Assembly: GCF_040954835.1 (NCBI RefSeq)
Contig: NC_090704.1
Span: 13,103,501 to 13,167,500 of the forward strand
Length of the DNA stretch: 64,000 bases
Source: Lepisosteus oculatus
Taxonomy: Eukaryota > Chordata > Actinopteri > Semionotiformes > Lepisosteidae
Direction of reading: 5' to 3'
Shown piece after piece: positions 1-64,000 of the stretch. Below the pieces are notes generated by a model that saw nothing but the letters and a program-made list of their open reading frames with translations, did no database searches and was not told the origin of the DNA. Numbering within the stretch: position 1 is the first letter of the stretch; every line of letters begins with the position of its first letter. The position numbers and the translations under genes were made by a program.

Positions 1-435
1 TATTTTTGGAAATATCATAGAGACCATTAAGTGATTCAAGTGTCTTCGAGTAAGCAGATTTTTTTACTCATTATTTGTCACCATATAGCAAGGTAGTTAA
101 AAATGTTTTTTTGTACTTAAAACAGACTTTTTCATGAGAAAATAAAAATAAATATTCCAGCATATTATATTTTCTCGATATAGGCTAAGAGCCAATAATA
201 ACTAAAGAAATAATAATGAAAATGGGATGATATAGATATATATATATTGATGGTATCTGTCTGTTCTCATTATATTTGTGTCTATTTGTGCCTTGAGCTG
301 CAGTTTCTTGCTACCTCCCAAAAAGGCTGTCTTGGTTTGGTTGTTTATCCAATTATTTGGCAGCCCTGTGATTACATTTATAAAGATTTAATAGCATGAA
401 TAATAGTACTTTATTTGTCAGTATAACAGCCTTCA
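1..435. other. AT-rich intergenic, no gene seen
   Basis: No splice-flanked coding segment or recognisable repeat is visible. It contains a short AT dinucleotide run near 233-247. Confidence 0.5.
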
Positions 436-1475
436 GTAGTTCAGGTGGGTAGCTGCATCAGCATGCGTGGGCTGCAAATGAACTATAGGTTGAGAATCCC
501 TTATAATTCCTGGGACCGAAAGTGTTGTGGATTTAGGATTTTTATATTTGCATCTATAAAATGGGACAGCTGGGATGGGACGCAAGTCTAAACATGATAT
601 CCATTTACATTTCGTAATATAGCTTATACATATACCCTGAATGAAGTTTTATATACATTTTAAATATTTTTTAAACATAATACCATCAGAAAGGTAGGAT
701 ATCAGTCTCCACCTACAATGTCATGTTTTGATTTAAAGGTTACAGTACATGTATGCCATTTGTATTTTATTTTTTACTATACAGGTATTAAGTTTTATGT
801 AAGATATAAAAACAATGCATTGAATATGATTACAGGTAAATAAAATGAAAGCTGAAAAAAGTCAGCATTTTATTTTTAAAGTAATGTACAAGTAATGATG
901 CTAGTTACACTCATACATGGAGGTGAAATTCAGATCTCACGTAAAAATAACGTTTTGTACTTACTGTGCAAAAAAACAAAATAAAACACAATGATCACTG
1001 CTGACAAACTTGAAGATAAATGCAGCCCCAGACATTACAACTACATCAGGTCCGAGAAACTTGAGGGAGAGGGTACATCATCGATGACATCACTGTGAGC
1101 TGGAAAGTTCGTTATCAGTATCAACCTATGAGATCTTCATTTTTCACTCTATGTAAAGTTTTTCTCTTTTTCATTAACTTTTGTTCATCACTTTCAGCAT
1201 AGAACTTTAACAGTTTGTTCTTTTGTTTCTTCAGGTCATAGATAGCAGTTGTTCCAACACCAAACTCCTAAGTCAGACGCTTCACACTTACACCACTGTC
1301 AGGTTTTTTCAACAACAACAGCATTAAAAAAAACTTTCAGATTTTAGAGGTTTTCAGATTTGGGAATTTCGGATAAAGGATTTTCAACCTGTAGTAATAG
1401 GTTTTTTCCATGATGAAAAGAGAAGAAACAAAACACAACATTTCGGCTGTGGAGCCTTCTTCAGGTGTGAGCCTT
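436..1475 (+). repeat. Interspersed repeat copy (family A), split by a DNA transposon
   Basis: The left part (about 436-483) carries the head of a repeat also seen at 29578 (GGTGGGTAGCTGCATCAGC). The right part (about 1394-1475) carries its body, including AACATTTCGGCTGTGGAGCC. The two parts are separated by the Tigger-like insertion at 486-1391. Removing the insertion gives a junction matching other copies (gaac.agtaatagg at 26550 on). The family is not recognised by name. Other copies are near 26550, 29578, 29804 and 62615. Confidence 0.7.
486..1391 (-). mobile_element. Degraded Tigger/pogo-type DNA transposon
   Basis: The ends form terminal inverted repeats: the left reads AGGTTGAGAATCCCTTAT (487 on) and the complement of the right reads AGGTTGAAAATCCTTTAT. 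Both are flanked by TA (484-485 and 1392-1393), the target duplication of the Tc1/mariner/pogo superfamily. On the minus strand at about 1140-1310 a fragment encodes a jerky/Tigger-like helix-turn-helix: KPDSGVSVKRLT, a stop, then EFGVGTTAIYDLKKQK and KLLKFYAESDEQKLM. The stop and the absence of a DDE domain show the copy is dead. The superfamily is well supported; the exact family is not assigned. Confidence 0.8.
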
Positions 1476-3408
1476 TATTCAAGGTGGCTGCTGAGGTACA
1501 GTATTGTGGCAAAAGGAATATCTTCTTTCTTGCATTTCCCAATCACTACACAAATTCATAAGAACATGGCCTCGGTATTTTTCCCAATTTTAGTGCCAAA
1601 TCTGATTTTTCCATAACTTTAGGAATCTTTCCTAGAAGACAGTCATTGTAGGGTTAGGGTTAGTTAACTTTAACCATTTTAATCACATTTCTCCATGTAA
1701 ACATTGTTATGTACTGTATGTATATCCTTTTTAAGCGTGATTCAATAATTCTATTTAAAATATATTGTGAATAAGGTTTAATCCTTTGTTTTTTTTGTCA
1801 TTTTACACTTTTACTGTAAGTTTTAGTAATACCTAAGAACAGGAGAAGTTCCAGCAAATGTCTAACACATTCTTTATTAATAATATACAAAGTTTATTAC
1901 TGTAAGGCTGTTACTATGTTACTATAGTATGTACTATATATTAATAATGAACTAAGAACAATAGATTTTATTACTGACAAAATGTAACAACTAATTAGTC
2001 ATCCGAGGCTGTCAAACAAGTTAAGGCCATTATGTTATTAATACATAACTAATGCTATTCTGTGTTCTATGTTCTATGTTAGTGTCTCCTATTCTGAAAT
2101 ACTGTATTAAAAACATCAGTTTAAACAAACTGTTTTTAAATTTAATATTTTTATTTGTTGTGAATTAAAAAAATGTGTTTATTGCCAAATATGCAATATT
2201 CATACCTGTATTGGTACTACAGGTATGGTAATATTCAAGTAGTTGCCAGGATACAGTTCTTATTCTATGAAGTTCAATGAAAAATGTGCCACCTCTGATA
2301 CAGTATACAGTATGAGACATAAAAGAGTAACACTGTTCAAGCCAAGAGATAAGAATGAGGTTCCAATAACGACAGGTACTTCTGGGGTCAAAACAAATTA
2401 TATGGAATGCATAGTTTTTAGCTTGGAAAGACAAATTGAGGTTCATTTGGAAACCTATGTAATACCTTCTTTTGATTGATAGGTAGCCTTTATAAAAATA
2501 AACACAGTACATAACTTAGTTTTTAGAAAAAGCTTTTTTTTACTGTTGCGGTTAGTTTTGAAAGTAGCAGCAGATTACTAGTTGTGATGTTTATCCTGTT
2601 TTAGCACTGTTTCAACAGAATACTACAAAATTTACCATAAAAACTCAATTTCAGTGTTAACTACAATAGGCACACCAGCCTATTCTAATACTTAGTATCT
2701 ATACAGTAGCTAATATAGTATGTATAAGCATACATATTCTACCAAGCATCCTTAATTAAATTATTGACTTGTTCTTTTAATAATGCATTATCTTAATAAT
2801 GATTATAACAGTGAGGAAAAATATGACCTATTGTATGTCATTCTGTCCCCAACTCATCTTAAATTAGAATTCTAATTTGTCAAAACATGATCATTTCAGA
2901 TGAAAGATTCAAGATGAAGGTTCATTCTCAACTGATATCTAAAACTAGTTATGCATATATCAACTCACCATAATTATTGAAAGAATGAGTTATGATGATA
3001 AGAATGGAACTTGTGACATTTCAGACATGAAATATGTATGAACATTTCAATGGAAAATGATAAGATTTGGCATACAGTAAGTAATAACGTATATGGCACA
3101 AATATTCCATCTCTTGTATAAATTTTGTTATAGAAGTGCTGTGTAGACACTCAAATGGATAGTCTAATAATTCCGTTAGAAATAAATTAATTGAAGAACT
3201 ACTGTATATGTTAATAATTTCATTCGGTTCTATCTTTAAAAACAAAAAAAATCACAGCAGTCAAAAAGAGAAATATTGTGAATGGTATTAAAACAATTTT
3301 CTGTTTTAAATGTATTGCATTTTGCAGTACTTTATAGATAGCAATATACATTATTTTCAAATTAATTCAATGTCATTAATCAGTTGTTTTTTTTAACAAA
3401 CTGTGCTG
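1476..3408. other. Intergenic, no gene seen
   Basis: AT-rich sequence without a supported exon. The short open frames on opposite strands at 2165-2512 match no family and lack splice context. A TACAGTATACAGTA cluster lies near 2300. Confidence 0.5.
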
Positions 3409-3824
3409 TGTTACACCACACCCCTGGAGGAATCGGCATTCCACCTTACATTCCAGCACAGTTCCCAATTAGCCCTTTTCCCCAGCCTATTTAATGCTGC
3501 CTCACACTCTTCCCTGTGCTCAGTATTAGGGTTTTCCTGGCTAGAGCTCCTCCCATTCTTATTGATATTTATTACTTGGTTTTTGGCTTCCTGACCATGG
3601 TTTGTTCTTCGTCTATGTCTCCTGGTTTTGGTTTTGGTACTTTTGCTCTCGTTCTGGTTTTGACTCTCGGCTTCCACACGGTTTACAGCTCCGCTTCTGG
3701 TTATTTGTACTTTTGCACCAGCTAGTTTACCTTTGGCTTTCGGACCTTAGATTGTTCTTTTGACTATGCCTTTTGGAGTTTCCCATAGTTTTCTGCATAG
3801 GGTCCTCACTACTAATTCCTAACA
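3409..3824 (+). mobile_element. Solo LTR, Ty3/gypsy-like
   Basis: It begins TGTTACACC and ends CCTAACA. It is flanked by an exact 5-bp duplication, TGCTG (3404-3408 and 3825-3829), the hallmark of integrase-mediated insertion. No internal region remains, so this is a solo LTR left by recombination. The GC-richer, pyrimidine-rich plus strand resembles the other LTRs in the window. Orientation is set by comparison with the element at 23650, whose polypurine tract precedes TGTTATG. Confidence 0.87.
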
Positions 3825-4405
3825 TGCTGTCAGCATTAATCTGTTTATTGAATTGGAAAGTTATTTGTTTTTAACCACCACTTGAGTCTGTGGGCATTGC
3901 TATATGAAAACAGGATACCATAACTACAATAATTTAAGGTGAAGAATGATGAGCTTGAACCTTGCCTGAGCAGCTCAAATTCAATTTTTTCAAAACAATG
4001 TGAGTTCAAAATAGAGGTTTGATAGCTTGTTCCACTCCTCTCGGTATGTCTGCTTAGATATCTACAGAATTCAATGTCAAAGTCATACAGTAAGTTGTTT
4101 AGCACAGAATCACATGGCCCTGAGATGTGATTCTGAGATGAACAGATTTGTAAAGCCTGTTAAATTTGTTTTTGAGAATGTGTGGCATTTCATGTACGAC
4201 TGAGCTCCTAGCACAGAAAGACCCAAAATACAAACAGCAGCACATGACAGTGCTTTTGCCATTGCCTACAGGAAATTATGTCTGAATGAAACTGTGATTA
4301 ATATTTTCCATAGGTCTTTTAATAAAATTTAGAGAATTGTCAAAACTGTACTTCATTTAAAATAAATACGCTACAGACATGTAACTTGGTCCACAGTCTT
4401 AACTC
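3825..4405. other. Intergenic, no gene seen
   Basis: Unique-looking AT-rich sequence ending in a short TAA microsatellite (about 4406-4420), which is the tail of the following SINE. Confidence 0.5.
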
Positions 4406-4968
4406 ATAATAATAATAATATAACAATTCCTTACACTTATATAGCACTTTTCTGAACACTCGACTCAAAGCGCTTTACAGGTAATGGGGACTCCCCTCCA
4501 CCACCACCAATGTGCAGCATCCACCTGGATGATGCGACGGCAGCCATAGTGCACCAGATCGCTCACCACACATCAGCTATCAGTGGGGAGGAGAGCAGAG
4601 TAATAGAGGAGGATTATTAGGAGGCCATTTTCCAATGGGAAATTTGACCAGGACACCAGGGTTAGACCCCTACTCTTTTCGAGAAACACCCTGGGATTTT
4701 TTTAATGACCACAGAGAGTCAGGACCTCGGACCTCTCATCCGAAGGACGGCGCCTGTTGACAGTATAGTGTCCCCGTCACTACACTGGGGCATTAGGACC
4801 CACATGGGCTGCAGGGTGAGTGCCCTCTGTTGGCCCCACTAACACCTCTTACAGCAGCAACCTTAGTTTTTCCCAGGAGGTCTCCAATCCAGGTACTGAC
4901 CAGGCTCACACCTGCTTAGCTTCAGTGGGTTGCCAGTTGTGAGTTGCAGGTTGATATGGCTGCTGGCA
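4406..4968 (-). mobile_element. 5S rRNA-derived SINE (SINE3-type), near full length
   Basis: Read on the minus strand, the head at about 4968-4870 resembles 5S rRNA with its internal promoter: GAAGCTAAGCAG, then GCCTGGTCAGTACCTGGAT and GGAGACC. The body and a tail containing GCGCTTTGAGTCGAGTG and GCTATATAAGTGTAAG follow, ending in a TTA/TAA-rich tail. A 5S head with an unrelated body is the definition of SINE3-class elements. Confidence 0.85.
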
Positions 4969-5418
4969 TTGTATAATGAGGTCATGTGAATGACTTGTTA
5001 AGGGTCAGCATATTGGGTATGCCTCTGAAGCTCTGTCACCATTTCTAATAATATAAATATATTCAAATTAATTTAAAACAAAACATGGCTTCCAACCACC
5101 AGTAAAAACTGGTAATCATTGTATGTACTGTATGAATACCTATATGCATTTCACAAGCACAAACTCTGTGGTTGGTATTGTTGTAAAAACAATGCTATTA
5201 CAACATAGCAAAATAGGATTCCTTCATATATCATATTTTATCATACTTTTTGCTTATACATCTCTTACATGTCAAACTGTTTCTGTGCAAAAACACCAAT
5301 TAACTCCACTTTTGGTGGACAATATTTTTGTAATTATACAATATAAATGTTGCAATATGGGAGTGAATTGTAAATCAAGACTGCCTGAATTACCATTTAT
5401 TTCTGTAAAGTAAAAAAA

Positions 5419-6017
5419 TGTTACGCCCAGGCATACCAGAGATCACAGCCATTGATCTCCATGTCAGCTGGACACATTCGTTTGGACTCTGTCCATGCCA
5501 CCTGCCCCCCATTAACAGGTAATAATTACCTCATCAGCTCCAAGATACTTAAGCGCCGCCCTTTCCACAGTCAGACGCTCTGTCATTGAGTTTCCTACTT
5601 GTTTATGGAAATGCTCTTTGCACTTACTGTTAAAACTAAACACCACCAGAATCAGTCTAACTCCCTGACCCCAATTTCAAGACAGAACCTAACAACCAAT
5701 CAGATCTCTATCTATCTCATAGTTACTACAGTATACTGTATGTCTTGGCAACCAACCAGACCTGGCGGACAATGTACAGTAGCTTTTCTGTGCTGTTCCT
5801 TCCCAATTCTGTTCTGTCTCACTGCACAGTGCATTCCCTGTTCCATCTGCCTTCTGTCAGCCTGCCAGCTCATCACCTGCTCTGCTACTCTTCCCAGTGC
5901 CTCCCAGCTCTCATCGCCCAGCTCATCTTCACCGGGACCTAGCAAATGGATTCCTCAGTCTGTCACACACAATTTCAGGGGTCACAGCACTCTCCACATC
6001 AGCCATACATTGTAACA
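5419..6017 (+). mobile_element. Probable solo LTR (no clear target duplication)
   Basis: It begins TGTTACGCCC and a possible end is TGTAACA, matching the TGTTACG...TAACA termini of the well-supported LTRs here. Base composition resembles those LTRs. The left flank is an A-run and the right flank is CCTAT, so no duplication is seen. Long open frames on both strands are by-products of the low stop density, not genes. Confidence 0.45.
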
Positions 6018-6572
6018 CCTATATTTACAAACCAGTGAGCCAGGTTGATTGAAATGTTTGCATTTCACAGGTTGCAGTGATACCTGTTTATGCCGTTATC
6101 AGGTCATCACATAATTTTCTAGTTTCAATAACTATTATCTGAAAGACAGTTTCAGAATTCAAAGACTACACCTGAGCAGCAAGAAAGTTCTATAAAAATA
6201 CTGTGCTGGACAGACAGAGCAAGGCTGGAACAATATGACATAACTACCAAAGAACTTCATCAGCTAGTAAAAAAGTTCTCTCTGAGTCATCTGTAGATAA
6301 CACATAAAAGACTTGACATAAACCTCAGATTTACATCAATATCAATTCTTGTATTTTAGCCTTTTCCTAACATTCCATATTACTTTTGAAATTAAATGTG
6401 AAGTAGCAATTAATATCTGTTATATACACAACCTTTTCAACATATTTAAAGGATATACAATATAAAAATTGATAGTATTATATAGAAGCAATACAGTACA
6501 TAATTAATATGGAAAACTGGAAAGGTCATGACTGCATTAGAATTTAAACTCTTTGCTGTAGCAAACCAGTTA

Positions 6573-7135
6573 GCCAGCAGCCATACCAGCCTGCAGCTCA
6601 TAACTGACAACCCACTGAAGCTAAGCAGAGCCTGGTCACTACCTGGATGAGAGAAAAACTAAGGTTGCTGCTTGAAGCGGTGTTAGTGGGGCCAGTAGAG
6701 GGCACTTACCCACTTTCACTGTGTGGGTCCTAATGCTCCAGTATAGTGATGGGGACACTATACTGTAAAATAGGCTCTTTCCTTCTGATGAGACGTAAAA
6801 CCAAGGTCCTGATTCTCTGTGTTCATTAAAAGATCCCAGAGCATTTCTCAAAAAGAGTAAGGATGTTACCCTGGCATTCTAGCCAAATGTCCCATTGGCC
6901 TTTACCAATAATGGCCTCCTTATATTCCCCATCTATGAATTGGCTTCATCACTCTGTTTTCCTCCCCATGGATAGTTGATGTGTGATGAACATACTGTGC
7001 AAACTTTGGCTGCTGTCGCATCATCCTGGTGGATGCTGCACATTGGTGGTGGTGGAGGGGAGTCCTCATTACCTGTAAGGCGCTTTGAGTGGAGTGTCCC
7101 AAAAAAACATTTGTATAACTAAAAAAATTCTTATA
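6573..7135 (+). mobile_element. 5S rRNA-derived SINE (SINE3-type)
   Basis: The head GCCAGCAGCCATACCAGCC is followed by the 5S-like internal promoter GAAGCTAAGCAGAGCCTGG and CACTACCTGGATGAGAG. The body ends with the shared tail GGCGCTTTGAGTGGAGTGT and an AT-rich terminus. Several promoter bases differ from the 4406 copy, so this copy is older. Confidence 0.85.
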
Positions 7136-7514
7136 ATTAATTTAATTGTTCAAAATCACCTTAACATCACACACCAAGTGGCCTCTGTAATAGTTATGCC
7201 CATGATTTCAAAATAAATACATCTACTGTATCTCTGTAGAGTTGATCAGTGAGTTAGTGATTTTCAAGAACAGATTCAACTATGAAGATCAAGGAACTTT
7301 CAAAAGAACTCAGGGATAATGTTATATCAAGGCAGAGACCAGGAAAAGGGTATAAAATATTTCAAGGACCTTTAATATAACTTTGAGTATAGTGAAAGTG
7401 TCACTATCTACTTAATCATTGAGGAAGGCACCTAGTCACTGCCACGATTAAGCTGTCCCTCCAGATTAAGATGCTGGGCAGTAGGAAACTAGTTAGGAAT
7501 GAGGCCAATGGTGA

Positions 7515-8052
7515 TGTCACAATTGTAATCCCTCCTCTTAAGGGCACTCCGGCTCTTTCACATTTTAGGTGATCATGTGCACCTGCCTCCAATCCTGCTC
7601 CTCCTTTTTTAAGGTGGGCGCTCTTGTTACTCCTGGATCTGCATTGGAAGGCAGATGCCCAGAGGCCTGCCTACCATCAAGTTTCCCTACATCCACGGCT
7701 TGAGGGCATAGGCCTCCTATTGGTGTCCTGACCCTGCTGAGTCCGGGGCTCAGAGCACCTGACCTCGGGATCCTGTTTTTATTCCCTGTCCCTGTACCAG
7801 GTCCCGTTCAAGTTTTTAACTGTGTCTTGTTTGCATTATGGATGGATCTAACAGATTTGGACCCTGGACTTTGCCCCGGATGTCCCCCTGGACTCCCTTG
7901 GACTTGTTTCCATGGCCTTGCCCCCCGAGCACCAGTTCACTGTTGTCACACCCCCTGTCAGGCAACCTGCCCTGATCCTTTTTTCCTCCTCCCCGTTGTC
8001 CTACTCTACTCACTTCTGTATTATACCATCTGCATAGGGTCCTGACCAACAC
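7515..8052 (+). mobile_element. LTR-like segment, related to the 24730 solo LTR
   Basis: The start TGTCACAATTGTAATCCCTC parallels TGTCTCGATTGTAGTCCCTC at 24730, and both share GGGGCTCAGAGC-like and GCATAGGGTCC blocks in the same order. The right end runs into a SINE fragment, so the exact terminus and target duplication are not resolved. Confidence 0.7.
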
Positions 8053-8160
8053 ATCATGTTGGTGGTGGTGGAGGGGAGTCCCCATTTCCTGTAAAGCGCT
8101 TTGAGTGGAGTGTCCAGAAAAGCGCTATATAAGTGTAAGCAATTATTATTATTATCATAA
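8053..8160 (+). mobile_element. 3' fragment of a 5S-derived SINE
   Basis: It contains the family tail GGTGGTGGTGGAGGGGAGTC, AAAGCGCTTTGAGTGGAGTG and GCGCTATATAAGTGTAAGC followed by ATT repeats. The 5S head is missing. It abuts the preceding LTR-like segment. Confidence 0.85.
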
Positions 8161-10039
8161 CAGGTGACTTGGAAAGAGCTATAGAGTTCAATGTCTGAGA
8201 TGGGAGAAAATGTTCATGGGTAACAAATCCCTGGTCAGAGAGTTTTTATGTATGAAACTGAAAATTAAAATATCTAAAATCCCACATTGAATTTGCAACA
8301 AAGTACTTACTGTAAGAGATACTTCAAGCATGTGGCAAAGGTTTGTGTGGACAGACAAGATAGTTACTTCTGAGACAAACTCAATATAATGCACAATTCA
8401 GTCAACACCATCCCTAATGTCAAGCATGCTGGTGTCAGAATTATGTTTTCATCAGCAGGAACTGGGAAGCTTGTCAGTACTGATGGGAACACAAATGGAT
8501 AAAAATGTTGGCAAATCCTAAAAGGAAAGAGGAAATCCTGCTATATATATATAGTCAATATTGTTTCATCCTATTGTGCGTGCCATAATAGGATCTTTAA
8601 AATAGGTGTGTCCAGGTTAAAAAACACACAACTGTGAGATCTGAAAAACACACTAGTGCCTTTATTTACAGTTCAGTGCAATCTCTATGCTTAACCTTGG
8701 TAATTAAAGCAGTGTGTCATCGCTTCTTGTGGAAGCTTCTTTCAAGGATTTTTTCAAATCTTTGCTTATGCCATAGCTTAGACATGTGCATTACTACATT
8801 CAATGAACTATATAGGGAGTAAGCCTCCTCATTCAGAGGAATAATTAGGATTCATTTATTTTTCATTATGCAAGATTACTGTACTTTCATTAGGAATGTA
8901 AGAGGTAAAGAATGTAATATCTCACCCGAGCAATGTTTCTTTTCGTATGCTGTAATTATTAATTCATTTTTTTTATTTGTTAATGTTATTTACCAGAAAT
9001 AAATGTACCCACTCACTCTGGTACTTTGTAGATTTTAAAGTACAAATTAATCTAATGAACATTATGGTTTTTTAAATAACAATATTTGAAACAGCTAAAA
9101 AGTGGTTATTAAACGAAAAAGTGTAAGTTGTGAAGTGAAATGTCCCGATGCTAATGACGTTTAAAATTATATTAATCACCAGCTTAAGTGTTGGGCTGTA
9201 GGTCTAAAAAGGCTCCTAATGCATTCATTAAGACTTTCAAATACCAATACTGACAAAGGTGATTGTCCTTGGTAAACTGTGTAGGTGGATTTTTTACATC
9301 ATCTCTTTTGTGAGATCCCCTTCCTAAAAGCATGTAATTTGATTTGTATATAGCGTATGCTCTTACAAAAACCATTTATCATCAGACAAAAGCCAATGTC
9401 CATGCTTTTAATCCTATAAGCATTGCAGTATTATTGACTCATTGTATTCCTTCTTAAATTGATTAATACATATAATGGACACTTTATTAGCAAGCGATAT
9501 TTATTGTTGAGCGCCATGTGATTAAGAAACAGATGCTGGACTGATATTTGCTGTTATAAATGAACAATTCAAGCCTGTTTTGCAAAAATGTTCTACTTCA
9601 GTTTAAGAACATTACATTGAACTCCTTGTCACAGTATCTGGATACCAAAGGGGTAAGAACAGTAATATGAAAAGGTATATCTAGGCATTTAAGTTCCAAA
9701 TATTCAAGCTGTTTTTCTGTTTTACCACAGTCACTAAAGCATACCTGCATATGATCAAAGATGATAGAAATATGATCATATAATTTCATTTATAAATGTG
9801 AAATAATGCTCAGTAAGTCTAAGACAATATTGTGTTCCACTAGAATCCCTGAATTAAATAATTACAGTAAATGAAATTTAAATTCTGTAAACAGTTCATG
9901 TATTGTATTTCTATTTGTCCATTGCATGAATTATTTGTTTGGTAGGCAATATTATTTTTGCTTTAGTGTCATTTTTTACATCTAATTTGAATAAAAAAGT
10001 ACTTTTTTGTGTATATCTTCATGAACCTGTGCAGTGCCA
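8161..10039. other. Intergenic, no gene seen
   Basis: No recognisable coding exon, RNA gene or repeat. Open frames here are under 65 codons and match nothing. Confidence 0.45.
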
Positions 10040-10112
10040 AGCTGACATGGTGGTTAACAGTGCTGCTTCATAGCTCCAAGGTCCTAGGTTTGATTCTGGC
10101 ATCTGTGTGTTT
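10040..10112 (+). mobile_element. tRNA-derived SINE head fragment
   Basis: GACATGGTGGTTAACAGTGC resembles a pol III A box, and AGGTTTGATTCTGG is a B-box-like motif at the expected distance. This is the tRNA-like head of fish SINEs. The body is absent. Confidence 0.6.
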
Positions 10113-11560
10113 GAAAAGATGAAATTCTATTTTAGTGGAAAGTTGTTTATTGACACCCTTTCTTTATTTCATGATACTAGTTAAGGGTATTGTACCCCTT
10201 TTTCATGTGATTTAAACATACCAAAAATCAAAGTATACAAAAATCTCTTATAGTTTGTGCGTTGTTTTATCAGGTTTACTGCCTATGTAAAATGTAATAT
10301 TGGTAGTATTTCTTTTTCTTTGCAGAGTTGAGTTTCAATTCTTTCAGATCTTCAAAGGAGCATTTGAAGATGTTAATAGTATATCTCTATTGCATCTTAC
10401 AAAGCAATTCACATTCATGCAGGTTCTGGTCTCACTGAAAATCATATTATGTGCCACATCAGGCTTCTTCTACTATGTTGAAATACCTGAAGGTATTTGG
10501 TAAGCCCAAAAGAATGCGAACAGAATTCAAATGAAAAGAATGACTTAAAGCATTGCCAACATGATCCTTCCTTTCATCTACTGATATGAAATGTTCAAAA
10601 CCATCTCTGAATGTAGGTATATAATGGGCATTCCTTTTCTCTCTGCAGAAGGCATGCACAACATGCATCACTTGGCATAATGCATTTTTTTACAGGTTAA
10701 TTCCAAGCTGAACAGTAGATAAAGAGAAGAACATAGCTGAAGCAAAACCACACGCTTTTTACTTTCAGCAAGGAATTGACCTTTGCTTGTTACTTTGAAA
10801 ACTGAATGTTGATACAGCCTCCATTCTAGCCTCTTCATAATGAGTTAAAATTATTTATTTTTTCTAAGTATCAGCAAGAGCAAAACAATATAGTAGTAAT
10901 GCTTTTAAAAGCTCTCACAATTCAGTATAGAGATGGTGCATAGCGTGCCCCTAGAGATTCCTAGGATCTGACTCTCTCTCTAAGCATTTAGCACTGGTAA
11001 ATGCATATAGCTGTTGCTTTTCATAGAGAACAGAAGAAATTGAGACGAGGCAAGCTGTAAGTTGTAAATCATAGTCAAAATATTGAATAGCACATGTGAA
11101 TATTTATATTATTATTAACAATAAAAACATTACTTCACATTTGAATTTCTGCTTCAGTTTTTACTATGTTTTAGAAGGAAAACATTATACCAAATAAATC
11201 CGAAGACAGGTGTTTGTGCATTTAGCATTTTATGACACATTTAAACTTGGTCAAAATGGATTAATTTAACCCATTTCCTATTATTCACATCTTCCAGATA
11301 CTGTATTGTATGTGTGTTTCTGACAGTTATCCACTTGGTGTCACTAAAGATATCTCTTATATGAGCATAAAGTTGAAATTGCTCATGGCTGTTACAGTCA
11401 TCATTTTCAATGATTAAATATAAATCCCACATCTTTCTGACCAAGATTTACTTCTGTATACTGTTTTCAAAGTATCTGTCTAAAGTAAATTGTATTGTAA
11501 AGATTGTTCAAGAATAAATATTTATTATTTTCTTAGTAGAAGTAATGGTAATGTCAAATA
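10113..11560. other. Intergenic, no gene seen
   Basis: A 67-codon frame at 10300-10503 has no recognisable similarity and no paired splice sites. Nothing else is supported. Confidence 0.4.
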
Positions 11561-12068
11561 TAATAATAATAACTGCTTACACTTATTGTGTATACTTACA
11601 TATAGCACTTTTCTGGACACTCCACTCAAAGCGCTTTACAGGTAATGGGGACCCTCCACCACCACCAATGTGCAGCATCCACCAGGATGATGCGACAGCA
11701 ACCATAGTGTGCCAGAACGCTCACCACACATCAGCTATCAGTGGGGAGGAGAACAGAGTAATGAAGCCAACTCATAGATGGGGATTATTAGGAGGCCATG
11801 ATTGGTAAAGGCCATGGGGAATTTTGGCCAGGACACCAGGGTTACACCCCCTACTCTCTTCGAGAAACGCCTTGGGATTTTTGATGACCACAGAGAGTCA
11901 GGACCTCAGTTTTACGTCTCATCCAAAGGACGGCGCCTGTTTACAGTATAGTGTACAGTATCTCTTCCAGCAGCAACCTTAGTTTTTCCCAGGAGGTCTC
12001 CCATCCAGGTACTGACCAGGCTCACACCTGCTTAGCTTTAGTGGGTTGCCAGTTGTGAGTTGCAGAGT
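11561..12068 (-). mobile_element. 5S rRNA-derived SINE with internal deletion
   Basis: Minus-strand copy. The head at about 12068-11970 gives GAAGCTAAGCAG-like (AAAGCTAAGCAGG), CCTGGTCAGTACCTGGATGG and GAGACC. The tail at 11561-11650 ends in AAT repeats. Compared with the 4406 copy it lacks a central block (after about 11950). The promoter motifs are well preserved. Confidence 0.85.
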
Positions 12069-13227
12069 GAACTGGATGTAATGGATTAAATATAAGATCA
12101 TATAAGTTATCAAGTTATACTGTATTTACTTTTGTCTCTATTTGAAATAAAAAACAATGTAGACACATTTTGTAGACAAGTTTTGAAAAATTACTTTTTG
12201 CATGTACCCAACATAAAAAGTTAATTAAAGGTAATATACATATATGTGACCTAAAAGAACAATAATGTCATCATTGTTGAAGCACAATGATGGTTAGTGC
12301 TTCAACACTGGTGAACATTGGTGCTTCACCTTGTAGCACGGAAGTGACCCAAAACATACAGCTCACTTGAAATTGTTAAGTTGAACACAAAGAACCATGA
12401 ATGTGATGTTTACCAAAGAATATTAGTCATATCACAGAATAAAAACCTTGTAGTGAATCACAAATAGGTCTAAAGAACAAAATACTATATGTTGAGTGGG
12501 ACACAGACATGACATAAAAATTTCATGCAGTAGACTGTAGATTGCATTTATTTCAATGGCAACATTTCCACAATATACATCTTAAATATATTTTGCAAGG
12601 CTGAAATGAGAAAAAAAAATGAAAGGTAAATTGTAAAGCGTAAAGACCAATACTCATATAACAAATATATGTTGATAGCTAAATATACTGTAAAAAGAGG
12701 GTTACTACTCCTCTGTTGCCTATAGTAACCACAGCATACCACTTGAGAACTGTTTACCACTTTCTGTATTTGACCCAGTAACATTGTGTACTTTTCTATC
12801 CCTAAAAATTGTACATATTAACAGAATTTGTTGGTAATCATCTAAGATAAAAAGACTTAAATGTATTTTTTGCAAACTGAAGAAACATTTTGTTTAATGT
12901 CATCAATTAAGGACAGATTTAAAAACAAACCACTGAGCGTGTGTTTTTGTGCTTTATTTTACTTAATGTACTTTTATAAAGCAATATCAACCACAGCTTA
13001 GGCTGAGCATGCACAAAAGTGTCCTCGCTTTGATGCTGGCAATAAATCATTCTTTAGAAAGTTTGCGTTTGCTCTATTAAGAGGCACAGAAAAAGCAATT
13101 GAAAGTCAAATTGTTCACACAAACACTCCAAATTGTTTACACAGAAAGGTTAGGTAGTCAGTATCTATTTAAAATAGGAGGGAATATCAAAAAAATATAT
13201 ATTCATATATCTTTTTCTCCCTCATAG
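12069..13227. other. Intergenic, no gene seen
   Basis: AT-rich sequence without a supported gene or repeat. Confidence 0.4.
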
Positions 13228-13309
13228 ATCAAGATCCCTCATAATCCTGCAAGAACATTATCTGGATGCAGAGCGTGTCTGCCTGAAGCAGTGGTAGAAG
13301 CTGCAGAAA
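13228..13309 (+). other. Candidate untranslated 5' exon upstream of rgs8
   Basis: An 82-nt segment preceded by a polypyrimidine tract and acceptor (CTTTTTCTCCCTCATAG) and followed by an ideal donor, GTAAGT at 13310. In the phase needed to join the rgs8 exon at 15236 it contains stops, so it could only be 5' UTR, with translation starting at the ATG at 15246. The evidence is splice-site shape only. Confidence 0.25.
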
Positions 13310-14530
13310 GTAAGTAGGTAAGTTAGGTGATAGTGGCAAAACTGACATTAAAGTTAAAGTGTAATATAAATTATTTAAAAAACACTTTGAAATCCACATA
13401 TAGTAACTAAAATGTAGTGAAACTGCAGTGTATTGTAGTAAGGATATGTAGTTGTAATGGTTAAGGAAAACTCCTGTAGTTTCATAAAGAACACTATTTA
13501 CAGTACTGTGTGTTGTCTGACAGCTTATCAGATGATTTTCAATATAAGTAATCCATTTATCGAAGATTGTATAGTCGAAACATGCAATGATTTACTTCAT
13601 TGGAGTTACTACTATTAATAATATGTCAGCATGCTTAATTCTTGATCCCATCACTTATGCTACTACATGATTCCTGTATCCTTTTATTCTTCTTTTATTA
13701 TAAAGGGTATTGCTTTTATGATGTCAATATGCCATGTGGATTTCAAAAATGAAAAAGCTATGCTCCAATAAGCAAACACAATATCGCCTATAGGTTCGTT
13801 TCCAAACTTGGTTGATGTTGATGATTCCAGGCACTTTGAATTTGGTTGGAACCGATGGTTATATAAATATAGCACTGTGGAGCCAGAGGCTTTTGTATCA
13901 GACAGACTAATAATCTATTTAAACCAAAAACATTTTCAGTACAAAAGTCATTTTTCTTCTCACTGTATTCCAAAATAGAAGTCTAGCTTTTTGTGTCTTA
14001 CAAAATATAATATTTAGTATAGTATAATACATCATCAGTTAGTATAATACATTGTTTGATAATTATAATGCAAAGTATTAGAAGTTCAACCAATATACTG
14101 TATGCGGTACATGCTTAATTGTTGTCCAGTCATCACTAGTTAAAGCCTGGGGTTTTAAAGTAGTATAAGGAAATGAGCCACAATATATTTGCATAATGCA
14201 GCTGTTGCACTTGCAATAAATAATGACTTTGTTGGATCCTGGGATTACCCGGGCAGAAGTGCTCAAGGAACCAAGGTTGGTTCAGCTTCATTTGTTCAGG
14301 ATTTCCTTGCAGAAATGCAACTCCTAGTACCTGCCACATGCCTCCAAGCTTGCAGTGAGAGATGCACTGTTCTTGCAATTGGTGTTACTGTAGTTGTCAG
14401 TTACAATCAGGTCCTGTGGTGTTGACCAATTTTTTTTGCCCATAAAATATTAAGAGCTTTAAAGGTGTGAAAATATCTGATTACCATAAATGGCCTTTGC
14501 TATTCATTAGCTGAGATACAAAGCCTGATT

Positions 14531-14860
14531 GACAAGGTAGTACAGTGGTTAGCATTTGTGCCTGAATTTATTCCTGGTCCTTGGGTGCTATTAGCATGGA
14601 GTTTGTGTGTTCTCCCTGTATTCACAATTATTTGTTCAGTCACAATTATACATTTTTGCTGGCTGCTCTGGTTTCCTCCCACAGTCCAAATACACTCTGG
14701 TAGCCTAGTTGGCCCTGGTCTGAGTGTGGTTGTGTGCCCTGGGATGGACTGGCATTCCATCCAGGGTGTATTCTCCCCTGAGGCTGTTGCTTGCCAAGAT
14801 AGGCTCTGACTCCCCCGTGACCCTGAACTGGATGAAGCAGTGAGAAAACGGATGGACGTA
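14531..14860 (+). mobile_element. tRNA-derived SINE, V-SINE-like
   Basis: A tRNA-like head (GGTAGTACAGTGGTTAGCAT) is followed by the widespread fish SINE body: GCATGGAGTTTGTGTGTTCT, GGTTTCCTCCCACAGTCC, GGGATGGACTGGCATTCC and a 3' end GAAAACGGATGGA. It lies about 380 bp upstream of the first recognised rgs8 coding exon. Confidence 0.85.
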
Positions 14861-17800
14861 AATACAAAGCAGTGAACATGATATACAGTAATGAATCACA
14901 ATGTACTGTATTTGCATAATGCAGGGTTTGGTTAAGTGTCTTAAAATTCAGTTGCCTTTGAAGTCACTTCGATACTTAATAACAATACTGTGAGAAAACC
15001 ATTTAGAATCTGACAATTGAAAAAATAATCTTTATATTCCAGACCGTAAAACACCCTAATTTCAATAAATCATGATAAACAGTGTGGCTACATTAAAACT
15101 AATGATACAGCTACGTACGTATCTCAATATATAGAAGTTGATTGAATGAGTAAGCTAAATGAGTTGGTGGCATTCCAAGTAGGAGGATGATGTACATTTA
15201 TAATTTTATGTACACACAACTTTTGTCTATTTTAGAGCCAAAACCATGAAAACAAGACTGGGCTGCCTATCCAATAAATCTGATTCTTACAGCGATTTTA
15301 CTGCCTTTCTTTCCCCAAAGACCAAATGCATGAAGTAAGTATGCTGCTTACATATTCGTGTTAGAATGAGGCACTGAAAATATATTTTCAGTTTGTATTG
15401 ATATTGTAAAGTGAGCGACTGAGGCTGACACTTTGAAGTACAAAGAAAGAACTTTTAATGCCTTTTTCATGTACAGAAAGGGCTGTTCCCAAACTGAACT
15501 TTAACTCAAAAATAAAAGAAAGGAGTGCAGGACAGACTTCTTACTCGCAGGTCAGCTCTGTTTCCTTCAGCGTCCCTTTGTTTCCTTGGCAACCACACGA
15601 TTCCCCCTCCCCCGCCTGCCTCTACTGAAGATATAACATCCCCAGGATGTCTTCTCGCCTGACATTTGGCTACCACTATAATATATTGCATATGATTCAA
15701 AGATCGGGTTCTGGACATTTATATCTTAGAATGGGAAAAGTAGGAAAAGTCAGCCATTCTTATGCAGCAGTCTGCCAAGTTACCAGACAAAGATAACTAT
15801 TTAATCTGATTATCCTTAACTTATCCCTAAAGTCAATTAATGTTACTCCTCTTAAATGAACCTTATCTCAGTAACTGAACCTTATCTCAGTTAGACACTT
15901 CTCAGGCTCTACTGTACAATTTGCAGTCTTTAAGGGGTTTAGATCTCTAAAAAGACTCTGATTTCACTCTTGAGCCATGTGCAGGATAACTGTTTTACAC
16001 TTGGTATTAAAGGTGATACTACTGTAGGTTCGGTTTTATCCTATTCTACAGTATACTGTATACTGCATAACTCACATACTGTAAAGACATTCTGTAATGT
16101 AATGAATACACTGTATTCTGCAAGGAAATGAAAAAAATAGCTCATGGATTAGACATAGCCATAGTTACTGTATATACTGTAAATATCTATAATAATAGGC
16201 GAAGCTCAATTTGTTAAATTAATCTACAGTGATTTTACCCAAATTTGCATAAGTCAAGAGAGTTCTAGGGAATCAAGTTATACTGTATAACCTACAGTGT
16301 ACCTCTGTGATACTTCTTTCTTGTCTGTTTAGTTATTGCAATTGTTTAATTTCTCATTATAAGTACTGTGTAACATCTTTTCAGTTTTGCCTGTATTGTT
16401 TCTACTTGTCAGATTTTCAACAGAAGAAGTCATAAGATGGGCTGAATCATTCAATACACTTCTTTCCCATAAATGTACTGTAAGTGGGCTATTCGGTAAG
16501 AATGAAAAAGAAATATTTCTCAAAATAAATTTGAAATATATATGCACGTACATGTTTATAGCTGTTTTTGCTCCGTTCTTGTGATCATTGTTCAAATTAT
16601 TTTTAACAAGCTATAGCTTTTTTTAAAGACATATAAAGGTATATTACAGACACAAAATCAGTCAGACCCACTGCCGGTCATTTGTGATATGATTTAAATT
16701 TAAAACATATAAACACTATACTGTACAAAGTATTTTATACTGTGGAGAAAGATACTTTATTTCTTAATTTCAGTAGAACTTGAAAGTGCATATTCTTTTA
16801 AAAATCTCTGTAATGTTTTATTTAGTATTAAGAGTAATAAATAAAATAACTGTAGGCCACTTCTAATTGGTGGAAGAGTTGATTGTGGTTTCAATCTTAA
16901 GAAAACAAAATGGATGAAAAAAAAACAGTTGTCTTCTAGAAAAGAATATTGTGCCTGTGCAGAAAGCTTTGTTTTCTTCTTTGACCAAAAGAACACTAAA
17001 TGTGTATACCATACACAGTACCACACATTAGAACACATGAATGGTATATATCAAATTTGTACTGTTCGTTCCCAAAGGAGAACAAACACAATGACTATAC
17101 TTTCAGCTATCCCAATTTTTCTTGTATTGACCTGCAAAAAAGAACTCTATTATCTTACAGTAACTTTAAATTACATGAATTTGCTTTACTCTCTCGTCTC
17201 TGTAAAATAGCCTAGGCTCCTTTTCTAAGAGAATCATTAAATTCTTTGCAAATAACAAATTGTGACTATACAAAAGCATTGACTGAACTTGTCTTTTTCA
17301 TATACTGTATTGTTAGTTAATGGTTGGTGAATTTATTTTAAATAGACAAACTTGCGTGACAGTTTTATGGGTACTACAGATGGATTTTGAATTTTAAAAA
17401 AAGGAATATTTTCACAGAAAACAACTGAATCTATTTTTGTGGTGCCCTCCTGTACATCACCATAAAAAATGAAATATATTATTTCAGGTTTAACAATAAA
17501 ATTTTCTATATTTTACATAGACTTGCAGTAACAATGCAAATTGTGTTCCTTGTTATTGGTATTATAATTTATATTTTTTCGCTTATAAAAGATTTATTTT
17601 CAGAAAAAATATATTTTTCTCAATGGAACCATAGTTTTGAGTTGATTGATACTGTTGTCTTAATTAAAAATGCCACAGAAAAAGATTACTTGAAAATGTA
17701 GTCTTGCCAAATTAATAGAAGGGGTCAGAGACTTGTCCTTCCTCTGGAACATTTATTTTAAATGTGTTTTCCAGTCTCACAAAACATTCCGTCAAATTGT

Positions 17801-18644
17801 GTTCCTGAAAAACAGCAGCTGCATAACATAAGCAAAGACAAAATGACAGTCAAGAAGTCCTCTGAGGGATGAGAGGAAACAAGGGACAGTCCCATGATGT
17901 ATTTCAGTCTGTTACCAAAAAAAGATCTGCAATTGGTCTGGAAATCTGAAAATTTCGAAATGTGGACCTTTTGATGTTATACTTGCACAAATCATAATCA
18001 TTTGTTGTAATGCTAGGGTAAGATTTCATTCTTTAGGAGTTGGATAATTGTCCATGTTAAATTCAAGAAGGTTCAGAGTGTGTTGAGAATAAAGTGTTTT
18101 TTATAAATTGAACTTTAATCTTTTGTGCCCGTTTCTGAGCTATGTTTAAACTTAAAAGGTTTGACGGCAGTTACCTATTACAACACATTACTAATTACGT
18201 TTCTGTTAACTTTCTAGATGGCTTGGCTGCATTCAGAGCATTCCTCAAAACTGAGTTCAGTGAGGAAAATATTGAGTTCTGCATGGCCTGTGAGGACTAC
18301 AAACAAACCAAGTCTGCCACAAAACTGATCAACAAAGCCCCAAAAATCTATGAGGAGTTTATAGATTTTCAAGCACCTAGAGAGGTAATTTTACCAGTCA
18401 ACAGCATTTTAAAAACTAGAATCTCAATTTTGGGGATATATCTGTGCAATTTTGGCATCATCACTTGTGTTTTTTTACAAATCCCATGAATCAAACAGGA
18501 GGGAATAAGTATACTTCTGGGTATAATTAACACATTACAGGCAACACAGCCCTGTACTGGAGATTTGGTGCCAACAGCATTTCATACCTGCAAGCATTCA
18601 GGAGACTGCAGGGGTCACTCTCTGTAATACAGAACTAAAATAGC

Positions 18645-18845
18645 CCTGGTTGACTAATTCCAACACTATACTTAGCAGCACTCAGCCAATTGTGCGCTGC
18701 TGCATTGGGAATCTTGGTCACAGTCAACTCAGTGACATGACACGAGTTCAAACACAAGTTGCCTGGATCATAGAGCTCAGCCTGTACAGCCAGGCAAATG
18801 CTGGTTTAATGGTTGAGTCACTTGGGAGGCCCCCTAATTATCATT
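18645..18845 (-). mobile_element. tRNA-derived SINE (salmonid-type head) in rgs8 intron
   Basis: On the minus strand, GGGGGCCTCCCAAGTGACTC, then TTTGAACTCGTG-region promoter remnants, and GCGCACAATTGGCTGAGTGC match the order of blocks in the common fish SINE that begins with a GGCCTCCCGGGTGGCGCAG-like head. It lies in the intron between rgs8 exons 4 and 5. Strongly diverged. Confidence 0.6.
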
Positions 18846-19878
18846 CTTTTTGATAAGAGTTTAATTAAACTTTAAAAAAATACAACCAGCTCTCAAATAC
18901 TCATGGCCTTTGACTGTACCGGATGGAGGGACAATTGTGCAGTATGCAACTACAGTACAGATCTCCTGAGACAACATGTAATGTGCTTAGCCAGCCAGAC
19001 ACTGTTCACATTCTGTATTGGCCTTATTAGTCATATTTATGCACATGGAAGTCAATCATTCTTGACCACAGGTAACTAACAGACGTCATTTAGTTAAACA
19101 TTAAACGTTTCAAAAAATAAAACATGAAAACTGAAATAGTTGAAAAGTGGTGGTTTTCTATTTTACATTTGAACTGGTTATCTTAATTGCTTTACTATAT
19201 TTTAATGTGTTATTAATCTATATATTATATTGTTAAAATAAATATTAATATTTTAAGATATTTGTGAACAGGTCCTAAATATATGAGAATGTGAACTGTC
19301 GAAACTGTTAATCTTTTTTATATGGGATATTTGATACAGTATATTCTGTTTTCAGTGGAACACAGGCGTTAAACCAGAAAAGATTGAAATACTGTATGCT
19401 GAAATGTATGCTGAAAATCACATGTTTATCTGTGACTTTTATTCAGAAAACAACTGGGGTCAGGTAACAGTATGTTAAGAGGAAATGGACCATTTTGTAC
19501 AATCTATTGAGGGGATTTCTCACCGTGTAAATTCTCGCTGATACTATCTAATACGATTTTGATGTTCTATATCTTAGTGCATCTTGACCCTATGATTGAT
19601 ACTTACATCAAATTTCTGGAGAGAACTAATCTCAGATATTTAAAAGTAGGCAGTCAATGATTAGCACAAGAGGCAGCAGTAGTTATGAATCCAACAGTAG
19701 TTACATGAGTCAATATCTTATGCAATCTTCTTGTGAAACTGGTGTACATAATTACTTTCAAATAAATACATTTGTAATTAAAATAAATTGTGAATTTCTT
19801 CATATGTTGAACAGTGATATGATGTTGAACATAATGATGTTTGCAGATGATGAAATTAGGTCATCACTTCTTCCACAG

Positions 19879-20068
19879 GTGAACATTGACTATCAAACTA
19901 GAGAGATAACTAGGAAAAACCTTCTGGAACCAACCTACTCATGTGATCAGTATGGCCCACGCAAGAGTATACAGCCTGATGGAAAAGGATTCCTATCCAC
20001 GTTTTCTGAGATCAAACATCTACATATATTTACTGAACCAGATGCATTCTCAAAGAAGATGTAATTAG
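19879..20068 (+). pseudogene. rgs8: rgs8 last coding exon with +1 frameshift
   Basis: The acceptor TTCTTCCACAG ends at 19878. The reading frame gives VNIDYQTREITRKNLLEP and then C at 19942-19944. The family motif CFDQAQ should follow, but 10 nt occupy the place of nine. From 19955 the next frame restores [17 protein letters not shown] to the C-terminus. Left unshifted, the frame runs to a TAA at 20062-20064 with an unrelated tail that loses the last RGS-box helices. Confidence 0.85.
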
Positions 20069-20559
20069 AAGGTAGTCCAATAAATACACAATATATTTTT
20101 CAGTATATGTTTGTCCTTGTGTAACCTAAAGATGAAAAATTGAATAAAAGCATTGTTGCTTTCCCATACTGGGTGTGTATAGTCTGGTAATCAAGCACAA
20201 CCTACAGTATATGTTTTAGTTATTACAAATGTTTCTCAGTTGTATATTTGTGTGTTTCATAAAGAAATATTACAAATACTGTTCTTATTACATCTGTTAA
20301 TTTATTTTCCAATACATTTCATTAGAATGAAGTATGTCTATATAGACATGTTAATAGAAAAGTTTAAAAAGTAAGAAAAAGTAGCAATATCATTTCTGGT
20401 ACAGAATATTACACTATGACCTGTAATTGTGCACAGCCACCGTCACAAGGACAAGGCAAGATCTAAATGCAGGACCCAGGTTGAATCGAGAAACTTCTGA
20501 AATCTGAAGGGTGAGAAAAGCAGAGCCAGTTGATGCTGGCAGACAGACAGAAAATCCTG

Positions 20560-20785
20560 GCACAGAGAGGCAGACAGGAAAGCCTGGTTAGTTGAGACTT
20601 ACTGGGAAAACCCAGCATGGTGAGGCTGACAGGAAAGCCTGGAGAGTTAAGCCTGACCGAGAAGCCTGGGGAATTTAGGCTGATAGGGAAAATTGGCGTA
20701 AAAGGGCTGACCGGGAAAGAAAGCTAAGGCTCATAGGAAAGCCTAGCACAGTGAGGCAGACAGGATAGACATGCTTCTGGAATCA
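20560..20785 (+). repeat. Degenerate minisatellite
   Basis: About eight imperfect tandem units of roughly 27-28 bp built on GAGGCTGACAGGAAAGCCTG. Units vary by substitutions and short gaps (for example AAGCCTGACCGAGAAGCCTG). No coding frame is conserved across units. Confidence 0.7.
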
Positions 20786-21020
20786 ATGTTGACTGTTGGT
20801 GAAAGTCAGGATGTCAAAGAAGACGGAGTTTCTAGGATTCATAATCTTGCAAAGCCAGGTTTCTTAAGCAGGCAGGAAATTGCACTCATTATAAGAGCAT
20901 ATTGTAACTCAATGTCAGAGAACTGATTCAGTGGAGATTTGGAACTTGTCTAAATGGAGGGTTGATTGGAAGATTAGGTCCCTGCATAAAAGGGAGACAG
21001 ATGCACAGACAGGCAGCCCG

Positions 21021-21527
21021 TGTTACGATCCCTGCCTCCCGGCAACGGAAGAGGCAGAAGTAGGCGTAACCCCAATCCATCAGTTCACCTATCAGTTTTC
21101 CTATTCACCACCACACCCCCGTCTCATCCTACTTAAACACCTGTCTTTCCCTACCTCTTTGCTCAGTATTGGTTTTCCTTTCGAGCTTCCTGGTTGCGCT
21201 ACTCCTACTTCTACCCTGTGTTTGTCTTGGCTTTCGGTTTACGGTTTTTTCCCTTTTGACTACGGCTTTTCGGATCACGTCTTGGCTTCGTTACTTACGC
21301 TCTGTTTTGGATCACTGGCTACCCCTGGACTATCAGATTGCTCTACTGTCTACGATTTCGGATTACGCTTCGGCTTCGGTAACTCGTTCCCTTTGAATCT
21401 CTGGCTTCCCCTGGACTCTCGGCTCACTCCTTCGACTACGGCTTTCTTTGGATCATGGCTAGGCTTTGTCAGCTCCCGCAAGTGGGTTCACTCACTGGTT
21501 TTGGTCCCTCTTACCGAATCCATAACA
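21021..21527 (+). mobile_element. Solo LTR, Ty3/gypsy-like
   Basis: TGTTACGATC begins and CATAACA ends the element. An exact 5-bp duplication, GCCCG, flanks it (21016-21020 and 21528-21532). A 230-codon frame running through it is a by-product of GC-rich composition and not a gene: its start lies in flanking DNA and its sequence matches no family. Confidence 0.88.
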
Positions 21528-21532
21528 GCCCG

Positions 21533-23649
21533 ACCTGGTCATTACAGGCTCTGGTGGAACGTGGGCTCTCATGGGAAGGCTGAGGTCACCCAGGACAACC
21601 ACAGACACCCAGCCCAGGCATGACACAGAAACCTTAAGACTCATGTACAGTTTCATACGAGCCTTATATTGAGACTTAAAAGGAGTCAAAAAGCAAATAG
21701 TAATGCAATTTTACATCACCAAAACTGTTACTTTTTAACTTTTTAGATGAAGGTGACATTGGGAGAACAAGATGAAAAATACCAAAGTTCTTTGTGAGGA
21801 AAAACTGCTAATAGCTGATAATGTTTTATTTTTTTTATTTTTTACTTTTGTACAGTTTAATGATGCCACTGAAATTGAGATTGCTTTGTTATGAATAATC
21901 TAATCACAACTACAACCATGCCTCTAACAACACGTGCCAACCTTCATATCATACACGACTTACAAACACAATTAGCTTTGTTATCCCTTACTTTTTTTAC
22001 TTAGGACTTTTGAATTTAATTTTAGAAAAACGTTGCTCATTCATAATCAAATTAATGTCATTCCTTAAGCCAAAAGATGCTTTGCAATGCTTTAGAGGAA
22101 ATAAAAATATTTTCATGCATTACTTAATGAACTACGCAAAGTTTTAGTCAAGAAAGATCTAATCATGTTATTACAATCTAGAAGGAAAGAGAATAATGTC
22201 AATTAGTTAATGTAACTCTGGTAGTCAAGGGAAATTCCCAAGTTCACAGTTTGGGTAGACCATAAAATCTCCCATTTCCCAAACAGAACAAAAGATACTA
22301 GGTTACAGTGTGATAAAATAATTAATTATCTCAAAGATGAATTGCTCTTTTCACAGAAATTATTCATATTATAAATACATTTTCAATCAAGTAGTGATAA
22401 GGCTGTAACACTAGGCATTTGACTTGTCACTGTGTTTACAGAGACACACACAAGCGGTGTAATTCCTACAACATTGTGTATCTATGCTTACACAGTCTGC
22501 TATTTTTGTACGTTTATGTAAAAATGAGTTCCAAAGTCCACCCGCCTGTTTGTGAAATGAGTAATGTAGGGTCAATATTAACCGATGAAGTGCTTCAGTT
22601 ATGCTTCATTAGGATCCCAGTATCCTGCAGACTTACAAAACAGGACTGTAGCAATCTAGTCTTCAATCAGACTGAATGAGATAAACCACCAATAATTTCT
22701 CATCTGCTATTTTGGTTGATTAAGGCTGCAGCACAATGAGATCTCCAATTTTCTTGGTCTCCATTCCAATGATTCAAGGTCACATGTGGAATCTTGTGTG
22801 CAAAGGTTTATTCACAATAAAAGATGTCAAACACAGGCATCTTCTCCTGTATATCCAGCATTCTGAAGGTCCTTTTGATGATGTGCTAATGGTGACCTGA
22901 GCAGGATGGTAATGTCTGGATGCTCCTAGTTATGATCTGCTATGGAAGCAGCTATTATAAGATTGTCATTAAACAAATGAGAAACCAATGCATTTGAACA
23001 GCTCTAACTGACTGAGCATCCATTTTAGATTTGACTTTTTTCACCCATTTTGGGGAGTAAGGGAGAAAAGTAGCCATAAACATAGTCTGCCTCATCATTT
23101 CACTGGATAACTACCTCCAGAGACATCACCTTTCTGTGGTTGAAAAATAAAGAAAGAGAGTATTACAATTAAGAGTCTGGAACATCAGGACCGCTATGTA
23201 CTGTCCATACAATGACCAAACAAAAACACACTGCATTTTTGCCCATGAATTCTGGAGAATTCCAGAGATATGACATCGTCTCCTCTTCACTGAGGTGAAA
23301 CCCAACAAGCCAGAGAAGGGAAACTCAAGGAATATTGAATTGGCAATACTTTTCTTCTGGAAAGGAAAATCAGAGCAAAAGTCTTTGTCATCAAGAAAGA
23401 AATTAAGTACCTTAATGAATTCACTATAAGATTTAAAAAGTGTCCCATGATGATTCACCCCAAATTAACAGCGAATCAATGTGCCTCCATGATTTTTGCA
23501 TATGTCCCTATTTTAGATTAAGATGATGAAACCACGGTAAAGTTCCATACCAAAGGTCAACCAAATTCTCAGGTTACTGATCAGTAGCACAGTATTTTCT
23601 GTGCATGGAACAGCAATCCAAATTCTACATAGAAGAAAGGTAGAGGTTC
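21533..23649. other. Intergenic, no gene seen
   Basis: Nothing recognisable. Modest open frames (for example minus strand 23126-23458) have no family signature or splice context. Confidence 0.4.
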
Positions 23650-24640
23650 TGTTACATTCCACATCCCTCCTCTAGGGGGCGCTCCTATCCCTTTCTGTTA
23701 AGATTAGTTTTCCCCCGTGCACCAGATCACTATAGTCACCGCCCCCCTGTCTGTCAACTCGTCTTAACCCTTCTGTACCTTCCTCAGTTGTCCTTCTCCA
23801 GTCATTTATAGATTATACCGTCTGCATAAGGTCTTTAATAACACACTTCACTGGAGTCAAAACCGGCTTTGGTGACAAAATATTAAGCCTTCAATAAGAA
23901 ACTCGGAACCCCATCTACTCTCTCTGTCTCATCCCCGAAGGTACCCTTTTGGGATTCCCAAAGAACTGTGCCTTTTTTCTATATGGTAGGTAACCTTCTG
24001 TTCATCGTTCTTTCTTTGACAGTTTTTTTGGGGAGGTTTTCCCTCCTCATTTTAGGACCTCAGGAGCTGCCCTCAAAAAGGGGGGGGGTACTGTTATGTT
24101 CCACATCCCTCCTCTAGAGGGCGCTCCTACCCCTTTCTGTTATGATTCGTTTTTATTATTTCCTGGTGCATCTCGTTTGAAATCTGGTTAAAAGCCGAGC
24201 GTCTCTGCAGTTCCTGGCTCAGTATTAGAAGATGGACGCCACAAGGCTTGCCTTTTCCCCGAGCTCGCGGGTAGCCCGTTATTCCCCGGCATCCTGACTG
24301 TCTGTGTGCGGGGCTCAGAGCGCCTGGTCCCGTTATGCTTTTAGTTCTGTTCCTGTTCCGGTTCCAACCTGCTTACAGTTTTTAACTGTTTTGTCTTGAA
24401 TGGATCTCCCAGCCTTTGGACTATGGACTGCGCCCCAACTTCCCATTTTGGACTTACCTGGACTCGGTTGCTTCAGGATTTCCACCCATGCACCAGATCA
24501 CTACAGTCACTGCCCCCAATCTGTCAACCTGTCCTAACCCTGCTCCACCTTCCTCAGTTGTCCTTCTCCAGTCATTTCTGGATTATACAGTACCATCTGC
24601 ATAGGGTCTTTAATAATACACTTCACGGGAGCCAGAACCG
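23650..24640 (+). mobile_element. Internally deleted Ty3/gypsy-like LTR retrotransposon
   Basis: A left LTR (from 23650, TGTTACATTCCACATCCCTC) and a right LTR (from 24092, TGTTATGTTCCACATCCCTC) share most of their sequence. The left lacks a central block and jumps from TTTCTGTTA to GTGCACCAGATCAC. Between them are only about 220 bp, ending in a polypurine tract AAAAAGGGGGGGGGTAC just before the right LTR. TGGTGAC at 23875 could be a primer-binding site. No gag or pol remains. Similarity between the copies extends to about ACCGGCTT, past any obvious CA end, so the outer boundary is approximate. Confidence 0.8.
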
Positions 24641-24729
24641 GCTTGATAAACTGACATGATAAACTGGTACAGCATTGAACACAGATAACAAAGGAAATTT
24701 TGGTTCCAATAAACAAAACGATATCCATG

Positions 24730-25194
24730 TGTCTCGATTGTAGTCCCTCCTCCTTAAGGGTACTCCGGCTCCTCCTTGTTTGCCTCATTCCCTGCACCTG
24801 TTCCCAGTCCACCTTAAAAGCCAGGTGCTGACGTTAATCCGGGCTCTGCACCTGATCTCTGTATCGTGCGAGTCCGGGACCTGGAAGTGCCTGGTCCCGT
24901 TAAGGTTTTATTCTCTGTTCCCGCACCCGTTCTGCCGGTTCCAACCCGTTTCTAGTTTTTATCTTGTCTGTTTTTGGATGGACCCCCTGGCTTTGGACTT
25001 TGCTTGTGTTTGGATTCCCCCTTTGGATTTCTACTGGATTGTTTGCCCCGGACTCACTCCCCTGAACATCAGCGCACCAAGGACACGCCCCCCCTGTTTT
25101 GATCCCCGTTTCCTGCATGGCTTTTTCCCCAGTGTTTCCTCACTATTCCGGATTGTGTCGTCCGCATAGGGTCCGAAAAGAACTGATCGTTACA
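24730..25194 (+). mobile_element. Solo LTR, Ty3/gypsy-like
   Basis: Begins TGTCTCG and ends CGTTACA, flanked by an exact 5-bp duplication, CCATG (24725-24729 and 25195-25199). Related to the segment at 7515 and more distantly to the LTRs at 23650/24092. It lies about 90 bp downstream of the preceding element. Confidence 0.88.
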
Positions 25195-25199
25195 CCATG

Positions 25200-26537
25200 G
25201 TGCCTTCATCGCCACAAGAACTGTTTATGGCCCAAACAATCACTGACCAATACTGTATCTTTGAAACCTGAGGAAGAGGGAGATCTGATCAAGGAAAGGG
25301 AGGCGGTCAAGACCTATGGATAGGAAACATTGTTTTCAAATATCTATTCAAGTTAGAATCCTCAGTCAATAATATACTATACAGTTCCATTATTGGTAAC
25401 AGCTCAAGCACCCCAATAGTTTTTGTCAAATGACAAAGTGATAAAGTTTTTTAGCTGTTCTGTCTTGTCCCATACTCCACAGTAAACTTATTTAACTGGT
25501 AGTTAAGTACAGGTATGACTCAATTGATTAATCTTTTCACAATTGAGACAATCATAAGAAATTTACATTTGGTTTAAAAAGGTGTCTGCTCAGGGTGACC
25601 ACTTCCAAAGATGAACGTAACAGGAGCTATATATTTCAGAAATAGAAAATTGTGCTAATTCAGAAAGCTAGCCCTACAAAATAAACAACCCATGAACCCC
25701 AGTAAGTGCACTTATTTCGACTACTGATTATATCAGTTTTTGATCTTTCAATGAGCTTAATGGTGCAGAGGAAGGGAACTGCTTTTTGCAAAAATTAAGA
25801 TGAAAAAGTAGGGTTTCAATGAAATTTTCTACAAAGGTGAAATCTGCATTTATCAAGATTTTTATAATCGAATGTTAAGCTATTGGAAGTATGTAGTTTC
25901 TAGAAAAATAGTGTGTGTAATAACATGTAAAACATGCAATGATAAGTTCTGTTTATAAAAACGAAATATACTTCAGTACCTCATATTCACAAAGATTCTA
26001 TTATACTTGACATTGAAGCCACTACTTACATTAGAAATACATAAAATATCAAGGACAATGAATGAGTTCTGACACTTATTTACCCTACTTGTATAAATAT
26101 ATTACTATTTAATAATCAAAGTATACATACACTTACATAGAAGCAGCTGCAGTGGTTAAGAAGAGTGAACGTTTTATACTCACAATGGTTTTACCAAAGA
26201 ATCAGGGCATAGTTGCTCCTTTATTCATAAAAAAGAAGGATGTAGTAACTGTCAAAAACAAAAAAAAGTCCAAAACTCCATTGTTTTGAGAGACTCACAG
26301 ACTGCCTGATATGAACTAAAACAAATAAAAAGTCATGGTTCGTTCAGGACGATATGGAATTTGCAAATCACAAGAATCACAAGTTGATGGAAAATGCAAG
26401 AAAAGAGGACTAAAAATGCAAAACCACAGCTCTACCACGTGGTACTCACTGAAGGCAAGATCCACACTCATAAATGTGTGGTTAAAGTTTCTGACAGGCT
26501 CTGTCATTTCATCATTTTCAAATTTTAGTAGTAATAC
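25200..26537. other. Intergenic, no gene seen
   Basis: AT-rich sequence with no supported gene. Confidence 0.4.
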
Positions 26538-26549
26538 CTTTAAAGAATA

Positions 26550-26685
26550 AAGAACAAGTAATAGGTTTATTCCATGCTGAAAAGAGAAGAAAGAAAACAC
26601 AACATTTCGGCTGTGGAGCCTTCTTCGGGTTATTACTTGTTCCTTTGCAGTCTATTCATGCTGACACAGCTACCCACCTGAACTT
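26550..26685 (+). repeat. Family A repeat, complete fold-back copy with 12-bp target duplication
   Basis: Flanked by a perfect 12-bp direct repeat, CTTTAAAGAATA (26538-26549 and 26686-26697). Inside, AAGAACAAGTAATAGGTTTA leads into the common body with AACATTTCGGCTGTGGAGCC. An inverted copy of the head (TATTACTTGTTCCTTTGCAG, then GCTACCCACCTGAA) follows, so the ends can pair. Long target duplications point to target-primed reverse transcription. Confidence 0.75.
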
Positions 26686-26697
26686 CTTTAAAGAATA

Positions 26698-29166
26698 TTG
26701 TAGCGTTTGCAGGTTCTTTTCAGAACAAAGGACGAGTGGAGATGCGATTAACAAACAAGCATTAGCTTTATTCGTTAACAACCACACAAAACCAAACACA
26801 GGATATACACGCACATGAGGAGACTGACAGAACACGTACAGTACACATCGTTAGGGTGGTAATTAACTAACAACACACTATACTTTTACAAGACTACACA
26901 GGGCACTCGAACTACTAGGACAAGGAAGCTGGTGATAGTGGAAGGCCAATAGTGTGACCAAAACCGTGGGATAATGGGGCTCATCCTTTTTCTGAACCTC
27001 ATAACTCCAAGTAATCACTTCAGGGATTGATCACTACAGGGATTCAGGATATGCACCTGGTTGCCCAGACCCTTATCTTGAATGAGCAGCTTTCTGATTG
27101 TAGCTGGATGGATAATCGCTTGTTAACTATAGAGTAGTTACATTTACTGAAACATATTCCAAACATGACCATTTCTAATTGTTGTCTTTTTATTGTTTAA
27201 AGTACTGTCCCCTGTCAATGTTTAAATAGACTGATTATAAATGTACAGTATATAATATCTTAAGTTACAACTCCAGACCAAATGTGTGCAATATAACACT
27301 TTCTGAGAAATATACAATCTATGAATATGAATTCAGCTTCAGTAATGTTTGAACCTTGAACTTGTTTACAATGGGGAAACATAATGTTGCAATTTACTTG
27401 TACTGTTATTGTCTAATGAGGTGGAGATTTTTAAAAATAAGTTAACGATGTTTAACTTGCAAGGTGATACACTTTTTGCTAAGTGTATGAGGCCATCTTA
27501 GACTGGTGATGTGGTATTTTTTGTGTTGCAGGGAAGATGATTTTATCATCTCTCAAGTGGTGTTTCCCTAAAAAACCTTTCAAAAGCTTTGAATACAGGA
27601 ACTTTCATTTTCATTTATTTCTGGATAGCATGAATTACCTACAACACAGAAAGCTGTCAGGTTCATTGACATATAATATTTCAGCCAATGACCACATTTT
27701 TACTAAGTATGTTATATATATATCTGTCATTTTGATGTGTTATTTATCATATAAAAAGGTTTTCTGTCCTCTATGTTTTTATATGAGAGCATAGCTTTGT
27801 TCTGTACTTTCATTTTTTTAAATATATTACACATATACAATAATTGTTTCTTTCCTCAATTTTATTTCCCATACCCATATGTATCCAGATGTTATTTTTA
27901 AATTTTTAACTAAAATGTATCATTTGCTTTGAATAGCACCCCAAGTTTCTCTATAGACAATAGCAAAAGAAATGCTACTCTCAAATGAGGTTTTCAGTCC
28001 GAGTTCTGGTCTCTAATAACAGACAGAAGAAGACCTAAGACAAGTTACAGAACTGTAGTGACACTAAAATGGCATTAAAACTGAACCAAATAAAATACTG
28101 TACTACTTGGAAGTATTTTTTTTTAAAGGTTTTAGGCTGAGACATACTGTACATCCCTGGAGGTTTCTTTTAATATCTTAGTGAGCTTTGGTGAAATCAC
28201 TGCTAATAGTTCCAGATATTGAAGAGTCTACTGAAAAGCATCTTGTATAATTGGACAGTTCAATAATACTATGGAATCTATTATGGATTTATTATAGAAT
28301 ACACAAGGGACTGTTTCACCTTTCAAAGTTCATTTTTTTCTTACTGTTTTCAAAAACAGGCTAAAAATCATAAATGGCCAACTCAATACTCTTCTACGTA
28401 ATTGCTAGCATGTACAATGAAAGTGGTCTTTTCTTATTATTTTTATATTATTAATTTTATGTTGATCAACATTGAGCTAAAATAAAGCAGTATAATGTTT
28501 AATGTTTACATTTAATAAATATTTTCATTTGGTTGCTTTCTCATTGCAATTTGAAAGAGATTTAATTTGCCAATTCTCTTATCATATATTGAAAGAGACA
28601 TGAAAATAAACCCCTTATCTTACACCTGTGAAAATAATTCACCAAATAGTGCTGCCTTTGGTGATCCATGTGACAATTTACCCACTAGAACAGGCTGCTT
28701 TATTGTATGCCTTTGATAAATTTCAACTCTGATGCCCAGTAATAAATTATAGTGTTTCAAAAGCATCATATCTGACACTGACTTTGAATGCAAGCTGTGC
28801 AGCCTACTACATCCCACTAGGGTTGCTAGGGAACTCTGTGCCATTAACAGAATGACTGGTAGATCAAAGACTGGCAGCACAATTGGGCATACAGTATAAG
28901 ACATGTCAAATGTGTTTGGACTGGTGTTTTATCAACTGCCTTACTTGCAAAATGTGTCAAATTTATTTTTGCTAAATACCATTTTTGCTAATAATATTGT
29001 AAATAGAAACTGCAACTAGATTGTACTATATTATTAGAGCTTAAATAGTAAAATTAATATTTAGATGGAGGGACTGGGGAGGTATAGTAAATTGAAATAT
29101 TCTCCAAATATCCTAGCACATACTGTAGATTAAGTCAAAATGATCACCCACCAAAGTAAAGTATAA
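26698..29166. other. Intergenic, no gene seen
   Basis: No exon with splice context and no recognised repeat. The slightly richer block at 26698-27000 could be a repeat not recognised here. Confidence 0.4.
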
Positions 29167-29168
29167 TA

Positions 29169-29324
29169 CCAGATTGCCAAATCAATGAGGTTTCACATTG
29201 ATTTGGCAGTCTAGGCAGAGTAGGCCTCTCCTTTTCAGGTGCTGAAGGGGCAAAGCATCTGCAGGGTTTCTAAGTATTTTTACAACAGAGACTTTTGAAG
29301 ATCCGAGTTAAATTGGCAATCTGG
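29169..29324. mobile_element. MITE-like element, TA-flanked inverted repeats
   Basis: A 156-bp element with perfect 12-bp terminal inverted repeats, CCAGATTGCCAA and its complement TTGGCAATCTGG, flanked by TA on both sides (29167-29168 and 29325-29326). The left end also forms an internal hairpin: 29171-29187 pairs with 29196-29212 with one mismatch and an 8-nt loop. TA targets suggest mobilisation by a mariner/Tc1-type transposase. It has no coding capacity. Confidence 0.65.
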
Positions 29325-29577
29325 TAAATTGGTCTATTTTAGCACAGTGAGAGCTGAGTTAGATTGAAAACTTGGATCTACACCAGCCTAATACAGTATG
29401 CTATTGACTTTGTTTAAATTTACTGTGTTGTAAACCTGTTTCTATCCGTGTACACTTAAAGTTACACACAATATATTTCTTCTTTGTGGTGAAAGAAATA
29501 TGTCATTACCAGTCAGCAAGATATGATTCTCAATAAACTAACTGACAGTTGTTTCTAGAAAGGCAACATAAAGAAAG

Positions 29578-29712
29578 CAGTTCAAGTAGGTAGCTGCGTC
29601 AGCATGCATAGGCTGCAAAGGAACAAGTAAAAAAAGTTTATGCCATGCTGAAAAGAGAAGAAAGGAAACACAACATTTTGGGCTATGGAGCCTTCTTCGG
29701 GTGTGAGCGAAA
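29578..29712 (+). repeat. Family A repeat copy
   Basis: Head TTCAAGTAGGTAGCTGCGTC, link GGAACAAGTAA, body CATGCTGAAAAGAGAAGAAA and ACATTTTGGGCTATGGAGCC, end CTTCTTCGGGTGTGAG. This is the most complete colinear copy and serves as reference for the split copy at 436-1475. Confidence 0.75.
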
Positions 29713-29803
29713 AGAAAACATAGTGAAATCAAACATACTGTAGCATGGCATGACTATAGCTTGGAGCTGACAGAAAGCCATACTTCAGTAGCATTGTAAT
29801 TTT

Positions 29804-29885
29804 GGAACAGGCAAAGGTTTATTCCATGCTGAAAGTAAAAGAACAGAGACACAATGTTTCGGATGTGGAGCCTTCTCCAGATGGT
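29804..29885 (+). repeat. Family A repeat, short copy with 11-bp target duplication
   Basis: An 82-bp copy flanked by a perfect direct repeat, ATTGTAATTTT (29793-29803 and 29886-29896). It contains GGTTTATTCCATGCTGAAA and ACAATGTTTCGGATGTGGAG. The clean flanks show insertion of a 5'-truncated or short form. Confidence 0.75.
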
Positions 29886-29896
29886 ATTGTAATTTT

Positions 29897-31574
29897 TACT
29901 ACAAGCATACACAGTGCACCAATGAACAATGAGAGTACTCACAGCAGGATATTTAACAGCTCAAGAAAATCAAAAGATAAAAGGACGTTTTTTTATTACC
30001 GTGAATTATTAAAAAAAGAAGAAGGTTCATGGTATACACAAACACAAATAAATCCAAATTTTGCTTTCTTAAAGCAAATCTGTATTAACACTTCCAGCAA
30101 AAGTGCAGTAATTTTTGTCTTCCAGTGGACCAGTCTAAAAACCTGGTCAACGTTACTGTATCTTCTTTTTGTTTTGCTCACTCACCCTGTCTGCAGACAT
30201 TCCTTATTTCCCTCTTGATTTGACTGGCTTCAGTTAGAGAATAGAAAATTGCAATTAAGCAAACTAAGTGACAAATCAAATAATAACAAAATAACTAATA
30301 ATTAAATCAGTAACTCTGTTACAGTATCTTACAATCTCCTGCTTGTTAGAAATAGATAGATAAATAGATAATACCCATTTACTGTAAAATGAGACCTCTA
30401 AAAGAAAACTAATGTATGGTATATGACTGCATTATGTTTACCACAGAAGGAAGCATTACTTCTAAAATTTGTAGTTCTTAAAGGTAAAGTTCAAATAATA
30501 TATATATAGTTATACAGCATTTGGTATACAGCATATGCTTTAGAATAAATATGTTTTGATCTGTATGAAATATAGAAATAAAATTGGCTTTGTAGGGTTA
30601 ATATATTTATTGAATATTGTTTATGTAGAGTTATTTTTTTTGTTCAACTTAGGTATTCATTGATATTGTCTTATATATTCTCTTTGTCACATTTTTCAGG
30701 GAAGTTGTCATATTTTTTATTCCTCTTTCTTTTTTTTTAATAATACCTTAAAAATTAATGATAATATAGAGAGGAATGAGTAAATTGTATTTTTAACAAA
30801 TAACATTAAATATTACATATATTTTCTTATCTTATCTAAGGAATATCAAGTTGTTAACAAATTCAGTGCATCTCATAGAACTAGAATATAAACTAATTAT
30901 TAAATTAAAAAATCTCCTAAACTAAGCAGGTACGTACCTTAGAAGTGAATTAAAATACAGGCAGGATCTGTAACTGTTCACACTTAGAAAAACGACAACA
31001 TGCAAAATGCTTTTCTAGTAGAGTACATGTTGCTGTGGAAGCATCCCAAACCATCAGCATTCTTGCTTAAGCAGAATCATCTCTCCCATGCTGGTGATTA
31101 ACTGTATAAAACGTCACAAGAAAAAGTACAGCATTCAGAAAAAAAGCATAAAAATAACAACCTATTTTCTACCAAAGTACAAAACATGTTTTCCAAACAT
31201 TCATGCTGGCCATACCAATGAATATCACAACAAATTAATTCCCAAAGGGGGAATTTAATTTGAACCTTTTAGGGAGGGTATTATACTTATAGGGTGTTTT
31301 CAAATTTACTTGAATGATTTACTTAATTGTGACTACTCTCTCTCTCTCTCTCTCTCTTTAAATACAGCTTGGTGAAGATAATCTGTTTAATTATATGTGC
31401 AGAACAAGCATACGCAAGCAAAGACAATACAGTTCATAGACTAGAAGGTGTCCAATCTTAAAAATATGCAGGAAATAAAGTAAGTTTTAATAGATATGAT
31501 ATATAACTTTTAACATTAACATTATATATAAAAATTACATTTTATCTGATTGATATACAGTACAATGTTAGTCT
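29897..31574. other. Intergenic, no gene seen
   Basis: AT-rich sequence; nothing recognised apart from the CT microsatellite at 31336-31357. Confidence 0.4.
31336..31357 (+). repeat. (CT)n microsatellite
   Basis: Eleven CT units in a row. Confidence 0.95.
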
Positions 31575-31872
31575 GGGTTGGATGATGGTATAGAGCTGGG
31601 GCTCTATTTGGACTTGGGGTGCTATCAGCGCGGAGTTTGCACTCCCCGATTTAGCATGGATTTCCTTGCTTCGATTTCCTCTCACAGTCCAAATACATAC
31701 TGGTAGGCTAATTTGCTTCTGGGAAAATTGGCCTTGGTGTGAGTATGTGTGTGTTTGTGTACACCCTGCAATGGACTGGCATCCAGTGCAGGATGTACCC
31801 TGCCTTGCACCTTGCTGAGACTGCCCTGCAACACTGACTTGGATAAAGAGGTCAGAAAATGAATGGATAGGT
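31575..31872 (+). mobile_element. tRNA-derived SINE, V-SINE-like, diverged
   Basis: Same block order as the 14531 copy: GCGCGGAGTTTGCACTCCCC, TTTCCTCTCACAGTCCAAAT, CCTGCAATGGACTGGCATCC, GTACCCTGCCTTGCACC and the end AGAAAATGAATGGATA. The head is poorly preserved. Confidence 0.8.
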
Positions 31873-33343
31873 TCAATGTTATTATCTATAGTATATTATA
31901 TACATTTTTTACAAACATGAAATGTCTTGCCTGCTTGCTTTCTGATATATATTTTATACACATCCATAGAATTGTATTTACTGTTCTGATCCTTCTGCCA
32001 AAATTCCTTTCTTAAGGGATAATATTAATGACAGTGTGTAATTATTTCAACTGACACAACTGTCCTGTACTGTAAATTAAAAGATATACTTGTATAAATG
32101 TAGAAACTTTGTGGTTTCATAGATACAGTGTCTTTGATTGATGAAATAGATGTCAAAATGAATTGAATGCCCAGTTAAACTGGTAGAACATTTACTGCCT
32201 TCAGCAGTGTACACAGACTCATACTTCTTTCTCCTTTCCCTGAACTCATTGTTCTGTGAAACAGGACACAAGCTAGCTAGTGCATGTTAATTTCTGGGAA
32301 TATGGTATAGGTTCCAATTCATGCTGACTGATATGCGTCATGATAACCCTGTAACGATTACTTCCGTAATAAATAAAATGTACTAACACATTTCTCTGTA
32401 AAAAGGTTTGTGAAACAATTTGAAAAATGCATGTTCCCACTCCACTGTTCTTTCAAAATGAATTGTTCTCTACAGAAAGAGTGACAGTAAGAGGCTTACA
32501 TCATCGGTAAGATTTAGGTACCCAAGGACAGCTTTCCTAACCTTTGTTTGAGATTTCATAAGGAAACCCTCACTTTTCAGACAATTAATATAAAAAAACA
32601 TCTGGATGACAGGTGACTACCGTTTTAAAAGGTTTGACATCATTGCGTTGGCGTGCTGGTGGGCACTCACAAACGTAGTTCCTCATTTTGCTTTATTACA
32701 TTAAATGTTATTCCAATGTCCTTGAAAATAGACGATCTGAACAAAGTAGGTCAGGTTCTTTGTGGTCTATTTTTTAGTCTCTGATATGTAACCAGAAATT
32801 ACAGGATACTGTTTTATTATTATACTTCAGCCCTCTAAGGAAAAAGAAATCACAGAAAAGTAAGGATTGTTCTTTTCAATTCTTTAGTTTAGAGGGACAC
32901 TTTTATTAATAATTCCCAAGCCATAATCCTAATGGCATTTTGATGCTTCTATAATAAAGCCCAAACTTAATATAACACGTATTCCTAAAAAAGAGCTTGT
33001 TATCAATTTATATTTCTGCTGGCCAGGTTTGAATTTCAGAGAAGTACCTTGTAACAACACTGAAAAAGACATTCACCCTCCTTCAGATGGTCAAAAAGTT
33101 AGCTGCTATAGTATATTATATTTAGCTACTGTATGTATTTAAATATTGATTTTATATTTCCTGCATTTATCTTAAATGTTAAAATATTGCAAAGGACAAA
33201 CATATTAAAAAGTGATTTAACTGGGAAAATCACAGCGATATGACTTGGGAAATCACTGAGAATAACAGCTATTCATACAGTCACTGAGCAATTGACAGCT
33301 GTTGGTAAATGCTTCACTTGCTCACTCCCCCAGAGTCTTGCTG
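31873..33343. other. Upstream region of rgs16, no gene seen
   Basis: No coding exon or repeat recognised. As the sequence immediately 5' of rgs16 it may hold control elements, but none can be read with confidence. Confidence 0.4.
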
Positions 33344-33387
33344 ATTGGTTGGATGCAGTGCTGATGTCAATCTTGTTTCCCTATAAG
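33344..33387 (+). promoter_or_regulatory. rgs16 core promoter (inverted CCAAT and TATA)
   Basis: ATTGG (33344-33348, inverted CCAAT box) lies 38 bp before TATAAG (33382-33387). The rgs16 ATG follows 100 bp after the TATA start, with no obvious intervening splice site. CAGCTG E-boxes lie at 33296 and 33413. The spacing matches the rgs5 promoter, which supports the assignment. Confidence 0.65.
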
Positions 33388-33481
33388 AGCATGTTCCCAG
33401 CTTTGAGAAACACAGCTGAGGAAATACAGTAACATCTGTTCATCTGTGAAGGATTAAAAGCTGTTTCACCTTGAATTCAAA

Positions 33482-35612
33482 ATGTGCAGAGGGCTTGCAT
33501 CACTACCAACAACATGCCTGGAGAGGTAAGCTTTCTTTTAAATTTATTTTTTATGCATAATGGCAAGTAACCAGCTTTGAATTGCATGGGAGAACAGTAA
33601 TTATAGCACTAATGTTGTAAAAATAGTGATAAGAAATGTTTAAAAAATGATCCAGGTATTACTTAAAAATATTTTCTTGAAATTCTTTAAATGATGAAGC
33701 TTGTAAAATGCAGTAGTAACGTTATAATGTAATACTTATTCCATTATCAATATGTATTTTTTGTTGTTAAGGAAATCTGTATTTTAATGTAAGTGTATGT
33801 ATATAGATGCATTCATGCATATGTATTTATATATAAAAGATATACAGTCATTCATACCGTAGGTAGATGATTGGGCATATTGTGGTCTATTATTATAACT
33901 ACATTTTAATAATTATTCAATTAAAGTTTGTTAAAGACCATAAGAAAATGTTGATACTTTCATTGGGTACAGTGAATTTCTGAACTACATAGAGTATAAT
34001 ATATAATAGCTTGTTATTGTTGTGCATGAGCAAGACCATAAAATTATATACCTTTGTCTTTGATTCTGTTCTTCAGGGCCAAGGAATTAAGGGCACGTTT
34101 GGGCATTTTTTGTCAAAAGGCAGACTCCAGCCATTCTGAATATTCAAACAAAGCAGATCAAGTTAGGTAAGATGTCAAGCAATATCTGATTTAAAATATG
34201 TATCAGAATCATTTTAATTGTAATGACATTCATACAGTAATAGCACATTACATATTACACATCTCAATGCTACAGTACATCTCTTTAGTTCAAACTCTTA
34301 ATCTGTAAATGTCTTAATTTTAAAATGCCAATAATACTTAAGGTCATTATTCAAGATACCAAGTATTTCAAAAGAAAATTAACATTGCTAAATATGGAGT
34401 GACTGTAGTGTCTTAATTATTGAATCAAATCTTACCTTTGAAATTAAGATTTATTTGTATAACCTGTATAAGCAAGTATACAGCTAATTCAGAGAAATGT
34501 AACTAATATTTTATTTATCCTTAGGCCTACTCCTGACGAAGCTTTAAAATGGAAAGAGTCTTTTGAAACACTCTTGAAAAACAAACGTAAGTATTACATT
34601 TCTTTCTATAACATTTATTTTGCCTTCTACATTATTGAAAATTCACATTCTTCAGTTCTCTGATTTTGCCGATGGTTCTTTGCCTCAGCATTTTTAAATT
34701 ATTAGTAAAACTATCATATTTTATGTATAATATACTGTATATTGTATAACAATATGAAAAACATTCATAATTACCATCTTATATGAATATATGAAAATCG
34801 TCATAGTAAGAGATACTTCAGCTCATCTAAAAAAATTCTGAAAGGGAACATCAGAAGAAAAAGAGGGCCTAAGGTCACAACTCTGAACTCCAGATTCAGT
34901 TCAAGAATTTGTGGCCAAGCAGTCTGGCGAAATATATTATTTTGCTGTAAAGTTAATTAGAAGTGGCATGGATAAAAAATGAATAGGCTTTACTTATTGC
35001 ATTTGTTCTACATTCGTTGCTGATATGTTGTTAAACAATAAAAAATGTTCAAATGTTAGATTTTAAAAAAATAAACAATTGTTCTTTTGTCTCTTGAATA
35101 GATGGTTTAGCAACCTTCAGAAAATTCTTGATATTGGAGTTCAGTGAAGAAAACATTGCTTTCTATTTAGCCTGTGAAGACTACAAGATTCCAAAATCAA
35201 CATCAAAGCTGGATGCAATGGCAAAGAAAATTTATGAGGAATTTATTGAAAGTGATGCACCAAGAGAGGTAGGTTTTCCCATTATTATATAGCATATATA
35301 TATTAAATAGCATTAATTCTAATAAGCATCATTTACATTGCACACATATTCTAAGAAAACATTTTCTCATGATTTTTTCTTGTGTCCTTTCCATAGGTCA
35401 ATATCGATCATGAAACAAGAAATATCACAAAGTTCAACCTTGTGAAACCCTCCATTTCGTGTTTTGACTTGGCACAGAATAAAATCTATACTTTAATGGA
35501 GAAAGACTCTTACCCCCGTTTTCTAAGATCAGCGCTCTACCAAGACTTGATCAAAAAGGCCACATACAAAAGTGCCAAGCAGCAAATTTCCAGCAAGAAA
35601 TCTCACACATGA
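33482..35612 (+). CDS. rgs16: Regulator of G-protein signalling 16, complete (5 exons)
   Basis: R4-family RGS protein, expected to act at the inner plasma membrane as a GTPase activator for Galpha-i/o and Galpha-q. Exons: 33482-33525, 34077-34166, 34525-34586, 35102-35268 and 35397-35612. All introns are GT-AG and the 579-nt coding sequence gives 192 residues (human RGS16 has 202). The N-terminus [19 protein letters not shown] has Cys-2 and Cys-12, known palmitoylation sites in RGS4/16, and a basic amphipathic helix. The RGS box spans about residues 54-172, with Asn-83 (SEEN) and Asn-135, the Galpha-contact positions, retained. It closes with [13 protein letters not shown] (154-166). The C-terminus SKKSHT recalls the SHT end of RGS16, which separates it from RGS4 and RGS5; VNIDHET also matches RGS16. 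Tyr-87 replaces the usual Trp. A TATA promoter lies upstream and a poly(A) signal at 36069. Confidence 0.93.
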
Positions 35613-36068
35613 AAACACAGTGTGATCTTCCGTTGACAAACGATGGGATTTACTCTGAAGGAATGTCCGGTGAATAATGCTAGGAGTGTAGACCCGAGGC
35701 CTGCAAAGTCAACTACAGAACAAGGCATAGCAGACTCCGAGTTACATAACTGGGTATCTGCCAAAAGCTTGTCTGGCTCAGTGGCCAGATTGTAATGAAT
35801 ATATTTCCAAGAAGAAGCTGATGGAGATACGGAAGCGAAGAAGAGAAAGTGTTAGATTAAAGCACATCTATGTAACACATTATGCAACTGGAGATGCACT
35901 GCTTTTTGATAATAATATTAAACTTTTAACATGGAACTACTGTTATTATATTATATTTATTGATTGATTTATTTATTTTAATGTAACTGGTTGATAAAAG
36001 ATTGAAATGATTGTTGTGCCTATGTGGATTTTTGCACTTAATTTGTATTTTTAGTGAAATGTTATTTA

Positions 36069-36074
36069 AATAAA
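36069..36074 (+). terminator. rgs16 polyadenylation signal
   Basis: AATAAA about 457 bp after the rgs16 stop, followed by a T- and GT-rich stretch. It is the clearest canonical signal downstream of the gene. Confidence 0.6.
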
Positions 36075-36129
36075 TGTTTTTCATTGCTTGAAAATTTCTG
36101 GTTCCCGTTTCATTCAATGGGTTACATGC

Positions 36130-39100
36130 TAATGCATACCAAATACAGTATAAGGCTTTATTATTGGGAAAAAAATATATTTTGCTGACCAGTGTCCTTC
36201 AGAATAAAACAATCCCTCACACACTGGGTTTGCATTTTCTGTTAAGATACTTAAAATGACAATATATCCCAAACAAAACAAACACTTTTTCATTCACAGT
36301 ATGCTATCCTTCCATTCAAATTAACCATTTTGGTTTTAAAATTGCCTTTTCTATTGCCACTAATTTATGTACATTCTGTAGTATTCATGTTTAATAATTT
36401 AGTGCATTTGTCTTGATGCACTAAGGCAGTTTTTCATATACAGTACACATTTATTTTCCTGAAGGACTTAGTGAAGAATGCTCACATATTTCTCAAGTAA
36501 ATATAAAAGTATTCTTATGTATATATTTTAATCAAATTTTAGCTTAATGGAAAAAATCTTGGATATTGTGTTTTTGTGTGTGAAACATGTTTTCTGCAAA
36601 GGGGGTTGGCAAACGTAATTAAAACATGAAAATGTGTGTGGAGGGAAAAGTCAGTTTATGACTAGATAAGCATTGTACTGAAGATAAGAGAGTAGGTCAT
36701 TAAGTCTTATTTAAACATTAGACCATAAACTGACAATGAAGGAGCAGAGGCTGGCCAGCAGTATTTCAAGTTCAATGTAAGTCAGTAGTTAATGAGTAAG
36801 AACAGGTGTCAAAGGCTTTTCAAATGTGCAATTTATTGTTTTATGTCAAGTTAAACTGCTAGTGTTTTTTTTTTAAACTTTAAAATGATTATACAGGTAA
36901 ATTTGGTCATGTTGTTTATTTTATTTTTTCCATCCCTGAGATGAAGTTTGTAATTTTTTATACAGTAATTTGTATTTGTAATGCAGTGGTAATGTGCAAT
37001 AATCCAGATGATGGGTATTATTGGCAGAAGTCACAAACAGCAATTAAAAAGAAAGGATTTTATGTCATTTTTGTCAACCATTACATTAATGACAGACTAC
37101 AGCTGGAAAAAGACATTTTAGAATAATAAGAAAAACCAAAGGATTTTTTTAAAGGGACAACAAAGAATAAACTGATTACCATGGTAACCATGATTAGCTA
37201 CCAATCCCTGAGCCTTTCTCTTCTGAACAGCATATGTTCTCTGCCTACAGTATAAATCAGATGAGTCATAATGTACAGCTCATCTTAGACTATGCAGCCA
37301 AACCCACACAACACTGTAATAAAATGGCATCATTTTATTACCTTTAGGGGAGTGGAGGAGGACAGTTGTTATATAAACTGTGCAATTTAAAAGAGTGAAT
37401 GCTGTGCATCTGCATAGGTATGTGACAAATCTTGACTTTTTATAGAATATTTGAGTAGTGTGGCATACTCTGAAGTCATGCTGCATACCGACTTTTATTT
37501 CACATAGACAGATTTGTAGGCATATACAGTACAGTATATACATAATGTATATACAATAAAGCACATTCAAGCAAATGAGTCTATGTGTATTTCATTTTTA
37601 TGTCCTTGAAACTGTCAAAATGGAGTTCTCAAATTTTCCCCTCATTTGTAACATTGTTATGATTTAAAAGAAGCTTCAGCTTTTCCACGTTCACGTGCAT
37701 GTCTTTTGTTGTGCGATTTTTGTGAGGCTGGTTGATACTGTAGTTACAGTGCTAGCATAATTATATGTGACTAGGTGAATGAAATGTCCCTTTGAAGACA
37801 TACTGCATAACAGAAATCTGGAACACTATAAACTATGAGTTATCACATTTTTGCTATTACATCTTTGCATCTTTTTCTAAAATAATAATTTTCCAGATGT
37901 ATTGTATAGGGGATATTTTGTATATATCATTCTGGTTTTGTAATTTGAAGAATGAATAATAATCAGTCACATACCTATGTCATAAGCTGTATGACACCTA
38001 ATTGTTTAAGTGGGTTTAATAATGTTATTCATGTCACTTAAACATTGTTAAATAGGATTGAAACAAATATTCATTTATATAGTACATATTACATATTTTT
38101 TAAGTCAGTTGCCCAGTGATATTACCTGATATGCAAACACATCATGTAATTTTACACTAGACTACACTAAAAAGTAAATGGCATGTATTTTGCAAAAGGC
38201 AAATGCTTACTTGTGCATATTCCGATTCTTTAGAAAAGGCTTTTAATTGAAAATCTTCAGTATGTAAAAGGAAATACAAGAAAGGTTAAAAAGGAGAGGA
38301 GGCAATTCAGCTAATTGTGGTACCTTTAGTATAAAAGGCCTTACTGTATCTTAAAACACTATTATTGTACCTATAGTGTACCTACTGTATAGTACCTATA
38401 GTCTGTGCATAGGTGCATTGATACAGTATTTAAGCAGTCAAACAATTGATGAATGTATCAGGTGTCATATACAGTATATAAAGTATTCAGAATTTCAAAT
38501 AACAGTGGATAAATAAGATAAAAAGAAATGCAGAGTATTAAAACCTGGCTGTTTCAGTATTCTGTATTCTACAAGAAGATTTCCCTGTTTTTCTTAAATC
38601 TAGAAAGCTTTGTGTTTAAAAAGCACATTAAGACAAACAGAAAATATATCTGTTTAATTTTCATTATATATATTTCATAAATATTTCACATTTTCATTTC
38701 ATATATATATATATTATTTTCATATATATATTTAATTAACTTAAATGAACTTCATTATTATTAAGAGCATTTTTATCTTGAGCATTTCCCATCTACAACT
38801 CTTCCTTCTGAATTATTGGAATCAATATGTTGAAATTACATCCTGCATAAAGGGAAACAGTCCTAAAGGCTTATCTTTAAGTGTAAACAATTTAATACTA
38901 CAATAATCATAATGAAATTCTTTTGGCTTATGCACAGATGTGCAACAGGGTATTTCGTGACCATATCAGTCTCAATTACTAAGCAAGCAATATTAATCCT
39001 GTTAGAACTTTGGCCTGGAAAGATGTAAAGGGTGTGAATGAATATGTACAACTAAACATCCATATCGTGTTGAAAAACAATCTTTATATTTTTTATTATA

Positions 39101-41778
39101 TACAATTATATAATAAAATTATATTCTATTATAAATTCTTATTACACATTAAATTGTAGTACAAATGCCAAGATTACATAATCAAAACAAAGATTTACAA
39201 GTTCCTGAAATTCGAGAAGATGCCTTTCCTTTATCACAGAACTGATAAAACACAATCTTTTCAAAAAGTGTACACATTTTTTAAACTAATTCTAAATAAT
39301 TTTTAGCTTTAAAATAAATATTGACTAGAACAGGAGCTCCCAATCTGCTGGTCTTAATACCAGCTGATCTTAATTACTTAATCAAATTCTCAATTAAACT
39401 AAGAAGTTGCTTCACAGGAATATTTGGTGCCTTTTTATATGAAAAAGTTTGGGGTTTTATTTTATTTATTAAATGTGATAATAAAAATGCCACCTCCAAT
39501 GTGTTTAAGAGGTGAAAATAGTCAAACAGTTCAAACTAATTTTTTTTTTGTGTCTTGCTAGACCAAAACTCAGCAAAAGTGTTGTCCTCCAGGACCAGGA
39601 TTAAGACTAAACACTCATGAAAGAGAACAGTACCATCTGGTGGAGACATTTCTACCACAAATTTTCACCTGGCAGTGTATGCACACAGGCAATATTTCTA
39701 AAGCAAAGGAATACCAGCATTTTACTTGCAGGAAAATTTATAACATCAGAAAGATAGTGTACAGACTACCGACATGACTGTTAAATATCACACATTTTCT
39801 AACAAGAAAGAAAATGTGCTAGTAATTGTCTTTCTATCTAAAAATATAATGCCTTATCTATTTATGAGTTGTATACAGCAGCAACTTCTGTGTGATTTAA
39901 AATTCATTTTTAATGTATACAATTTGTTACATTATTTTATCTCTATATATGCAAAAAAAGAAAAGACATTTTTTTCCTTCATTTTTCTTTTGCAAGTTGT
40001 GGGGTCTAGGTGACAGGAGAAACTAAATTGGAAATTCTCAATTAGGTTCTAGGAACCAAACAAATCAGAAAGACCAAATTGGATTCTGTCAGCTACAACT
40101 TTATGATCACATACAGTATAATATGAAATATAATATTGAACACCAGGTGGCAAACTATTCTTTACTTTGTATCAGGAGAAACAAAACAGGGCTCAGGGTT
40201 TCTAAAGTATTTAGTATTATGCACATACAGTACAGGTTTGTTAGTGTATTATTCTGTTTTGGTTTGTTATTTGTTGATGTGTGTCTCTCCAAAGCTCAAG
40301 CTCAAGCAATCCAAACACAAATACCACTATCGAGTTATACAACAAATGTTTTCAAATTAAAACTAAAAAATGTTATTTAATTTAAATGTTTGTGTTAATT
40401 GAAAATCAATGGTTAAGTCAAAACAAGCTTTTCCTTTTCATTCTCCAAAAAAGTTTTAAGGATAGTATTTAGATGCCATACATTTAGAACACAGAACAGG
40501 AGTGTGAATGTTTGTTCATTAATGGAATCCTTCCAAAAAATCTAAATGTAATGGGGTTTTTTCTTCAGAGACAAGAGGCTGTGGAATAATTTTCTGAGAA
40601 CAAACTGTTTGTGATGCTAGATTCCCTTGATGACAATTAGCTAAATACTCAAGGACAGTATTTCAGGGTGACACAACGATGACCCATTCAGATGATATTT
40701 CATACTAGGGCTTCACGTTCAGCAACCTATCCCCATTTGACTTTTTAAAATAATGGACATTTAAACAAACTCTATTAACTGTTATCTCAACAGCTTTGCT
40801 AAAGTCCCAAGTGATCCTCATGTATTCTAACAATTGTTTAAAGTTAAAATTAAACTGATTCCATTCATCCAAGAAACGGGAGTATGAGCTTTGCATAATC
40901 TTCAAACCGTGGGAAATTTCTCATTGCCTGTCCCTTGTGAAAAACGAAAACTGCTTTATCCAGTGATCTAACTCCGGTTCTCCATGTACTTGGATATCAG
41001 ACTTCTTGGACATAAGCCGTTAGGTTTTTAATCATCTAAAAGTAAAAATTGGAGTTTTCTAGAGACACTGTAATAATAATATTCTGTGTTGTATATGGAT
41101 AGAGTGGCCAAAATTCTAGCACCTCATAAAAACTGTCTATTGTGTTACTTGACTGAAATAGAATGTGCAATAAAGGATTTAATGTGTGAATTTTAGCTGC
41201 TGCTAAAACAAAAAAGTTTGCAGTTATTTTAGAAGTTCCAGAAACTTCATGGAAGAACATGGAATTAAAGTAAAAATGGGTTTGTTATAACCCGTTTAAA
41301 AGGTTGTGATTTCTATTAAAAATATGCATTAAGAACTGAAATATTTTCTCCCCCTATGCTGTATGTGTATAAATTACTTCTATTTCATACTGTACTTCTT
41401 CCACTGGTGTATAACAGATCAGATTCTTTCCATGTTGAATAACCTGTTCACTTTCTTCCAGTTTGGATCTCTGTTCATTTCTCTAGCCTTTTGCCCGTAG
41501 AATTGACTAGTGACTGTACCAGACATGCATACAGTATATACTGTACAGTACCTTTATCTGAGATAGGCATAATAAAGGGTAAATCATCTGGTTTCAGTAG
41601 CAAATAGGTACAGTAGATTACAAAATTACAAAATAATAGATTTCAAAATATCTAATTAAGAATTAGGATGTTGCACAGTGCTTGACTCACTAGAAGAAGT
41701 ATCTAAGAGCATAGTAAGCTGAGGTCAGTCTCAGGCCTCTGGTGTTAGGTACGTTGTAAAGAGAAGTTTCTTCTAGTA
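36130..41778. other. Intergenic between rgs16 and a solo LTR, no gene seen
   Basis: Long AT-rich stretch with no exon carrying an RGS or other domain. It has an AT microsatellite near 38701-38715 and an X-box-like palindrome at 37175. No rgs4-like exon is visible. Confidence 0.45.
37175..37188. promoter_or_regulatory. X-box (RFX)-like palindrome
   Basis: ATTACCATGGTAAC differs at one base from the palindromic RFX consensus GTTRCCATGGYAAC. It lies about 1.6 kb beyond rgs16. No bound factor or function can be read from the sequence alone. Confidence 0.35.
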
Positions 41779-41783
41779 GATGG

Positions 41784-42657
41784 TGTTACGTCCCAGTGTG
41801 TGTTCCGTGTGTGTTTTTTCTGTTATGTCCACACTGCTGAACCTTGATTGTTCTCCCTTCCCCATTGGCCAACCATCACACCACTGTTTCAATATGATGT
41901 CATCATCAATCAGCCCTCAGCCAATCAGAACACATCTTATTCAGCATATAACATGGAGGTTCAGCAAGCAGAGGCCTTTCGTTTGACTTCGGTCCCGTTT
42001 GGTTTTGGTTATCGCTTTGCTTTGATTCTGGTTATTGCTTCGGCTTCGTTTGTTGGTTTGTTTTGCTTTGTGTGTGTGTATTTTCGTATAGCTTCGGCTT
42101 TGTTGTTTTGTTGGTTTTACGTTAGTTTCTTTGTACTTTCGTTTGTTCGTGTGTTCATCCTTGTTTTGCCATTACCTTGCCCCAGTGTTACATGTTCAAC
42201 ATTTGTGTTCTTTTGTAACCTGCTCCTGTTTATTACTCTTGTTTTCCTTTAGTTGTCTTCCTGGTTCACTTGTGTTTTAGTGTGAACTTTTGTATATAAG
42301 GTTAGTTTAGGTTGTTGGGTTCACTTACACACTTAGTTGATTTTGTATTAGTACACTAGTTTAGTACGGGTGAGTGTCGTTTGTCTTGTATGGTTTTGGG
42401 TAGTCAGTGCAGGTTAGCTAGGGTGTTGAAGACGCCGAAGACCGTGTGTTTCGGGTTTTCTTTTGTAGTCAGATTAGCTTTCCCTCACTGTCCTAGCCAG
42501 CTCCATTTTTGTTTGTTATTTTCTTTCCTTTGGCACCACTCTAGTTCCTTACTCTTGTTATCACGCTTCCTAGTCCCTCACCAAAACCCCCCCTGCTTCC
42601 AAAAGAATTATCCTAAATGTTACACCCCTTTTCCCCTAGACACTTGGGGTCGTAACA
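41784..42657 (+). mobile_element. Solo LTR, Ty3/gypsy-like, 874 bp
   Basis: Begins TGTTACGTCC and ends GGGGTCGTAACA. An exact 5-bp duplication, GATGG, flanks it (41779-41783 and 42658-42662). Open frames of about 130 codons inside come from its T/G-rich, stop-poor strand and are not genes. Confidence 0.9.
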
Positions 42658-42662
42658 GATGG

Positions 42663-43611
42663 CAATATGGTGAGTCTGTGGTTCTGACTTACACAAGTAA
42701 ATCATACCACTTTTGGGGGGGCAGGATAGGAAACAGTCAGGCCCCTCAGCATTGGCATTGCCTGTTGGCCTGAAGAACTGGATCTCTGAGCCCTAGTTGA
42801 AGATCTCTGTCAGTGGTCTAGAAGTATGCTGAGGAAGTCCCCTTAGCCATGTAGACTAACACCAAGCTTTTGAATTAGCTGCATGCCATGGTTGGAAGTG
42901 AATGTAGAGTGACATGGAGAGGGAAACATGAGTGTCTTTCAAAAGGTTCAAGTCTAGGCGGGTTGCAGCAATCTGTTTGAGCTGGAATGGTCTCATGGTA
43001 CGTGCAGGGAGTCCTGCTAGAAGAGAGTTGCAGTGAGATGACTATTGCCTGGATGAGGAGATGAGTTGAGTAAGTGTTTAGAAATGAGTGGATCTTCCAG
43101 ATGTTGTATAGGACAAATCTGCAGGAGAGACTCACATATTAGATGTAGAGTGTGAATGTGAGGTTGCCATCAATGATAATACCAAAGTTTTTGGTAGTCT
43201 TGGTGGAGTTTCATTTTGCTGTTCCCATGATAATAAGGAGTTCACATTTAAGTGATTTCTTTATCATTATCTATGTCATCCACAGCTCCCTCATTCTACT
43301 TCAGAATGACAGAGGGACCTCAGAGGTCTTTCCCTGATTAAATTGTATCTCTAATCAAGATATAATGGTATCCAACCCGAAACCCATTTACTAAAAACAT
43401 GATGTTATCTAAATGAACTGAAAGCAACCAGCATTGTTGTTGTAAGAAAGCTCATACTGTATGTCCAGTCACAGAAAATGAGCAAATGCCAGTCAGAATT
43501 CTACTTTCTCTGCCCTGGACTGACTAAACAGTTATATAACCTTGACCAGTGCATGAAACCTTTAAAGATGATAGTCTGCCAAACTGATCATGTTAATCTG
43601 TTACATATACA
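42663..43611. other. Intergenic, no gene seen
   Basis: Nothing recognised. The right end runs into the ACATATACACACA tail of the RTE element. Confidence 0.4.
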
Positions 43612-44905
43612 CACATCTTCTTCTTCGCATTTTTCCCACTTATGTGGGGTCTGCCTGTTTGCACCGATTTTTCCACTTTGTTCGGTCTGCGGCGTCTCAG
43701 CAGGTGACTTTTTTCAGCCGGTCCAGGCAGCGCATAAATGGTCGTCCACGGGGCCGGCGGCCTTCCACATTCAATTCGAGGGCGGTTTTTCCCATTGATG
43801 TGTCATTGCTGCGGAGCACATGTCCATACCATCCCAGGCGCGATTCCCTCATTTTCCCAGTGATTGGGGCGACTTTGAGTGTTTTTCGCACCTCTTCATT
43901 CATGAACATGGTCTAGTCTTGTCAAGCCGAGGGTCCATCGCAGCATCTTCATTTCCATCGTATGGAGTGCCTGTTCATGTTTCTTTGTCGTTGGCCAGCA
44001 TTCAGTTCCTATAGGGCCACTGGTCTGACCACCGAGCGGTAGACTTTGGATTTTAGGCGCAAAGGGATCTTCTTGTCGCACAGTACTCCAGTGACCTGCC
44101 GCCATTTCATCCAAGCGGCACTGACTCGCGTCTTGGCGTCTTGGAGGGTAGTGCAGTCGGAGTTGACACATGAGCCTAGGTACTTGAACTTGGTCACTTT
44201 GTTCAGCTGGACCCCACCAGCTGCGATTGTGCCTTCGGTTTGAACCCTGCATTCCAGGTACTCCCTCTTCTTGATGTTCAATTTCATCCCGAATCGTTCA
44301 AGGCACGTCTTCCACTCCCGTACTTGCTGTTCGAGGCCGTGTCGCGTTTCACTTGCTACCATAACATCTTCGGCATACAATAGCGTCCATGGATGCCTCA
44401 TTGGATATCCTTGGTCACTGTATCCATGCAAAGTATGAATAGCAGAGGAGACAAGGCTGAGCCTTGGTGGATGCCAACATTGATTGGGAAGGTGTCTGAG
44501 GTTCCAGCGGTGCAATGTACTGAGCTAGCGGCCTTTTGGTACAAGAGCTTTGTCCAGCTGACATAGGCTTTGGGGACATGGTGCTGTCCCAGCGCCAGCC
44601 AGATGAGTGCGGTACCCTGCCTTTTCCAGGTCGAGAAATGCCATGTGGATCGTTTTCCTCTTCTCGTGGTGCCTTCCCATCAGTAGGCGGGCTGCGTGTA
44701 TGGCGTCTATTGTTACGCAGTTTTTCACAGTGCCGCATTGGTTTGACGAGATATCAATGATGATTCTTAGTCGTGCGTCCAGCACACACTCGAAAATCAT
44801 TGTATGGCACAGCAGCCGGATCGGCCTGTAATTGGAGCAGTCATTAACCAAATCAAATCGCCTTTGCCTTTCCAAATTGGCACTGTGATGCCACATAAAC
44901 ATTTA
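43612..44905 (-). mobile_element. RTE-clade non-LTR retrotransposon fossil (reverse transcriptase C-terminal half)
   Basis: On the minus strand several frames joined by frameshifts encode, in order, CSNYRPIRLLCHTM (about 44850), FLDLEKA (44620), a YADDVM-type motif here read as YAEDVMVAS (about 44350), KFKYLGSCVNSD, AAWMKWRQVTGVLCDKKIP (about 44100), VRPVAL, ECWPTTKKHEQAL, MLRWTLGLTRLDHV, then WYGHVLRSNDTS, ELNVEGRRPRGRP and LDRLKK (43700). This series is typical of RTE retroposons. It is 5'-truncated, the catalytic YADD is changed to YAED, and frameshifts make it inactive. The plus-strand frames here are shadows. Confidence 0.88.
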
Positions 44906-47109
44906 TACACACATAAACATACTGTATGTACATACACAGCTACAGTACATACTATCACAGCAGTTAAAGTCACAGAAGATGCTGTTTTGTACTGCTTTTC
45001 TGATTTGATTATTTGATTTCTTCTCTTTCTAATTTGAAGGGTTGACCATTTCCTTTTCTGAACATTTTTATTCATTTTCTTAAATTTAAATGGGAAAATA
45101 ATTTGAAGTGGAAATAAATCTTGAAGACATCTCTCTTCCCCCTTCTTATCTGCTGCAGGTCAGTGAAATGTCCATTAATAAATGTTTTTTAAATTCCTTT
45201 AGGCAGTGTCATTACACTCTAAATCTGTAAAAGAACAGCTGCAGCAGAAACAAAAATCCCTGGGGAGCATGTAGGACAATTAATTTAGAAACATACTAAT
45301 GCAGTTCTTAACTTTTTCTATTTTGCAATTGCATAAATGTGGTACATACTGTAAATGCCCGAGTAGATGCATTAAAGGCTTAAACCTTTAAATACCCACA
45401 AATACTGTATTTGTACTACTGCTGCCATTGCTCTCTATCTAACAAAATGCTTGCATTTATGAACACAATGATATTAATTAAATCTCCTGTCAGTTTTCTT
45501 CTGCTTCATTGAAATTTGTTCAATTATCTTTACATCAACACTCATAAACATTGACATTTTCTGTTTTAAAAAATAATTACCTTTTCATTTTAAACAAAAT
45601 GGGTGCACATACAGTACACAAAATAAATGTCCACCAGCATAACCCATTGTTTCTCTAGACTTGATTTTCTCACACTAAATGAAACCTGTCAGTTTTCATT
45701 TACTACAAATAAAAGTATATGAAGAATACAAATTATATTATTTGCTGTGTAGCATTAATCCATTCAATTATAACAAAGAGTAGTTCTGTTCTATTTTTGC
45801 AAAAGACTAATAAGGTGTACATCAGCCCATGAGCCATGTTATGGTTGTACAGTATATGTCGTCAACTGTGCAGTAAAGCCTTTATCTAACATCATTACAA
45901 CAAATCTCTGTAATGAAATTAGTAAACACCATAGATACTATACTCATTTTTTGTTTATTCGTGATGCTTAAGAGTGCAGAAAAGTGATTCACATACCTTA
46001 AAGGAGCTAGCAAATAACACCATGAGACGCATTTGTTTCTTTGAAGTCATAGAGTCTACCTTAAATATGTATAAGTTTTGGTGTATATATTCGGTGTAAA
46101 AATGGCAAAAAATGTGGTCTTAACACTTGTTTTGATTCCAATGCATGACATATTTTGGATGACCTATAAAGAACAGGTGATAAATAAGTAAGAACCAACA
46201 ATTTCCATATTCATTGAAACAGACTATTACTTTTTTTTTTCTTTTTGACAAGGACCTTGTTATGTTCAGTTCTTCCTCATGGCTCCGAAATAGCCCTCTA
46301 TGGACATCTTTCAACTAGTAAATGGCATGCGCTATCAGGATTTAAGATTAATATGATACTTAAGTGAAAACACTCTTGTCATTGAGCCTTTCTCATTGTC
46401 TTGCAGCATGTCTGTATTATAAAAGAGCAGTGACATTGCAATATCATTTAATCAAAGCTAAAGCTGATACAGAGACAACACTGTCTCTTTGAAGGACAGG
46501 TTTATGGCAATTGATTGTATTACATCTTCCTACACTTGAAAAACATCATTGATGCATTTGGTGTGTCATGGCACAGGACACAAAGGTTAAGGTCTCAAAG
46601 CAGCTGAAATCTTGTGGAAGGGAATACATGTGGCAATGTAGCATAAAATACACCTCATAATACTGCACTGCAAGAGCAAAAGGTCCTTTCAGCAGTTCCT
46701 GCTGTAAATTGTCATTTTGTAATGTATTAAGAATGAGCAAGTGTCTAATTATTCTTATGAGAGTCTATGTAAGGTTTGTCAAAAGAGACACGTTTCAACT
46801 CAACGGGAAAGGTGCAGAAAAAAAGCTCATGTTGGATTTTAAATGACTTATTTTATCCAAAAGGGTATTGTTTAATTTATCTTGCTTTACTGTATTTATT
46901 AATTAGATTTATAACACTGTCAAAAACCCCTACCAGAAGTGTGCTGCAGAATGCAATGAAACAATGAAATGGATTACTGCTTATTTAAAAAGGAAAGATT
47001 TTACACCTAATTATTGTAATATTGTTTCAATCATTGAATCATTCTTGGTCCACTCTGAAGAAGCCTTCAGGCCAAACATGGTTGTACTTCAAAACCAGAG
47101 AGAATGTGT
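44906..47109. other. Intergenic, no gene seen
   Basis: AT-rich sequence without a supported exon or repeat. Confidence 0.4.
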
Positions 47110-47245
47110 AAAGTAGTGGTTAAGGCTCTGGATGATTAACTGAAAAATTGCTGGTGCGTGTTGCTGGTGATGGAAGTACTTGACCCCAATTGCTCCAGTC
47201 CACCCAGCTACACAAATGGGTTTCAGCATTGTTGGAGGGAACTGT
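47110..47245 (+). mobile_element. tRNA-derived SINE fragment
   Basis: TGTAAAGTAGTGGTTAAGGC (A-box region), TACTTGACCCCAATTGCTCC and CAAATGGGTTTCAGC occur in the order of a common fish SINE that starts GTAGTGGTTAAGGCTCTGGA. The B box is degraded. Confidence 0.65.
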
Positions 47246-48519
47246 GTGATAAAAAAACATCTCATCTGGTGGGGAGTCACACACTCAATCTGCTTAACAC
47301 TACAGACACTGGAATAAATTCTATCATGAGTCTCAGGGCTCCACTAAAGACTATCTTACTAATGAAGACCATGCTCTTACACAGACACACATCTCCTTAA
47401 TTTATGTAGTTTTTGCACAAATATAGAAAAATGTACAAAACTTGTTTAAGCTTCTACAGTATATAGCCTGTACTTACAACAAGTGAAGTCTGTTTCCCAT
47501 TTTCCAAGTTTTGAATTTGTCATCATGGAGGCACCCAAGGCATTCCTATTAATCATATACCTTTGATGATAATAATCGCAAATGCTTCTTTGATGTTTTG
47601 ATTGTCTCTGCCAAAAAAATGCAGATAACCTTTTCTAAATACTTTATGTAGTTTTCTGCATTTTTGTTTTGTATTTTCTCAGCTCTAAAACAAGAGGGGT
47701 TGTGATTTTGTAGAACAAATTATTCAAACAAAAAAAGTCCTGCTGAACTCTTCAAATGTGTTCTATTTCTAGTGTATAAGCAGAACATCTAAACCAAAAC
47801 TTGTGTTTAAATCATACTTGGCAATGTTTTTTCAAAATTTTATTGTTGCTTCCAATAAAACTTGCTTATACATTATATACAAAACATTGTTCTGTAATGT
47901 TAAAGCGATTATAGCATGTACACACAATTTTGACAGATTAAGAACTCATTAATTACAGAGCCAGGCAGAAGGTGTCAACAGCTTTATGGACAAAACCTTG
48001 TAATCAAGGTACCACAAGAAATGTCTAAATTTTGTTTAATGTAACCAAAAAAATCCCTTACTGCTTTCCTTTTGAAAGAACCTCCATAAATCATTCTATT
48101 GATCTAATGTATGATGTAATCATACATTATAAATCAAAAACGTCTCTCAATCTATGATTTAAGTATATTATTATATTATTTTTATTCCGAATCCACCTTT
48201 ATTAATCCTAAACAGGATTTATAAAATGCATGCCTCTTTTGAATATAAAATAAAATAGGTTAAATGTGTATTTTTCCATAGCTTATGGAAATAACCAGCA
48301 CATTATGATTGCCAAAGATACTGTTCTTGTTTGCAATGATTCGTCATTAGTTGCACAAAACTATGTCAATTTCTTTTTTCCAAATTTTAAACAGATACAT
48401 TTGCACTCTTTAAACTTTAAATCCTATTGTTTAGCTAAATATTTTCTTCTACATTTGTTCAGATATTGTTCAAATTCTGTTAATGTTATGGATTGTAGGA
48501 GTCTACCATAAGACAGTCA

Positions 48520-49470
48520 GTCACATCAGTCACTTTTTTCAAACAATGGAGGGATGAGATCCTTAGGCCCAGTCTTGTACAGTCCAATCCAGTCATGGCT
48601 TTCTTCAACCACTTCACTCTGCATTCCTTGTTCTGACACTTTGAATCTCAAACTGCTGGACCTGCTCCTACATTATATATTCCTCCTCCATTTGTTTTAG
48701 TGGAGGGCCACAAGAGTTGATATTGTGCATGTGTTTCTTAATGATTGCTGTGATCCAGGTGACATGACCAATCCAATAAAGCAGATGGCAGATGATAATA
48801 GTTTCTCTACCCTGTTTTGGAGAGAACACAGATGTCAATGTGTCTATCCTTACATGTGATACATAATATTGTTCCATGAACAAAGATGATGATACAACCC
48901 CAGTTCTTAGAATTGTCTCTGTACATTGTCTATGTTTTATCCCTGTAAGTGGAAATCATTAATAAAGTTCAGCCTTCTAGAAAAGATACCCATGAAGATG
49001 TAGGACATGCTCTACATTCTTCAGACACTGGTCATGAATCTGATCAGTGTCTGATCATGAGCTCAAAGAGAGAGAATTTGTGTCCTCTTAATGTTAAGCG
49101 TAAGTCTCATCTTCACATGTGCTTCTGAAAATATAATGACAACTGCTAGGAGACACAAACTACAGTATCATCAGCGTACTGGAGTGAATAAGTTTTCAGT
49201 CCACAGATTCAGTCAGTAATGTTCTATTCATCATCTCTTTTGTGTTTTTGGCTGCAAAAAGAAGATAATTCCAGTTGCAACTATCCAACTGGAAATTATA
49301 ATATATACTTTATGTATTTACCTTTTCTATTTCCCTCTCCAAAAGGGATAAGCAGAATAATTGCTGTAATGTGCACTTGACTCAACAGAAGGGCTTTACA
49401 ACCCACTTGTAACTGGCACTTCTGTACCAGATCATGACTAGGAGCTTCCTGGCATCAATACCCTGCTCTT
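48520..49470 (-). mobile_element. Highly degraded non-LTR reverse-transcriptase fossil
   Basis: The minus strand reads LQYADDTVV, with the YADD codons at 49167-49178, the catalytic core of a reverse transcriptase. Further on (48700-48900) it reads WSCHLDH- and LLDWIGHV-like text in shifting frames, recalling the WxGHVxRM block near the end of LINE ORF2 proteins, and then a KKAMTGLDCTRLG-like tail at about 48580. Many stops and frameshifts are present. The clade is unresolved, and it differs in sequence from the RTE copy at 43612. Confidence 0.55.
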
Positions 49471-52400
49471 ATCGACATTAGCTGGTTCCCAAATGATTTA
49501 CCGTATGAACAATGTCTGTGTGTCACACCTTTTACTGTGGAGAAACTGTTCAACAACAGCTTATAAACTCTTGACAGAATGCAACCTTGGCAATTTGAGG
49601 TCTCATTCTACAGCAGGCTTGTCCACCAAGAAGTCACTGATATATTCCAGATATTATATCATATTCAGTATCTATTATTATCTATTATATCATATTCGTG
49701 TCTGTGTGCAGAAATGCACATCTTTTATGTAATTTTAACAATACAGAGTTTATTTTCTTTCTAATTGACACACTAAACATAGAAGATATATATATATAGT
49801 ATATGTTGAGTTTTATGCGATCTTCTATATTTAGTGACAATTAGAGATAAACGAAAATCAGACAGACCACTATCGAAATAGATAAAGCAAGATGGAGAGA
49901 GGAGAGATTAAGATTTTAGACTACAATACTACTTGGTAAAACAGTCATAAAAATAACATCAGTTTGACTTAAATGTATTTGTATTACAAAAATCACATTT
50001 GACTTTTCCCTCTGGCCTGAAGATTATACCAGATTAAGGCCTGCAGGGTACTAAATATTTATATTTCCCACAGTCTCCTTCACTTGAGGCTATCACAAAT
50101 AAGATCATCTTACATTTATTGGAAACTTCCAACACAGCTCAAAATCTAGCCTAAGACTAAACAACAGAGACTAGGAATCATATATCAAATTAATGTGTTA
50201 CAGTTACAAAACAGGCCTAAAGATCTTTTACATAAGTCATCTCTAACTTAATACTTTCTTAGTTATAATGAACTTTTTACTGTTTATGATAACTTAGAAT
50301 ACTTAACATTTATTGATAAGTGATTATCACAATAATCATTACTTCAGACAGGCATAAACAGCAAAAGTACAGTATATACATATTAGCATATGCAGTAAAA
50401 TTACATTGATTAAGGCCCTGGAAATAGAGACACAAACTGATTACAAACTATGTATTACCATCAACAAAACATAGTGAAGAGTTAGTAAGTCTAAAGGCTA
50501 AGAACTCTCAAAAGAATAATAAAAGTTCCAAAATGGTTTAGCATAACAATTCACTTTTTGAAAAATATACAGTACAGTACCTCTTATCTCTCCTTCTCAA
50601 GCCGTTTTCACTTCATTCACAGATACAGTACTAGTCTAGTCTAGATATCACTGGAAAATCTGAAGTAATTACTATACATTATTTTGTTGACCCCTCTCAG
50701 GATTGTGAAGATTTCAATCAAATTTCCCTGAAACATTCTCCATTCTGAGATTTCTTGGAACGTTCAACAAGAAATTTGAAGATTTAGAATGCTGTTTTTT
50801 TATTAAACTACTTGAAACAGCTTCATGACAAACTTTAACTTGTTCAGCACTTTTATTTGAAAGATGAATAAACAGAAGCTACTTTCTGATGCCATATTTT
50901 TAACACCAAATACTGTATATGGTAACAGTAAAGACCTTTCTCTACATATATCTACATTTAAAATGAAAAGCAGTTCACTTTCCCCTTTATTCTCACGTTG
51001 ATTTATTATAGAAAATCACATTCAGATTATATAAATTCAGTGTTATTTGTTGATTTTTTAACAGTAAGTGGGAGCCAAGCATATCACTGCTAACAGCTGT
51101 GACCCCTGTTAAAAAAGGAATGGTTAAAATGCTGATAAAATGTCATTGCCAAGCAAAGAACAACATATTTTGAATAAATTGCTTAGATACAACTGAAATA
51201 GGAAATTTTAATGGGCTTTAATTATGTTTGCTTTTTTCACCATTCAACTAAACCGCGAGTTCCACAGCAACCCTGAATTGAAAGATGTGGTTAGAAAATG
51301 GATGGACCAATGGTATGGTCGATATACTTTTTCTAACAACAGCAACAACAAGAACAACAACAATAATAATAATTGATTCTGTTATTCTTAGCAATAAAAT
51401 CAGATAATGTCCTGTTATTTTGAAAGAAAGCTAATAAGTACATATAATTTGGTCTTGTGTTATTAAAACATTCATTTTAGAAAACTATTTGTACATATTC
51501 ATATATAACTAGACATTATGTAAGAAATTCAAGATTCTGTGGGAAAGACTATACTATATCACCTTTATACTGTATATCTGACTTAAGTCAGCTTCACAGT
51601 TGATAGTGGTTATGACCATTGTACCATAGATGTTGAATACTGTTTTCAACAACACACTGTAAGTCCAGCATACACATTTGACCAAGTTTTCTACTTCTTT
51701 TTAATAAAGTGTATTACAAAATTTTCAGTATCACAGATACTGCAAACTTTAATTTAGAAATTATTTATACAGTTAGTGAAGGAGACTGTTAATAAGCTAA
51801 CTGAGACAAAAACATAACTGTTATAAGCAAGAGTCAGATCATTCTCAATTAAACATGTTTCTTTAAAGGATGTTTGTTTTAACAACTTGTTTGTTATACA
51901 TACAGTATATGCAGTATAATTTCCAATTCTAAAGCTAAAAGTTCTGTTTCATTTTAAAATGCAGACACACCACCCTTGTTTCCTGCAGCCAGCCAATGAT
52001 GCAATCTAGTAAAAGGATTAGCATCTTGTAAACTGAGTCATAAATTAATAAGTTTTAAATTATATTAACTGTAACTGTCATTAAGACATTTTAGGTATTT
52101 CTCTTTTTTTGGCTTTTGCATTACCAGATTCCATTCTGGCCTATTTAGTTTGCTTCCTCAACTATTCTCGCTAAAAAGAATCATTTAGTGAGTCATTTAC
52201 AATGAAAAACAAACTTTCTGGAAGTTAAATTTAAAACTGTGATACAGTCAAGATTACAATGCAAATTATTTTAATTTGTGTATAGTAAGGTTTTTAATAT
52301 AGTCAACTCCGGAAAAATTCCTACAACAACTGCCAGTAATCAAGTCAATTTAAATTAATTTAAAATACACAACATTTTTGTTTGGTTTGGTTTGGTAAAC

Positions 52401-55400
52401 ATTTATAATTTTCAGTTCCTATACCTTAATAAAGGTAGATTTTCACAGAATGGAGACAAAAAGTCAACAAAATCCAAATAAAATATAATGGAACTTTTTT
52501 AAATTCTGAAAACATATCTTTCCTCTTTGAAAACTATTTCAATAAGTTATTTTTACTTTATGAGCAGATAAATAAAAACAGTACGTGTTCTCAACTGGTA
52601 TGTTTAAAAAAGTGAAATTGTCTGCTGATGAGGTAAAGTGTTCCAATATGGGAGCTAATGTGAAGTGCAAAACAATAATAAGGTTGCTTAAGAGAGAACA
52701 CTTTATCTGGAACACATGGTTTCCAAGCGACTATAAAGGTTTTCACAGATAATTACTCCTCAAAAGACTACAAACAGATTGCATTCCTTTGGGCTTCTAT
52801 GTCTTTTTTATTGTGAGGTAATGTTTTTTTAATGTTGCAGACAACTATACATTTATTAGGTGTTAAGCATCATTTAGCGATTTATTTTTGGAATCCAGCA
52901 GAATTCTTCAAAACTCAATAACCATGACACTTTGCTTCAAAACTATTATAAGAAAAAACATAAAAATTAAAAAAATAAGTGAAAATGTTGTCCGCTGTGC
53001 TACAATAATGCACTCTAATGATTAATGATAGAATTTTTAAATAAGAAAATAAGAATGCATGTCAACACTTACTGTACCATATGTGGAGGGTTAGAGAAAT
53101 TAACTCACTATAAAAATAGTTTTTAAGATGTTTAGGTCCCTGTTACTAACCAAAAATGTATAGTAACTTCACATATCCTAGTTTAAAGAAAATATTGGTA
53201 TATTAGACTACATAAGAAATTGACCAAGTAAAAGGTTTTATCATTTTTTTCTTTGCCAGTAAACAATTATTTTTTCTTAGTGAAAAAAATTGTTTAAAGT
53301 TTTTGAGGGTGATTGTGCTTATACAGTAAGTATTAATCAAATGTGTGTTCACAGTACCACAAATAATGGTAATGTGATGTTAATGACCTGAAATAATTAA
53401 TTTTAATTTGTTTGTGTATATCAATAATTTCCATGTTGCTTAGCACACTGTGTTGATAAAAAGTGGAAAGGTCTCATCTCCATGTGTTGAAGAGGAGTAT
53501 GAATTTTTCTAAAACTTTCCAAAACATTCTCCTAATGTGTAAGTGTTCACATTTATGCTTCAATTAAAATGGATGAGGAGTTATTCAGCTTTTTTAGAAA
53601 AATCAGATTATTACTTGCAATAGTATTGTACTGTACGTGCTCCAAGACAACAGAAATTCTCTTGTTTTTCAGCCCTAATTTTTCAAATATTTATTATCAT
53701 TACCTATTGTTGTGGTATAGCCATATATATGTAGCATTCTTTGCCCATTACTATGATTAAGTTTTTGTTCCTTTTCTGTAGAAGAGGAAATCATAAACTG
53801 TTGAAAGATTGTTCCGTAAAATAAAAGCAACAGTGGCATCAAGCCAAAAGCTTTGATTAGAGCAGTTAGGGATCATTGACAGGTTTTGTGTTATGTAGCT
53901 AAATTACAATGGCTTGTCCCTTTCCTGTTTGGCAAAAATATCCTGATATGCTGCCATCTCTTTTTATACCCATGAGGAAAGGGTAATTACATGAAAGACC
54001 AGTACTTATTACATATTAATGGTATTACAATGTGCAAATCATAGTGTAACTGCAACATAGAGATATAGATTATGATAATGCCTAAATGTCACCTTTCAAA
54101 ATAATAAACACAAGTTCCTTCCAAAAGTTTAACATTTAAAATAAAACAGTTACAAGTTATCAGAATAAATAACAAAACTCTGTGGTACATATTGTATATA
54201 CTCATTATATACATAACAAAGATAATTATACTATGAAATTTAACAATAATTAAGATGTTTAGGAGCATTATATGATATACATAATGATAAATCATACAAT
54301 GGAAGCTGTGAAAAGTCATTTCTCATTGGACTAATATCCACCAAATATTTACACAGCTGCCCACCAAACAAATGAGTACTTTTGGGTATGTACTGTAATA
54401 AGGTGGCATAAGGTGAAATAATTTGCAAATAGGAATTAAATAACACTAACGGACTCTGTTAATTTAATATTGAAACCAGCATGCTTTTATGATGTCTACA
54501 TTTATTCACATTAATTAAACACAAATTAAACATGAACAGATGAGTTTAGTCATAGTGACTTTATGATAAGAAATGAACACATTATTAGGTAGCCTACAGT
54601 TTAGCCTCTCAGTTTAGTTATTTACTGTACTGTATATCTATAGACATCTATTGTATATACAGTATTAATTATAATTTTGACTTGATCAGATATATATTAT
54701 CTGATAACAGATATTATATCAGTTATAATTTTCTGTAACTGTTGACATGTATTGTAAATTTGAATGTTTTAGCTTCTACATTTACACCAATATACAACAA
54801 CAATTTTAGAAGTATCTACTGTATGTTTTACTTTTCACTTCAGTGGTGAAACATAGATCAAAGGAGATATTTTGTTTTTAAGAGGAACTGCATTAAAGAC
54901 TGAAAAACAAAGTCACTTCTTTAGCAAAATAACTGTAAGGTTGTGGAGCATGTTATTGAGACATGTCACTGAAACAATTTCCAGGGTCTGCTTAAAAAGA
55001 GCTGGATAGCAGACTCAGATCAATTATGTCTTAGCAACCAAGTACAACGGTCCAATCCTGAAAACTTTCTCATGTTCTGTTCTTATTTTTATTCACCTTA
55101 CAAAATTCAATCCCACCATTCTCTCATCTTGTACTACTTAAACATCTTTTATTTTGGTGTACCACACTCCTAGGACCTAACAAAAACAAAATGAAAAAGT
55201 GACTTTGCCCTTAGTCCTTATAGAACACATTGTCATGTAATAATTGCTTGAATCTTGAACCATTTTAAACCGTGCTTTCAGCATGCAATTTACTGAGTTA
55301 TTTTATTTTATTTACATTATGTAAGCCATCACCGGGTTTCTTAAGTAAACATCTTTTCACAATACATTTAAGTTTAGTCTGCTGTTGGTGCTTTGCATGA

Positions 55401-57382
55401 AGCTCTTTCTATTAATACTGCATCTGCATTCTGTCTTCCGAGCTTAAATGTTTTATGATTGCACAAAAGCTCCAATAAAATCAAAAGGCTTTTCAATGCA
55501 ATGTTTTCAATTTACGGTACAGTACTGTACAGTACAGAAATGTAAAAACAGAACAAAAGGAATAGGCTGTTTCTCTTGTAGGTAGTTTGCTTTTTTTTTT
55601 CTTTATCTACAGTAGCTGTTCCGGGATTGTTTTCGATGAATGGGAGGTATCAAAATGACATTCCAAAATGAAAGGTTTTGACTCAACATTTGTTTCCTAA
55701 TAATAAACACTTCAACATGAGAGATGAGCCAATATACATTATATACTGTATCTATATTTTATACTTTATATTTTCTTTTCCTAAAATGAATGTGCCGTGG
55801 TTTACCCAAAATATTTTATGTTAAGTTTTGGTTGGAATAGTTTGTGCTTTAAATGTGAAAAACCAATCCACATTTCATCCAATGTGATTAAAAGATACTC
55901 ACACCTGGAGCAACTGTGTAGAAATGCAGAAATTCTAGAGGTTCAGTACATGTGTTACTGTTTAAACCTAAATGAGTTGTACTTTGGCATGATGAAAAAC
56001 TACTTCCGGTTATCTGCAGTACTCCTCAAAAGCCCAGGAAATAGAAAATATCCAGGAAATGTGCAGTTGTTTTGGTGAGGACATACTGTAGTTTGTAAAG
56101 AATTCTGAGTTATCTCATACCACATATTGTTTTAAGACAGAAACAGAGTAGGAAGCATTACACACAATTCCTGAATGTACTGTATAAAAACGATCTTGCA
56201 TTAAACGTTTGTGAAAAAAACATTCCATACAACATAATAAGACTTGTTACTGTATATGTAATAACTACACTCTGATTGGGTTAACAATATTTTAGTAATA
56301 GTATAATTGATGTACAATAATACCTGCGCTATTCTGGAGAAATACATGGCCAAAGTCCAGTATTTCTTCAAAATATTAAAAAATATCTTTCTCATCAGAC
56401 TGCAGACCACCTTGCTCAGAAAAAATATTGAATATATTTATTTATTGTTAAATATGCTTGTGCAAAGCAACAAACTTGGAATCTTTTTTTTTTTACTTTT
56501 GATCAGACACAAACGTGATAGTTTTTGTTTGAGTTATTTAACAACAGTGACAGACAAGAACAAGAGAGAAGGACAAGATGAGGGAACTAGCATTATGGAA
56601 AGCAAAGATAACAAAAGATTGTTCCTGCTGATTAGGCCTCACATTCTGCTCTCTTGTAATCCAATCTTACCACAGCATATTGCTCTCAAATATTGTGTAC
56701 AATCCTTCATGTAATTTACTTTGTGTGATTCTTTTGAATCTTCTTATTTTAACAAAAGTCATTTTAAATGCAACTTCACAATGATTATGCATTTTAAACA
56801 TTGTAACCAAAGTCAAAGAAGTGTGCCGACACTTTAACCACTTGTTAATAAAATAAATTATAATCATGAATTAAACATTTTAAGTAATTTAACTATAGAT
56901 AAAGCAATCATCTTCTATGGTGTTTGTGCAAGACAAATTTCAAACATTAGACAACATAGTGATTACAAACTGTGGTTATTACAAAAAGATTACTGCTATT
57001 GTTCGAGACATTGAATATGATATAAAATGTTTATAAAATCTTTTTTCAATCAGTTTTACTGTAAGTGCCTAGTAATTTATTTTCCCTTATGCTTCAAACA
57101 TACAGAGAAACTGTCATCAAAGCTTTTTTGTCCAGCCACTAGTTCCTTTTCTCGGAATCACTTACGTAATAAAGATCATGGTTTAATGAGGATAACGAAA
57201 CTGAACTCTATGTCATGACATTCTACATGCGCCCACTTAGAAGCACATGGGAAACTCATGCTCTTAGGTATCACTGCTCATTTCAAGCAGCCCTATCTAA
57301 TTTGTGCCCCTGTCTCTAAGTGAAACTAAAAACAAGTAAACTGTCTTCTTTTGTACTTATCCATGTTTAGTGCATTTGTATT
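49471..57382. other. Long intergenic stretch, no gene seen
   Basis: Nearly 8 kb of AT-rich sequence without a supported gene. It includes a SINE 3' remnant at 51250-51306 and an AAC/AAT microsatellite at about 51340-51375. Palindromic TACAGTACTGTA clusters occur, for example near 55517. Confidence 0.45.
51250..51306 (+). mobile_element. V-SINE-like 3' end remnant
   Basis: CCGCGAGTTCCACAGCAACC, CCTGAATTG and AGAAAATGGATGGA match the terminal block of the SINEs at 14531 and 31575. Confidence 0.55.
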
Positions 57383-57384
57383 TA

Positions 57385-58480
57385 CAGTCACCTCACAAAT
57401 TATTGGCACCCTTAATAAAAAGCAAAAAAAGCTGTATAATACAAACAGCACAGTAATGAGCTACAGTATAGTGTAATTTTACAACATGTGGAGTAAACTG
57501 TATGTTACTTTATTAATGATTATTCAATAGAATCAACCACACATTTCACAAATTATAAACTTATTTCCAAAGAAATTAAGTGCCCCAATTATTGGCACCC
57601 CTGTTTTTGTATGTTGTGCACCCTCTCCTTGAAAGGATAACAGCACTGAACCTTTTTCTATAATGTTTTATAAGACTGGAGAACACATTGGGAGGGATAT
57701 TATACCATCACTCCATACAGAATCTTTCCAGATCTTTGATAGCCTTCAGGCTGCACTTATTGACTGCCCTCTTCATTAAAACACCACAGGTTCTCAATGG
57801 AGTTTAAGTGTGGATACTGAAATGGTAATTGCAAAATGTTTATATCAATTAAATGATGTTGAATTAACCATTTCTTTGTTGATTGGGATGTTTGCTTTGG
57901 GTCACTGTGTTGCCAGAATATCCACTTCAGCCAAGTTTTCGACACAAAATATCCTGGTAAGTAGTAGAGTTCATGATGCCAATGAGCTTAACAAAGGCCC
58001 TGGGATCAGTGGAAGCAAAACTACCCCATAACATGAAAGATCCACCACTATATGTTACAGTATGTATGATGTTCCTTTTCTGCATAAGCAGCTTTCTTTC
58101 AGGACCAAAGAAGTGTGCATGGTCAATATACTTTTGTCTCATCTGACCACAACACTCAGTTACAATCCAAGTGACAATGCCCCTCAGCAAACTCCAAGCA
58201 CTTATGTTTGGCAGTAGCTCTCAGTAAAGGTTCATTTCTGGAATCTTTTCCAAATATCCTGTTAGCAAGGAGGTGGTATTTAATTGTAGGTTTGGAGACT
58301 TGGTGACCCCCAAGGTGCAACCAGGTTTTGTAATTCTCCAGCTGTTGTTCTTGGATTATTTGTGTCTCACAAACCATTGTCCTTACTGTGCATGGGGACA
58401 AGATACTGTACACTTTGATCCATTACGAGACATATTTATCACTGTTCCAGTGGTTTTAAACTTCTTAATTATTAACCCAT
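57385..58480 (-). mobile_element. Tc1-like DNA transposon, inactive, IR/DR-type left end
   Basis: The left end CAGTCACCTCACAAATTATT is preceded by TA (57383-57384). The block AATTATTGGCACCC occurs at 57398 and again at 57587, in the same orientation about 190 bp apart, as in IR/DR-type Tc1 elements. On the minus strand the transposase is readable in broken frames: KKFKTTGTV (about 58470), GCTLGVTKSP, the DDE-domain stretch SGGSFMLWGSFASTDPRAF (about 58030), WQHSDPKQTSQSTKKWL (about 57900) and HLNSIENLW (57790), the last carrying the third acidic residue. Frameshifts and stops occur and a matching right terminal repeat is not seen, so the copy is dead and truncated at its 5' end. Confidence 0.88.
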
Positions 58481-59772
58481 TATTGGTCAGTGGTATATTT
58501 AGTTATTCTTATTTGTACAAACAGTAGTACATCTTAGTAAACAGGTAATACACAAAGAGTTCAGTAAATATTTTAGAAAAAAAGTCCTAAGTTTGTTATT
58601 AATAGAAAACTAAATTAGAAAAGGAATGAACAATTTTATAAACGTATGGAGGTATGAAAGTAAGGAAAATTAAATTACTGAGCTCCTGATGTAATTACTT
58701 TATTAGGACATATTATCGTTTATACTTACATTCCAGAATTGTTTTATTAGAATTCCGATATATATATATGGTGTGTTTCCACTTCTATTAAACAACAGAT
58801 GGTATTTCTCCCCTGAGAAGAGCTTGCGTACATCAACATCACAGTCTAAAGATGTACAGATGTTACACTTAGTATGTGCTGACTGTGATGATGACAACTC
58901 ATACAGATTATAGACACATATTGCACCCTAAGACTTTCTCCGTTTATATTGTATTATATATAACTTTGTGTACGCTTCCAAATATTCTGTTTCCGAACAT
59001 TTCCTTAGTGTGTCAGAAGACAGATTCTGAAATGCAAACAGATGTGCTTTCTCTGTATAAAGATACCGCAAATAAAGTATGTCCTCTTTACCACTCATTC
59101 CAAAACAGTATTTGTGTTAGCGCACCATTCATTATAATGTACGTTTTAAGCCTAAACAAAGGACCACCTCTTTTTCAAACTGTGCTGTGCAACCTATGAT
59201 AACAATTTATTTATTTTCCACTTTACCTTCCAATCTGTCAGCTAGGTGCTGGAGTCAGAGGCATTACCCACTGATATAAATCCACAATAAATACCTTTAT
59301 TATAAATAAATACTGGGTTTACAATTGTATCTATCATCATTGCTATCATTGCTATGATGATCAGCAAGACACAGGCAACATTATGTTTCAAGTATACAAA
59401 TACAGTAAAAGACTATATACTATATTAAGCCTTAACAATGTCTGGTTTAAGTGCACTTGAACATATGTTACACATAAAGAAACACATGTAATACAGAACT
59501 ATTAGGTTCTTCAATCCAAACGTGGTCAATTTCTATACTCTCTTAAAGGTATGTGAAAAAAAATAAAAACAAAAAAGAACTGCAAGTGTAAATGGTTTGG
59601 AAGTTCATTAGTTACAGGGGTCAAAGAACAAATGACTAGAGTAAGAGTGGTCTCTAATGTTGAAACAGTGTTGGAAAGCATCTGCGATGATGTCAGTGAT
59701 CTGACGCTTGCAGACCTAATCTTTCCTAAGTATGTATGTGTTCCTTTGTCTGTAATTAAATGAGTCAATATG
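58481..59772. other. Upstream region of rgs5, no gene seen
   Basis: No coding exon recognised. The frames at 58876-59199 (plus) and 59526-59768 (minus) lack splice context or family signatures. Confidence 0.4.
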
Positions 59773-59817
59773 ATTGGCTGAGGCCCTGGCCTTGGGCCAG
59801 CAAGCTAGCTGTATAAA
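59773..59817 (+). promoter_or_regulatory. rgs5 core promoter (inverted CCAAT and TATA)
   Basis: ATTGG (59773-59777) lies 39 bp before TATAAA (59812-59817), and the rgs5 ATG follows 105 bp after the TATA start. The geometry nearly equals that of rgs16 although the intervening sequence differs. The transcription start would be expected near 59842. Confidence 0.65.
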
Positions 59818-59916
59818 ACTCAAGTGCTGAAAGACAACAGCAAAAAAGAAAAGGCTGTTCTAGGAGTAATAGTTGTGGACAGACCTTGTAACTACCAAAG
59901 GTGAAAACTTAAGAAA

Positions 59917-62462
59917 ATGTGTAAAGGATTAGCAGCCTTGCCCCAAACATGTCTGGAGAGGTGAGAAATAAATTAACTTTTTTTACTGTTTTTTTTTTTA
60001 ATATAATTTCACTTGTGATTACTTGTCTATGCACAAATGTCTTACTTATATTATAAAACACTACCCAGGACATCACAATAAAAGTTAGCATCAATATTAA
60101 ATGTACATTTATTTATCTTTCTCTATATTTTTTCTTCTTTCATTGATAGGGATGTTGTTTATCATAGACTGAGATTCAGTGAATACTTTCTCTTTCTAAA
60201 CTATAAATTGTGCACATCCATGGCAATATGGATAAAAATGGCAAATCTAGAAATAGATTAATCCATAACCATACTTCTGGGAACTTGTGCATAGAACAAC
60301 TAGCAATTCAATAAGAAAATAATAGTTGTCAAATATATATTTTGTCTTGTAATCTTGGATAAACCTAATGATGTTCATTACTATTGTTTCTAATCTGCTT
60401 TGCATAAATAACAAAATTAAATGGAATATTCTCAGCAACAAAAAATTTAACTGTGTATTTTGAAGTACTGTACATCTTGTATCACTCATTATTCTCATTC
60501 ACCTTTTACCAGAATGAGAGTGAAATAAGCAGAAGGGAGATGTACACTTATCTTTCCATAAATGGACAATAAAATATGATTTTGTTTTTAATATTTAATG
60601 TCACATACAATTTAACATGGCTTCTTTTTATGCAAATGTGCATTTTGAGAAATGATTTATGTTTGGTTGGAATGTTTTTGTAACTTCAATGGATCAAAAG
60701 TATTCATCTGCTTTGACTAAAACTAAGGTGATTGAACATAGAACTGATAATATTAATATACTGTACCTGTGTTCAGTAAAATCTCAAAAACCTATCAAAA
60801 ACCTATGTGTAACTCAGATGTTTAGAGAGGTGACATTATGTTTCAACGTTTTCAGGCCTTATTTACATGTACAGCACATAGCACTTTTAAAAAATTGCTT
60901 TTTCTCTAGACAGCTCTGTAAGTTTCATACAAAAGGATCATTGGCCTTTACTTGAAAATCTGTCTTCACTTTTTTTTTTGTTTTAAACCTCTCAGACAAC
61001 TGTTCATTAATATTATTTTTGCACTTCACCATGTTTCTCCTCATAACTCAACAACAAATGGTCCCTACAATGAAAGCCATACGGGTATACATTTGTCTTA
61101 AGCATACTGACAATGTAATGACAGTTTTTCTCTTATGTAATCACATCATTTATTCACACCTTTTGTTTCCATGTTATACCTGCTAAAGGCTTTGTAAGCC
61201 TGTTGCTTATTTTTTGTTGTCAGTTGCATTTCAGCTGTCATTCTTTGCATGGTGCATTTATAATTAATTCATCTCACAGAGGGCTAAAGCCCTATAGCAC
61301 AAATGCATCAAGCAGTACTGTATGTCATTAGGTCAGAAACCACCAGACAAGAAATTCAGTTAGAAGTGTATATATACAGTACTGGTATGGGACTCAATGG
61401 CACATCATCAATCTTTGTCTGCTTAAATCGCAAGATCCTTGCCAAAAAGCTATTTTTAATTCCGGTCATGATGACAAAAGCCCAAAAAATGCTATCTGAC
61501 ATATGAAAAAAGCAGCATATTACAGAAGTAGCAATCTGTAGTGTTAATCAATATGTTGCTGCTCAGTTAGATGTTTAAAAGACGAAAAGTACGTTGTTAG
61601 CATTTGATTTAAATTATAAATGATTTAAGATTTAAGAATGATTAAGAAATGTCTTTATTTGGGTTTTTATATACTTTTTATCTTTCTTTATCCTTTCAAA
61701 TACATCATTTCATAGTGTGAATTCCTTCCACCTCTCTGCTTTCCACAGATGTTGGCTGATATTTTGTTAACATTTTACATGCATGGCATTATGTTTTGTA
61801 TTGTACATATAAGGAAAAGGCCTACTGGATATTTTGCCTTTAAGAGGTCAATTCAATACTTTCCAGAAGAAGGTACCTAAGCAAAACATTTAAAGAAGTT
61901 GTCTATTCTAAATCTTAGAAAATTATATAAAAACCTATTTTTTACTTATTTAGTAGTAGTCTTGTTATAGTCTTATTAAACCAAATGTCATGACACTGTG
62001 TGTATAAGAACAATAATTCTGTTAAATTATGTACATTCTCCCAGTGTTTTTTATTTGAAAATTCTAAACCATGTTAGGCACTTTTTGTAATAATTCATTT
62101 ACAATTTAGATTACATTTCACCAATTCATATTCTGTCTCAAGACTGTGCCTTAATTCATTTTTGTTCCCAAAAAATTCCTTTAAGCACACTCACAGAAAA
62201 ATAATGTAGAGTATTTTAAAGCACTTGCAAACAAGGAAAGGACAAGCAAAAGTTATTAACTAAGTGTATTTCAAAGCTTCTATTACACTTAAAATATGTT
62301 TTCTTGCAATAAAAGTAAATAATGTAAATAATGTAAATCTTTTTTAAGGGCTAAGGAGATCAAGATTAAATTGGGAACTCTGCTTCAAAAGCCAGAGAAT
62401 GCTATTGACCTTATTATCCCCTACCCGGAAAAGCCAGAGAAGAAGCCGGATAAGCCTCAAAA
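59917..62462 (+). CDS. rgs5: Regulator of G-protein signalling 5, first two coding exons (gene continues beyond window)
   Basis: Exon 1 is 59917-59960 ([15 protein letters not shown], 44 nt, the same length and phase as rgs16 exon 1). Exon 2 is 62349-62462 ([17 protein letters not shown], then [18 protein letters not shown]). Both are GT-AG bounded (donors GTGAGA and GTAAGT). Together they give 52 residues, nearly identical in plan to human RGS5 (MCKGLAALP start, [22 protein letters not shown]). Cys-2 and Cys-12 are the lipid-anchor positions, and Cys-2 is the known oxygen-sensing N-degron residue of RGS4/5/16. The RGS-box exons are not in the window. A TATA promoter lies at 59812. Intron 2 contains a family A repeat and a Tc1-like fragment. 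Confidence 0.93.
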
Positions 62463-62614
62463 GTAAGTCATTAAGATGTGTAATGTTTTTAGAAAAAATC
62501 AAATAAAGAGTGTTTAAGTAAAAAGGATTAGGTTGTACAGAAATACCATGGCAGCCACAGGCAATGTGTATCATCTATGGGAGTTTATTATTTCCATTTA
62601 AAAATAGAGTGAAT

Positions 62615-62745
62615 GTTTTTCAAGTACGATGATGTATCTGCATGTATCGGTTGCAAAGGAATAAGTAAAGGTTGATTCCATGCTGGAAAAAATAAGGGAG
62701 GAGCTCAACATTTCAGCTGTTGAGCCTTCTGAAGGTGTGACCTGG
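62615..62745 (+). repeat. Family A repeat copy in rgs5 intron
   Basis: TGATGTATCTGCATGTATCG (head), GCAAAGGAATAAGTAAAGG, TTCCATGCTGGAAAAAATAA and CAACATTTCAGCTGTTGAGC with CCTTCTGAAGGTGTGAC follow the family order. It is diverged and has no clear target duplication. Confidence 0.7.
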
Positions 62746-63559
62746 TTCTTGCATTTCACTCTACGACAAAGAAGGTACCACATTAATATAAAAATTGTGA
62801 TTGTTATAATCTATACATTTTTAGATTTAATATATTGTAACATAATGAATTGATTAGAGTCATAATAAATTAATTCTGCCATTCATGGGAAGAAAGCACA
62901 TGTAACTCACTAAATAATTGTAGGTGTAGGTTCCTGCTATGCTTAACCTTAATGCTTAATCAAGAAAAAATGATTAAGCAAGACATTTTGCTCCAGTCTA
63001 CCAACTATACAAATAGTAACCAGCATTTTGTCACTCTATATTCACGCAAAATTTTACACGGTTTTAATGACCTTTTTTTCCTACTGAATACTTTTACTCT
63101 GTCAAAACATTTGTCTTTCCTGTTTGTTTAATCCATCATTATGAAGCATACACATCCTCATAGTGACCTGGGGGAATAGAAGATATAGACATAAACACAT
63201 GTGTGCCAGAGAGGAACAGAAAAAAGCAAAGGTTTTCATGTCAACTGGAAAATAGATACAATAGCCAATAAATGTTGCACATTCCTCTAGGAACTTGGTG
63301 GAGTGGTTCATTTCCTTTGTAAATTGCAGACCTTGCATTTAAAAGAAAAGCTAGAGTAGGCTCACTTTGGTCTGTGTAAGAGAATAACATTGTTTTGGTG
63401 GCTGAAATGGAATAATGTAGGGGCCTATTAATTCAGGTTCCAAGAACTGTTTCTGCTTATCAGTCTGAGAAGGGTTACAAAGCCATTGCCTAACAATATG
63501 AAGTCCATTATTCCAGGGTAAGAAAGAAAATTCAAGCCCACTGCCAATATACCCAGAAG

Positions 63560-64000
63560 TGTTCATCCTAACAAATTCTCTTCAAGATCAACTGAATGAT
63601 GCTATTAGAAGTCTCAAAAAGCCCTAAGGACTTTAAGGTTTAACAGGCCTCTCTTGCTATGGTAAATGTCAGAGTTCATGAGTTCACTATCAGTAATGGA
63701 CTGATTAAAAATGGTTTTCATGGAAGGATAGACTGGAGGAGAGCCCTGCTCTTCAAGAAGACCATTTCTGCATAGCTTAAGTTTGCAACACAGCATTGGA
63801 ATGAGAAACAGGACTTCTGGAAGAATGTGCTCTGGATAGGTGAGTCAAAAGTGGAGTTGTTAGGCCATAATGAAAAATGTCATTTTGGTCAAAAACCAAA
63901 AATGCCTTTGACCAGGAGAAACTCATACCAATTATCAAGCACAATCTTGGCAGGGTGATGGTGTGGACCTGCTTTTCTGCCTCAGGACCCTGACACCCTG
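63560..64000 (+). mobile_element. Tc1-like transposase fragment, cut by window end
   Basis: Plus-strand text in broken frames gives LLFKKTISA, FATQHWNEKQDFWKNVLW, GESKVELLGHN and KPKMPLTRRNSY, matching the middle of Tc1 transposases (the DFWKxVLWSDESK region). The first catalytic Asp position reads G-E-S-K, and stops interrupt the frame, so it is inactive. It is in the opposite orientation to the copy at 57385 and clearly a different family. Confidence 0.75.

Follow-up and report, generated by a model that had tools for sequence, protein, structure and literature searches.

The window analysed here, a 64,000-nucleotide stretch of Lepisosteus oculatus DNA, carries rgs8, an rgs16-like gene and the start of rgs5, all on the plus strand (Table 1). 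Exons 2 to 5 of rgs8 are divided by introns with recognisable sites. Over exons 4 and 5, the gene shares 75 of 107 residues with RGS8 and 62 to 64 with RGS16, RGS5, RGS4, RGS3 and RGS2. Thus, the identification of the gene as rgs8 in the initial annotation holds, RGS8 being the best of the six R4 members compared (RGS1, RGS13, RGS18 and RGS21 were left out of this 107-column comparison); for exon 5, RGS8 chains also ranked above RGS1 and RGS18 among PDB matches. RGS8 is a G-protein signalling regulator of the R4 subfamily (PDB 2ode, 2ihd, 5do9), and the window gene resembles it both in this identity and in its setting, being followed by the rgs16-like gene on the same strand. Human RGS8 maps to 1q25 and RGS16 to 1q25-q31 (PMC6585022). 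The window gene differs from RGS8 by a net +1 break in the last exon, a missing F codon and a weak exon 3 donor. No first exon of rgs8 was found in the window, where the first-exon pattern matched only at 33482 and 59917, and a looser pattern gave one more match, at 60819, which is unlike an R4 start. Nor did tblastn matches above 27 bits in the window include a second last exon or first exon of rgs8.

Table 1. Coordinates of the RGS genes and of the sites discussed in the text (window positions).
Feature	Position	Strand	Description
rgs8 exon 2	15236..15334	+	AKTMKTRLGCLSNKSDSYSDFTAFLSPKTKCMK, with a final codon that continues into exon 3; 72% identical to human RGS8 over 29 aa by tblastn
rgs8 exon 3	16413..16474	+	62 nt, same length as rgs16-like exon 3; tblastn and reading
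Displaced donor, probable second lesion	16475..16485	+	GTACTG at the conserved position, GTAAGT at 16480
rgs8 exon 4	18218..18384	+	167 nt, open frame, RGS box core; tblastn and reading
rgs8 last exon, 5' part	19879..19944	+	In frame with exon 4; tblastn and reading
10-nt block with frame break	19945..19954	+	Four additional bases; F codon absent, D and Q codons present
rgs8 last exon, 3' part	19955..20068	+	Other frame, stop TAG 20066-20068
rgs16-like gene (internal control)	33482..35612	+	Five exons without frame break
rgs5 exons 1 and 2	59917..62463	+	tblastn and reading; rest beyond the window

We used the rgs16-like gene as an internal control. Its exons 1, 2, 4 and 5 were found by tblastn, and exon 3 and the joins by reading the sequence. 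Its RGS core matches RGS5 at 67 of 107 residues, RGS3 at 65, RGS8 at 64 and RGS16 at 63. The name is uncertain: it was chosen because the gene follows rgs8 and ends in SHT, as human RGS16 does. Under that provisional name, the earlier statement that rgs16 is kept agrees with the five uninterrupted exons. The companion statement on rgs5 stands for exons 1 and 2, the only two within the window, which start at 59917 and contain no frame break.

Several further elements were seen in the window. A 5S rRNA match of 50.9 bits occupies 4849-4967 on the minus strand, and the longer stretch that follows it resembles what we take to be the body of a fish-type 5S-derived SINE. Reverse transcriptase remnants lie at 44009-44899 on the minus strand, in two open frames with Pfam RVT_1 matches (E 2.5e-05 and 0.017) that are both below the curated cut-off. 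Just downstream of rgs8, an open frame of 242 residues (20895-21623, plus strand) had no Pfam match at E 0.1. Of the 79 open frames that reach 80 codons or more, 10 were scanned against Pfam, and 8 of these were without a match at E 0.1. Among viral contigs searched for relatives, 37 stretches fitted a pattern and none was confirmed.

The Frame Break in the Last rgs8 Exon

By reading of the sequence, the last rgs8 exon begins at 19879 with a CAG acceptor directly 5' of it. The frame from this position codes VNIDYQTREITRKNLLEPTYSC, and TGT at 19942-19944 is the last codon that matches RGS8. The match resumes at GCC 19955, one frame over, and continues for 37 residues to the stop. A tblastn search with human RGS8 as query split the match in two, with 69.6% identity over 19876-19944 and 68.6% over 19955-20059, each piece at a listed E of 4e-14; the match to RGS8 is therefore far beyond chance. 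Residues 42-180 of this query were fully matched by PDB chain 2ode. When a query was read across the break, RGS8 chains were the best 3 of 29 PDB matches. A reading-frame break is thus confirmed in the sequence of the last rgs8 exon, at the coordinates first proposed, and the remainder of the exon is, as also proposed, well conserved on either side of it.

What is the nature of the change? The initial annotation had ascribed it to a single +1 event in a 10-nt block. The block reads GATCAGTATG and its RGS8 counterpart has 9 nt (F-D-Q). We removed each of the ten bases in turn and found that 5 or 6 of 9 mismatches remain against TTY GAY CAR in every case, which argues against a single +1 change; with the third codon left free, the best removal still leaves 3 mismatches in 6. 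Directly after TGT comes a D-Q codon pair, a placement with a chance of 0.0008 given the base composition of the window. After this perfect pair, four more bases precede the conserved alanine (net +1), and the codon that is missing specifies an F present in all six R4 sequences compared. Since D-Q stays intact if the F codon was lost and four bases were added, we read the change as minus three plus four in preference to plus one. Alternatively, the same letters could arise from one codon lost and one gained, an in-frame exchange, combined with one wrong base.

We also considered whether a repeat close by had served as template for the added bases, and rejected this: two 5-base words of the site occur within 19881-20070 only at the site itself, and the reverse complements of both are absent from this interval. 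None of the seven repeats listed for 19800-20300 covers the block.

An Odd Donor after Exon 3

Exons 3 and 4 of rgs8 share their lengths, 62 and 167 nt, with the rgs16-like gene, which would fit the R4 exon plan, but the donor of the phase-1 junction after exon 3 is weak. Scored with approximate splice-site frequencies, the GTACTG at the conserved donor position reaches 0.37 bits, and a GTAAGT located 5 nt downstream reaches 6.77 bits. In the rgs16-like gene, GTAAGT is found directly 3' of exon 3. The remaining two rgs8 donors score 8.29 bits (exon 2, whose acceptor and donor were read from the sequence) and 7.56 bits, and the four rgs16-like donors score 8.16 to 10.04 bits. Among the 3677 GTs of the window, 1330 score at least 0.37 bits and 91 at least 6.77 bits; at this density, a donor of at least 6.77 bits is expected by chance within 20 nt in about 3% of cases. 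The odd exon 3 donor, which lies 3.5 kb upstream of the exon 5 block, is a probable second lesion: a 5-nt insertion may have moved the strong GT site downstream, so that splicing is predicted either to fail or to cause a frameshift with premature termination of the protein.

Predicted Products

If the transcript is spliced at the conserved donor, the upstream frame runs past the break for 39 codons, from GAT 19945 to TAA 20062-20064. The resulting product covers positions 1-87 of 117 of the Pfam RGS profile, and no complete RGS box is read in one frame; the last quarter of the domain is out of frame owing to the net +1. This agrees with the earlier proposal that the frame break takes away the final part of the RGS box, the profile being covered to 1-87 of 117 at best. 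Splicing at the 16480 site would put exon 4 out of frame and give a product of 92 residues, with the codon spanning the exon 2 start taken as the first; this product had no Pfam match at E 0.01. The product of the rgs16-like control covers the profile from 1 to 117 of 117. We infer that neither rgs8 product would be a working GTPase-activating protein. The lost part includes a 10-residue segment that, judging by the RGS4 complex, carries G-alpha contacts. RGS4 Asn128 is a G-alpha contact (PMC7572916), and its position is upstream of the rgs8 break, outside the lost part.

No Clear Signal of Decay in Substitutions

Of the 37 columns without variation among the six R4 sequences, 4 are altered in rgs8: C replaces W (in exon 4), Q replaces K, F is missing, and H replaces Q. 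In the rgs16-like gene 2 are altered, with Y in place of W and I in place of K. These W and K columns are the same two in both genes (18218-18384 in rgs8, 35102-35268 in the rgs16-like gene). Of 107 residues, 16 in rgs8 (counting the gap) and 17 in the rgs16-like gene occur in none of the six R4 members. When each of the six R4 members was compared with the other five, departures ranged from 1 of 38 to 7 of 44. Relaxed constraint was therefore rejected as proof of decay, there being no clear excess over either the rgs16-like gene or the six R4 members, and no decay signal is shown in substitutions over the 37 invariant columns and the 107 residues. Two further points weigh against a pseudogene: the frames of exons 2 and 4 are open and their sequence is well conserved, and past the break a 12-residue segment is intact in its own frame. 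Since exons 2 and 4 are open and substitutions are in no clear excess, a real loss could still be a young one.

Discussion

The locus is probably a pseudogene of rgs8, unprocessed and still bearing introns, and not the product of a lone base error. This reading is suggested by a break bracketed by two RGS8 matches, by the compound block and by the odd exon 3 donor. It is also suggested by an RGS profile that is truncated or absent in both predicted products, as against 1-117 in the rgs16-like control, and by the five rgs16-like and two rgs5 exons, in which no frame break was seen. The two putatively disabling lesions, the exon 5 block and the exon 3 donor, are both taken from the assembly sequence. 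A processed copy is ruled out by the retained introns. The locus resembles unprocessed or unitary vertebrate pseudogenes in its kept introns, recognisable exons and more than one likely disabling change.

Could the exon be open and rgs8 functional, the break being an assembly or base-call error? Conservation of the exon on both sides of the break fits an error, and GG (19954-19955) and CCC (19956-19958) adjoin the block, which makes it thinkable that one wrong base there was added to a genuine in-frame exchange. However, one wrong base alone leaves the mismatches described above, the missing F is present in all R4 sequences compared, and a second odd feature lies 3.5 kb away. A cluster of errors in a badly assembled stretch is possible, and on balance we regard the error reading as unlikely. 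The compound block and the distant donor also do not fit the choice originally offered, between a very recent loss and one wrong base. Far less probable still is that the gene remains expressed, either as a shortened protein that acts through its N-terminal part or through +1 ribosomal frameshifting that restores the frame. The break is in the last exon, so that the message would escape nonsense-mediated decay as generally understood, and the upstream frame stays open for 39 more codons. Known +1 frameshift sites, such as that of antizyme, have a stop codon at the break; by eye, there is none here, and the exon 3 donor would also have to splice correctly.

The pseudogene could also be one of several rgs8 copies, a genome-duplication duplicate or a haplotype, with another copy at work. 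This alternative overlaps with the pseudogene reading and is quite conceivable, if somewhat short of even chances. Fish commonly lose one of two duplicates, and the 5S rRNA match in the window heads what looks like a fish-type SINE. Against it, the tblastn matches above 27 bits contain no second rgs8 exon in the window.

The kind of gene decay proposed here is ordinary. With a splice-site change besides the compound block, a true loss can be told from a one-base error more readily than by the frame break on its own. Titles and abstract openings retrieved for rgs8 with pseudogene, fish, cluster, zebrafish or teleost, and gene loss included none on rgs8 loss. Zebrafish rgs8 is among the genes enriched in pancreatic endocrine cells (PMC5360028). 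RGS8 has been studied in mouse models of spinocerebellar ataxia (PMC7858651, PMC4406435), and a search of PMC7858651 for rgs8-deficient mice gave none.

If another rgs8 copy exists, the locus would represent the routine decay of a duplicate. That the species is without any working rgs8 is a tentative and rather doubtful proposition. In that case, the species would manage without a regulator that in other vertebrates is active in Purkinje and pancreatic endocrine cells, and the divergent rgs16-like gene nearby might take over its role. If the loss is real and concerns the only copy, the species would be a natural knockout of the regulator studied in the mouse ataxia models.
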